Origin: Astropecten irregularis
Lineage: Eukaryota > Echinodermata > Asteroidea > Paxillosida > Astropectinidae
Direction of reading: 5' to 3'
DNA length: 64,000 bases
NCBI GenBank assembly: GCA_963971285.1
Contig: OZ020254.1
Location: 682,001-746,000, forward strand
The notes under the pieces were generated by a model. It worked only from the letters and a program-made list of their open reading frames with translations, ran no database searches and was not told the origin of the DNA. How positions within the stretch are numbered: position 1 is the stretch's first letter; each line of letters begins with the position of its first letter. Below, one piece after another: positions 1-64,000 of the stretch. A program made the translations under genes and the position numbers.

Positions 1-613
1 AAATTGAAATGCAGGTGGAACAGCAGCCAACTTGAAACATGAACCTGTTTAGCCCAGACTGCTGGGTATGGACAGATAGGAACAAAAGCCACACCATGGG
101 GGAAGGGAAAAGGAAGGTATACTAGGGCTCATGGCTCTGACACCAATTCATTGGATTGTGTGGATACAACGAACACTGTTTTTTTTCTCTCTCTCTCTCT
201 GTGACTCTGTCAGAGGGATGTGGTCCGATGATAAAGCAAAAAAATCAGTCCAAATTACCTTCAAGCTGGGAGCCACGCATGGATGGCATATCATGTCATT
301 TTCGTCATTACAAGCTCAATGGACAGGCGAGCCAATGTAAGAGAGCTTATAATACTAAAGCACACAAGTTGGCCAAGTCTGGAAAAGTGGTGGGGGCTTT
401 TTTATTCAGAGAACACAGGTTTATACCGAAAGAAGAAAACATTCGCCATTTTTACTGCTAAACAGTTTCTCAGTTGAGTTTGGGCTCTTATTATTTCTGA
501 GGTGAGTTACAATATTTGCAGTGGTTGTGCACGTTAACATTGTGAAGTTGAGGTCACTAAAATAGTTCGGTGAATTGTGAGGGCAAGAGGATATTTTTTG
601 CCACTTCATTTGA

Positions 614-857
614 CCAGGGGCCAATTTCATAGAGCTGCTTACCACAAACATTTGCTAAGCATGACATTTCTGTCATAAAAACAGGGTTAACAACCCAATT
701 TCGTTTTTTTGTATATCACTTGTGAATGTTCTTTGGCTGTTGTTCGCTGACCATGAATATGAAATGGAATTTCCAATGGTGGTTTGTTTTATTGGGCGAG
801 ACATTTTTGTGCTAAGCAAATTGTTGTGCTTAGCAGCTCTATGAAATTGGCCCCTGG
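614..857. mobile_element. Palindromic MITE with perfect 26-bp terminal inverted repeats
   Basis: The ends read CCAGGGGCCAATTTCATAGA at the left and its exact reverse complement at the right, perfect over 26 bp. The interior has paired motifs such as TGCTTACCACAAAC and GCTAAGCAAATTG, so the whole could fold back. It has no coding capacity. Related copies occur at 46726-46975 and, shorter, at 51941-52048. Confidence 0.8.
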
Positions 858-1415
858 ACTAGTCTGAGTATAAACCATACACACTTCTAGCTAACATAAA
901 AACGTACGTCAATGTACATGTATTTCCCTTTCAGGTTTTTTCAAATATTAATAATCACAATGTAGCTTTTCACGTTGAAGCAACAATGACAAAATATTGA
1001 AATATTTATGCGAGAATGTGCAAATTATATCCGGAAAGCGGGGATGCAATGGGTGGTGCAATTGTAAACGCGCAATTGACATGAAACGAGTTAACATGTA
1101 AATAAATCATTATCATGCACACTCTGTACGTGGCATTGTTCAGTGTGCATGAATAAACCACAACAACATATCTACAAATGATCGTAATTCTGGTGCATTT
1201 ACGACCATTTACTCCCAAACCGCCCAACCATCTAAGCTCAAATTTAGCATCTCAATTGAAGCACACACATAACCCCCTCCCCTCATCAAAACAAATTACA
1301 AGAAATAATAATATAATTATGTTAAAATTATTCTCCGCATTCCGGTATCACCTTACCAATTAAAGATTCATGGTACAATTAGCTTTATGATGCAAATGAG
1401 GCTGAAGGCAAGGTA

Positions 1416-1447
1416 GGGGGAGGGGGAGGGGGGATGGGGGAGGGGGG
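1416..1447 (+). repeat. G-run cluster, G-quadruplex candidate
   Basis: Five runs of five or six G are separated by A or AT. This meets the usual G-quadruplex pattern (four or more runs of at least three G with loops of 1-7). It lies on the template strand of COE intron 6, so the transcript would be C-rich here. Confidence 0.6.
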
Positions 1448-4277
1448 ATATATCTGGCCTTGCCAATGCCAGTGCAAAGAGCTATAGAAGCAAGCCAATT
1501 TCATGGAGATTGCCAATGAGCCAATTCAATTAGGTGTGTGGAACACAGTCCATCAACTAGAAGGATGCTCATCAATAATGCATCGCAGTAGATATCCCTA
1601 CCCCCCTTCCCCCACTCCCCTGAGCCAATGAAAACAGCATCCAATGACCTGGTCTGACCCAGTCAGGTCTTCCGCATTGCTAATTTCTCTTTCCATTCCT
1701 TAGAAAGTGCCAATTACACCCCCAAAAATACAACCCGCCCCCAAAAAAGGCAATTGCCAAACGATGTACAAACATCGAAAAAAGATCAGCAGAATCAATA
1801 ATCATGACCAGATTACTTTGACTTTGATTTCAAAAATCCAATATCAGTCCAACCGCAAAACTACAAAATCATTCAAATTTCTCCCGTAATATCACACAAT
1901 GAAATGTATCAAACCATCGCAAATTCACCCTAAATAACCTTCAATGACCTAACCTCATCTCACTGCTAAACTTCATTTCAAAAGGTCCATGGGATGAATC
2001 TGTTATATTCATCAAACAAACAAACTGCCTATCGACTTAAAATAAATACAATTTCTTTCCTATTTCTTTCTTTTCAAAATCTTTTGTCAATGGAATCAAA
2101 TATTTAGACTGGACTGTAATTTGTGTTAATTTTTCTTCACAGATTTGTGCTTCGGATTCAGATGGTGAAGTGATTATCCTTAATCTTTTTTTTCTTTCTG
2201 TAGGTGGGGGGGGGGGGGGGTCGGGAGATGGCCCAGTGAACTGTCCCATCTAAGAGGTGTAATCCGATACAATGAGCAAAGAGTGCAGACCAAAAATGAT
2301 GACCTTAGCAGAACGCCAGCCTGACAGCCCGTCCTGGCCTACCAGCCAACAGTAAACCAGCCACTGGGCAAGTAGGTCTACTCTTGGACTGACTTGCACT
2401 GTGCTCATCTAGAGAGAGAGGGGTGCAGGCTCTTTTTCTCCCCTGGTCTATTAAGCCAACATTTGCCCTCAGCTGTGTCAACTAAATTTATAAGGCCCTT
2501 TGAGTTTCTCTTCATATTAGGTGTTTTATTTTCATTAAAAGCCACACAGAAAGCTGGTTGGTCAGTGTGCACAAAAGTTCATCAAACTAGGACACCATTT
2601 TTTTTTTTTTCTCTCTCTCTCTCTCTCTTCAAGTTTGAACAGTGAGATGAAAAACTCCCAGACATTTTCCACGTTAATACGTCAACGATTTTTTACTATG
2701 CAATTTAGTGCATTGCCATGACAACAAAAGATGAACTCATAAAGTCATTCTCAATTGCCATGAATTTGGAAGTTTGGGTAATCTGTAGAATTTTCAGACG
2801 TCAGTTTATATTTCATTATTTGTCTTTGCATTTCAGAATCGGTATTATAAACTTGAAAGGATCAATTTTGATCAAAAATCATGAAATTGTAATCTCTGAC
2901 GGAACATTTTCTGTGACATTCTGGTAATTTTGGAGGCCACATTTGTGACTTACATTTGTGACTTATTGATGGGGGTGGTGAACAGCTTAAAAAGGGGGTT
3001 ATTATTGGGCCTCTGCTTTCCCCATCATTTGGAGACCTTGTTGCAAAAAAAAAAATTGATAGGCCGTTTGAAGACTTACAAATAACTAGACTGATGACAT
3101 TTGGTTCAATGAACCCTGGAAAATTGGGTTAGGGTTATGCTTAGGTTATTTCAGGGTATTAAGGGAACATAGGAGAGAAGAAATGGTAACAGCCATTTAT
3201 AGGAGGGGAGAGGGGGAAAACAGGTTGTTGTGGTAAAACTGAGTAGAATTTCATCAAGTACTTTACAAGGACTAGTCCAGTTATATGGGAGATCCAGAGG
3301 CTTGAAATGAGAGTGTGTCCATGAAAAAGGTCAAACAACAAGTTTCCTGATTGAAAAATAAAATGCAACTGTGACTGATAAAGCCAGCATGTACAGATTG
3401 TTTGATTTCTTTCCTGACCCAGTCTACTGGTCAGATAGATCCTTATTAAAGAAGTCAGACATCCCACGGAACATGTTCACATTTCAGGTCTTGTCTTGTT
3501 CCTCTAGACAGTCCGAGCTTACAATATGAGAGCATCGTGGTTTTCACCAGAGATTAAACTGAATATCAGGTCTGTTCCAACTCCGGACCACAGATTACAA
3601 AAGGAGTCTACCCCGGACCAAATGTGGCACGCCAACACGCTCATGTGGCAATCTGAGCAAGAGTAATGATTTCAACAACTGTTTTTGAAGGAGATTCAAT
3701 GACATTTTATTTCCCCAGCTTGAAAAAAAATAATATATACACATCAAAAGCAAGGCTATTTTTTATAGAAATTTAGGTCTTGTACCAAGTACCAAGCTCA
3801 AGATTGTTTCCCGTCACTTTGGTTTACAACTACTTGTAAGCAGATTAAACCAAAAAGGCACAATCATGCAGAATCACAGCCATATCTTCCCCCTCCAAAT
3901 CAAAGAAAACGTTCCACAAGGATGGAGAACAAAGAACCTATTGTCTTAAAATAATAGAACACATCAGTTGCTTCCACATCACTGAGGAGATCTGACCTAC
4001 AAAAGAGCATTCTCTCTGAGAGGAGTAGTAACAAGTCAAGTACCCACACATTTTGCAACAACGTCACACCTTCTATTTTAAGTACATGTATCACAAACGG
4101 TTCTTATGTTTTCTCCACACCTACCAACCATTAAAATCAACACATACTGATGCAGTACGCACATGTGTAGATATCGTTCACATATGTGTGAATTCGTACA
4201 TTTTCAGAGACACACATCTACAAACATGGTTGGTTGACTGGTATGAAGAAGTTTGAATGAAATGAAACGTGACTTAC

Positions 4278-4346
4278 CTGTCGATGATAACAGGATCCGA
4301 AGGAGTTTCGTTTCGGTTTCCACAACTTTTCTTGTCACAGCAACGA
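4278..4346 (-). CDS. EBF: COE exon 6, zinc knuckle
   Basis: The exon has 69 nt and encodes [20 protein letters not shown] then ID and two bases. It supplies the second and third zinc-binding cysteines. Together with exon 5 the knuckle reads H-x3-C-x2-C-x5-C, the signature zinc coordination motif of COE proteins. The acceptor is TTTACCCAG|TCGTTG and the donor is CGACAG|GTAAGTC. The next expected exon (FFLKFFLKCNQNC in relatives) is not visible in 1-4277. Confidence 0.96.
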
Positions 4347-7300
4347 CTGGGTAAAGATAATTATAAGGAAGATTGATCAGTAATTAGATTACTGCTAACC
4401 ACAAAAAAATAACCATTCTGTGCTCAAACCACAAGCCAAGAATATTCAAACCTGAAGTGAATGGATAAGCCACAATGCCACTTTTTAGAAATCCCTACTT
4501 TTTACTAGCATGAAGAAGCCGTGCCTTGCTCTTAGTATGCAGAGCCAGGTTATTGGAACTTGATGTGTGACCACTTTGGGAATGCTACAAGAGAAGGCAA
4601 TTATTGTCTGCTCTGAGTACCATCACATTTGTAAAATATGGGGTGCAATTTACCAGTATTTCTGAGAAGTTCAGCATCAGTTCAGCCATTTTTCTAGTTT
4701 CTCTAAAAAGTAAGCTGAAATACTAGCCATTTTGGAAGGAAAATCATTTTATACGTCTAAAGGCCAAACAACGACACTATTTCTGCACTGAATAAATTGT
4801 TTGTTTGCTTGCTGTTTGTTGATAAAGATCTGGATCTATCCATCACCAAGATGAATTACACAAAAAGGAAATTTCATAAGTGTCACCGTAGTCTACGTCA
4901 AATGCACCAACAGGTATGATCCACTTTCATGTTTGCTTTTCCCACTTAATTTGTAATACCTCTGGAAATATTAATTTCCAAGGAATGTGAGTAATGCCCG
5001 CACATGCGCAACTGGACTCTCGAAATAAAATATAAATTTCCAAAGAATGAGAGTATTTTGTGACAAAACCATTTAAGAGGATGCTTACATCTGGACAATT
5101 TTTTTTTGGATAACTTCTAATCCCCCTATTAAAAACTGGCTCCAATAAACCACTGCTTTAATATGTAAATTGTGGGCTAACATAAAACTAATATAACTGC
5201 AACCACTCTGGTTATTATCAAATTGATTTAACTAATGCATCGCCATGACGCGTACACACATTTGATATGTGCCAGTATTTCTTGATATTAATCAGTTGAG
5301 CAAACTAAAGCTACTACTGTCCGGCCTAGCACATCATCAATTCTGGGGTACACGTCTGCTGTGTGAATAATAAAAGAACCTATTTTGGTCGAACGGTAAT
5401 ATTTAGCCCCAAGCAGATATTAAGGGTGCATACGTACTGATACAAAATGTGAGTGTACGGTTCCTGATTTTTTAATACCTTTCCCTTCAATTTTTTCATC
5501 CCTGTTTTTTTTTCTCTTTCTTGGTTACTGGTTTCATTCAGCAGATTAGTTCTTTGTTTTTTATGTGTTCGGCTTTAAGCCGCTTAATCGCGTTTGAGTC
5601 TCGAGGCGAGAAACTGCATCCCGGGATTAGATGCATTCACTCCACGCACCGACGACAAAATGGATATTGTATTGCAATTTGAATGGCCGATAATAAAATA
5701 TGATAGGCAAGCTTAAAGCAATCATCGTGATGTGCAGATTGTATCAGTACCGTGATGCTTGAATAGTGTCGTGATACGCTCAGCCGGGGTGAGGAGATGC
5801 CACCATTGACAGTGCTTTGTGTCCGCCGCGACATTCAATTTATCTTAACGATGACACAAATTGAGCGTAATAAGCCCTTGCCAACACTCACTTTTTTCCC
5901 CCTCCTGTCTTGCCATTGAAGTGATGCGAATTGGAAAGTTTTTGTGTGCAGCGTGTGTATGTCCTCCTTTCAGGCTTCATACAGAACAATGACTAAACAT
6001 GTTTATTCTGAATAATCTTCAGTTATTCTTTCTCACCAAATTATGTTTTCACAAAAGCCCCAAATAAGCCTAAGGATGGACTGCATGGACTCGCACAGAC
6101 TGATGTTTGTTTTCTTTTCCTAACGGCCAAAAAATTGGAAGGAGAGTGTGGATGAAAACACCAACTGGGAAAATATGGCAAGACACACCAGTGGACGCTT
6201 CCTCAACTGAAGTTGTCAGTTTTCTCAAAATTTTGAGTGAAAATGGGCTGACATTTTGACAGAGCAAATTTGCATTGCAAACATGTCAGCTTCTCCTCAA
6301 CTTAAAATATGCTGCAAATCCATTTTGAGCAGTTATCACACCCCATTTTCCAAAAGACTGGCATCCTGAGGACCTGGCGTTTTTTTTTCCTTAATGTTAT
6401 GAGTGTCCATCTCTCGTCACTAGACACAAATAGAGCGTGAAGTGGAGACCCCAAACATGCAACGGATTTCTAGCCTACATTAAGAGAAAAAATCTAGCCC
6501 CCTCGTACCTCCACCTTCCCCTGCCCAAGTCCCTCTCTCCTTGTTCAGGTTAATCACCCGAAAGTTTGTGCTGGCCCGACAAACAACGCCAATCTCACAT
6601 CCGTTGGGAACGGAGAAAGAAAGGGGCGAGGAAAAACCTCTCCTGGTTCCAGTGGAGCGCAGACAGAACCATGCTCTCTCCACGCAGAGACACCTCGGCA
6701 GTGCCTCTCAGGGGGCTTCTTCTGGGCCCTCCCGGTGATGGAGAGATGCGACGTCTTGTACACTCGGTCCGCCTTCTCCCATCAGACAAGCTACAATGCA
6801 TTCTCTAGTGGTCGCCAGTTTGGTGCGCTCAGCAGAGAGCGAGAGAGAGATAGAGGGGAGAGCGAGCCCCAGCCGAAGCAACGCAGGAGGGTCAAGAATA
6901 GTGCGAATGCGCACACAGTGCGCCCTTGAATTATTCAGTTTAAGAACCGGGGACAAGACGAACAATTGCAGCCCTTCACGTTGGTCTCCCCGACTCTTTC
7001 ACTCTCTCTCTCTCTCTTTCTGCCAGTTCTCGGTCGGCGCAAATGACAACGGCCACGATGAGAAAATCAAACAAACTCGGTGCTTCACGAAGCTATTCTG
7101 GATCCAATTACGGAGGCTTGTTCCTCCCCCTCTCTTCAGATTGAAACTTCTATCTAGGTACCTAGCTACGGGTCGAGAGTTTGACACCCCTCCTTGGGGA
7201 TTTGTACACGTGTATGCAGAATATGACTCTGGGAAAATGGCCTCAGTACCTAAAATTCATTAATGAAAATTTCACTAGAATGAAGTCCCCCTGTTTTTTG

Positions 7301-10300
7301 TGTAGGAGTACGCACGTGCTGCAATGACTTGGGAAAGCAAGTAAAAGAAAAAAACTCCCCAATAACAAAGCTAAGTCCTCATATAACACTTAAATCTTGC
7401 ATAAATATTGTAGAGCAATCATCTCTTTTTATTATTTGCATTTTACTTCTATTCTGACCAACAAGTCCAATAATGTAATCAAGATATGGTATTAAGAGTA
7501 CGGGTTTCTTTATTATCAGTCAAATGTTACCGCGAAATAAAAGATATCAAAATATAAATCGCCGATAAAAAATAGCCATCATACATGGATAGTGCATATT
7601 GAAAAATTACTTGAAAATGAAATAGGTTTTTTTGTTTTTCATTATTCTGTGATTTCTGTCTTTCATTATGGACTAGATCATACTACAAATCATTCAATGT
7701 TAAAGGTATAATAAATGATTGGTATTAAAGGTCACAGAACAGCACTCACACTTTATCTGATAGAGCATGTGCATGAAATAATAAAACCTGTGAAAATTGG
7801 AGCTCAATCGGACATCTGAGTCACGAGAAAATAGCGAAAACCGGACTCAAATTTTCCTATAAAACATCAGAACTGTTTTCAGTCTTTGTTTAACTAATTT
7901 CTGGATATGACAGAAATATTGTAACGGTATGTTTCTACCAGCACCATCTTCATATCCTGAAAGTTACTATGCATAGATATGTGAACATTTCTGTTTGGGT
8001 ATGTTACCAATCCTGTACTGTACCTTTAACAAAGACGAGTGCATCATAACTAGTGAATTTGATAACTTGGTTTCTTTGCTTACCTGCACATGATCTCGTG
8101 GGTGAGAAGCACCCTGCACATCTCTGGGTTTTTGTCCTGCCCTTCATAAGTAATTGCCTGTGCAAATAATCAAAAGAAATTTGGAAATGTTAGCAATTCA
8201 TTATTTTCAAAGAAATGTGAATTAAGACACAACAGTTATTCAGAAGAAGAAAAAACAGCAAAATATGCAACATTAGAAATCCCACAAGAAAATCTGCAAC
8301 TGGTGGGGATATATAACCACAGTAAGGATCTGGACAAGAGATTTATGTCTGAAAGCTATAAGACTTGGGGATGCTGTCTTCCTTGATCAGTTGAAACCCG
8401 AGTCCAGTCAGGAGATTTGAGTGGGATAAGTCAGCGAGATTCTGGCCTTCGTGTCTAGCTCCATAGGCTGATGACACCAGTCGACTCAACATCCCCCCAC
8501 CCCCATCCCCCACCCCTCATTGTGATAACTGATTAAAAAAAGCATTCTGTATACAGTCACAAAGGCCGCAATCATTTTTATTTCATAACTTGGAAATGAC
8601 AACTATTGAAAATTTATCATTTTTCGTGCAGTGTTTTACAACTACAGTAGTTACTTTTGGTCTGGAAATTTTTCGAGACCAAAAGTGGTGATTAAAGATG
8701 AGCTGGTGAAATAAATTAAGGCAATGAGAAATTTTTGTAATAAGTTGCATTCCCTGTAAATGTAAATAAAGAAAATTTCACCACACAAAAAGCATTATTC
8801 TGCAGGGTCACCAAAAATATTAATAATTTCATCATTTCCCTGCAAATATCTGCAATGAAATTCAATAGTTTCATAATATTCTTCGTATTTTACACAAGCA
8901 TGAATCTCAGCTCAACATTTGTTTTTTTTTCAAAATGACATCTTCGTCTTCTTTCTTTGTAAATCCCTTGTAAAAGACTTTCGGACATTTAAATCCAAAT
9001 CCCAAATTATCAAGCAATGATGGGACATAATGCAAGATTTCTGAATCTGGTGACTCATTTATAAACATACAATGTACAGTAAGCTACATGTAAGTCATCC
9101 AGGTACCAGAATAATGTCTCCCTGAGAAAACCATGCATTTTATCATCTCATGAGATAACTAATGGGTATATGAGATGGACTTAGATGTATGAATACCAAG
9201 CAGATCAGCTTGTCAATCATGAATTGAACACAATTCTTCTTGGACAATAATTCTGATTCCTAAGATGAGATGACTGAGAACAAAGACTGGCAGAGTATCT
9301 CTGTTATTGACCAAAATGAGAGGTCTTGTCGCGACGTTAAAAAGCAGTGGACGTTTCCACAGAAGGAGATAGCTATAGATGTGTTTGTTTGATCTCCGGG
9401 CATTGGGGCCGAGATCGCACACGGCCGTCCCTGTATGTGTGTGTGCAGGTCAGGTGACATCGAGTGTGAAACTACCTCCCCGCTTGCCAGGCCGAAAGCA
9501 TATAGACAACGGTGGAGCGGCGTGGATCAGTCAGATCCATTGGCTCTTCAATCCATCATGTGTGTGCATCCCACCATGCACGCTGCAGCGCGGAAACCAG
9601 ACCGTGACATTTTGCACCGCTGGTATCAACTCAGAATATTACCGACTCGTCTTCTAAAACACTCCCAAGATGCAGGATGCATTATTTAGAATGCGGATCA
9701 ACACAAAACCGTACATCAACTCAAATTTTAATTGATTTTCACAGTAGGAAACGTTTCCTTCAAACAACAATGGTCTAAAGCATATCATTTTTAATATTTT
9801 GTTTCCCTTTGAACAAAGATCAACCATTTTGAAGCAATTTATCTGCAAGCCAACATTTGCCAAGGAAAAAAGGTCAAGAATGATGAATAAAAATCTCCGA
9901 TACATTTCACAGTCCGGTCCATCATGAATGAATGTCAATATGCTTTAATACAAAGAATTAACCAAAGGCCAAAGATTACATTAGGGTACTGACTTCATTG
10001 TTTGATTTGCCTAACTGACATGGAACAATTCTGTGGTCAATTTCACCTAGCACTAAGATCAATCTTAAATCATTAACCGATCTTAATTGCTTGCTAAGCA
10101 AAGTGCGATGTCACAATGCAAATCACTATGGTGATATTGACAACTCTTCTTAAGATTAATCTTAAAGTTTTGTGAAATCCAAAGTCTTCCCTAAGTAGTG
10201 TTTTATCTGAAACAAATTCACTCAAAAAACCATCACTTTAATTTCAAATATCCGACGTATTGAATATTCACTTAAAATTCAATTTCCCTTAATTCCCACT

Positions 10301-13300
10301 AAAAATGCAGTTCACTGATGAGAAAATCCCACTGAGATTTCAGATTTGTGTTGAAATTCCTGTGTGGTTTTCTTCAAGCATTCTTCTACAACCTCAAATA
10401 ATGTATTGGAGAAACTGCTTGCATCTTTTGATTGCACTGCTGTGCAGTTTTGTGCAACTACAGTCCAAAAATAAGCAAGTCTAATGACAAAGTAAAATTG
10501 TAAATACATGGATGGAAGTACCACACACAAAAAATGACAAAACTGTTGAATAAGTTCCTGTTAAATTGCTTTTTCAGTATTGAAGTTGGTGATTATTACA
10601 TCAATAGCCTGGCTGAATTTTCTAGATATTTTCTGGCCAGCTTTGCATGTATACTTCACTCTAGAACCATTATGACATGTATGCTTGCAAAATGCAGGCC
10701 TATCCCTCACAGTTTCTCAAAATGGAAATTTAATGCAGATTTCTTGATTTTTTTTTCTCAACTACTTAAATCTCGTAGGCTCGTCGTCAAAATCTGCATT
10801 CTGTACAAAGGAATACCCTGAATGAAAAGGTGGAAATCTAATATATTATCCCCTGGAAGAAATCTTCAGCTTTAACTATATGTACAAAAAAAAACCTGCA
10901 TGAATAAGGGTGGAAGCTAAACCAAACATTAATCTCGACACTGATCCTTAGATTTTCTCAACTTTACAAATGTATATATTTCTTTCAGGCAGCAGTACTA
11001 ATTTATTCATGGGAACGGGCAGTGGTAAGCATCTAGCGTGGAGTAAAGGCTTGAGCAAGCCATGCATTTTAATGCGTATTCATTTTAGCAGCTTTCAAAT
11101 GATTTAATTTTGTTGGTTTTATCAAACGGTGGGTTTTTTTCCTTCATTTTCTCTGATAACTGAGGCTAAATCCAACTATCTTTCTCCCTCAACTCTCAAT
11201 AATCTACAGAATAGTTTATGTGCTGAGGGTTTGGACTATTGCCAACAATGCACTTTACTGAACAGTGTTCGTTATAAATTTGTTGGAAATTGGTGCATAT
11301 AAAATTGCACTATTTTGCAGATCTTGAATCCGAACAAAGGACGAAGACATTAGGTGAATTTCACTGGATAACTTGGTGCATTTCTCTTTTTATGAACGTT
11401 GCTTTACATTTTAATTGAATTACCATGACAACATGCTTTTCTTACGGTTTCAAGATGGAGTTATTCCCATACATTGGTTATTTCTCTCTGACCCCTAATC
11501 AGCCTGACTAGATTCATACTTGCGTTCACACTTGAGTTGCAATCTAATCTGGTGAAGGACTAAGATATTTCAAGAGATTTTAACAGAATTCAATGTGCAC
11601 AGGACTATGTAAGTTACTTCCGTCATTACGCACACTCGATATCAGCTCGTTCAGTTGTCCCACAGAACTTTCTTATCATCATATATTGGTGATGGGGGTC
11701 AACAATACATTTCCATGCTAACCTTAACTTGGTAAGTAAGCGAGAAATCTTCAGCTATAAGCATAACTCAAAGCTTCTAAATAATCCAATAAACAGGGGT
11801 CCTGTCAATTGTAAGCACAGAACTGTCTGCTGCCAAATGCCTATTCCGTAACCACAAACATTCTACAGTAATGATACATGTACATGATATCATGAAAGTG
11901 GTAGGAAAGAATTTCAGCTTAATACACTTACACCTTAAAGTAAAGAATTCTATGCTTAGCACATAATTTCACAGTAAACAAAGTAGCAGAGAGTGGTTAG
12001 CCTAGCGGGCGATTCCTTAACCTTGATCAACCATGAAACTGGACCCAGTTCTCTAGTCCAAGTATGACAGCGAGTCAGCCATTTTGTTTACAGTGTAAAT
12101 GAGTTTTAACCCGTGATTAGCAATGAGTACTTGCAAAAACAAACACACTTTGTTTACACATGGCTTAGCATTACCATAAGTTTCTTTACCTCCCAAAATG
12201 ATCAAGGACAGTTGATGAATGGTAAAGGCATGTACCCAACAATACCCAACAATAAAAATGTACCGACTTGTGACAGAATCAGTAACTTCACAAAATCACT
12301 ACATTCTGTGCGTTCAATGGAGGCATACAAATTGCTGCAGAGTCGTACATGTAGTGTAAAGTCTGTCATGCATTGTGATCAAACCAAATAGTGCACCGAT
12401 TTTCAAGGCCAAACTTACTCATCATCCAAAAATTTCCATTTTGTTTCCCTCTCTAAACTTGTCAGTTCCATGATGACCCTGCATCAACACGCTGATGAAT
12501 TAATATTCACGATATTCTCGCCATTTTTAGGCAAAATTCCAGAATCAGTTACCTGGTTCCTGCACGTGTTACGTCAAGTTGTTTTGATGTTGCTGACCTC
12601 TCAGCTGGTAAACGTTTTTAAATGTGGTACCGTACATAAAGCATATGGAAGGCTTGCGTAGTACCAGCCAGGTAATTGTGGGCGGAGCCTAGTGGCCTTT
12701 ATTCAACTTGGTTGTCCAATGAAATTGCTCGTTTTGACTCTGGTTTGATTGTTACCTTTGACCTGAAAAGTATGGAGTCCCCGCGTGTAGACAAACTTAA
12801 AACCAAAATCTACACAAAATGTTCATAGCTTTAAGTCATGAAGATGCTAAGCTAAACAATAAGCCAAATGTGTTTTAATCACGAAATTGTCTCCCTCGGC
12901 AAAGAAAAAAGTGGTTACTATGCGATTTGCTGCTTAACGGAAACTTACTAGTATAGTACTGTTATCGATCACAAGTGAAACGCACCATTTGGAATGTTGA
13001 CTTGTAAACAATTTTTCATATGCATTGAACTAGTTTGTGCTAACCAAACAAGTTGCTCAAAGCAGTTCCATTAAAGCGGTTTGACCAAGACACTTAGCGT
13101 GTTATGGTCATAATACCAGACTGACAATTTCCACTTTCCACTTTGATTATAATTTGCTACTTCAATTTTCAGAACCCGCGGTGCTTTTTTGACTTGAAAC
13201 CAAAACTACTCACGGCAATGCCCTATGGCTACCAGCGAAATATTCCTCAGTTATAGCAACTTTTCTTTCGTTTTGGGAAGCCAATTGATAAAAGATTGCT

Positions 13301-16300
13301 TTTATTCCAAGTTAGACTTTTTGATATGCTTTCCGCAAAAGTTCCAACTTCTTTAATGATACAAGTAATAAACTGCTGCAACTGCTCATCAGCCAAAATG
13401 ACCTGAAATATATCAAATGCTTGGAGTTAGGAGAGCCTGACGCGTTTCGATCCTAGCAGGATCTTTCTCAAAGGCTACAATCAAATTTTAACTTTAATTC
13501 AAGTTAACTTTAAACTTAAAATAAACCTCATTGACAGTGAAATTTCATTTTAGCTGCAAGTGGGAAGAAAACCAAACAAACAAACAAACAAAAGGATGTT
13601 TGAATTGAATTTCGATATTGGAAGCTGCGCAACGCCCCAGGGTAAAATGCGTTCCATTGTATACCTTTCCATTATTATTGGTCAAAAGTCTGATTCCCGA
13701 TTGTTCAATTTCCACAAGAAATTTTAATAACTGTCTTAACAGCAGCAATACACTGACACAAAGCAACAACTGTTTTCCTGGCAAACAATTTTTCCCCGGA
13801 AATTTGACAGTTTTCAGTCAAAAATATGATACCGGTCCGGACGTGTCCATATACATACACGGGAGCGAAGCGAGCCTTAGCCATCGTATTGTCAATATCA
13901 GTATAGCAAATGTTATTCTAAAACTCGTTCTAAAAAGCCTTTTCTTGAAGAAGAAGAATTGCCAATTGTGAAGTTCTCGTACGGTGACTCGCAAGTCTAA
14001 TAACTAGCGATTTCCGTAGCTTTGGTTCCGGAGAGTGAAGAAAAAAAATGAAAAGACAATGGATATCACGGGGTGATGGGGAAGCCATGTATCAATGAGA
14101 CAACTACACTGCGTCAATGCACCAACATTTTCTATTATTACCGGCCTGATATCAAATATTCTACACATTGACAGCTATGCTCGGTGATCCTCCCAAGCTA
14201 GCTGTGAAGACAACATTAATGTTTGATGTAACATGGCCTGGAAAGAGAGCGTATAGTTCGTGGAATGATACACAAGGCGCATATGGCTTCAAATTCAACG
14301 GCCATTGTGAACCCAAAGTGCCCTAGATGTAGGCCTGTACTCAACTGAATGCAAGCAGCCACGCGCAATGATTGTGGTCAATGTAAAAAACCAATTCATT
14401 CCCGAACTTGTTTGAGCGAAGCATTTTGTGTAATGAAATAAACTTGAGTGTCGGTGGAGTATATTTCGCTATGTTCCTTTGAAATCGCTACTTCCCCAAT
14501 TGTATTGTCTTAAAGAAAATCTAGATTTAGTTTGTAATAGTATCAACTATCAACTACATGTATTGGGTTCCTTGTTGAAGTGCGGCAGCACTACGTAAAA
14601 TATCGAAAACTCTGAAAGAAACGAATACATAAGTTCAGAAAAAAAGGCGCCAACACAAATAGATAAAGAAGCAAATAAAGTTATAACTTTTGAAACAGCC
14701 CCGTTTGTCCGGTCCATTGTAATTCTTCGAATGCTTTAAAATCCCTTCACTTAATTTCGTGAAGGGGAAAATTTTGGTAAAAACGAGAAGGTCGCCGAAG
14801 TGTGCCTGCAGCATGAAGATTGACACAATTTACAGAACAAAACAGAAGGCACATAATAAAAATGATGAAATGTTTCCAAATTGTTAGAATCCGTCACATT
14901 TACAGAAGAATAAAGGTATGTATGCTGTAATGTTTAAGTTAGTGCTCTGGTAAGTATAATAATGACCTTGGTAACATGTCATGATTGTTGCACACTGGCT
15001 TCGTTGACCTATTCTTTCACGATCATGTCGACCGCAACGATGATCCCCATGCGCCCGGGCGACTCGTGGCATTCGTCCCCCCGGATGATACTCCGAGTCG
15101 CGGCGGGTATAATTACGGCAAACACGGACTTGACTGGGGGATTTCGCCCGGGCCTATAAGCTCGCCCCGTTGAATCGTAGCCGCGTGTTGCGTGTGCGTG
15201 CGCGTCTCGCCAAGGAAATCATAATGACGTAACGCGTGCGATTGGTCTCCGAAGATTCGTTAACTGGTTTACCGGCCAATTTCTCGTTGGAATTGGACCC
15301 CAGAGAAAGCCGGGGACCATCTCCCGAGTATTGGTATTAGCGCGTCTCGCAAACGGTAATTGGCATGGCATTGCGAAGCGGCAAATTGAAATAGCTATCT
15401 ACGGTGCGTGAGCCTTGCCACGATGGCAGGGCTTGATGAACTACACGCCGGGCTTGTGACAATGATGATCAGCAGTTGGCAGAGTTTAGAAAGCTGGATG
15501 GTTGAATTTAATCTAGGCAAGAGCAGACGTTATGAACCTGAATTGTTTGCAAAACACTAATGTGACATGCTAATAATGACACGTGTAGGACAAAATGGCA
15601 CATCTCCCGCCAATGTCAATGTTAAACAATAACGGCAAGTTCGCCATAAAGATTTCTGTTAATAAAACGGTACCACTTAATGGAATTTTCTTTCAAACAT
15701 ATACTAAAATAATTTTTACCAGCTTTTAGTTTAAGATCCAAAGCAGAGAATCGCCAGTACTGAAATCTTTCGCTGCGACGCCTTCTGTTTAAACGTACTA
15801 GAGATGTAGGTTTTGGGAGTTCAGTTTATTAGCACTTAGAAGCAAGCCCCTCTACTTATCAGTACCACATCAAAGGACCTACATACACTTACAAAACTTA
15901 TCTTCCTAGTTTCTTACAAAGCAAACCTGATTCCCTCGAATTCTTAGAATGATTTTGCTGTTAGTCGCAAAGTATAAAGCAGATTTCCCACCATGAAAAA
16001 TCTCTCATCAAGTTATACTTTTTTGCGTCCTGAAAAGTTCTGGGTGACTACGATCCAGATTGATGTCTACCCCACACGAACTGTCTTGAACATTTCAAAC
16101 TACTCTGACGTGTCAAAGGGTAGGCCTATTGTTTCAAAATGAGTACGTGCGACGTCGGGAATAAAAAGGTCATCTTGGACAAATGTCACGCACGGATCAA
16201 TGAATTATAGCTTCGAATCACCATCTCGGTATTGTATCAATCAGTTGCTGGTCAATTATACACTGGACAGTGTTTAATTTCATGTGGAGAATTAGCTTAA

Positions 16301-16399
16301 TAACATTTCATGCCATGGATGAACCTTGCAACATTTCAACTTGCCAAAGATCCGACTTTCAAGAACTAATTTACTGTTGAGTGTCATAGTTTCAGACAG

Positions 16400-16443
<44 letters not shown>

Positions 16444-19400
16444 GCTGTTGTTGTTGTTGTTGTTGCTGCTGCTGTTGTTGTTGTTGTTGTTGTTGTTGTT
16501 CGTTCGTGTTGCTGTTCGTGTTGTTGTTGTCGTGTCGTTGTTGTTCATGTTGTTGTTCGTGTTGTTGTTGCTATTGTTGTTCGTGTTGTTGTTCGTGTTG
16601 TTGTTGCTATTGTTGTTCGTGTTGTTGTTCGTGTTGTTCGTGTTGTTGTTCTTGTTAATGTAATTGTCCACGTTGTTGTTGTTCTTTGCTGTAATTGCTG
16701 TGTTTATTGTGTTTTAATGCACATAAAAACAAAGTATTCTTGCAAGATCCACGGCTATTCTCGAAGCCCCTTTCATCCCTAATAAGCCGGCAACTGCCTT
16801 ACACCGTCGCACATTGCTATACTCCGAGCAAAGATTACATGAAGTTGTGACATATCCTTCGAGACATGCCCCAGCAATGTATAACCCAAAGCCCACCTTA
16901 GGCGAGATACATGCACATCTATACCCCGGGCAGGCCGAAGGGTTTTAGCGTGCGGTACCATGGCGCGACAGAGAAGAACGAGAGGGTGTAAAAGGCTCCC
17001 GTCATTCCTGATAACCCCCTAAGTATCTTGCCTAAGCGTTTAAACTGACAAAGCTGAGTAACAAAAAAGGGGAAAGGGAGAAAACCCTTATTGATTATCA
17101 GCTCATGGTTCGCAGGATGTAAAAAACTCCATCAACTCCGCACAAGAGCCAGTTGTGATAAGTGTCCATTTAAAAACCTCAAGTTGTTTAAAGGTGCAGG
17201 CTCGTCGATGCTCGACGGACAAAATTCGTGCCACGAAAAGTCACCTTTGCCCTTGCGGTTGCCAGCTCTTACAATCCCGGAGGGCGAGCGCCAGCTGGTC
17301 TAAAAATAACCCTGTACACGCGTATACACTATGCGTGCGTGCAGTATGCATTGTATTATATTGTACACGATTGATATTGCTGGACGACGCGATGGTTTAT
17401 GAAGTGGACCCATCCATGCCTGTACATGTACATTGTACATAATTATGTACGTAAACTACGTATAGGCCGTTGTGGTATCTGCCCTCGAATTGTCTGCGTT
17501 GTGGGATATTTCAGGGAGCAAGAAAAAATCACTCCGTTTGATAGATTTTAAAACAATTAATGAAATTTTCCATGCTGGCACGTCCACATTCCCGCAGTTT
17601 TTGTGAAAAAAAAATCGATTCAAATTTACCGATTGAAATCAGACCTAAAAGTAACCAACCACCACCCAGTCGGTACAGCCATGGAGGGTACAGCCACCGC
17701 CAAAGAGCAGCAGCAACATATGGACAATGACGAATTGCAGGAACAATATCCCAAAGTATTCATTATAACCCGACTTGTATGAAAAAAAATACAGCATTGT
17801 GTAATTCATTGCAGACCTATATTTTATGTGATATAGGGACTAATTTACCAAGTTTGAATTTCACTTTACTCGCAGTATACGAGCCCCCACGTTGATATTT
17901 TAGGCCTACGTCGTTATGGTCCTTTTTGTAGAAAGTGAGGTTTATAATAATAGTATATTAGAAGATAAATACAAGCTGATACACAGATACAGAGACTTGA
18001 AACTGAAAGTCACTTCTCATAAAATGAACTGTTTTTTTTACTGATAGCATTGAATATACAGTTCATGTACTGTAGTTGTGCACAGCACGCACTGTACATG
18101 TACATAATACACAAAACGAATGTCGCCTAGCGACTGTGGCGCTCTACGCGCACAGAGATTGGCCGAGCGCTGTGCGTATCTAGGTAAACAGTAAACAGTA
18201 TCTAGGTAAACAGTACGCGCGATGGTCCAATCAGAGAGATGTATTTGAATGACGCGGGCCCTGTCATGTCCGCGAACTTGACGAAGTGATTTCACTATGC
18301 ACACAATGTTTTGTTTACAAAGTATTCTTCAGCGGATTGATAGAAAGACGAGTCAAAGCTTGTTTCACTACACTGTATTACAATCATGTACATGTACAGT
18401 GTATATGGTACCAATTCACGTACACCTCACATAACCAGTTCAGCATGAATACGCGCCGTGACAAACGTCAGATTTTGAGAGATTTTCCTTAGGCCTAAAA
18501 TTCGTAAAATAAGATAGAAACAAACCTCAAAGACGTTCTAGAAAACCTCCTTTTTACCTAATTTCCTTACATTTCTTTGACATAATTGTCAACATAGTAA
18601 ATCGATCGTTGATACTTTTCCTATCCAAAAATGCAAAAATCGATGTTGGAGTAATTTTTGCCGATTCGGCAACTTCAGACGCCGATTACGCGATATCGAC
18701 AAATTGGGGAATTCATTTCGCTCCATTCACGGTGTCACTTGTCATTCAAAACCCTGTGCATTCCATAAACCCCAGTAAAGTTCAAGACTTTGAGTTTTTG
18801 TGGAAAAACATCAGCATTAGTAAAATAATAGTAATTTATGTCAAACTCGCACATGTAACAGATTCCCCTATCATATGGGGTTGGGTTAGGCTCTGCCTAC
18901 GATGACGACTGTAAAAAAATAATGCCTAATATTGTACTATTTGTCTTTTTACGTGTATTATTATACACCCCGAGTGCATGTACGCAATGCTACACGTGTG
19001 TCACGTTAACAGGGGGTGTAACGAGCCTTCCTAGAACAGCATAACAACATCGATAAAGCTACAGAGGGCGCTATTGTAAAAGTTGCTCTATTTTTTGACG
19101 AGCCTGCGCCTTTAACATCTAATTATATATCGATTCCAGTCCAGTGAAACCCGTCTTAAGCAAACGAGACCCGTAAACCCTCAATAGAGAAAGTGAGTAC
19201 GTGTAAATAATGCACCCCTCCACGGGTTCCGGGGCTCCAGGCGGGGTGAAGCCTACTTCTACACCGGGTGCTGAGCGATTGTAACGGCAGAGGACATACA
19301 ATCGCTCATGGTGCTAGATATTTACATGGCAACGTTCCAGACTATAATATACAAATCAAATACACTCTCATTTTCTCTATCGAAAAGCCATTTTTTGTTC

Positions 19401-22400
19401 AGATATCGAGCCCGTGTTACTGGAAACAAGGTTACAAGTAAATTGTTGAATGTGAACGGTTTTGCAGGTTTCAGTAACACTAACAATTGAGACTATGTGG
19501 ATCGGTTTGCGGAAACACCATGTAACAATCGTTCGTACTTTCACACTTCTATTTCATTCGCACGTCTCGTATTAAAGGTCTCAACGTTTCGACTAGCCTG
19601 CTCTAGTCATCATATTATTATTATTATTTCAACAATGTGCTCCCTTCTTACGGCTGCTAAAGTTCTGTACACAGAAAACATGTATATAACTGAGGTATAT
19701 AACTCAATCAGCAATGCTTATTATCTTTGTTGAAGTAAAGCAGAATACGGGAGGATTTTCAGGCGATACTGAGGCAACCATGGACGTCATACACCCCCAT
19801 CATTTGGATATAATTGACCGTAGACAGAGACATTATCTACCCACGAATTGCCATGGAAACAGAGACATCATCAGTTCCCTCTATATCGCGTCCTTGAGTT
19901 TAGTCCTTATCGAAGACTAGATCAAGCCCCATGATTTGTGTGTGACTACTGACATGACTACCGTATGACTGATCAAATCAAACAGTTCTATATCAATTTT
20001 GCAAATGCACAAAACGGCACAGTATAATAACGGGGAGGGGGGAAGTCAAACCGTGGGGATAAGCTGCAACAGTGCCGTGCATGCTTGTCCTTGGAATGTT
20101 TAAAGTCTAGATTTTCATAAATAGGTACCGATTTAATCATTCAATCTGGAATCAAATTAACCGTGGGCTCGGCCATGTGCTCGTCAAGGAATGACGGAGC
20201 AATGTCATCGCTTTTGATGGTTCTTGCATTTTGTTTCCAAAATCGGCAGGTTGACAAAATAACGTCGTACATGGTTAGTAATAATATCATTGTACCAACG
20301 TTTCTGAGTGCAATAATTAATATTATTTTTACAACTGTTAATTTTGAAAAGAAATATTGTTTCGGCGCAAACACATCACCAAGTGGAGATAAATCAGACA
20401 GGATAACTGAAGAGAATATTATAAGGAAGAAGATGAATCATTCTCTTACCTGTTTTGTCATGGAGTCAATGAGACGCACATACAAATCCTGCTCCGTTCT
20501 GGCGCCTAAATCACAGAGAACAAAAAAACGTGACACTTGGTTAGCTTTTCAAAATCAATGGAATAAACAACAAACTTTTGATGTATCAACTTTTCACGAC
20601 ATGTTCTTCGCCAGATCTCAAAGATTCATTAGGTTTTCATTGAGATAAATTACTTGATTAATTGGTTTTCAATTACTTAAAATAAATCAAAGATTTCTAA
20701 TTACTTCAAAACTCGTGTTCCAGCTTGAAATATTCTTAAATAAAGATTTGTTTGATATTTTTAAAGTTTATACTTGTTGATATGGGCTTGTTCAAATTAT
20801 AACACAAGATATATACGAAAGGTGTTAAGGAGATAATCCAATATTCAAATTTCTTAAGGGCTTAGATTTTAAGATCGATCGTGAAATTAAAGTTCTAATT
20901 GTATTAAAACTAGAATTTTGCACAGATTTAAGACTGACCAACAGCAAAAGGGGGCGTTTCCTTAGATCCATGTTCCGACGCCTTCCAAAAATATTATTTT
21001 TTCCTCTAAAACACTCTAAGAAATTGCACCTAATTGAATATTTAATTGTTTTCCATCTTCATATATGAATGCTGCAATCTCCTAATGGCAATTTGATCTC
21101 CATAATAAGTAGTAATGCGCCTCCTACATCATACATCAGACATGATAACGGAGTCAGTCATGCGATAAGTAAAATCCAATCTACCAAGCTGGGAACTCGC
21201 ACTTGGCGCACTTATTAAAATAAGGCCATATATTGCATTATTTTTGGGTTTGTGCGTTGCCATAATATTCGGTTTGATTGTGTGTGTGTATAATATACGG
21301 CGGGTTGGTTCAGCGCGCGGGCAGGACACACGGCCCGGGACTCGGGCCGGTCGAGAGCGGCTTGCCGCCCGGAGGCCATGCGATAGATACACGGTCGGAC
21401 GAATAAGCTCCCGGAGCGGTGAACGGCCTACCCCAAGTACAAAATATAATATCTATGAAATACAAAATATATTACAGAAATGATAACCGTAGGTTTCCCT
21501 CGCATTTTATACTAGTATGTAACCAACATACGAGACCTATAATAATGTCTCTACACCGTACTTAAAGACTGATGTACGTGTCCACTGTGGGGGAAACCCT
21601 GAATATGGTTGTATCAGTGTTGTGCTAATCCCATTTCAGCGGGAGATGGGGGCCCATTCGCCTGTAAATTGAATAACAAGCTCGGCATGGTCCTGGACTG
21701 ATTAGATTGGCTTGCAATGCACTGGGATGACAGTCCGAGTCCGAGGGATATCCCAAACCGAGACAGGCGGCAGGGAAGCCTCCATTTTTTTCTCGCTCTC
21801 TCTGGTAATTTGAAGGTTTATGTCTTCCTTCCCTTTTAGATCAGTTATTCACTTTTATAGGCCCACACAGTGGAAATATCGTCATCATTTCGATATTATG
21901 TAGAATGTCCCTTATTTTTTCATATCAAGAACAGCTTAATGCCTTGGGTTACTACATTTCCCAATATGCCAGATCTTTGAGCAATTTTGGTACAGATTCC
22001 ATGATTGCTATCAATAGTTATGTCTCGAAAATTAATTATACAACATATTTACACAAAACGAACACCTTGTGAACTGCCATGTTTTCAAATAATTCCGTCT
22101 TATAACTACACAGTACACAAAACGTATTTTCCGACAGAAAATGTGATAAATTATCGGAAATGAATTACATAATCACTGAAACCATGGAACTTCATTCGGT
22201 GTTCTGATTCATGTTCAATAACAAAATAACTCCAAAACATTCTTGAATTCAATAATCATAGTTCCTTTGGTCTCAATCAGGATTTCCTGATACGTTCTTA
22301 GTCACAATCCTGAGCAATATTTCCCATTGGGTCTTTGCGGTAGACAGCGTAAATGCTAATGTACCGGTTGGGACATTGGGGACAGCAACAACAACATAAG

Positions 22401-24009
22401 AAGAAATAGCAAAAACTAGAAATAACACATACCATTATTGTACAGCAGTTGTAATCTGTAGTGGATACCATTGTTGGTTTTTGTGCTATCCGGTTCCTGG
22501 AACAAACAAATGGGAACAGAGATCAGTGAGAAAGCATGACCAATTAACGAATCGAAGATTTTGTAATTCTGCAGTATTACGATGGAAATTAATTAGCAGA
22601 ATTGTGAGGGGAAAGGTGGTCTGTGTAATGTGTGTGTGCACGAGTAGTCATGGTGAATGTATACGTATATAATTATCGACATTGCCGATAGATGTGCTCT
22701 CAGCTGCTAGTAACCACGTACTGGAGATTTCAATATCAGACAAGGACGTATTCGCCGATCGAAAGATGAAAAAGCATCGACGCTGGACTAGAAATGAGGG
22801 CCTTGGACAGAACGAGGCGAATCATTTTTCATTATCTGTGCATGCAGTGTGTTGCAGCAACGTCTTATGCTGATCTTGGTGATCATAAACTAAACGGTTA
22901 CTATAGTGGTATTATTGTTAGCATGTTGTGCGGACCAGTACGCGTCCTGCGCAATGGATGCAATGACTTGTGCATTACAATATTCACGTAATAATGGTGG
23001 AACATTTAGTTTTACTCAGAAAAATTGATTTTTCTACAGTATCAAGCACGATCTACATGTTCACTTTAAACTAGAAACAACTTACAATGCGATAGCATGG
23101 TTAAGAAAAACAATCTACAATGTTGCTGTGGCTTGCTAATAATTATGATACTTTCTTTGCATGGATACTTTGAAGACATAGAGGAGAGACTTGACTCAAA
23201 CTTACCCGTTCTTTCTCGATGAAGTCGACGAATTGTGTCCGTTCTATCTCCACGGGTTGTCCAGCACGATCGTACAGAGCGATGACAAAATGGAAGAAGT
23301 TACTCTTTCGGAGATTACTAGGTGGTTGTTTCTCAAAATGAGCTCGGGCCAGCCCACATGAGCTACACGGCAAGACATGGTAGAAAGGAAGAAAACACCA
23401 CAACTTAGAAACAAAACACTCGGCCAGTCTACAACTTGCTTGTACTATTAGACACAGACTCAACACACACCACACACGCACGCCGGAGAGAAAAGTGCGG
23501 AAGGGAAAATTACCGAGTTTAAGTGACCTAAGTCGGGGGTCTTACCTCATTCGGTCCCAAGGACTTGGCATGGAGTCGCCAGGGTAAATTTGTTTTCCCT
23601 TTGGTAATCGGTTTGCGATAGTGCACGGGATCATCGTGGCTAAGAGACGGGCCGGCACGCGCGCTGTGCGCACGGTGAGCAACTGCCAGGCTACGTGCTC
23701 GGCACAACGGCGTGCTACTGAGGGAATTGACTAACTGAAGGGGAATGATGGTGACTGTGAAATCTGCGGTTCTCATCCCAGGAGTGGCATAGCAGTGCGG
23801 ATGAGTTGAAAGATAGTGGAAGATATAGAAAGGGGAATGGGAGGTGGGGGGATGAGCCGAACTAGAGAAGAAGTGGTAGTTTACCTGGACCCTTGTTCCA
23901 CCATGGTCGGCTGCATCCAACTGCGTATGGATCCTACTTGAGCAGTCCCCGAGGGCTCTTCTTTGAGGTTTGTCGTGCCTCTCGTGAGGGAGTCTTGGAT
24001 TCCGAACAT
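4278..24009 (-). CDS. EBF: COE/EBF transcription factor gene, 5' six coding exons (partial)
   Basis: This is the gene-level entry for a Collier/Olf/EBF transcription factor, a nuclear DNA-binding protein that acts in neural and mesodermal differentiation across animals. The spliced exons 24009-23885, 23362-23206, 22496-22433, 20505-20450, 8157-8084 and 4346-4278 total 545 nt, that is 181 codons plus two bases. All splice sites are GT-AG and every phase joins correctly. The product starts MFGIQ, has the N-terminal RSWMQ segment, then [67 protein letters not shown] and the zinc knuckle [14 protein letters not shown]. These are COE family signatures recalled from vertebrate EBF and fly Collier. 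The remaining exons (rest of the DNA-binding domain, IPT, HLH, transactivation domain) must lie left of position 1, because I find none between 1 and 4277. Invertebrates usually have one COE gene, so I do not assign it to a vertebrate paralogue. Confidence 0.96.
6480..7250. promoter_or_regulatory. CpG-richer block in COE intron 5 (candidate regulatory element)
   Basis: This segment is clearly richer in G, C and CpG than its AT-rich surroundings. It has GA/CT tracts and no coding domain. Such islands inside introns of developmental genes can be enhancers or alternative promoters. This is inference only. Confidence 0.25.
7700..8029 (-). mobile_element. TTAA-flanked MITE, copy 1
   Basis: The element begins TTAAAGGTATAATA and ends GTACTGTACCTTTAA. 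Inside are the family blocks AGCTCAATCGGACATCTGAG and TTTCTACCAGCACCATCTTC, which recur in reverse orientation at 42778-43131. TTAA at both ends fits a piggyBac-type target duplication. There is no coding capacity. Confidence 0.7.
8084..8157 (-). CDS. EBF: COE exon 5
   Basis: The exon has 74 nt and encodes [20 protein letters not shown] then EIMC plus two bases. It contributes the histidine and first cysteine of the COE zinc knuckle. The acceptor is TTTGCACAG|GCAATT and the donor is TGTGCAG|GTAAGC. It ends in phase 2, completing serine with the T of exon 6. Confidence 0.96.
10034..10180. mobile_element. Small inverted-repeat element (MITE-like)
   Basis: The left end GGTCAATTTCACCTAGCACT followed by AAGATCAATCTTAA is mirrored at the right by TTAAGATTAATCTTAA followed by GTTTTGTGAAATCC, imperfectly. 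The end resembles the CAATTTCA ends of the other MITEs in the window. It is non-coding. Confidence 0.5.
13364..13477 (-). repeat. Dispersed repeat with hammerhead-like hairpin, copy 1
   Basis: Read on the minus strand it contains CCTTTGAGAAA, then GATCCTGCTAGGATCGAAAC, then GCGTCAGGC. After this come CTCCTAACTCCAAGCATTTG and the tail GATGAGCAGTTGCAGCAGTT. Related copies occur at 28976-29042, 29381-29500, 36413-36530 and 60146-60262. The hairpin GATCCT-GCT-AGGATC followed by GAAAC is the shared core. Confidence 0.7.
14985..15420. promoter_or_regulatory. CpG-rich block in COE intron 4 (candidate regulatory element)
   Basis: There is an abrupt CpG-dense segment (for example GCGCCCGGGCGACTCG, GCGTGTGCGTGCGCGTC) inside AT-rich intron. 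The plus-strand ORF at 14985-15173 encodes 62 residues of protein-like composition but has no domain I recognise and no good acceptor, so it is not called as an exon. Confidence 0.25.
16401..16655. repeat. TTG/GTT trinucleotide microsatellite array
   Basis: About 255 bp of TTG repeats start nearly pure and become interrupted by CTG, TTCG and CTA variants. In translation it gives poly-Cys, poly-Leu or poly-Asn depending on frame, which explains the long ORFs here. It is intronic with respect to COE. Confidence 0.95.
19577..19623 (-). repeat. Hairpin module GATGA-stem-GAAAC (hammerhead-like)
   Basis: On the minus strand the sequence reads GATGACTAGAGCAGGCTAGT then CGAAACGTTGAGACC, preceded by an AAT microsatellite (19611-19635). 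The layout GATGA, short stem, GAAAC resembles a hammerhead ribozyme core. It differs in sequence from the GATCCT hairpin family elsewhere in the window. Confidence 0.4.
20450..20505 (-). CDS. EBF: COE exon 4
   Basis: The exon has 56 nt and encodes [18 protein letters not shown] after the split glycine. This matches the family sequence that follows the YNNG or YSNG loop. The acceptor is GATTTAG|GCGCC and the donor is AACAG|GTAAGAG. It ends in phase 0. An intron of about 12.3 kb follows. Confidence 0.95.
20506..22432 (-). other. COE intron 3
   Basis: This 1.9 kb intron is mostly AT-rich. It contains one CpG-dense patch (about 21290-21430) and a moderately GC stretch at 21600-21800 that includes CTGATTAGATTGG, a homeodomain-like TAAT-type context. 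I see no exon or mobile element. Confidence 0.7.
22433..22496 (-). CDS. EBF: COE exon 3
   Basis: The exon has 64 nt and encodes [20 protein letters not shown] plus N and one base. The [14 protein letters not shown] stretch is diagnostic for COE. The acceptor is TTCCAG|GAACCG and the donor is AATAATG|GTATGTG. It ends in phase 1, and the G joins GC of exon 4 to make glycine. Confidence 0.95.
22497..23205 (-). other. COE intron 2
   Basis: A 709-bp intron. Only short ORFs occur and I see no repeat or element in it. Confidence 0.75.
23206..23362 (-). CDS. EBF: COE exon 2, N-terminal DNA-binding domain
   Basis: This exon of 157 nt encodes [20 protein letters not shown] and onward through [20 protein letters not shown] to EKER. 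It is the most conserved start of the COE DNA-binding domain. The acceptor is GTGTAG|CTCATG and the donor is AACGG|GTAAG. It ends in phase 0. It is separated from exon 1 by a short intron of 522 bp. Confidence 0.96.
23363..23884 (-). other. COE intron 1
   Basis: A 522-bp intron with moderate GC. A donor-like CCGAATGAG|GTAAGA occurs near 23546 on the minus strand, but no matching coding exon follows the family sequence, so I treat it as a decoy. Confidence 0.7.
23885..24009 (-). CDS. EBF: COE exon 1, start codon
   Basis: The exon encodes 41 residues plus two bases. It begins [11 protein letters not shown] and ends near [13 protein letters not shown]. The start is chosen because MFGIQ is the usual COE N-terminus, followed by the KEEP and RSWMQ segments also seen in vertebrate EBF proteins. 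The donor reads TCCAG|GTAAAC. The exon ends in phase 2 (AG), which is completed by the C that opens exon 2 to give serine. This mutual fit fixes both splice sites. Confidence 0.93.
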
Positions 24010-25300
24010 GAACGACCACTTGGAGGTGTACCGTAGCCGAGCAAAAATGCAGCCAGGGAGAAACCAGTGGTCTCGTCCGGCGCCGGTGGGTTGCTATCAG
24101 TCGGTGTTAATATTAACACACACAAGCAGCATACACGCACACAAATCTGGTGTACTCAAGACTAGAGGGGGGCAAGGGATGAGAGATAATACTGGGAGAA
24201 GGGGGGAACTATCCAGGGGGATGATGGAGGGGTGTACAGAGAGCTCCGGCTGGCCAGGGCAAGCAGGTCAAGATACGTCGGTGTGAGGGCGCGTGGCTCC
24301 CGTCTGCTATAAGCTAGGCTGGATGGCTGGCTGGGCTGAGGCTCAGTAGAAGTAGAAGCTATCACTCCTGGGGTTGACTGACTCCAATACTTGACAGTGC
24401 ACGGCAGAGTTCACAGTGTGAGTGGGACACCTTGTGTTATCATCATCCGTCCGGCAAGTGGGGAATCGCAGCGGTAAGTGAGAAACTAGCGCGATCGTGA
24501 CGGGAAACTGGCACGTTTTACAAGCATCCCCCTGTCGCTTCGTCAGTGTTTTGGCCCGCACGAGCTACCGTACAGGTGCCAAGTATACTAATGGTGGGCT
24601 TGGTCGGTCAGGAGTCATAAGGTGCACTGATGAACTTGCTACCACCGGCGTGTGTATATATATGCACACACTGACCGAGAAAAAAATATATGTTTATTAT
24701 TAATACAATGATTCTATATAGTGCACGACCCAATGTGATGAACCGTCAGGCCAGTCATCAAAAAGTATGCAAGCAAGCGTCCGTGCACTGTGACTGTACG
24801 CCTATTATGTGTTCCTCACGTGAGTAACCAACTAACGCGTGTGTACGTACATACACTCACACACATCACACTTTGCAGCACTTCTTACTGGGTAGATCGA
24901 GAGAGGCTGGCTACTAACTCACAGATCGAAACGACTCAGCGCAGCGAGACTGACTTCTGGTGGGGTTTTTTGCTCTCTCGGGGTCGCCTTTTGTTCCCCG
25001 TCAAGTGCTGGTCGTTGAGCGTACGTACGCAGTGCTACGTACCGCCCTCCCAGAGGACATGATTCCCCGTAGGCCGCCCGCTGCGGTCCCACATGGGCCC
25101 TGCCTCAGGAGCACACGACAGCGAATCAGCACTGCAAACCACGCCTACTCCTGACCATATTTGGTGGCACGGTATGCATGGAATGCCCGCTGTGACCAAT
25201 CGGAGGGGTGAATCTGCGCTGGTCTTTTTTCCTATATTATTCATTTCTGATCAATTTCACTGGAGACGGAAAGTAGGTGTCTTCATGCCATAGCGGTCGA
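24010..25300 (-). promoter_or_regulatory. Presumed COE 5'UTR and promoter region
   Basis: This is the sequence directly upstream of the COE start codon. It is richer in GC and CpG than the intergenic average. Visible elements are a TATATATATGCACAC stretch (about 24655) and a CCAAT box in GACCAATCGGAG (about 25194-25205). The transcription start is not determinable by eye. Further noncoding 5' exons are possible. Confidence 0.4.
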
Positions 25301-28300
25301 ATCACACAGCACCGGTGGGTGAAGGGGATGAGACCCCATGCACGAAGCCACATCAACCTGACCACTTCACGTCTTTAAACTTTGCATAAGTGCGCCGATC
25401 TCGAACGGTAAATAAACAAACATTTGTTGATAAACAAACACAATCTCAACCACGATCGACGGCCGTCAGATTTCTCGGCGGTTTTTGATATGTCATGCCT
25501 TCCGCACACGCAACAACAACCCCCCAAATAAGTGGGGTCCATGTACTTTTTCTTTACCTATCATACCCTGACAAAAAAAAATAAAGACGGCCCGGACCAA
25601 ACCATCACGACGGAGAACCACTGTTTCTAAGAGAGCCTTCTCATCGCATGGGGTCCTGAACTCTTCACACATTTTCGGCATAGGGTAGATGATATTGAGA
25701 AGACCATGTTGTTAGCCGCAAATAAAACGACCAGCATGTGCTTAACCCCACATAGCGCCAGTCATGTCACACAAGACAATCTCGGCCTTCGCATTCACAC
25801 ATGCGGTCCGAGTATATTATTACCAGGTACTGTACATGGTGTGCAGTTATTCGCCTTTGTACATCCAAAGTTTACTGTGTCACTGAAATCATGAGGATTT
25901 TTTTTTTTTAGCCTATACAAGTCGAAAGCCATAGGCCTACTGTTCGGGATCTATTTCAAGGTGTTTGCTATTCAAAATACATGTACCGTCCTTCTTTATG
26001 TTCGAGTTCTTCATTACCTTCTTAACGTCTCAGTGTTGATCACAGAAAAATTGCCTAAAGTAAACTATCGACTATTTTGCTATATGGAATCAAATGTCAA
26101 ATTTTTCGCATGCAGTTTTTCTGGTTTTTTAATCTCTTTTTTTTTTGTAGGGAACATGGTTCGCGTGTCCAAAAAAATGTGTGTTACAGCACATTGTGTT
26201 CATGTTTTTTTTAAAGTCATTCATTCACTCATAGTCACTCATTCTTTAAAGTTTATTTTACTTGTAGGTTTTGATGTAAAAATATCAATCCTTTACGATC
26301 ACCTCTGTTCAAATTGGGATACATTATAGCGCAAGTCGCGCCCAGAACACACCGAGCAAAATATCTCCAGCCGACATTAAAGCCGTTTGTGAATGAAAAC
26401 AACCCGCCCGAAGATTTATCATCGTTATAGAGTCGACCTACCAAACTATCAGTTGACAGTTTTACATATTCGGCGGACAAAAGGCTCCCGAAATTGAACG
26501 TCTTTCAACAAAATTGCTGGGGAGTAGGGTATGATGAAGACTATAGCGCGGCCCTCCCCCCACTCTCTCACGGCGAGCAAGCTCTCTCAGAGAGAGACTC
26601 CGGACCGTGTGATGATTCCTAAGCGATGACAGCTGATGCTCAGTCGGTGCGAGTGCGGGGTACAAGCTCTTTCCCGACGTGGCGTCCTATAATCTTGACA
26701 CGGATGCCGGACCGTTCTTCTTTCCTTGGGTAAACTTGATACCGTCTAAAGTCATACACAGACTAAATATCTGATATTTTTTGTCTTAGCTTAAAAATTA
26801 AATCAAATTGACACCTCGCAGGCGGTTCGTAGAGAATAAACGTTCAGCGTTCTGGTCGTTTTGTTTGAAACGACACAAGATATATAGGCATAAGACAGGT
26901 CTTCAGTGTATTCTTACAAATCAACGAGAAGGAGAAATAAATACGGAATTCCTTCAAATATCCTTCAACATGTTGAACGTAAAGTGTGACTGACCTACAC
27001 TCTCATCTTTTGGTTGTTTTCAATTTCTTTGCTGTTTTATTTTCCAATACCGGTACTCTTTTTCTCTAACTTGCCAAAAACAAGCATTGATTTTCTTTTC
27101 TGTTGAAAATGTACACTGGATTTTTCTGGCCGGTAACTAGCCCTTTTTCCAGTGGTGTTTTGAAATTCAAAATTCCAGACTTCATTGATCGGTTCGATAT
27201 TTTCGTCGGCACAGCTCTCATAACAGACAGCGCACAACAAAATAACATTAACTCCTTTATGATTTTTTTCCTCCTACAGAAGAGAGAGCTGTATTGACTT
27301 AAATCATTTCAAATCAGCTGTTCAATCACTTTGAATCAGTTCTTATCCAACCGCACAAGCAAACACGTGTAAATAAAAAAGAACTTAGAGTTGACAAAAG
27401 AAACCTAGACACTCCAGACTTCTACACATTCCCCGCCTGGCCGCATTAACGCTAAATGCCACTTCTTAAGGGCCCATGGTGTATCAAATAATGTTTGACA
27501 TCTTAATAATTATGTTGGTGTTGGTGAGGGGGGAAATCAATGTTTTGTTATGAAGTATTTCATTTCTAGATATTACCCCACCGCACTACCCCCTTGACAC
27601 TGCACCTGCTTACAGGGTAATTTATAGATTAACTCGTTTGGGCACCTTCAAAACCCCCAAAACTGTGAATGGTACAAACCTGTCAATTGGCGTTTGAGAA
27701 TGCCTACCAAAAAAGCATTGCCCCATAACCCTAAAACACTCCGACTACATGGAGAAAATTGAAGACAAATAAAACTTCTGAAATCCAATACGCCGTGTCA
27801 TTTTTTGTTCAACCGTTCTATCCCTCTCCCCTCTCTTAGCCAAGGAGTGAAATTGATTGTCTTTGAGCTAAAACAGATCATTGACCATGACTTTATTGTA
27901 TTTTATACGTCGTGGAAATTCAACATTGGCGCCACTGCTTTTGCTCTGAAATGTTAATAAATTTCTCTGAGTAAAGTAATTGGCCCCCGTAACTATGTAC
28001 ACCTCGGGCATGCGCGTCGGTCTACTTACATACTCGTTTCGGCTTTCAAAGATGGGAGGAACAAGTTACAACGACATCATGACGTCATTATGAGAGCAAC
28101 ATCGTCGCCAAAGGTTGAAAAATGTGCGAATATTCTGAAGTATCGACTTTTCATGTCAGTATTTTGATAATTTGGTTTCTATTCTTTGAACAGCCAAACG
28201 CAATTGAGCTCAACAACTCGGGTCGATTTCACTAAATATGTTTATGATGGACTATTGACTTGGAAATGGTCAAACGTTTTTCCTGTGTCGCCCAACAAAT

Positions 28301-28975
28301 TCTATTCTTATAATTATTTGGAATTGACATGCACTCATTAGAAATAATTAGAGAACCACTCTGCCCAAGGTGACCTGTGCCATTGTGGGATTCGGCTGAC
28401 ATTGAGCTAAGATTTTCTTCAAGAAAACTCCAAGACACTTGAGCCATATTATGTTCGCGTGTTTACAGAAGGCCTTAAATTGATTTATACATTAATTGAT
28501 TATTGATAGCGTGGTAATCAGGATGACGGCTCAATTACAACATTTACCGCACTCGGAATCAAATTTGATTTTGAATATTTTAATTTGGGTTTTTCCTTCA
28601 ATAATCTAAAGCAAAAGGCAATTGAAACATTGATTATAATATTATAATTATGAGGTTTCTGGAAAATATTTTAATTGTAAAACATAATTGTGTCAAATCG
28701 ACGATTCTTAGCCCTGTACATTTCACACTTCCGTACACCAAATAGTGCGTAAGTACCATAGAGCTATATTACAGATAAGAATGTGCCGTGTACCTGATTT
28801 ATATTTCATATTAATTAATGAAGTATAATAGACCACGTCGACATGGAAATCATGTCACTACGTAATTAAACGATAGCGATCAATTACAATCATGGTTTCG
28901 TATATAAGCAAAATGATTGTGTATATTAATTTTTCGTGTCAGACAAGGACTAAAAGCAATATTTCCTTTATATGC
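25301..28975. other. Intergenic stretch, no gene recognised
   Basis: Mostly AT-rich sequence with a GC-richer patch at about 26520-26700 (AGCGCGGCCCTCC and a CTCTCTCAGAGAGAG palindrome). The short ORFs have no domain. I see nothing else supportable. Confidence 0.6.
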
Positions 28976-29500
28976 TTTGATTTGCTTGAAGTTAGGAGGG
29001 CCTGATGCATTTCAATCCAAGCAGGATCTTTATCGAAGGCTGAAAGGCCTTACTGTTTTACTTTGATTTGTTTTATTTGGGGTGCTTTGTTTGTTTGTTT
29101 GTTTGTTTGTTTGTGTTTTTGTTTCGTATGTTTTCTGTTTTGTTTGTGTGTTTTGTTTGTTAATATTTTGTTTAGTTTCATATTGTTATTTGTTTTGTTT
29201 ATATCGATAATCAAATATGCTAACAGATGAGATCTGATATTCGTTTGATACGGAGCCTAATGCATGCAGTGGCCCCGACATATCTTTTCATGCGACGCAC
29301 GCGTCATCCAGTCCGGCAGTCAGGTCTCTGATGAGAAATGAATTCCTCTCAAATCATTTTAAGATCAAACAAAATTCAGTCTTCGATAAAGATCCTGCTA
29401 GGATCGAAACGCGTCAGGCCTTCCTAACGCAAGCATTTTATCAATTTCAGGTGATTTTGTTTGGCTGTTGAGCAGTTTGCAGCAGTTTAGTACTTGTATC
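28976..29500. mobile_element. Pair of inverted hammerhead-like repeats around a GTTT microsatellite
   Basis: A diverged minus-oriented copy (28976-29042) faces a better plus-oriented copy (29381-29500, containing GATCCTGCTAGGATCGAAAC then GCGTCAGGCC). Between them are a GTTT/TTTG repeat (about 29085-29215) and unremarkable sequence. The head-to-head arrangement may be one element with inverted ends or two independent insertions. Confidence 0.55.
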
Positions 29501-32500
29501 AAACAAAATATAATAAACTGTGAGCAAATCACAGTAGAAGACACTGCGTATGCGATCCTAACTGGTCAGTCTGAAATAGGGGCATCATCAGTCGATACAG
29601 GGTCATTTTCACTGACGGTAAACAAAAATGTACCAACCAGTTTCACCGACAAAATCAATCTGTTTTTTATCTCCCTGCAATGTGTAAACAAGAGAAACAT
29701 CAAAATAAACCAATCCTGCTAATAATTTTTCTCAAAACATTTTCGACCCTGCAAATTTTATGAGTGATAGTCCCGATCGGACTATATATTGCAGCCACGC
29801 TACCTGATGATGATGACAACAACTTGAACCAACATGTCACAGATTCAATCCAGCGTCATGCAATGCAGGCAAACCACGTCGCCTGTAATATAAGGCGTTA
29901 AGTTGCTGAAGAGGCAAAGCTGACATATATCGGAAATTGCACTCGAGTCTGAAGCCCGAAGCGCAACAACGTTCGAGCTCCTATCTTCCGATTCAACTCT
30001 GATATAGAGGAGCTGCCATTATTATTATTTTTAACGGAGGCATTGGCCAATATTACAGACATACACATTGCTAATAACCACGTTGAATAATTGCACGGCT
30101 GTCGACTTTGGGAATTTTAATACAATCTGTTCGTAAACGGTGTAAATTCTGTGCTAATGTGCAGGCCTGCATGTCGGCTGTTGTGTGTTGTATATATATC
30201 TTTTTATCGTTTTCGAGATCGACTGATTAATTGGCGGATTATGGAAAGTTTGTCGTTATTTATCACTAGGTGGGAATGAATAGGGAGATCGTGTTGCCAT
30301 AGTGATTCACGAACTGAATGCTCCCTGTGAGTGACTGCGGATCCCCTGTGGATGCTGTTGTATCTCTCTGATGTCGATTGTTTTGAAGTCCATGTTGCGT
30401 CTTTGTGTCGTTTTATTTATATTTATGCTCAATCCGTTGGTCCTTAACTTGGCTGGTTTTCTGTCCGTGGATCTGCTATGTTAGTCTGTAATTGTTAGTG
30501 TGTCTCTGTGAGTTTCGGTTAGATAAATCCCGTTAATTACCATTAAATTATGTTCTGCTCTACGCAAAACGATGGCTGTCAATTGATCACCTTTAAAACA
30601 AAAGCTACTCCCTTCGGATCGGGAATCGAGATTCAAGTTCAACATTTCACGGGTATTTTGTTTGTAATCAAAATATGCGTAACACGGATCATACGGAGAT
30701 CATTTCGTTCTCGTTTGCAGGGCTCGGCGAGGCTATCCACGCCTCCGTGCATGGTATAGCTGACCGTTTCTCTCGATCACACGTTCGCGTTAATCAAGAT
30801 CGCCAGACATGACCGAGGTAAGCAACCTGCAAACCGTTTCTGCCAGGACATCTCTTATATTCTTCGATGCTTGGTCGTTATATAAACCAAGACGTATTTA
30901 GTTTCATAGACCTTTTTTCTTCTCCTTTACTCCGTCTTATTTTCATGGATCAAAAAAGACAGTAGCATTGACACAGCTTACCGATGCCTTATAACGGTCC
31001 CGTGCACGTCGTGCCGCGTTGGGCATATTAACGGCCAACACTGCGTAATCGTCCATCATAAATTTCGCTTTAGACTCAAGCTAAGCCTTCACTCCGTCCT
31101 GTTTTCTTTTCATTTGCCAATATTTTCCAGCGTTCCTGCATAGGCAAATATCAAATGTGTCCCTAGCATAAAAGGGTGGGGGAAGACCCACGGCGTGCGC
31201 AAATACAAACCAACACACAACACATAATATAACACGCTAACAGTGTGTAGATGTACCGTTGTCGAAATTCCGTGCCATATGGCCAGCGCTGGGTCCGGCG
31301 CAGCTCTCGCCAGGCGCGGAGTCAGTCGAGCAAGTCGCCCAGTGATAATTGATGCCGATCATTTCTAGTGAATAGAAACGGCATGATAGCATTATGCCGC
31401 GTTTGTTATGGTCGTCGCATGTCATTGGTCTGTCTCTTATGTTTCTTCCTCTGTTCTCATTCTCTGTTTTGCTTTCATTTTCTCGGTCTTTTATCATTTT
31501 TATTTTCCCCATTTTCAATATGTTGTTGCTCTCGGCCCCCGATGAGTGCACACAGCATCCGTGCCGCGATCATTCCTTAGGAGTTAGCTGTGGGTTGCGA
31601 TATGTCACCATCATTGGTATTTTCGATGCGGCTAATAATATACCTAGCTGGCATGAATTCCCTTTTTTCTTCTTTTTACGCCGACGTTCCTTGTTGTGCC
31701 GGCACGCGTGCTCTAGCCCTCCCTGTACTCCCCTCGTGGAGTCCATACACCCCGCTGGGATGAGCCCAGATCCCCGCCTAACTATCGGAAAGATTTACGC
31801 TATGAAGTGATTCGTGGCTAATCCCGGCAGCCACAGGGCCGCTTGAGTCCGAGGCAGCACAGAGAATGGTTGGAGATAGTTCGAAAGAGAGGAAAAGGAG
31901 GAAATATAACACTCCATAAGCCATGGAGGTCGTATATGAACATGGAATAGGTACACAAGGATGTCCCATTCATTGTATATCAACGAGACATGTTCTGAAT
32001 TTCAACCTCATCATGGGTCTTTGCGATTCCCTGATTGAAATGGTAAACAGAAGATGATATCCCTGGATTCCCTGCCAAGCGATGAAACAATTGATTGTTT
32101 GCTTGCTGTCAGCAGACAGTGATGTTCCTCGGGAGATAAAATTCGTTTAAAATGCCTCTCATCATGATAGCTCAAGCCTGATTTCAGGGGCCAAATCTTT
32201 CAATGTCCTCGCTGAGATAAGATAGTTATCACTAAACAATCTGCACTCCACGGGAAACATTTCACACTATCAGGTTTCAAGAACATGCCATACAACGACG
32301 TCATGAGGTCTACATGGGTATTTCCCTATATATGAGGCATATCTATGTTTCTTTTTCAGGAAAATGCCGAACTCAGCCAAAAGACATTTATTGTAAAGCC
32401 TTTATGTCCTTGTCAACTTTCTAAAATAACCTGAAATGTGATGACATCGATTCTTTTGGCAAAGCGTCTATAGCTTTCCCCTTTAGGCCCTATTTATAAT

Positions 32501-33558
32501 AAAAACATTTTGAAGCCTGACAAACTGATATGTTCAAAATGGGCATCTTTTCTCCAGCAATTTACCAAGAGCAATATGCATTAGGAGCTTTGGAGGACCT
32601 CAGACGGTCCTGGGACCGATAACACCTTACACCTCTCCCCTCTTTTATCGAGTCAGGGCCGTGCCTCTCGGGCCCGCTGCCGTGAATTGAACCGACCGGA
32701 GGGGGAAAAAGAAACGAAAGAAATCCCGGCTGCCTTGTCTCAATCACATCAGTAGGGTGACGGAGGTAGGTGGCCATTCAAGTCTTGTACTTTGTGAGCT
32801 GATAAGAAGTGGAATTCTTCTCTTATACGACAGGGAAAAGATGAAGGGATTTAGTCGGGGAAAAGCCACGCCCTTGCCACGCGTACCACGGCCCCGCCCT
32901 CCACCTCCAGGTCTCTTGACTGTGTAATGTGTACATTGCAAACCCCTCTTGTTCCCTACACTCAACGCACACAAATGTTAACCGGCTTGACAAGTGCTCG
33001 CTCTCCGTACAGTGAAGTGGTGTTGATGATCTAGTGGGTACACGACTTAACTAGATAATACATGAAGTGTGCGCATAGAGTGTTTGATTAGCGACAGTAT
33101 GACAAAGCATGTTATTTCAATGGCACACAACCAAGTGTCAAACATTGTGCCTTTTGTTGTTACATGGAGGGGAGTATTTCGGACTCTCCCGCACGTTCAT
33201 TTATTAATTATTTACTTCTCTGTTGGCTCAAAGGAACGGCGATGCGCCATTCTTTTCGAAAAAAGAAAGAAATATTTTCCTATAAAATGGATCATTTCAC
33301 TTATTTTGAGGGATCAATTTTGTTGGTTGTCCACTGTTCCAAATTTAAAGAATTGAAACCCAGCTTGATTGTCTGTTCCTAACTCCATGAAAGAAATGAC
33401 AACAACGTTTTTTTTTTTAGTTTCACTAATGAGAAAAAAATATATGGCTTCATTAGCATATAAAAAACAAGGCATACATCACTAATCATGGCCCAACTTA
33501 GTGAAATGGCCAATACTTTAAAATTGTTATGATGGCAGCACCCGAAAAGAAATTAAGC
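29501..33558. other. Intergenic stretch with CpG-rich patches, no gene recognised
   Basis: There is no recognisable coding sequence. CpG-richer patches lie at about 30700-31060, 31240-31370 and 32580-32960. One exon-like plus-strand segment (30721-30817) is listed separately. The longest ORF here (138 codons on the plus strand, 31394-31810) is hydrophobic low-complexity sequence without a domain. Confidence 0.55.
30721..30817 (+). other. Exon-like segment, plus strand (low confidence)
   Basis: A good acceptor (CGTTCTCGTTTGCAG) precedes and a good donor (GACCGAG|GTAAGCAA) follows a 97-bp segment that ends with ATG ACC GAG. It could be a 5' exon with a start codon just before the splice. No downstream plus-strand coding exon was recognised, so chance is equally likely. 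Confidence 0.2.
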
Positions 33559-33925
33559 TTAAAGGTAATATCATACTTTGGTTTTTGTCAAAGAAATTTG
33601 CAGATTCATGGACAATCAAGGAAGATAGAGTAACAGTCATCTGTGAAACCCCAGTCCCATACGGGCCGATTTCTCTTAGAAAACAGTGAAAAGCGATAAT
33701 GGAATTTCTTTAATCTTTTCACCAATGTTTTTGATCTTTTAAAGATCAAAAATATTTTCGGTCTTTACTTTTACTACGGTAATTGTTTTGATAAATACAG
33801 CATTTCAGGCAGAAAAAATGTTAACGGCATGTTTCTACCATCACCATCTTTATACTCTGTACGTTATAGGTAAATATGTGAACATTTATGTGTTGGTTTC
33901 CTACAAAGTATAATACTACCTTTAA
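33559..33925. mobile_element. TTAA-flanked MITE, copy 2
   Basis: It begins TTAAAGGTAATATCA and ends ATACTACCTTTAA. It shares TTTCTACCATCACCATCTTT and the following block with copies at 7700-8029, 42778-43131 and 47294-47667. Its outer part is closest to the 47294-47667 copy (ACTTTGGTTTTTGTCAAA and its complement). Non-coding. Confidence 0.7.
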
Positions 33926-34269
33926 CTGATTTAAGTTCGTAGCATTTTTTTTTTCCATTTTAGAAATCTTTACCTTAAATTCAAGTTGGACATTGCGCGC
34001 GTACTTATTCTGCCATCAGTATGTTTGTAATATATAAAACAAAACCATTTTGTGTTGGAATTATGATAAGGTGTTGTGGTTTGTTTTTTTCGTCAAACGT
34101 CAAGGCTTCGCGACTTGGAAGAAAAAAAGAGAGAAAAACGACCGGAGGACAGGGGTTTAGCCATTGTTTATTTATCGCACAATATTCGTCTCGTAAGTGG
34201 TTTTATTCCTTCAGTCTTGCCAGGCTTTATCCTAGCATTGCACCAACTGATCACAAAGTAAACATCATT

Positions 34270-34960
34270 CACTGCACGATTTACCGGACCATAAGGGCAT
34301 CTGCTACCGGGTATACGAGACGAGTTCACGGCGGAAAAGTCCTCGCCGTGACACGCTAAGGGGTCAAGGGGGGATGATGATTCCGTTGCCCCGACCAGCC
34401 AGCCAGGCACGGATTGGAATCGCCACTTTTCTTTTCTTTTTTTCCCCAGCCCACACATCTTTGCTGAAAGGAATCAAATTGTATATCATTTTCATAATCT
34501 GCTCATTACGCTGTGCCAGGGATTAGTAGTAGTATGCCCATCCGTCACGAATCTGTTGCGTTTTCGGAGCGAAGCTTTTTCCCCTCCCAGTTTTGATCAT
34601 GATCCGGCTCCCAATGAGTGGAGATCTTTCAAGGGTATTTACCTTGCAACGACCGTATACTCCCGGACTTGGAATACCGGAGGACTGCAAGGACCGCCTA
34701 AATTGCAGGGCCCCGTCAAGCCCTTTGTTGCGCGGCCCGTACGTTGGCTTGCATTCAGACGGATGACCCACCGAGTTTATGATGCATATACACTCGGAGA
34801 GTACTGCCCCCGGCTCCACACCCATCTGTCGGTGTAAAACCTGGCCGTCGCTCGCTACTTACCGACGGTGTGCCGTCGCGCACGGTAAAAAAGGGGGTGA
34901 CAGGGCTCCCTTCCCCGTGCCCGGAGTCGCGACTACACGGTAATTCCACTCAGATCAGAA
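34270..34960. promoter_or_regulatory. CpG-richer block in the COE/Ki-67 spacer (candidate regulatory element)
   Basis: About 700 bp are markedly richer in C, G and CpG than the flanks, with no recognisable coding domain in any frame. It could be a conserved non-coding element upstream of COE. This rests on composition only. Confidence 0.25.
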
Positions 34961-36412
34961 GGACTCCACCAAAAAAATTATGTATATCAAGTGGAATTAG
35001 AGGGAAAACCCTGAGGAAAGTTTATCCAGACATGCCTCATGCATATTCATGGGCTTATCCAAAATGTACGTTTTAAAGTTTAGGGTTATAATAGGCCTAT
35101 TTTCTGACAAATTATAACAGAAATTCAAAGCTTAACTGCCATAATGGTTATTGCTTTTCTTTACTATTTCTGGCCTTGAAGAAAAAAGCATTTTATTCCA
35201 TTCTATCGCTTGAACTTTTGTTTTCGCAACTCCACCCTCGCTGATTTATTTCTGTCTGTTCCAGTACAATTAGTCTCATTAACACACCTAATTAATTCAT
35301 GTCGTTTGTCAAGTACCCACCTGTTTCTTCAAATAAGAACCACAAGTTTCTCTTAGCTCAATCCCCAAGCGAGACCAAGCATGTGGTTTTTACGCATCAA
35401 GTGTATACCACAGGGACTGATATGTTTTAGCCCCTGAAACAGATAATTAAGATCCATTCTGCAAGCGATCTAGCATGATTTTCTTCTTTCTTTCTCTATA
35501 GTGGCCCTAATAACGTTCATAATTGGATGGCCAAGGCGCGCATGTTGTGTAGCCGTCCCAGTAATTAGGGTCACCGAGTTTACGTAACATGCCCCTGGGA
35601 TGGGCCCCGATATCTATAACGATCTTACGCGCACGCGACTGGCTCGCGCCACTCCGCCCAAATTGGGCTCATTAAAAAGACTAAATTATCGCGATCGGAC
35701 AAACAAAATCTTTGTTCTTCAGTGACTAAGTGCAATTAGCCAGTGAGCAGAATTAACTCCTTCTATTCTTTGCATGAGCTGGGCTCAAGTGTGCTATTCA
35801 ACGGGAAATGCCAATAATTAGTGGTACTTGTGACAATTTACACACAATCACATCCTCAATCATTTCTATGGAAGTCGTAAATCTGAAAAGAAACAAGATC
35901 CATTTGTAAGAGGCAGGAACTAGCTTCAATGAGCGTATACATGTATTATGCAGCTATTGTCTAGCACACAAGGCAAAGAAAACACCACATAATCTCTGCT
36001 GTCCTACATGAATGGCAAACTATGTACACGGAGCAAAATCGTCCAAAAACATTAACATTATAATAGAAATGTGTATTCTTTATTACTGCAAAACATATGT
36101 CATGCTTTTTATACACTCAGGTGATAACAGACAAGTTCCTATTGCGTCAGTTTAAAAAAGGAGAATGTTATTTGCACTGTTAAGAAATATTGTACGGACA
36201 CGGCCAATCAGTTCACATATGGTGGCCTGCATGTGCCTATACCTGTTTGACGCCTCGCTTCCTCTTTTGGTGGAGTAAGATTGCATTTCGGACGTTAACA
36301 GAAAATAACCAATTCACTTTTTCAGTGTTATGACAAAGGAATTCACAAATCTGGTTCGGTATTCATCTTTTTAAAATTTGGTTTAACTGCATAATTTCCT
36401 CTTTCGTCATTT
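34961..36412. other. Intergenic stretch, nothing recognised
   Basis: AT-rich sequence with a small GC-rich patch near 35580-35660. I see no gene, element or array. Confidence 0.6.
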
Positions 36413-36530
36413 AGCCTTTGAGAAAGATCCTGCTAAGATCGAAACGCGTCAGGCCCTCCTAACTCCAAGCATCTGATATACTTGAGGTCATTTTGGCTGA
36501 TGAGCAGTTTGCAGCAGTTTAATAATTGTA
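36413..36530 (+). repeat. Dispersed repeat with hammerhead-like hairpin
   Basis: It reads GCCTTTGAGAAA, then GATCCTGCTAAGATCGAAAC, GCGTCAGGCC, CTCCTAACTCCAAGCAT, and ends with GGCTGATGAGCAGTTTGCAG. It is very close to the copy at 13364-13477 in opposite orientation, with one mismatch in the hairpin stem. Confidence 0.7.
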
Positions 36531-37039
36531 AAGTTTGTTTTATTTGTCAAATCTTTTATTTTGTATTTCGTATAAACTTTAAACTCGATTAATACGTAAA
36601 ATAATAGGCATGTTGATTTCTTAACTGAAATATGAAAATAATTTAAGTTATAACAGACAAATTTTCATAAAAGTAATTTAAGACAGGCTATGTTGTGGGC
36701 TTGTTGTATATAAAATAATGGTTAAGACCAACACTGACTCCCGATCAAATTTTGTTTTATTTTGCATCCATGAAGCAACCTGATAATTTTGCCGTGATTT
36801 TTTTCCCAGTTTTATCGGCATATTTTGTTTTATCAAATAAAAATAGAGGCTGAATTTTCGAAGTGGGATGAGAAAAATGAACTGAAACGGTGGCATTGAC
36901 ATCGTTTGGCCAGCATAATGCATCGCTAACCGCCCGGCGTCGTCACAAGCCCAAAAGCCCACCAACAACAGAAAAAAAAAGAGGAGAAAAAAGAGATTCC
37001 ACTGTTGTAATTTGTCGGTCTCATTTGATGAGAGCCGGC

Positions 37040-37204
37040 CTACTCCCCTGACGAATCGCCACTGATGGAGTTTCTCACACCCTCTGTCGTGTCCTTAAAG
37101 GGCATCATCATTTGGACCCAGGGCTTGCTTCCCGTCTCGGGTGCCGATGATGCTTTACTACCGTCGGCTTGAGCACGGGCGCGATCGGCATCTTCGAGGG
37201 GTTT
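37040..37204 (-). CDS. Possible terminal coding exon of an unrecognised gene
   Basis: I do not recognise this product. After an acceptor CAATTTCTCCCAAGCAG the minus strand is open for 54 codons and a TAG stop. It runs from KPLEDADRARAQADGSK through KPWVQMMMPFKDTTEGV to SGDSSGE. The composition is protein-like, but the antisense frame also reads well, which weakens the case. Exon-like segments with compatible phase lie upstream on the same strand at 40285-40322, 41484-41529 and 43461-43501. No homologue comes to mind. It may be a small lineage-specific gene, an untranslated transcript, or chance. Confidence 0.25.
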   Translation of the reverse strand, partial: KPLEDADRARAQADGSKASSAPETGSKPWVQMMMPFKDTTEGVRNSISGDSSGE

Positions 37205-37284
37205 CTGCTTGGGAGAAATTGCGGTATACCGCGAGTACAGAAAATTTACACATTTACCCGGTATACATGGTGTTTAGCAACTTA

Positions 37285-37557
37285 ATTATTATTATTCATT
37301 TCTGGTAATTACCCTAAACCAAGGATTCCTCAAAAACGCCCTATAAGTACGGTAGCTCGAAAGCCTGATGAAACCTTTTATGGAAAGATGATGAGAAACA
37401 GATACAATTTTAGAGATGGGAGTATGATATTCTGGGTAAAACACACTGAGAATCAGATGGGGACTGAAAACCCAATCCACTTGTGGACCGAGCAGGACTT
37501 GAACCCGGGCCGTCAGAGGTGAAAGGCGAGGAAAGAACCGCTAAGCCAACCTGATTC
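37285..37557 (-). mobile_element. tRNA-derived SINE
   Basis: Read on the minus strand the head has a box A-like TTGGCTTAGCGGT (about 37536-37548) and a box B GGGTTCAAGTCC (37495-37506) spaced as in a tRNA gene. A body without tRNA similarity follows, ending in an AATAATAATAATT tail near 37290. A true tRNA gene is unlikely because the cloverleaf arms do not pair well and the AAT tail is typical of a retroposed SINE. Confidence 0.7.
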
Positions 37558-40500
37558 ACCTTACGTTACTGATTACATTATTATATCGTTAGGAACACTG
37601 ACAGGCACAGTCCTTATTTTCGTCGACGGAGACAACTGGCTTAAGTACACAGAAGCGGCATCAACAATTCAACAAAAAGGAAAACATACAAATTACAACT
37701 GTTCGCTCCTTTTGATATTCTGGATGTAAGCGGCAGCGCCACCTAGTGTTAATTGATGTTGTACTGCGGTACATGCATGTACACGATCAATTATCACACA
37801 GCGAGTGTTGATGAGGCTCCACAGATGGTGACGGCAGAGAGGACCTTTAAAATCCACACCATACGATTCATCCCTCACCACGTAATATGTTACAACGTGA
37901 GCTTAATTTCCCCGCGGTAGCTACAAGGGAATTCATCATTTTTGCCCCGTTGTTATTGGGGGCGGCAATTTCAAAGGACTGTCTCGGAGTCCCCGCTACA
38001 CCTTTATGCAAAGTTCGGAAAAGGGAAATTAATTACGCCTTAAAGAAATTAGTCCCTAAATTACAGATCAGGACTACGCACTGATTTCATTATTTTTGTT
38101 GGATTGTAAGTGTTGGCCCACCACGAAAGGCCATGTCCTCCCACAACCTCTGTCTCTGTTTCAAGAAATTGACATAATTTCTATATTAATCAGGATTACA
38201 AGTTTTGAAATAACCAACTTAAAAACAACACTGATTTTCGCATCTTCTTTTGTAAAATAGTAATTTGTATGTGATCCGCAATGATGAAACTTGGACAGCC
38301 TTTGTCTTCATGTAGTAATGATACGCTCAACTGGGATTTACTTCTTTTTTTTTAGTGTTTGCACGCCTAATTGAATTTGAACGAGTGTGACTGAGGACCG
38401 ATGCCGACTCGGCAAAGAGCGTCAAGGACGGGCGCCGGGCGGGTCATCGGACGCTATAGAAACCGGGGAACATTTGGGCTCATTTTGCCCTCAGTGTGCC
38501 TCACGGTCAAAGAGGAGTCGTTTTCATCATTCGTGACAACAACATTCCCCCGATCTTTTTATTTATTTCATGAATGCGACTCGGCAAAAAGCTTATGGCC
38601 GGCACATCGGTCTGACGGAGCTAGAGAGAGAGAGACACCGTGGAAAGTGAAGATGTGTCCCAGGGCGAATCGCGTTCGATCACCCGTACAGCACCCACAA
38701 CAATCACTCGGCAATAGTCGATAATGCACAAACCCTACCGTGAAGCTAGCTAGCTATACGTTTACGCCGGTAATATTCTGTGCCTATGTGACGGGGCCCG
38801 GACTGCATGTCCCTTGATCACCCAATAACACGGGCCGGCAGAGCCGAGCCGACCGTTCATCCCATGATTTCACCCCCTCTTCATTCTCTGTATATTACCC
38901 CCTCGCACTCGCTGCCGGCAAAACAGACCAGCTGTTCCGTTTTATACGGCCTTCTTCCTATCCTTTTATAAGCCACGAGTTTCTGTACGGGAATCAGGGT
39001 CTGTTCATTCCGTAGCGAGCTACCGGCGACTGAAGGGGAGTCACACGCCTGGACGTGCGCCGTTTTCACCGGCCGTCCATCACTTCCGAGCCACGGCAGT
39101 CGATAGGGAGCCGGGATGATGACTTTGAGATCTGTAGGAAACACGCCCGATTTACTCCGCTCCTCACCGATACCGGACTCAACGCACACACACTCCAAAA
39201 AAATAATACATGATTACTCCCCCTGTATACAAGAGGGCTATTCTACACGGATGCATAGACTGCAAAAAGACCGTGACTGTTTTTGTTTTGTTTTCCTGTT
39301 CCTTGGGGTTTCAATTGCTTGATCTCGGGGCCAGTTGATGGAGGGTTGATGGTGGGAGATAGCTGCCGTATAAAACCAGGGCAGATGGTGCTCAAGAGCA
39401 AAGCGACATTGAGAAGATGTGCGGCATTGCTTTAATCCCTGTCAACCGTCGATACATATTTCCATTATTATTTGCTATTTAAAAATGCTAAGATATCTTC
39501 CACAATTAAAATTTCAAAACAATATTATACTGTCTCTATTAGGAAGCTGCATCTCAATAGGGATTTTGTCTCTCTGGCTAAAAAGGGGACCTTTAAACAA
39601 CTGGAAAGAGATTTTATTTTTCATCTCTAGGGCTATAATTATTTCGAGATAATTATCTTGCCATGATTTTGACGAGAGCGTGCAGATTCAGCCATCTACA
39701 AAAACATTTATGAATACAAAGTCTTCAAAGTTGTGATCAAAATCATGTCGTACGGCAATTTACTGTTTGGCCACAGGCCGCTACCGGGGTCGCTTATTTT
39801 GCTCAATGTAATTTTCTCTAAAAATCACCTAGTCGTTTTGGATTATGATCGGTTTCCCCTTATTTTCATTTTCCTTTTAATGAGTATGGTCTTTTAATTT
39901 ACCGGGAATGGGTCATTAGGGAGACTTTCTCATTGGGTCGTGCACACATTTTACTTACCCATTTCTAAACATCCTCCAAACCAATGAACTTGAAATTGAC
40001 ATATGTTCGTATTGAGAACATTCTCCGCCTTCTCTCAAAATATGGACAGTTAAATTAAATATGTCTTTAAAGGTAGCTGGTATAATAGGGAGACACCTAA
40101 AAGTCTCCATATTTGCAGATGTCTCCCAAATGTTCACTTTTAGACGCTAAAGTGTCTCTCTAATATGCAATTTAGAAATATTATCACACCAATATACTAC
40201 AGTCCATTCCATGTTGCAGTTGAAGAAATTCAAGAAAAGAAGAACCCTTAGAAACTAGACATACACACAATACCTTAGCATTACCTTGTACAGTGTTAAA
40301 CCAACCCCCAATTGCATTGTCACTATGAGTAAGCAAAGAGAAAAAGACCGCTCTGCCCGGGCACTGAGCAAAACAGACCCGGAGTATCCAGGTGTGCTTA
40401 GCCATAATAAAGCTAGCCAGTCAATGACAAAATTATACATGACTTTGGTTCTCGACTTGTACCGGTATAAAGAAAAACTCTGATCTGTTCTCGTGTTTCC

Positions 40501-42670
40501 GCGCGGAGTTAACAGCGAGCACCCCGAGTGCCGTTACGCCGTCGGAAAAGCTCCCGTGCCGGCCAGGATCGGCTCGGTACATGCATAGTCCGCAAATACT
40601 CTTCATTTCCAATGATTTTGGGGACTTTTCTTTAATAAATTTGTTTAACAGGCATTAACCGCACGTTCTCATATCCTCAACGTCACCCATCTATTTCTGA
40701 TTCTTCCTTCATTTCAGCAAATGCTCGTCTTTCTTAGAGTATATCTGCCACCCGTTCACGGAGCAGCACTAGCCGAGAGGGAGGGGGTTAGACACGGCCA
40801 GAGATAATTATGTTGAACCCCAAACACCGATGAATTTAAGCCTTTCTTATTTTAGTTTTTAAATTCAAATGGGGTTAAGAATTTAGGTTTTGTCAATTGG
40901 AAACAATCATGCTTGCATCCTTCAATGAGACGATACATTATCAGCATCTCCCCTCGTTACTGACTTCTTTTTTACTTGCATTTTTTATCAACAACTTTAT
41001 TCTGTACCGGGGGTATTTCACGAAGAAAATCGTGTTCGCTTGACATAAAGAGGGCATGGCTTGTATCATAAAAAAAATATAATAAAATTGATTAATAATA
41101 AGAATTGGTATTTATATGAACTAAGCTCAATCTGTCTGAAATTTATCTTTGGCAAGAGAAGGTATTCTGTGCGTACACCTAGTATAATTAGAGTCAAATT
41201 TCTGACGAGTCACTTGGGGGTTGCTGCGATTTTTTTCCAGAGGCGCACGGGAGACAATGAAATGAACATCAGTATGACATTTCTTTGAAATTCGAAATTT
41301 CAAATAGATGGAGGAAGCTGGGGAAGCTAGGGCACCGACATTCAGTGAGGGGATCACGGGCCTCTCTCACGGCTACGCCATTGACACTTGGGACGCAGTC
41401 CTAGTACTAGACCTACTTTTTGTGAAGTGGCAGATATTTCTGTGAGAACATTAAGTTGATTCACACTCACAGCAATTACTTACAAGGAAAAGCAGAATCA
41501 ATGCAAACCAGTCCACTTATTGGGGAAGACTAACAACAAAATTGCACAAGAGTGGCAGCTGAACGTCTCTTAAGTGACATTAGATCGTTACCATTGTCGC
41601 CGTGTCAGCTGTCAATGTCGTAGTCATCAGCAATTGAATGAAATTACCCACAACCAATGATGCGACACAACATACAAATTTACAATCCGTACAGCTTTTT
41701 TGTGTCATTTCTAGACTAAGTTTTGCCCCCGTTTTTTCTCCTCTCCCTACCCCCCTCTCTCACTCTATCTGCATGACAGCAGATAGGCCATAAATCTACG
41801 ACAAGAAAACATCACATACTTCAGTCGACAATGGGAAATCATTTTTCGTAACTCGGCCCAGGTGCGAGCTGGTCCCAAGTGGGAATAGCACTGCATGGGG
41901 TGAGTACACTACACAGTGCTCACTGCCAGGTCCTATACTGACTCAGCTATTGGGGAAGGGGTCCTATAGGGGTTCCTAATTGGAAACATTCATCTGATGA
42001 GGGGTCGACGACTTTTCAAGACACGATAAGACCCATGATAAGCCGTATAGCTGGCAAATGACAGTCCGGAACGACGGTACTTTTTTCCGGCTGACTAGTG
42101 AAAAAGTATGGCATGCAATGTGGACTAAAAAAACACCTTATATTCTGAGTCTGTTTTGGGCCGTGTTCGGTAAAATGCTTTGGCTTACGGCGAAATTTCT
42201 GATTTTTTCCCTGCAATATTGCAGTCCCCCGCCAGAATTAACCATTTCCTATAATTTCCAATTTGAAGGGGCGAAAGTGATGAAAAGGAACAAGTGCCGG
42301 TGCTGCAGTTAACGGTAACACGTGATAGCGCCCTCAATGTTAGTGCTATGTCATCGCAGTTGAGAGAGGGCTTGATGAACATTTCAGACGAGCGCATACA
42401 TTCTCAGTCAACTTTCTGTTCTCTTACAAACGAGAATAAACTTCTTCTTTTTTGATGAAGAAAAGTAGGCTGCAAGAAAACGGCTTTTCCATATTTCCCC
42501 TCCAAAAAACTTATTTTTTTAAATAAAGTGGACAACAAAGGAAACCAATTCCAAATCAAGCATTTTGCATTTTGCATGTTTGAAAACACACTATTGCATA
42601 ATGACACCAAATTTGTATTCAGTTTTACAGTTAATATCATACAAAGTGGAAACAATACAGTTGAAATGGA
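37558..42670. other. Intergenic stretch with CpG-rich patches
   Basis: No gene is recognised. CpG-richer patches lie at about 38390-39190 and 40490-40590. The motif CGACTCGGCAAA occurs at about 38406 and 38578. Two exon-like minus-strand segments with good splice signals lie at 40285-40322 and 41484-41529; they are treated as one hypothesis with the possible exon at 37040-37204. Confidence 0.5.
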
Positions 42671-43131
42671 TTAAAGGTAATACAGTACAGGATTGGTAAC
42701 ATACCCAAACAGAAATGTTCATAGATGTACATATAACTTTCAGGATATATGAAGATGGTGCTGGTAGAAACATACCGTTAAAGGTACAGTACAGGATTGG
42801 TAACATACCCAAACAGAAATGTTCATAGATGTACGTATAACTTTCAGGATATATGAAGATGGTGCTGGTAGAAACATACCGTTATAATATGAATTTATCC
42901 AGAAATTTGTAAAACAATTAGCGGAAATAGTTTTGATCTCGGGGTAAGATCAAAACCATTCTTTATGTTTTATAAGACAAATTGAGTCGGGTTTTTACTA
43001 TTTTCTCGGGACACAGAATGTCCGATTAAGCTCAAATTTTCACAGACTTATTATTTCATTTCATGCCGGATCAGTAGACAAAGTGTGCGTGCTGTTCTGT
43101 GACCTTTACAAATCATGTACTATACCTTTAA
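42671..43131 (+). mobile_element. TTAA-flanked MITE, copy 3, with a partial tandem duplication
   Basis: A full-length element (42778-43131) starts TTAAAGGTACAGTACAGG and ends GTACTATACCTTTAA. Immediately before it, 42671-42777 repeats the first 107 bp almost exactly, including GGATTGGTAACATACCCAAA and GAAGATGGTGCTGGTAGAAA. The two units differ by only a few bases, which implies a recent duplication. Confidence 0.75.
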
Positions 43132-43460
43132 GCACAATGGCGTGAAATTTAAAATTAAAGAATTAAAACACAAAAATGCTGACCGGTTATGAGACCAAAT
43201 ATGATATGCACATTGACTTGCCTTTAGACCAGGCTGGCACATGCACATTGATGGGGTGAAAAAAGTGGAAGAAAAAAAAAATAAAAGATCCGGTCGAGCT
43301 GGTAACTCAGGAGCATTTTATACTTTCAAAACATGATTAAATTTCTACCGAAATTAGTTTTCATTTGGGGACAAATTTATGCACGCTAGCAATTAACTCC
43401 GATGATGGTATATGATGCGGACTGAACACGAGGAACCATCGCTGTAAAAACAATACTTAC

Positions 43461-43501
43461 AGCCTCACTCAGAACAACTTCCGACTCAATGCAACTAATC
43501 C
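43461..43501 (-). other. Exon-like segment, minus strand (low confidence)
   Basis: A 41-bp segment lies between an acceptor (GAATAATATCAG) and a strong donor (GAGGCT|GTAAGTATT). One frame is open (ISCIESEVVLSEA) and ends in phase 0. A CpG-rich block with a donor GGGATC|GTAAGT near 44015 lies upstream and could be a first exon. It belongs to the same hypothesis as the possible exon at 37040-37204. Confidence 0.2.
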
Positions 43502-43599
43502 CTGATATTATTCAAATGTCGGAAATCACGGATTGCCGTACAGGAATCTGTTTATTGTTTGGGGTGTGGTGTAAGTTATTATTAAAAAATGTGACTCGA

Positions 43600-44300
43600 T
43601 AGCGGGCTTCGTCGTTAATCCGTTAACAACGTCAGGAATCGGCGACGTTAGATTATAAAGGGAATGAATTGTAATGTGCTCGGAGGCACTCCAAGGGGTA
43701 GGAGAACACGAAAATTGAGCCTGGCCAGCGAGAAATATAAAATTCCTCACTTTTGTATTACGGTTCTGACCCGTGTTCGGCAACTTGATCTCGTGTACGG
43801 GAAACGCGAGGCTGGGCTGAGGCGCGAGGAGTAGGAGCAACGCCAGGAAATGGGTCCAATTTCCCCCACGGCTGAAGTGCCCCGACCCAGGGACTCGGCT
43901 CGGTCCCACCAGGCCCGACGTGCAGGAAGTCACGAGGGGACAGTCTACCATGTCGAGGGCCCTTGTGCTCGGGGGCTGGCGGCTCGATGGGACCCACGAA
44001 GAAGCAACTTACGATCCCGCAATTAAACCGTTCCGGGGGATTCACGCCTTGTGCACTGTTAGACGTCCGATGCTCGGCTCGTCATCTTGATGGCAATTCG
44101 CAAGCAAGCGGAACGATAAAATCGCTGGAAAAACACTCCGTGGCCAGTCCTTGCCACTTCAATCTCTCCAGTATTTTCCTTTCTCTCCCCTACTCGCCCC
44201 CTTCTTCCCCTCCCCCCATCGTTTCGTTTGAACAACAACCCAACATTGTCGGTTCTAAAATTTCCACGGCTTCTTGAAATCTGTGCGTGTGTGAAGAAGT
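43600..44300 (-). promoter_or_regulatory. CpG-rich block, candidate promoter
   Basis: The block is dense in CpG and GC relative to its flanks. On the minus strand it contains a donor-like GCGGGATC|GTAAGTTGC. It might be the promoter and first exon of an unknown minus-strand transcript, or a distal element of COE. No coding domain is recognised. Confidence 0.25.
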
Positions 44301-44751
44301 GAAGAAGTTTTAGAAGCCAAGGGAATTGGACCGAGTGTTTAAATTGCAATTTTACGATGCAGGCAGCTCTCCTCCAGCCAACCACTCTTAAAAATCCCAA
44401 CTTTTCAAAATAAGCAAATCTACACTCGGACTGGTGGCTTCGAGAAGCATCCGGCAAAAAAAAAGTTCACGGGTAAAATCCATGGGTCACCAATAAAAAT
44501 CAAAATCAAAACGAGAAAAGGCTCGAGACATCTTTAAGACAGATGGATTAGAAATGAAGCTTGAATTATACACAGGCTCGGACAATACCTCGACCATCAC
44601 AATACGATTCTTTCATTCCACAGACATTGATCTAATCTCGTGATCTTAGCGACATTTTTAACATAGCCTAATTACCAGGACCACAACACACAACTACTTT
44701 AACAGACAACTTTACGTTCATGTTTTTTGAATAAGTTTTGTATATAGGCCT

Positions 44752-44840
44752 ACGATACGTTATGAATAACCCATCGTAGGAGCCGAGGCCTATCCCACGT
44801 AGGGCTGCAATGCATCAAAAGTCCTACGATTGAGAGTAAG
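44752..44840 (-). repeat. Dispersed repeat shared with 63518-63615
   Basis: On the minus strand this segment has AATCGTAGGACTTTTGATGC, ATTGCAGCCC and CTACGATGGGTTATTC in the same order and spacing as the plus strand at 63518-63615. It is non-coding and probably a small mobile element. Confidence 0.55.
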
Positions 44841-45920
44841 TTAAGAAGAGTTTGGTGAAATTGAACCCTGCTGTTATATATAACCTATAGCTGCCGATTT
44901 TATTTAGCAATGAAGAATGAAACAAAGGTATTAGGCCTACAGTTGACGGCATTGAGACCTGCCCTTTGACCAAATTTAATTCAGAGAAAATAAAGTGGCG
45001 CTTCCTGTAGGATGCTGATAATGTTCTCCCCAGTGATATCAGCTCTTTTGAGGTCTCCAAGGTGACCGAATATAAAATAAAGAGGCATTAATAATCCAAG
45101 AATTACAGACCTAAATTCTTTCTTGTTTTCCAACTCCCTCGACGGGGACAACTTTGAAAAAAGATTGGCCCATACCGGCGCCTCTTTATTGCGTGATTCA
45201 TACTAAACCACGCCAAGCACTCCTATAATACATACACAATCAGCAATACACCGTGTTATTCAGAGCAAGATTTTAATCCATATTTTAAGCGACACCTAAG
45301 ACTGACTTGTGGAGTTGGACGCAGGGAGGGACAAAACAACCTCCAAACTTCATTAGATGTAGCCGCAGGCATCGCTTGAAGCTGATAGTTAGGTGATACC
45401 ACTATACGAGACATCACCTCAGTTCAAAGGAACCCCTTTTGTGTGTGTAGGGGGTGCAAATCGGGAGGGGGAAAGGAGATGGCCGTATACGAAAATTATA
45501 GGCACGCTGGGAGGACAAAATTCCCGTGGAAAACAAATAAAAATACTCACAATTGAAATGGATGTAAAGCGAGCATTATATGAAAACAAGTTTGCGTTTT
45601 TGACCATCATAAACTTCTCTTATAGGTCAGCGCGGAGTGACGTCATGCGAACTCGCACCGACCGTGGGGCGATGAAAACAAAGCGGCAAGTTGTATGGTT
45701 TTTAAGACAATGAACTGACAGGATTGTTTAATCTTTGTATACGGTAGTTCAAAGAAGGATTCATGATTGTCTGAGGACAAACTATGACTTGAAAGTCGTA
45801 CAGAACACAATCTCTGCTTCTTGACAAAAATACTAGGAAAACAATTCTGAAATGTTGATGCAATCTGTCACTGGTGTTCTGCATGCAGCCAGTGATTAGA
45901 CTGAGCAGTGAACAATCGTG

Positions 45921-45960
45921 AAGAAAGAGAGAGAGAGAGAAGAAGAAGAAGAAGAAGAGA
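45921..45960. repeat. GA/GAA microsatellite
   Basis: A short run of GA dinucleotides passes into GAA trinucleotides. It lies in intergenic sequence. Confidence 0.9.
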
Positions 45961-46725
45961 AGTTAATAAATTAACCTACTTACCGTCACCACCAGTTTGA
46001 GGAGAGTTCGATCCTACAGGCCTGATGGGCCACTGAGGTTGAGTTTAAAGCAGAAGTATCATACCGCTACGCCCCTACTTGGTTAGAGGCTTCACTGGCC
46101 GGACAACATCAGCTTGTACAATCCCCCTTCTCGATGATGGTTGTTGCATTTCCAAACATCTGAAAATAAAACATTGTTTTGAACTAAATAGATAATACAA
46201 TAATCTGCATTTCAAATATGTTTCATAAAGGTCAACAGAGGGCGTCCTGGTGGGCGTGGAGGCAAATTAATTTGGTCTAAAGTTACAAATATTCGCAGAA
46301 TCACAGTCTGGATTCAATTTTTTAAAACCTGCTTTTACGATCTCCTGGGGTGGAGAAAAAGTCTGATTGAAGCATTGCGGTTGCACAGAGACTACAGAAC
46401 TGCTAGGTTTGAACGTTGAGACACTATAATGGAGTGCTTCTTTAACCATGATGACATACAGACTTTAGTCTGGCACTCCAGCCGTTCGACATGAATGTCA
46501 GCTTGGTATTCCAAGCTACTTCATCATGTTCAATCCCTGTGGGTATATAGTCCTGGACCTATTGTCTTCTCTGACATTCCGTTTCCTTTCAATCCAGTCC
46601 TTCGTCTGCCAAAGGGCAAGAGCCTTGGCTATGACGCAACCATGACCTAATAAATCGCCTCCATAGCCTTATAACACACACATACAATACAACGACCTTA
46701 AGCTGCCGTTTGAAAAGTACATAAA

Positions 46726-46975
46726 CCTGGGGACAATTTCATTGAGCTGTTAAGCACAAAAAACAATGCTTAGCATAAAATGTCTTGCTCAATAAAACAA
46801 ACCACGATTAAAAATTCCATTTGATATTCATGGTCAGCGAACAACAACCAAAGAACAATCACAAGTGATACACAACACATGGAAATTTGGATGTTAATCC
46901 TGTTTTTATTGAAACAGAAATGTCATGGTTAGCAAATGTTTGTGCTAAGCAGGACCGTGGAATTGGTCCCTGGTG
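46726..46975. mobile_element. Palindromic MITE related to 614-857
   Basis: It starts CCTGGGGACAATTTCATTGA and ends CGTGGAATTGGTCCCTGG. The interior shares TTCCATTTGATATTCATGGT and CAGCGAACAACAACCAAAGA with the reverse complement of the 614-857 element. It is more diverged and non-coding. Confidence 0.7.
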
Positions 46976-47293
46976 TTTCATGACCCCTCCCATGCATACA
47001 CCGTGCAACAAGATCCAAGATCGTGGGGGCCCAGTTAACCCAGTTATGTTCACCACGCCCTCAGCTCATGTCAATATTCCATAACCGTTTATAACCCGGT
47101 AACCGGTTTCGGTGGAATTCTTCCTCCTCAAACTCAGGATATGGGCGCGGTCATTCTGATCCTCCATCGGGTTACGATTACACGTACTAGAGGTTAATGC
47201 GAAGAACATGCGTTTGGGGAGTGAACACAAACTATATGCACTCGACCACTCCTACACTTAAAGGTGCAGTACACCTATATTATATCGCTTACT

Positions 47294-47667
47294 TTAAAGG
47301 TACAGTATTAATGTATAATACTTTGGTAGCATACCAAAATAGAAATCTTCACAGTTACCTAGGCTATAACTTACAAGGTATAAAGATGGTGATGGTACAA
47401 AAATACCGTTAAAATTATTCTGTCTGAAATGCTGTATTTATCAAGAAAAGAGCAAAACCAATGACCAAAAACAATTTTGATCTTATAAAAATTAAAAATA
47501 ACCGTGAACAGAATTTTGTTTAAATGCCGTGGGCATTTTTCACTGTTTACTCAAAAAGTGGGCACCGCATGGAATTTAATTTCTCAGATGACTGTTACTT
47601 TATATTTCTTGATATTTTTGCCCATGAATCTGCAGTCTTTTGACAAAAACCAAAGTATTACCTTTAA
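47294..47667. mobile_element. TTAA-flanked MITE, copy 4
   Basis: It starts TTAAAGGTACAGTATTAATG and ends AAAGTATTACCTTTAA. The interior matches the complement of the 33559-33925 copy, including GATGGTGATGGTACAAAAAT and the closing TTTGACAAAAACCAAAGTAT. A short extra fragment of the same end (TTAAAGGTGCAGTA) lies just before it at about 47258. Confidence 0.7.
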
Positions 47668-50034
47668 ACACCTGCTCATAAATGCTGGGCCCTTTTTCAT
47701 GAAGCCCCGTTGTTCATTAGCTCCATGGTTGTACCATCCTCCATAGTACCTTCTACCTTCATGGTTTTACACACACCAAATACCTAGGCCTATCACAAAA
47801 GGTATTGGTTGTGAAAATTAATGGTCTACCATGCAGGCGAATATCATTACAGCCTGTTGAGTGTTGATGACATTTGTATATGCAGTGTGCGTAAGTGGTA
47901 TAATAGCCCTACTAAAATGGTTTGTTTGACATACAAAACCCGTGAAACAAGCATGTATATTGACTAGATAATATCAAGAAAAGTTGGCTTACTAATGAGA
48001 CTAATTAACGCAATATACCATTGCAATGTAGGCCCTATTTTTTCGTTAGTTAATTAGTGCTACCTAATTAATGCATTATTGTTGAACTGTACAATGTTTT
48101 CGAAATGGCAACAATTATTTGGAATCAGCACATTTTGAAACCCTCTGTGAAACAAAATGTTGTGTGATGCAAATGTTATAATTTACCCTATTCGTATTTC
48201 CATCATATGCGTTCATATCAGTATTGAGGCCGTAGCGATAATCGATTATGTTTATTCACAAGCAATCTTTGAAAAAAAAAGTAGAACTAAACACGTACTT
48301 TAAAAGATTTGCTCCACATTTTGTTTTGCTTTTCCTTGCTACGTGACAATCGTGGCAAACCGCACGGCCACAAATTGGCGTTCATTTTTGTTCAGATTCT
48401 CTATAAGTCTTAACTTTTGTGGTCTACGTACTGCGCATCTCATGCTCCCAAACGCCATCCTATAAGCTTCATGGAGCAAGACATAGTCCTGACTTGACAA
48501 TGTATTTTGTATTATGTCATTTGGAATTATCATTACAATATTCCTGCTGCGTGTATATACTCCCTCTACTGTCACTAAGAAAGCGACGCCATTTTGGATT
48601 TTTTACTCTATAGTTCCTTTACTCACACACTATGAAATGAAAAGGATTGAGGCAATATAGAATTACCAAAAAAAACCTGGTAAAACAGTTTTGTAAGTTG
48701 CTCAAAGATTTTACCTATGCATAGGTAAAATCATAGCTATGTTTCATTGTTTTGAGGTGTTGCAATTTTGGCCAATAATGGATGAACCAATGATTTTAGA
48801 TATTGATGTTTCAGCCGATTTTAGCTTTTAGAGTCTACAGTGACACATCCATGTATGGGCTTGCTACACGTAGGCCAATATCATGTAACAAAAAATGAAC
48901 GAGAACTTAGCGAATACAGCCTCCTATGTCGTGTGCACACACATGTTCACCATTGGTAAAGCTTGACTTGACAACGGCAACGGAAAATGTCACAATAACA
49001 ACCCAGTGGTCCCAATTATGCCAAAATAAGAGAACCACCCGTGCCCAGGGCAGTTCAGGGGGGATGTCGAACTAAAACAATAGCCAACGGCCAAAGAGTT
49101 AACAGGGCCACTCGTCGAGGATTACAAAAGGATTACCAGAAAATATGTCTTCGAGTCGAGTTTACCTGTCCGCGCGCGGCGCTCTCTTATCCCTCTAGCT
49201 TTAGTGCCTGGGTTGCCGTTCCGGCGTGCCTTGACGCACCCTCTAGAGAGTTTTGAGTCATCGTAGTCGATGTTTTACCTGCGCCATCATGGTGGATTCC
49301 TGCCCGGCCGTCGCGTCGCAGGTGGTTTTGGTTTAAAAACCTCGTTTCACCTGTCTCCGTGCTCAGATCATCTCTCTCCATCAATGACGCCCATCTCTCA
49401 ACAGTTGGGTTATGAGTAAAATAATGCTATGTTTTACGACGTTGCTGTACAGTCGGTCGTGCCACTGGCACAAAGTTGGGAGGATGACTACAGTAGTAGC
49501 GAAAGAACATCGACAAAATTAACTGTGGTTTCTTTTCTTTCTTTTGCCTTTGTAACAAATTTCTCAGGCACGGCTGGTGTAGTTACTTGAAGTAGAAGAG
49601 TGCGGGGCTGGCCGGGGGAGATGTATAGCCCCACGCCCACCTCTAGAGAACAAGCAAACACAAAGAAGTGCACATGCATTACGTGCCAACACACAACATA
49701 CAAAAATAACCTTTTTTCAGCCTTGATTATTTGCGTCCCCTTACAGTAAATTAGGCCTATTCCGAACCCAAGAGCAAGGGAGAGCTTCCTCCGAGCCCAA
49801 ACCCATGCCTCTTGGGCCTCATGGCCCTGTAGTGGTCTTTGTTGAGAAACCGCAACCATAGGCCTAATGCATGCAACATTTCAACTATTTTGATCAATTC
49901 ACAAAGCATTACCTGTCTTCGCAATGTCTCTGGTGAGTTCACAAACAGGTAACATTGCAGACTGCAGCCCTCCTCTCTCCACGAGTCCAGCCAATCGGCC
50001 GAAGAGAGTCAAATGATGTGAAAAGAATAAAGCC
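47668..50034. other. Intergenic stretch, no gene recognised
   Basis: AT-rich sequence with a GC-richer patch around 49040-49330. An exon-like minus-strand segment (49913-49961, acceptor GGGCTGCAG, donor AGACAG|GTAATG) is noted but has no supporting homology. Nothing else is supportable. Confidence 0.5.
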
Positions 50035-50570
50035 GAGTGCACACTGTCAACAATTTCGGTAACATTTTCGGTAACATGTTGCCCAGTTAGGGCAACACAC
50101 CCAGGGCCCAATTTCATGGAATCCGTTACGGCCTATTTTTGTGCTAACGGGCACTGCTACGCGTGAAATCTATTTCATGGAATCCGTAAGCAAGACTCTC
50201 GGTTAGCGAAGAATTTCTAGGGTAACCGTGATCATTTTCTGCTAACGGGCTGTCGTATGCATTCTTCACAAATTCCTTGCTTACCGTTACCAAAAAGGAA
50301 AACTCTTCCGTGAAATACGCTAACCATAACCAAAGAAATTCGGCTACCGTAAGCGAAGAATTTTTGCTAACGGTAACGGATTCCATGAAATTGGGCCCTG
50401 TGTACACTAGCAACATTTGGCCAACATGTTACCGAGATGTTGTTACTGCGACATGTGCCCAATTCGTTTTGCTCTTTGTACACGGACAACATTGTTTTTC
50501 AGTAACAAGGTACAGTACATGGGTAACTTGTTACCGAGATTGTTACCGAAAATGTTGACAGTGTACACTC
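50035..50570. mobile_element. Composite element: outer inverted repeats interrupted by a second MITE
   Basis: The outer arms (GTGCACACTGTCAAC then TTTCGGTAACA at the left; TGTTACCGAAAATGTTGACA then GTGTACACTC at the right) are inverted copies. Between them 50103-50399 is a separate palindromic element with its own ends AGGGCCCAATTTCATGGAAT then CCGTTAC and the exact complement at the right. Its CCCAATTTCATG ends resemble the other MITEs here. Non-coding. Confidence 0.7.
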
Positions 50571-53341
50571 TGCTTTAAAGTTCGACTGATTTGAGGGCCT
50601 AAATGTTTATACATGTAGTCCCTTCCTGAAAGAAAGAGCAAGAGTGCATCACGAAAGTAAGAAGTTTGCATATCTCGTATTTAATTCATGAGAAAAAAGT
50701 AATCAGTAATTTGTGGGCTGCGATAAAACAAAATCATGATCTTGTTTGAAAGTTCCTGCTGCATGCGTTGTCCATCATCGCGTCATAAAAATGGCCATTG
50801 TTTAAAAGTATGATACAACATAGGCCATTTTTATTTTGGGTAAAGAGCTTTAATTCCAATATCGCATCCAGTTTTCAAAGAGCATTATTATAAAACTGAC
50901 CAGTTTAATATTTTTGCCAAACACGTTTCCAGAGAGAGCAACTTGTTTTGGTTCGTCTTTGTTATGCAGTGTTATGTTACACAATGTTTATAAAATACAA
51001 TCAGCATGGTACGATATTTCTACGATTCCTAAATTGGAGTTTTCTCGAAATACTACAGCATTTTACTTTTCAGTTGGGAAAGTTCTACAAAATAATTATT
51101 GGTTCCACTATTGATCAACAGAGATGCCACCAGGATTTCATGAAAATCCTGAAACATCTTTACCCGGCCCAGAAAAACCTGAAACTACCCTTATCCCCTT
51201 ATCCCCCAAAAATGCGATTCCTGTATGTTTCAGACGAAATCAAGTACTAGTTATTTGTCATATTTTAGAGAGAAAAAAAACTGAATTCGGGATAAAACAT
51301 GAAAAGTGGCATCTCTGGATAAATATTGAGGTTTTAAACTGAAAACTAACTATGGTTCGGTGTTCAATTCTGCACTCTACCTTTAAACCGCGAGCATTTT
51401 ATGTCTCACTCTTTCCCACTTATGCCTGCGGGGGCTACATGTAAAAATATGCATAAGAATGACATTAACACATTCTAGAGAGATTCTACAAGCACATTAT
51501 ACGTGTATAAAGTATAAACTCCGATTGTCAAGGGACATGCAGATGAATAACATGAGTAACATTATCCATGGAAGTGGATGGCCAGATTTGAACAAAGGAT
51601 CATCGATTTCTAAGCCCAAAGGGGAAACTATTTAATTAATGCACGTATTGAAAGAACATGGGAGGGCGGGTCATTTAATAAATTCAACCAGATCACATAC
51701 AATAGCTGTACTCAATACAAACTGTACAAGTTCAACATTTTTATTCGGTACTTGACAGTGACACCCTTTGACATTATTTGGGCGTGGCACATGCCCCTCC
51801 TTCCACGAGGTATCAAATTTCACTTGTACAAAATGGCGAGATAACTTCTATCATATCACTCGGTACACGTGTAGTGAAGGCTGGAACAAAACTACTGTAC
51901 TACATCAAATTGCAGTGAAAAGAAGTTGACCTAGCGAAAGCCTGAGGCCAATTTCACGGCCCTGCTTAGCACAAAAAATTGCTAACCATGAGATTACTGT
52001 CTTAAAAAAACAGGCTATGTTTTGTGCTTAGCAGAAATAAGCCTCTGGTGGTAAGCTACTATAAAGACCACGTGCTTTTTATATCTCCGAAAAACAAACA
52101 AGTACCGAGTACATGTCGTCGCACAAAAGAATCTTGAAGATATGTCAAAATTGGTCCGCTAAAAAGTCTACTGAAACAACGGTTCCTAAAAAATATTGTT
52201 TCCGAAGATGACAAATTCAATCCATGACAACACAAATAAGAGATTTCCTCTCAAAAGTTTCTTAGCCACAAGAGGGCGCCCTGTGCTATTCACCGGTTCG
52301 ACAACCAGTCGTTTCTTGCAAACGAATGCTTCTTAAAAAAGTACAACATACAATCTTCACAAAAAACATTTATAATTATGTACAAAGGAAAGTCCAGTGT
52401 AAATCACAACCATCACACAAACATTACTTCAACATACTCCCACCCCTCCCCTGCGATTTCAGTATAATTTCAAGTGATTTTGGTTAAAATAATTAATAAT
52501 TTCAAATCATTAAGTGTGTGGACCACAATGACCTAAACCTATGCCAATGCATAGAGCAAGGGGATTATTATGGTCCATGTACATTTATGTAAGTACATGT
52601 ACTCAGGTTACTATAGACAAAATGATAATTGAAATCCATCTCCACAATTCAAATGTACATGTAGTGAATAATTATTTCATGAATACATCTCGATTGGAAG
52701 TCGCCAGTCATGAGTTAATTTTATAGGAGAGGGGTGGGTGCATTCACTCTGTACAAGACTCGAAATAATGAACATGACCACAAATCTAAAATAACAATAA
52801 TAATGATGAGAATAAAAACAAATCTCCTGAGCAATTATACAATCTTCAAAGGGAATAGGAATCCCCTCAATGAAAACACAAATCCTACAAAATGTCAACT
52901 CCCCAAAAAAGACACACGCATCCAACAAAAAACACCTGATTATTTACATCTAAAGCCTCTATAGAACTCTAAATACAAACTACATATATCTAATCTTTTC
53001 TTCAGAATATACTATGGTGTAAGAATAAAAACATATCCGTGTAAGAAACCCACAATTACAATTCACATTTACATCTTGTTTTCCAAAATAGAGATCAACC
53101 CGGCATAAAAACAGCATAGAAGACCTGAAGTGATTATTACAAATTTCAAAATACGTCTTTAAAAAAGTACAAAAACTGAGGAACCCAAACTCCAAAAGAA
53201 AAGAGATTTACCGGTACTTGCCTACTCTGTCCAACAGTTTTCTGCCGCCTTTCATATTTTACAGCGTGTCTTATGAAAATACCAGATTATTTTCAATTCA
53301 TGCTATCAATCTCGGTACACCTTAAATGTGCCTTTTTTCTA
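50571..53341. other. Intergenic stretch upstream of the Ki-67 3' end
   Basis: AT-rich. It contains a short degenerate MITE (51941-52048, GGCCAATTTCACGG to GCCTCTGG). An AATAAA on the minus strand at about 51740-51745 could be a distal poly(A) signal for the Ki-67 gene. No coding exon is recognised. Confidence 0.5.
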
Positions 53342-53347
53342 TTTATT
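53342..53347 (-). terminator. Candidate poly(A) signal of the Ki-67 gene
   Basis: On the minus strand AATAAA (within GATAAATAAATAG) lies about 780 bp after the stop codon. It is the nearest canonical signal I see downstream of the stop. The 3'UTR would then be 53.3-54.1 kb. A more distal AATAAA exists near 51740. Confidence 0.3.
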
Positions 53348-54123
53348 TATCAATTTTGAAAATTGCTTTTAAAAAAAGTCTTCATAAAAGGAAATTTAGG
53401 TGAAAACAGAGGAATGTAGGAATCATTAATTTCAACGCTGATGGATCTACAGGTATTACCTAAAACTATTAACTTTATACAATTATATATACAAGTCTGT
53501 CATCATCTACTCAGTGCCATGAGGCTGGTTGGCAAGTCGCTGTATTAATCATGATCTCACTGATCAAAATCAGATGGAGCCAAAATGAGGCAATGTGGTC
53601 AGGTCACTATGACCAAAAGCTCAAGTCAATTTGAAGCCGTGGCATCAAATTCATCAATGTAGCCGTCTTTCTCTCTGGTTTACTTGCTGACGTATAAATA
53701 TGCAAATAAAAAACCTCACAGCACTGAGGTGATGAAGTATTGTTTTTTCTCAAACTCTATGTACAATGTCACGCAGCTATGGGGAAAAAGGCTGTGATCT
53801 CATCTGCATTATTCAATATGCAATATGCATAGACTTTTGTTCCAATATTTTTTTTAGAGAATGGACTGCATTTGTATGGCCAGTAACAATGTACATGTAC
53901 AATGTATAAAAATTTGGAAAATTTGGAAAGGTACACTCGATTAAAAAAGCTGGTATAAAATGTATCAAATAATGGAAGTACATGTAACTGGTCCCTTCAT
54001 CCCCAAAAGGATTTCCTTACTACACAAATGATGCATAAAACCTACTGTCACAAAAAAAGACATTGAGGAAAAATATCTATTTCTATAGTTCTTATCTTTA
54101 CAGCTCTGCAATGTTGCAGAGAT

Positions 54124-56499
54124 TTAGTTTTTCCTGGATCTGGTTGTCCTCCTGGTCACAGCCGGGGAAGGCTTGGCCGTCTTCTTGGCTGACTGAGCAG
54201 CTGGTTTCTTGGGAGTCTTGGGCTTAGAGGCTGCTCTACCCCTGGTCACTCGAGCTTTCTTTGGAGTGGGTGTATTGACAACTAGGATCTCTACAGGTGC
54301 TGCTTTGGCAGCTTTGGTGGCCTTGGGCTTGCTGGGCTTTGGGGTGGCGGCGGCTGCGGCCACCTTAACGGCTCCTCTGCGCGTCCTCTTCGGACTGGGT
54401 TCCACAGCAACAGGAGTTTCAACCTTTTTGGTCGCCGATCTCTTCTTTGCCGGTGTTTTCTTGATTTGTGACTTGGCTGACTTTGCAGGGGAAGCAGCTT
54501 TCCTGCTTCGTCCTGACCTGGTTGCCTTGGGGGAGGCTGCTGGTGCAACCTTCTTTTCTGTGGCCCCTTTCTTGGCAGCTGAGGCCTTGGCTGGAGCCTT
54601 CTTGGGTGCTGTCTTGGGTTTCGCTGGTGTTTTGGCAGGCGTTTCCTTGACGGCTGAAACCTTTGCGGCTGTCTTCTTCGCAGCTGCCTTGGGTTGAGCC
54701 GGAGAAGCAGCAGCTTTCCTTGCTCGCCCTGATCGGGTCTTCTTGGGACTGGGCACAACAGGAACAGTCTCTTCAACCTTGGGCTTCTTTGACGCAGGCT
54801 CCTTCTTGGCTGGCGTGGCCTTCTTTGTTGGTGTCTTCTCTTGCTTGGTTGCAGTGGCCGTCTTCCTTCCCCTCTTTGCTGGTGCTGGTGTTTTGGCGGG
54901 AGATACTATTGTTACGGTTTTCTTGGGTGCTGGTGATGCCAACTCCTTTTTGGATCGCCCGCGGGTCTTCTTTGGAGATGGTTCAGTGCTCGTCGGTGCA
55001 GCAACTGCTTTTCGGCCTCTTGTTGGCTTCTTTGGGGTCTTTGCTTTAGCAGGTGACGGAGTCTTAGCCTTCTTGGCAGCAGCTGCTTTGCGTTGACTTT
55101 TCACCGGCGTTTTTGCTTTGGGAGCAGCGGGACTTACAGCCTGCTTTTTGGCATCAGGCTCCTGATCGACTGGCTCTGTGGCTGCTCTCTTGCTGCGGGT
55201 TTGTTTCTTGACTGGAGCAGGTGATGCCTTTTCTGCTTGTGCCTTTTTAGCAGGTGTCTTGGGCTTCTTCTCTGGGGCTTTCTTTGCAGCAGTTCCTCTC
55301 TTGGTTCTTTTTGGCTTTACGGGACTGGGCGATGCTACCTCTGATTCCACAATGGGCGCCTCAAGTTTTTTAGCCTTGGGAGCTGATTTAGGAGCAGGAG
55401 TAGTGACTTTCATCCTCTTAGCAGCTGGAGCTGGGGACGGTGAAGCCTTACGTTTTGCTGCTGCCTTAGGACTGGATTTAGCAGGGGTTGGCACACGGTG
55501 CGGTGAGACAAACAGGCTAGGTACTCCTTCAAAGTCCTCATACGGGTCAATTGATTTCGGCGTTGACATAAGCTGCTTCAAGCCTGCCATCCTTGGTGTC
55601 TTAGGTGATGGCTTTGGTGTTTTCAGCAAACGAGCAATTCCAGACAGCTTAGGAGACTTGGCTGGTGCTTTAACCACTTTACCTGTCTTCACTGGCGTCT
55701 TGCTCTCTTTCAGCGGAGAAACGAACTTCTCAGACTTTCTCTTTTCTGTCTGCACCTTGGCTGGAGTCTTGGCCTTGGCTGGTGTCTGGGCCTTAGTTGG
55801 CGTCTTAGCCTTGGCTGGTGTCTGGGCCTTTGCTTTCACAACCGTCCCTGTCTTCACTGGAGTCTTGCTGTCTTTCAGAGGAGATACAAACTTCTCCGAC
55901 AACCTTGCATCTGCTTTGGCCTTGGCTGGTGTCTTGGCCTTGGCTGGTGTCTTGGCCTTGGCTGGTGTCTTTGCCTTGGCTGGGGTCTTGGCCTTTGCTT
56001 TCACAACCTTCCCTGTCTTCACTGGAGTCTTGCTGTCTTTCAGCGGTGAAACAAACTTCTCGGACAATCTCTTACCTGATGCTTTCACAGCAGCAAGAGC
56101 ACTCACTGTGACCGAGGTCTTCATGGGCGTCTGCTTGGCCACCAGCGGAGAGACCATCTTGTAGGGAGATGTGCTTTTCCGTGGACTTGGCACCCATGAT
56201 GACGAGAGGGGGGACACTGACATGAATCCAGGTCCTTCCGGAGTGGGCATGTCAAGAGTGGAATCCATTTGAGACTTTCTAGCTCCCTTCTTCGGTGAGG
56301 GGGTCTTCATCAGGTCGGCCAGGCCCGTGAAGCTGGTGTCGGCCGCGGTTGTTTTCTTGGTTGGAGGCTTCTTGTAAGGAGTCTTCCTGCCCTTTTTGGT
56401 GCGGACCGGTGTCTTGGCAGTGCGCTGGGACCGTCCAATGAGGATTGTTGCAGGAGATGAGGCATGTCCAGTGCTACCAACACCATAAACCCTCTTGCC
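54124..56499 (-). CDS. MKI67: Ki-67 terminal exon: repeats and basic C-terminus
   Basis: The exon of 2376 nt (791 residues and stop) extends 63 codons upstream of its first methionine to the acceptor TTTTAATCTTCAG|GGCAAG. It has GKRVYGVGSTGHASSPATIL, then TSFTGLADLMKTPSPKKG, three copies of a unit with SEKFVSPLKDSKTPVKTG, then MAGLKQLMSTP and FEGVPSLFVSP. The remaining 500 residues are K/A/P/T-rich with AT-hook-like pieces (TRSGRARKA, TRGRAASKPKTPKK) and end RRTTRSRKN. The long plus-strand ORFs across it are shadows of low-complexity coding. Confidence 0.93.
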   Translation of the reverse strand, partial: GKRVYGVGSTGHASSPATILIGRSQRTAKTPVRTKKGRKTPYKKPPTKKTTAADTSFTGLADLMKTPSPKKGARKSQMDSTLDMPTPEGPGFMSVSPLSSSWVPSPRKSTSPYKMVSPLVAKQTPMKTSVTVSALAAVKASGKRLSEKFVSPLKDSKTPVKTGKVVKAKAKTPAKAKTPAKAKTPAKAKTPAKAKADARLSEKFVSPLKDSKTPVKTGTVVKAKAQTPAKAKTPTKAQTPAKAKTPAKVQTEKRKSEKFVSPLKESKTPVKTGKVVKAPAKSPKLSGIARLLKTPKPSPKTPRMAGLKQLMSTPKSIDPYEDFEGVPSLFVSPHRVPTPAKSSPKAAAKRKASPSPAPAAKRMKVTTPAPKSAPKAKKLEAPIVESEVASPSPVKPKRTKRGTAAKKAPEKKPKTPAKKAQAEKASPAPVKKQTRSKRAATEPVDQEPDAKKQAVSPAAPKAKTPVKSQRKAAAAKKAKTPSPAKAKTPKKPTRGRKAVAAPTSTEPSPKKTRGRSKKELASPAPKKTVTIVSPAKTPAPAKRGRKTATATKQEKTPTKKATPAKKEPASKKPKVEETVPVVPSPKKTRSGRARKAAASPAQPKAAAKKTAAKVSAVKETPAKTPAKPKTAPKKAPAKASAAKKGATEKKVAPAASPKATRSGRSRKAASPAKSAKSQIKKTPAKKRSATKKVETPVAVEPSPKRTRRGAVKVAAAAATPKPSKPKATKAAKAAPVEILVVNTPTPKKARVTRGRAASKPKTPKKPAAQSAKKTAKPSPAVTRRTTRSRKN

Positions 56500-59400
56500 C
56501 TGAAGATTAAAAAATAAACACCATATAGCATTTGAGTAAGAGTTGCATATTCAAGTTAACCCCCCATCCGCTAGGGAAGCATCTGTAGCAGCATCGATGT
56601 GGTTATTATTTTCATTGAATTGTGTCAAATGGAAGCCGAATGAGAGGTTCAATGAAACTCCAAAAATGGGCACATCCTGGCGAAACTACAATTTGCATTT
56701 GAATGGATCGTTTCTTCCAAGCAGAGCAATTCAATACACTTCAAAGACAACAAACGCTGCATTTTGTATTTTTCATACATGTACAAACAAAATACGTGGA
56801 AAATATCACTGATTAAAACAACTTGTCAAAATTTGCTTTTAGCATCTATTTTAAGATCACTGCTAAAATTTTGCTGTTGAAAATGCTCAACTCTGAATAA
56901 TTGATTTCTCAACTTAAGCATTGACAATGACTCTTTAATTTCCACAAGATAAGGGTTGAGGGGTGACTCAATAGGGTTATTTGTGTGTGTCCAAAAAAAA
57001 AAAAGATATCTTCATATGGTAATCCAGTCAGACTCTTAATTTTTTCTGCAAGGGAGTTTTTAGAGTGATTTAAAAAAATCTCAGCCACAAGCACGATAAA
57101 AATGATGACATACCTTTGGAGTCTTAGCTTTTGATGATACAACCCTGGCCTTGGCACTTTTGGATGTCTTCAGGGCCCTGGAAACAAGTAACTTGGATGC
57201 AGCCGTCGGCTTGGAGGCTCCCTTCTTGACTATGTCTGCCCACCTCATGGGGCCTGGGGCCTTGGGTCGGGCTGGAGTCTTGGCTTTAGGGGTCTTGGCT
57301 CTGGGGGTCTTAGACTTGGGGGTCTTGGCTTTGGGGGTCTTGGCTTTGGGCGTCTTGGCCTTGGGTGTCTTTGGTGTTCCTTTAGCTGGTGTTGGAGATT
57401 CGACGACAATCGTCACTGCCTTCTTTGCAGCAGGTGTTTTCGGCTGAGGAGTTTTGACTTTGCTTGCCGGAGTCTTCGCTTTGGGCGTGGAAACCTTTGA
57501 GACAGGGGTGGCACTCTTTGATGCTGGCGAATTCTTTGCGATTGGTGTCTTTGCCTTCTTGGCAGTAGGAGTCTTAGCCTTGGGTGTCTGAGGCTTCTGG
57601 GGCGTCGCTGGCTTCACTGTCTTCAGGGCAACACCCTGTGGGGATGGAATCAATCATTTTGAAGTTTAAAAATGTGTAAATTGTATCCGAACATTATCGC
57701 ATTTGCCCACTTCTAAGTAGAGAGATCTTGCGACTTGACTCTGAAATTTTTTGTTCATTTTAATTTCCTTATCTCACATAAATTTGGCAAAAAAAGAGAG
57801 ATGTATCAGCTTTTTGAAGACAATATTCTTGTCATGACAAAAAAAATGGAATGAAAGAACAAAGCAACTAAACGTGTTTGCAAAAAAAAAATGCAAATAC
57901 ATCAGAGAGAGGAGAACAGCTGCAAGCACTGGATAAATTTCATTCCGATTGCAAAAGCTGAATTTTGCTTTCAATACTGTTCATGGATTAAATATTGAAT
58001 ATTTTGAACAAAGTAAATACAGCAACACTAACCTTTTCAATCTCTGTCTTCAGGGCAGGTGCAATTTTCTTGGTCTGAGTACGGCCTTTCATCTCCTCTG
58101 CTGCAGCAACAATGTCCTTCTTCAGCGGAGTACCCATCTTTTTTGGAGTGGCAGCTTTGGGCTTTGATGCAGCTGCTTTGGCTATCTCTTTCCTCAAGGG
58201 CGTGCCCATTTTCTTGGGTGTGGCCTTCTTGGGCAGAGCAGCTGCAGCCTGTTTGATGCTCTCCTTCATGGGCGTTGACATCTTCTTGGGCGTGGCTTTC
58301 TTTGGCAGGGCTTCAGCAGCCTTCTTGATGTCGTCTTTCAGAGGGGTTGGCATCTTCTTTGGAGAAGGTCGGGCTCTTTCCTTCGCTGCCTGAACAATGG
58401 CTTTCTTCAAGGGTGTTGCAAGCTTCTTTTTAAGATCCGATTTGGGAGTTGACTTTGAAACTCTACCCTGCATGACTGCCCCTTTCTTGACTGATGATGG
58501 AGTGCTGAACATCTCAGGGAGGCCTGTGAAGCTCTCATCCATCAGCTTGGTGGAGGGCTTGCTAACTCTTGGAGTCTTCTTCCCAGGTGTTGTTGAAGAT
58601 ACTGGGGTAGATGGCTTAGGAGATGCAGCAGACTTTGCCATGTTTTCAGCTTTGGACGGGGATGGAGGCTTTACACTAAGTTTAATCTTAATAGGAGTTT
58701 TCTTGACAGACTTTGGAGACTTCTTGGGTGTCTTGGCCGGAGACTTCTTGGGTGTCTTGGAAGCCTTAGGACTTGGTTTAGGAGATTTCTTTGATGGCGT
58801 CTCTTTCTTGGATGTGGATGGGGATGTAGAAGGAGACTTTACTGCAGGCTTAGCTGGAGTTACGGCTGCCAGCTTAGCAGGAGACTTGGCTGGTGACTTC
58901 GCAGGGGATTTGGCCGGTGACTTAGCTGGAGATTTGGCTGGTGACTTCGCAGGAGATTTGGCTGGTGACTTCGCGGGAGATTTAGCTGGTGACTTCGCGG
59001 GAGATTTAGCCGGTGACTTCGCGGGAGATTTAGCTGGTGACTTAGCTGCAGATTTAGCTGGCGACTTCGCGGGAGATTTAGCCGGTGACTTCGCGGGAGA
59101 TTTAGCCGGCGATTTGGATGGTGACTTAGCTGGAGATTTAGCCGGTGACTTAGCTGGAGATTTGGCCGGTGACTTCGCAGGAGATTTCGCCGGTGACTTT
59201 GCGGGAGATTTAGCTGATGATTTAGCAGGGGATTTAGCTGGTGTCTGGGCAGGAGATTTACCTGGTGACTTAGCAGGGGACCCTTTAGATTTGGTGCCCT
59301 TTGGTGAATCTTCTGCTGATTCAGGGATGCTCGTGATGGCCACTGAGTGTCGCTTCCTGATGAGACCGGCAACCTTTGGACTTGCAGTTTCTCCGCTGAA

Positions 59401-62400
59401 TGAACGCCTACTGTTCGGAGTCGCACCCCTACGCAGCGGCGTGAGAGGCGGCAGGCGCTTGTCAAATCGCTCCGGACTGAGCTGGGGACCGAAGGACACA
59501 CGTTTGCGTTTGGCGCTCGGTGCAATGTCATCTGTAGATCGTCGTTTCTGGCCTGGTGTCGGGGTTTTCTTGGCTGTTGACATATAACAAACCCAATAAA
59601 ATAAATGAATCATTACAATCCACAGATTTTTTATCATCAAATAATTGCTCATAAATATCACTTCGTTTTTTAGCGTCACTTCTAGTCCGTGGGCCGTGAG
59701 GCCAAATTCGCTTTAGTTTTTGAGTTACGTGACCATCATCACCGAATTTGTTCCCATTCGGCATGGATGTAGATCTGACATTACTGAACAAGAATTGACT
59801 TGTTCCCACGTCCAATTCGTGTTCACTAAAGAGAAATTTGCGATAGAAAATCGTCAAATTTTACGTACAGAAAAAACATAAGAATAAACAGCGCCCTCAA
59901 TCGGTAGAAAGTAATTATCTACATAATAATACTTTAGGAACTGCACACCCCACGGGCCGCGGCCCGTGCTAATTTTATTCCCGATGTAAAACCCTTAACA
60001 TGATTGGAAACTGATCAAACTTCAACGTCATTATTTCTAGGTACATTTTAATTGTTTTAATTATGGGAAAATTAGGTGAATGCTGGATGAAAAATATGAC
60101 ACATGTTTTTTAAGATGTTTCTCCCAGCAAATTTCTAAATCATGATGAGGAAGTAACAAACTGCTGCAAATTGCTCATCAACTAATTGAGCCTAAAATAA
60201 TCACGGACCGAGTTGACCTGAAACTTTCTTGGGAATGCCTGACGTTTTGAACCTACCAGAATATTTAATCTAAATAAAATTACGATAAAAATATTTGATG
60301 ACAAAGAAAACAAAACACACACTGAATGATCTCACATGATTTGGTCCAAAATGCTTATTATAAGATGTATATTTCTTTTTTAGAAAACACTAACAGAAAT
60401 ATCTTGTCACGCATGATGAAAACTACAGTATTCTTTATTATTTTAAAAGAAAAGAATTGACTAAGTTTTTCAATAATATTCTCTTGAGACTCATATGGCC
60501 GATTAAGCTTAACCTTTCACAGGGGTATTATTTCATGTGTACCCAGTGAAAGTGACAGTGTGAAGTGTAAGTACATGTACTCTTTTTTACCCTTTGCAAT
60601 CATATATTTTACTTTTCACCCTACATGCAGCTCATTGCAAAAGCAAACTTAGCCAATGTATCCTAAGAAAATATATTATTTGGGGTATATTTAGTGTTAT
60701 GAGCAAGATAATGTTAATATTATAATTGTTTATAATATACAATGTTTACATCCTTCGTTGGAATTTCAGTCATATTTTTATTTAATTCTTTATCATAAAT
60801 GCAATCTTTGTTTAGTGGTAAAGACTATTGTATGGAGCCCATCACAAAATGAAGTGGTGAAATCTCTGTTTTCGGAACAAATTAAAAGTCATAATAATAA
60901 TTGAACAAAATGCTATAAATTGTACAAGTGTAGGGCCCGTCTTTTGTGTAAGACCATTGTTTTGCATAATGAATTATCATTGTTCATGGTGGAAATTCTA
61001 CATTTCAAAACAAAACAGTCATTAGAATAATTTCCCAGTGTTTTCAAAAACCGACTCTCATACATAACAATGCCAAATTGCGACAGCAGTTTGCAGGGAG
61101 CAACATCTTCAGAAACATGTGTCATATTTTCCATTCAGGCATTCACCTAACTATCTTTTAATTAAAACGACAATTAAAATGTACCTAGAAATAATGACGT
61201 TGAAGTTTGATCAGTTTCCAACCATGTTAAGGGTTTTACATCGGGAATAAAATTAGCACGGGCCGCGGCCCGTGGGGTATGCAGTTCCTATAGTATTATT
61301 ATGTAGATAATTACTTTCTACCGATTGAGGGCGCTGTTTATTCTTATGTTTTTTCTGTACGTAAAATTTGACGATTTTCTATCGCAAATTTCTCTTTAGT
61401 GAACACAAATTGGACGTGGGAACAAGTCAATTCTTGTTCAGTAATGTCAGATCTACATCCATGCCAAGTGGGAACAAATTCGGTGATGATGGTCACGAAA
61501 CGAGCGAATAAAAGGCCACGGCCCACGGACTATTCCAACAATCCATACAAATTACGTTCAAGGAATTCCATCGTACATAAAATGCGTATCAAAATTTGGT
61601 TTACATTATGGAGACTTTAAGGGGATGGGTAAAGTTAAAACTTTTAATCTGCACTCACCTTTTGGCGTTGCTCGTGGTGGAGTCTTAGCTGCAGATTTGG
61701 GTGGTGTCTTGGCCTTGGGCGGAGTCTTGGATGCAGCCTTGGGCGAGACCAGCTCATCCTCCTCCTTCAGCGGGGCAGAGACACGCCTCAGCTGGCCGAT
61801 GCTCCTCTTCAGTGACTTGGAGGAACTCCCTGGCATCCTGGGACTATCAACAACGGTTGCTTTCTGCGGGTGAAAGAAGACAGTTCCATGGACTTGAAAT
61901 GATATGCCCAAGAGCAGAGACAGAGTTGACATGGCATTCACTGTGAGACTCATTCTAATGTGGGCATTATCATTTATGTCATATAAGCTGGCGGATTCAG
62001 ACATGCAAATGCTACAGACATGCTGAGCAAAGGAATGACAAAGGCTTCAAAGAGAGACTGGTCACTCTGACCATTCCAAAACATGAAACGGGTCTGCATA
62101 TTCGCTTGTTATGTTAACTTGGGGAATAAAGAATGGCACGCTTGTTGACGTTTGGCAACCACAAACCACAACAGGTCATGGGACACAATTAGTCTATTCA
62201 AACCACTCAACATCATTAAATGTTTTCCCATAGTAAAACAAAGAGAACAACTGATGTTAAGCATGAAACTACGTCAAAGCTAGACATGATGGTCTTGGAA
62301 TTGATGCAAGATACAGCAAGAAAATTAGAACTTGGATCAGAAAGTTCCATTTGACCGTCTAAATATTATCAGGAACCTTTCACATACCTTGACAGATCCG

Positions 62401-63768
62401 CTCAATCTGCGCTGACCCTTCTTGGAAGAAGTTGGTGTGGATCGTGCTGGCGTTCCAGTCTTTGCTTCTGCTTTGACCGGCGTGGTGCTACTGACAGGCT
62501 TTTGCTGGGATGCCTTTGGCGAGGTCGCCGGAGACTTCTTGGCAGCGACAGGGGTCGTCTTGGGAGTGGTGGCTGCCTTCTTTGCTGGCAGAGTGCCCTC
62601 CTCTGTCCCTTTAGCTGCTGCCTTGGCCGGAGTTCGCACGGGGCTCTTGGCGGCTGACTTGGGAGTGGCCTTCTTTGGAGTGGCCTTCTTTGCAGAGGGC
62701 GACGGGGATGCTGCTTTCTTCGCAGGAGTCTTGACGGCTGGACTCTTTGCTTTGGCTTTTCCAGGGCTCTTGGCAGGGGTCTTCTTGGGTGCTTTAAGGA
62801 ATGAAAACAATAATACAATTTGAAAAACAAACAATTACAAACCCCAACAAACAAACAAACAGACAGAATTCTCTTCCCGAATCAGCTTAAATGATTATAT
62901 CAACATGTTTTGTTTGTTTTCTCTTGGGCGATTCACAATCACCTCCAGCAATTTTTACAAATCATCCAAAAGCAGTTGTCCTCACAGTCAGATGCAAAAC
63001 AGGGTGCAACTGCTGACACTTACTTTTCACCTTGCTTCCACTGGTAGAAGACACAACTGGAATTTGCACCGACGACGTCTCGGCCTTGCCTACAGACTGA
63101 CGGTTGGCGTGTCCAGGTGGAAACTCAAACCTGGCGAGGTAAAATTTGTGACAATCAGAAAGATCCCAAAGGCAACTCGCATCCCAATACACCTAGCCGT
63201 TGGTACTAACCTTAATCACAGTGCGTCAACTTTGTTTTCGAAAGGGCAAAGCAGTTTCATTTGGGTTTTTTTGTTGACCAAAAGGAACTATTATAGATCT
63301 GTTAGAAGCCCCTACAAAAATCAAGCCTTGCCTCTCTCCAGAACAGATAAAAACCAAGGGCAATTTGCAAGGGGTGACAAGCACAATTATTTCCAGTGCA
63401 CAGAAAAAAGGCACTACCACAATATAATTGTTTTACTTAATAGGAAGGTCTATTTAGCACAATAATGTGTGGGAAATAAAAATAAAAATGGGGTCTATTT
63501 CATCAAACTCATCATCAATCGTAGGACTAATGATGCATTGCAGCCCCTCATAGAATTTGTAGGATACGATGGGTTATCCTTTGTTACTTGAGTTATGATC
63601 GACCGTAGGGCTTCGGTTTTTTTGTAGTTTTTTATCTGCACACCATACGTACCTGAATGAACGATCGATTATGGTGAAGACATCTTTATGTTTCAGAGCC
63701 ACCTCACTTGTTAGTGTCTTCCCATTTATCCGCGTGGGGTTCACCGTACTCAGATTAGTCAGTGTAAT
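54124..63768 (-). CDS. MKI67: Ki-67 (MKI67) type perichromosomal protein gene, 3' seven exons (partial)
   Basis: This is the gene-level entry. Exons 63768-63653, 63130-63024, 62791-62388, 61863-61659, 59573-58033, 57635-57114 and 56499-54124 total 5271 nt and join in phase as 1756 residues plus stop. In order the product shows: the end of an FHA domain (NPTRINGKTL ... IIDRSFR, residues 1-39); an S/T-P-K-rich linker; RVSFGPQLSPERFDKRLP followed by PLTPLRRGATP (about 302-330), the PP1-docking motif of vertebrate Ki-67 and Repo-Man; about 35 SPAK tetrapeptides; short repeats; motifs like SFTGLPEMFSTP that recall the vertebrate Ki-67 repeat; and a very basic tail ending RRTTRSRKN, like the chromatin-binding LR region. 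Ki-67 coats mitotic chromosomes and recruits PP1. Exons encoding the FHA start lie beyond 64000. Repo-Man (CDCA2) shares the PP1 motif but I recall no FHA domain in it, which favours Ki-67. Confidence 0.92.
55671..56072 (-). repeat. Coding tandem triplication of about 165 bp
   Basis: Three copies of RLSEKFVSPLKDSKTPVKTG-like sequence lie at about 56072-56002, 55912-55838 and 55745-55671, separated by variable KTPAKA runs. The copies are highly similar in DNA as well as protein, which implies recent expansion by unequal exchange. Confidence 0.9.
56500..57113 (-). other. Ki-67 intron (between the KTPKA exon and the terminal exon)
   Basis: A 614-bp AT-rich intron. The ORFs inside it have no domain. 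I see no repeat apart from A/T runs. Confidence 0.8.
57114..57635 (-). CDS. MKI67: Ki-67 exon: KTPKAKTPKA-rich
   Basis: The exon of 522 nt (174 codons, phase 0 at both ends) starts GVALKTVKPATPQKPQTPKA. It contains about ten KTPKA-type repeats (near 57255-57370) and a less repetitive stretch PGPMRWADIVKKGASKPTAA. The acceptor is CCATCCCCACAG|GGTGTT and the donor is CCAAAG|GTATGTC. Because both phases are 0, the exon could be skipped or duplicated without a frame change. Confidence 0.9.
57636..58032 (-). other. Ki-67 intron (after the SPAK exon)
   Basis: A 397-bp AT-rich intron. I see nothing else in it. Confidence 0.8.
58033..59573 (-). CDS. MKI67: Ki-67 exon: PP1-docking motif and SPAK array
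   Basis: This exon of 1541 nt holds the main regulatory region. It opens AKKTPTPGQKRRSTDDIAPS, then RVSF (59502-59491) and the conserved extension to TPLRRGATP (to 59416). After a linker comes the SPAK array (59285-58871). Then follow lysine-rich KTPKKSPAKTPKKSPK, the repeat-like SFTGLPEMFSTP (about 58500-58545), and about six copies of a 25-residue unit with the core TPKKMxTPLKxxI (58440-58036). The acceptor is TATGTCAACAG|CCAAG and the donor is GAAAAG|GTTAGTG. Confidence 0.95.
58036..58440 (-). repeat. Coding repeat, about six 25-residue TPLK units
   Basis: Units with about 75-bp spacing read KKLATPLKKAIVQAA, KKMPTPLKDDIKKAA, KKMSTPMKESIKQAA, KKMGTPLRKEIAKAA, KKMGTPLKKDIVAAA and a degenerate KKIAPALKTEIEK. 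Each pairs a basic T-P site with a short amphipathic helix-like stretch. I do not recognise this as a named domain. Confidence 0.85.
58871..59285 (-). repeat. Coding tandem array, about 35 SPAK tetrapeptides
   Basis: The DNA has a 12/24-bp period (for example GGTGACTTCGCGGGAGATTT on the plus strand) and encodes an almost uninterrupted run of SPAK. A few variants occur (SPGK, SPAQ, TPAK, SSAK, SPSK, SAAK). Each S-P-x-K fits the full CDK consensus. The plus-strand ORF over it is a shadow. Confidence 0.95.
59416..59502 (-). other. PP1-docking motif (RVxF plus Ki-67/Repo-Man extension)
   Basis: The encoded stretch RVSFGPQLSPERFDKRLP continues with PLTPLRRGATP. Compared from memory with human Ki-67, the RVSF box, the F-D, the L-P-P and the T-P-L-x-R-G all coincide in spacing. 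This is the short motif by which Ki-67 and Repo-Man select PP1-gamma for dephosphorylation at mitotic exit. A serine sits inside RVSF, as in vertebrates, which would allow phosphorylation to block PP1 binding. Confidence 0.93.
59685..61530. mobile_element. Transposon-like element with about 445-bp terminal inverted repeats, inside a Ki-67 intron
   Basis: The left arm (59685-60130) and right arm (61091-61530) are inverted copies at high identity; in one 68-bp stretch I count two differences. Ends read GTCCGTGGGCCGTG and its complement, each next to a TA dinucleotide, as expected for a TA target duplication (Tc1/mariner-like habit). Each arm carries the perfect palindrome CACGGGCCGCGGCCCGTG (59951-59968, 61257-61274). 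The roughly 960-bp middle has no transposase ORF. It holds a hammerhead-like repeat (60146-60262) and a fragment resembling the TTAA MITE family (about 60420-60560). Confidence 0.8.
60146..60262 (-). repeat. Diverged copy of the hammerhead-like dispersed repeat
   Basis: On the plus strand it reads AAGTAACAAACTGCTGCAAA, TTGCTCATCA, then after an insertion GACCTGAAACTTTCTTGGGA, ATGCCTGACGTTTTGAACCT. It aligns with the 13364-13477 copy but the hairpin is degraded. Confidence 0.5.
61659..61863 (-). CDS. MKI67: Ki-67 exon: linker with SPRMPGSSSKSLKRS
   Basis: The exon of 205 nt starts KATVVDSPRMPGSSSKSLKR and ends in KTPPKSAAKTPPRATPK plus one base. The acceptor is TTTCACCCGCAG|AAAGC and the donor is CCAAAAG|GTGAGTG. 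The phase 1 end fits the next exon exactly across the 2.1 kb intron that holds the transposon-like element. Confidence 0.88.
61864..62387 (-). other. Ki-67 intron (before the SPRMPG exon)
   Basis: A 524-bp intron with no gene or repeat that I can see. Confidence 0.75.
62388..62791 (-). CDS. MKI67: Ki-67 exon: S/T-P-K-rich linker
   Basis: The exon of 404 nt encodes a disordered basic region rich in TPAK, SPGK and ATPKK units. Many are CDK-type S/T-P-x-K sites. The acceptor is TTCCTTAAAG|CACCC and the donor is TCTGTCAAG|GTATGTG. It starts by completing the codon from the previous exon and ends in phase 0. Confidence 0.88.
63024..63130 (-). CDS. MKI67: Ki-67 exon: end of FHA and linker
   Basis: The exon of 107 nt encodes FEFPPGHANRQSVGKAETSS and onward to SGSKVK. 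Its first base completes arginine (DRSFR). The acceptor is TTACCTCGCCAG|GTTTGAG and the donor is GTGAAAA|GTAAGTG. It ends in phase 1. Confidence 0.88.
63131..63652 (-). other. Ki-67 intron containing a small dispersed repeat
   Basis: A 522-bp intron inside the FHA-coding region. Its part at 63518-63615 (AATCGTAGGACTAATGATGC, ATTGCAGCCCC, TACGATGGGTTATCC) is the same repeat as 44752-44840 in opposite orientation. Confidence 0.7.
63653..63768 (-). CDS. MKI67: Ki-67 exon: C-terminal half of the FHA domain
   Basis: The exon of 116 nt encodes ITLTNLSTVNPTRINGKTLT, then SEVALKHKDVFTIIDRSF and two bases. The N-P-T-x-x-N-G pattern and the closing IIDRSFR strand match the human Ki-67 FHA domain as I recall it. 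The acceptor is TTTCTCATTCAG|ATTACA and the donor is TTCAG|GTACGT. The FHA glycine-arginine and serine-x-x-histidine motifs would be in an upstream exon outside the window. Confidence 0.9.
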
Positions 63769-64000
63769 CTGAATGAGAAACAAAAACAACGAAAACCACA
63801 GATGTAAATTTATCGGTTGAGAAACTCTTTGACAAAGGTCAAAGAGTTATAATGGTAAGTAAATAGGCATTCCTCACTTAGTATTCGGTCAGTAAATGCA
63901 TACCTAGTTTTTTGTTGTTGTTTTTTCTTGTCACTGAACAAGTTGAGAATGGACGAGAATGACTTAAAAGGTCAAAGGTTGTTTGGAAGCCAGAGGTTCA

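Follow-up and report, generated by a model that had tools for sequence, protein, structure and literature searches.

A probable Ki-67 orthologue of a sea star with an FHA domain and a PP1-docking motif in one gene model

Does an invertebrate deuterostome possess a Ki-67 gene of vertebrate layout, with an FHA domain and a PP1-docking motif in the same protein, and what would such a gene imply for the relationship between Ki-67 and Repo-Man (CDCA2)? The question is raised by a 64,000-nucleotide stretch of the Astropecten irregularis genome (C18:682001-746000 within 475.7 Mb; hereafter the window), in which a first-pass annotation recognized a Ki-67 gene and from which it argued that the PP1 switch predates vertebrates and belongs to the FHA-bearing form. 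We confirm that the gene is real and find it apparently intact; judged from its sequence, it very probably represents an echinoderm orthologue of Ki-67 (MKI67) and appears functional, and one copy of it was found.

Within the window the gene comprises seven exons on the minus strand (54124-63768), joined by GT-AG junctions in matching phases into a frame of 1756 codons that lacks internal stops and closes in TAA (hereafter the window part). Five of them lie inside 58033-63768, the interval first assigned to the gene, and two more (57114-57635 and 54124-56499) bring the number to the seven that had been counted. Both ends of that interval were exact: the IIDRSF(R) exon begins at base 63768, and the RVSF exon ends at base 58033. 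Assembly with exons beyond 64000, which had been proposed as a check, succeeded: reading 9 kb past the window (locus L002) revealed exons 1 and 2, the former supplying the ATG and the two together completing the FHA domain. The full coding sequence has nine exons and 5445 bases and encodes 1814 amino acids. Residue numbers in the full protein are those of the window part plus 58, RVSF at 302 in the part being 360 in the whole. The exons are as follows.

65088-64997 (extended window numbering), minus strand: exon 1 of 9, with the ATG, completing the FHA domain together with exon 2, read past the window.
64278-64197 (extended window numbering), minus strand: exon 2 of 9, FHA domain, read past the window.
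63653..63768, minus strand: exon 3 of 9, second half of the FHA domain, ending IIDRSF(R); GT-AG, open frame, PDB match.
63024..63130, minus strand: exon 4 of 9, end of the FHA domain and linker; GT-AG, frame, its own match to the FHA-fragment query.
62388..62791, minus strand: exon 5 of 9, basic linker rich in K, A, P, S and T; GT-AG, frame.
61659..61863, minus strand: exon 6 of 9, basic linker; GT-AG, frame.
58033..59573, minus strand: exon 7 of 9, PP1-docking box, SPAK array and basic repeats; PF15276, E = 3.8e-14.
57114..57635, minus strand: exon 8 of 9, TPKAK repeats and RWADIVKKG block; GT-AG, frame.
54124..56499, minus strand: exon 9 of 9, GHASSPATILIG block, degenerate Ki-67-motif cores, basic C-terminal tail and TAA; GT-AG, frame.

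The RWADIVKKG block and STGHASSPATILIG presumably resemble blocks of human Ki-67.

From the window alone the second half of the FHA domain scores 17.9 bits, just under the Pfam cut-off of 20.7, and the joined exons 3 and 4 retrieve only Ki-67 FHA chains from the PDB (E<=10). With exons 1 and 2, which lie past the window, an N-terminal FHA domain of the Ki-67 type emerges, scoring 54.8 bits with Pfam FHA (E = 1.3e-14); a weaker profile, Yop-YscD_cpl, is also above its cut-off over this stretch (40.4 bits). The closest PDB entry to the complete domain is Ki-67 (2aff, E = 1.5e-31), the next distinct protein being KIF13B (2.1e-5), and 54 of the 94 aligned columns in the stretch counted are identical to the Ki-67 FHA. 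The motifs CLFGR, SKEH and NPTRING can be read, and the arginine of the glycine-arginine pair in the first, residue 31, aligns with residue 31 of 2aff_A. The upstream glycine-arginine motif anticipated for a Ki-67 gene is therefore present as CLFGR, and the suggested profile search recovered the domain whose absence had been named as grounds for abandoning the claim.

The PP1-docking box lies in exon 7.

59416..59502, minus strand: PP1 dock (residues 360-388 of the full protein), RVSF plus linker plus KiR-SLiM, FDKRLPPLTPLRRGATP, agreeing with the published motif at 13 of its 14 fixed positions.

In the passages concerned of Kumar et al. (2016, PMC5005033), the KiR-SLiM is defined as FDxxLP(P/A)N(T/S)PL(R/K)(R/K)Gx(T/S)P, its most degenerate form retrieves only Ki-67 and RepoMan from Swiss-Prot, and the dock is described as the sole stretch common to the two proteins. 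Here the single departure from this definition is L in place of N, and the next-best place for the dock motif in six frames of the 64-kb window agrees at 7 of 14 positions. The RVSF exon matches Pfam PP1_bind (PF15276) with E = 3.8e-14, and the motif occupies precisely the residues first reported for it, with RVSF at 302 and its end at 330 of the window part; its predicted conservation and spacing are borne out. The serine at the x position of RVxF makes an Aurora B-type site, and the equivalents of the Repo-Man Cdk1 sites 400, 412 and 419 are all S-P or T-P, spaced as they are in Repo-Man (these sites and the Aurora B site are taken from passages of PMC5005033). The Ki-67 crystal construct 5j28 differs in having R, M and A at the same three positions, and does not show the three Cdk1 sites of the sea-star gene. 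Canonical human Ki-67 presumably has T at the middle one. What the present analysis adds is the combination, in one FHA-bearing gene, of all three Repo-Man Cdk1 sites with the Aurora B site. The FHA match to Ki-67 (1.5e-31) and the PP1_bind match (3.8e-14) uphold the original attribution of the gene to Ki-67.

The full chain carries a net charge of +363 over 1814 residues. The window part is net positive throughout, counted in stretches of 100 residues, and 72.5% of its residues are K, A, P, S or T. The same part contains 83 SP and 93 TP sites, a total of 176 against about 55 expected by composition, and 104 of these have the form [ST]P.[KR]. When every SP/TP site is phosphorylated at -2 each by computation, the net charge of the window part falls from +362 to +10, and the fraction of its 25-residue windows that are negative rises from 2% to 43%. 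In its direction the shift agrees with the charge-block model outlined for human Ki-67 in passages of PMC9106583. Among the sites are those of a tandem array, and short cores related to the Ki-67 repeat motif occur farther along the chain.

58873..59277, minus strand: tandem array (TRF) whose encoded SPAK repeats each form a Cdk consensus, S-P-x-K.
58498..58530, minus strand: core FTGLPEMFSTP, found by pattern; 13-residue score 35, above the best of 300 shuffles (29).
56299..56331, minus strand: weak core FTGLADLMKTP, found by pattern; score 23, below the best shuffle (29).
55615..55647, minus strand: weak core LSGIARLLKTP, found by pattern; score 25, below the best shuffle (29).
55558..55590, minus strand: core MAGLKQLMSTP, found by pattern; score 32, above the best shuffle (29).
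55501..55539, minus strand: core EDFEGVPSLFVSP; score 30, barely above the best shuffle (29).

The array accounts for 28 SPAK words between residues 365 and 515 of the window part. The Ki-67 protein, searched against Pfam, gave no match to the Pfam Ki-67 repeat, and the full motif of 22 residues, the length published in the relevant passage of a review (PMC8354752), scored nowhere higher than the best of 300 shuffles. When the motif was trimmed, by our own choice, to its last 13 residues, three places surpassed the best shuffle, one by only one point; four places fit a looser pattern that was devised once those four had been seen, and 5000 shuffles contained none. The 436-residue tail has a net charge of +106. 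Since neither LR nor RL occurs after residue 1255 of the 1756 in the window part, the tail included, the leucine/arginine-rich tail signature is absent. The order of FHA domain, RVSF plus KiR-SLiM, repeat region and basic tail is that of vertebrate Ki-67, and to this extent the layout originally proposed stands, though the Pfam Ki-67 repeat and the LR-rich tail are lacking; unlike the vertebrate protein, the sea-star protein has degenerate cores only, a long SPAK array and a strongly basic character throughout.

The same features bear on where such a homologue would act. Fungal bridgin is presented as a Ki-67 homologue, with Ki67 named as its metazoan counterpart, and the passages describing it (PMC7794384) give it an FHA domain, a basic tail and a site thought by its authors to be for PP1, features that recur here; the sea-star protein might by analogy act mainly at kinetochores and not as a chromosome coat. 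Those passages also portray bridgin as a linker at the kinetochore, its middle region acidic and its PP1 site termed unconventional, whereas the present gene encodes the full Ki-67/RepoMan dock and, in place of an acidic disordered middle, a window part whose 100-residue stretches all have a positive net charge. We consider a mainly kinetochoric role very improbable.

Whether the gene might instead be the orthologue of Repo-Man turns on the docking box and on the rest of the genome. A 69-residue PDB query taken around the box retrieved two proteins only (E<=10), Repo-Man (4.7e-11 and 7.6e-9) and Ki-67 (2.9e-8), with 46.0 bits for Repo-Man 5ioh and 39.0 for 5inb against 37.1 for Ki-67 5j28, and 22/36 identities with Repo-Man against 21/36 with Ki-67. 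The comparison with MKI67 and CDCA2 that had been called for therefore succeeds in that both are matched, but the box alone is nearest to Repo-Man, with which it also shares RVxF plus KiR-SLiM and all three Cdk1 sites. In the PDB, the one collection compared, the FHA domain thus finds Ki-67 as its best match and the PP1 box finds Repo-Man. Unlike a Repo-Man gene, in which the dock would stand without an FHA domain, this gene model unites the dock with a full FHA domain of Ki-67 type. Across the 476-Mb genome a single PP1_bind match was obtained at E<=0.001, the RVSF exon itself (two first-look candidates, both scored), and an FHA-fragment query returned only two exons of the Ki-67 gene at the same threshold. 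Because the FHA domain is present and the PP1_bind match is single (E<=0.001), we reject an assignment to Repo-Man despite its slightly better box score, and hold it to be very improbable. A Repo-Man with a PP1_bind box was not detected genome-wide (E<=0.001), a strongly diverged or unassembled copy being possible. This result is as expected for a lineage older than the duplication that gave rise to Repo-Man (a derivation ascribed to Booth et al. in the passage of the review, PMC8354752).

The nine-exon model, predicted from genomic sequence, could also in principle have merged two neighbors, one gene with the FHA domain and another with the PP1 box, and a low-complexity linker between the halves would easily stay open. 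Phases and GT-AG junctions are nevertheless consistent across all nine exons, the PP1 box follows the FHA domain just as it does in human Ki-67, and the FHA half by itself already selects Ki-67; a merger is accordingly highly improbable, and FHA domain and dock sit in one gene model as first described. There is next to no chance that the gene encodes a histone-H1-like or SPKK-type DNA-binding protein with repeats that merely look like those of Ki-67, for although SPAK/TPAK repeats resemble H1 tails, the composition of the window part is of that kind (72.5% K/A/P/S/T) and the whole RVSF exon as a PDB query brings up low-complexity proteins as well (in a list of 13 sequences), the FHA and PP1-box identifications are independent of the repeats and refute such a reading for the gene as a whole, if not for the repeat tract taken alone.

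For the Ki-67 orthologue so identified, candidate partners were sought in the same genome. According to passages of PMC5005033, the preference of the dock among PP1 isoforms is due to Arg20 of PP1, a residue that forms a pair with Glu77 and a stacking contact with Phe81. A query of human PP1 gamma matched 38 places at E<=0.001. Residue 20 of PP1 was read at two of them, on contigs C8 and C28, where an exon covers it; each has the sequence VRG and hence Arg20. Further PP1-like places lie on C10 and C11, with weaker ones besides. LFEYGGF, containing Glu77 and Phe81, occurs in nearby exons on C8 and C28, which are taken to belong to the same two genes as the Arg20 exons. The presence of Arg20 at the two PP1 loci where this position could be read is likewise added here. 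The FHA-binding family of NIFK (PF12196, a 40-residue profile) gave two places in the genome, both under its cut-off, the best at 20.3 bits against a cut-off of 25 (E 0.25), and no NIFK was recognized by eye in the list of open reading frames at locus L011.

The dating proposed at the outset is right in content but not new. By the figure legend of Booth et al. (2014, PMC4032110), the PP1-region alignment of Ki-67 and Repo-Man already included Ki-67 of Ciona, Saccoglossus, Hydra and Trichoplax, the PP1 region being one that the present gene shares, and the review passage (PMC8354752) states that RVxF is conserved in all orthologues. The tie between dock and FHA-bearing form holds in the single gene model described here and was likewise anticipated: since Platynereis Ki-67, reported in 2025, has both an FHA and a PP1 domain by its text (PMC12669781), the tie extends outside deuterostomes. 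The portion of that report concerned adds that, to its authors' knowledge, no validated orthologues had been reported in other invertebrates, and a passage from the same year uses KI67 mRNA as a proliferation marker in a sea cucumber (Holothuria; PMC11925454). No sea-star Ki-67 appeared among the open-licence literature matches listed, which is weak evidence of absence. Set beside the published descriptions of invertebrate Ki-67, the present gene differs in representing another lineage and in being complete from genomic DNA.

If binding, timing, localization and coat function are carried over from human work, the very basic, mostly repetitive chain would in interphase bind chromatin and nucleolar material, and its FHA domain would bind a phosphothreonine partner. 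At mitotic entry Cdk1 would phosphorylate some of the at most 176 SP/TP sites, bringing the net charge near zero if complete, and the phosphorylated chain would become a coat on chromosomes; Aurora B and Cdk1 phosphates in the docking box would meanwhile keep PP1 off until anaphase. Upon their removal PP1 would dock through RVSF and KiR-SLiM and help to reverse mitotic phosphorylation.

An evolutionary scenario, on which our judgement is evenly divided, would have the ancestral animal Ki-67 as a single FHA-bearing PP1 scaffold with the Aurora B and three Cdk1 sites. After duplication, the FHA domain would have disappeared from Repo-Man but the Cdk1 switch been retained there, human Ki-67 would have retained the FHA domain while two or more of its three Cdk1 sites disappeared, and in the present lineage Cdk1-tunable repeats would have been rebuilt as an S-P-A-K array. 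If this is true, a complete mitotic-exit switch now split over two vertebrate proteins once resided in one gene. Sea stars are used for egg and embryo mitosis, and their gene would offer a single-gene system for testing the role of an FHA-PP1 scaffold before the vertebrate split. The conserved Cdk1 and Aurora B sites give a precise prediction, and the set of switch sites, combined with published invertebrate sequences, could show which vertebrate paralogue lost what.

The host is an echinoderm, and hence an invertebrate deuterostome as first supposed, because of the genetic codes compared it is the echinoderm one that best suits its mitochondrial contig (C168, 16335 bases). COX1 scores 503.1 bits under that code, against 499.6 under table 24, 496.6 under table 4, 495.1 under table 13 and 488.8 under table 5, and the vertebrate code puts six stops into it. 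The echinoderm code is also best for both ND5 domains and for two of the three CYTB domains, the third lying 1.0 bit below its score with tables 24 and 4. The large rRNA lies on the minus strand, and two long minus-strand frames are taken, by position, for ND2 and ND1. The gene order is presumably the asteroid one.

Elsewhere in the window, positions 1-54000 hold no convincing gene (ten open reading frames from a long list gave two sub-cut-off Pfam matches), and no tRNA was found in the window as a whole, nor any Rfam family reaching its gathering score. At 42681-42884 a 104-base unit occurs twice in tandem, the copies being 99% alike (TRF). The intron before the RVSF exon contains an inverted repeat (59724-60055 and 61170-61501; arms of 332 bases, 98% complementary, 1114 apart) that looks like a young fold-back element. 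Two further COX1 sequences were encountered in the assembly. One, at C131:32162-33484 (L006), is a 552-codon frame that is stop-free under the standard code, unlike the mitochondrial copy, and its contig may be bacterial, from an associate or a contaminant. The other, at C25:9951047-9952018 (L008), contains seven TGA codons, lies far from the contig start and is probably a nuclear copy of mitochondrial DNA.
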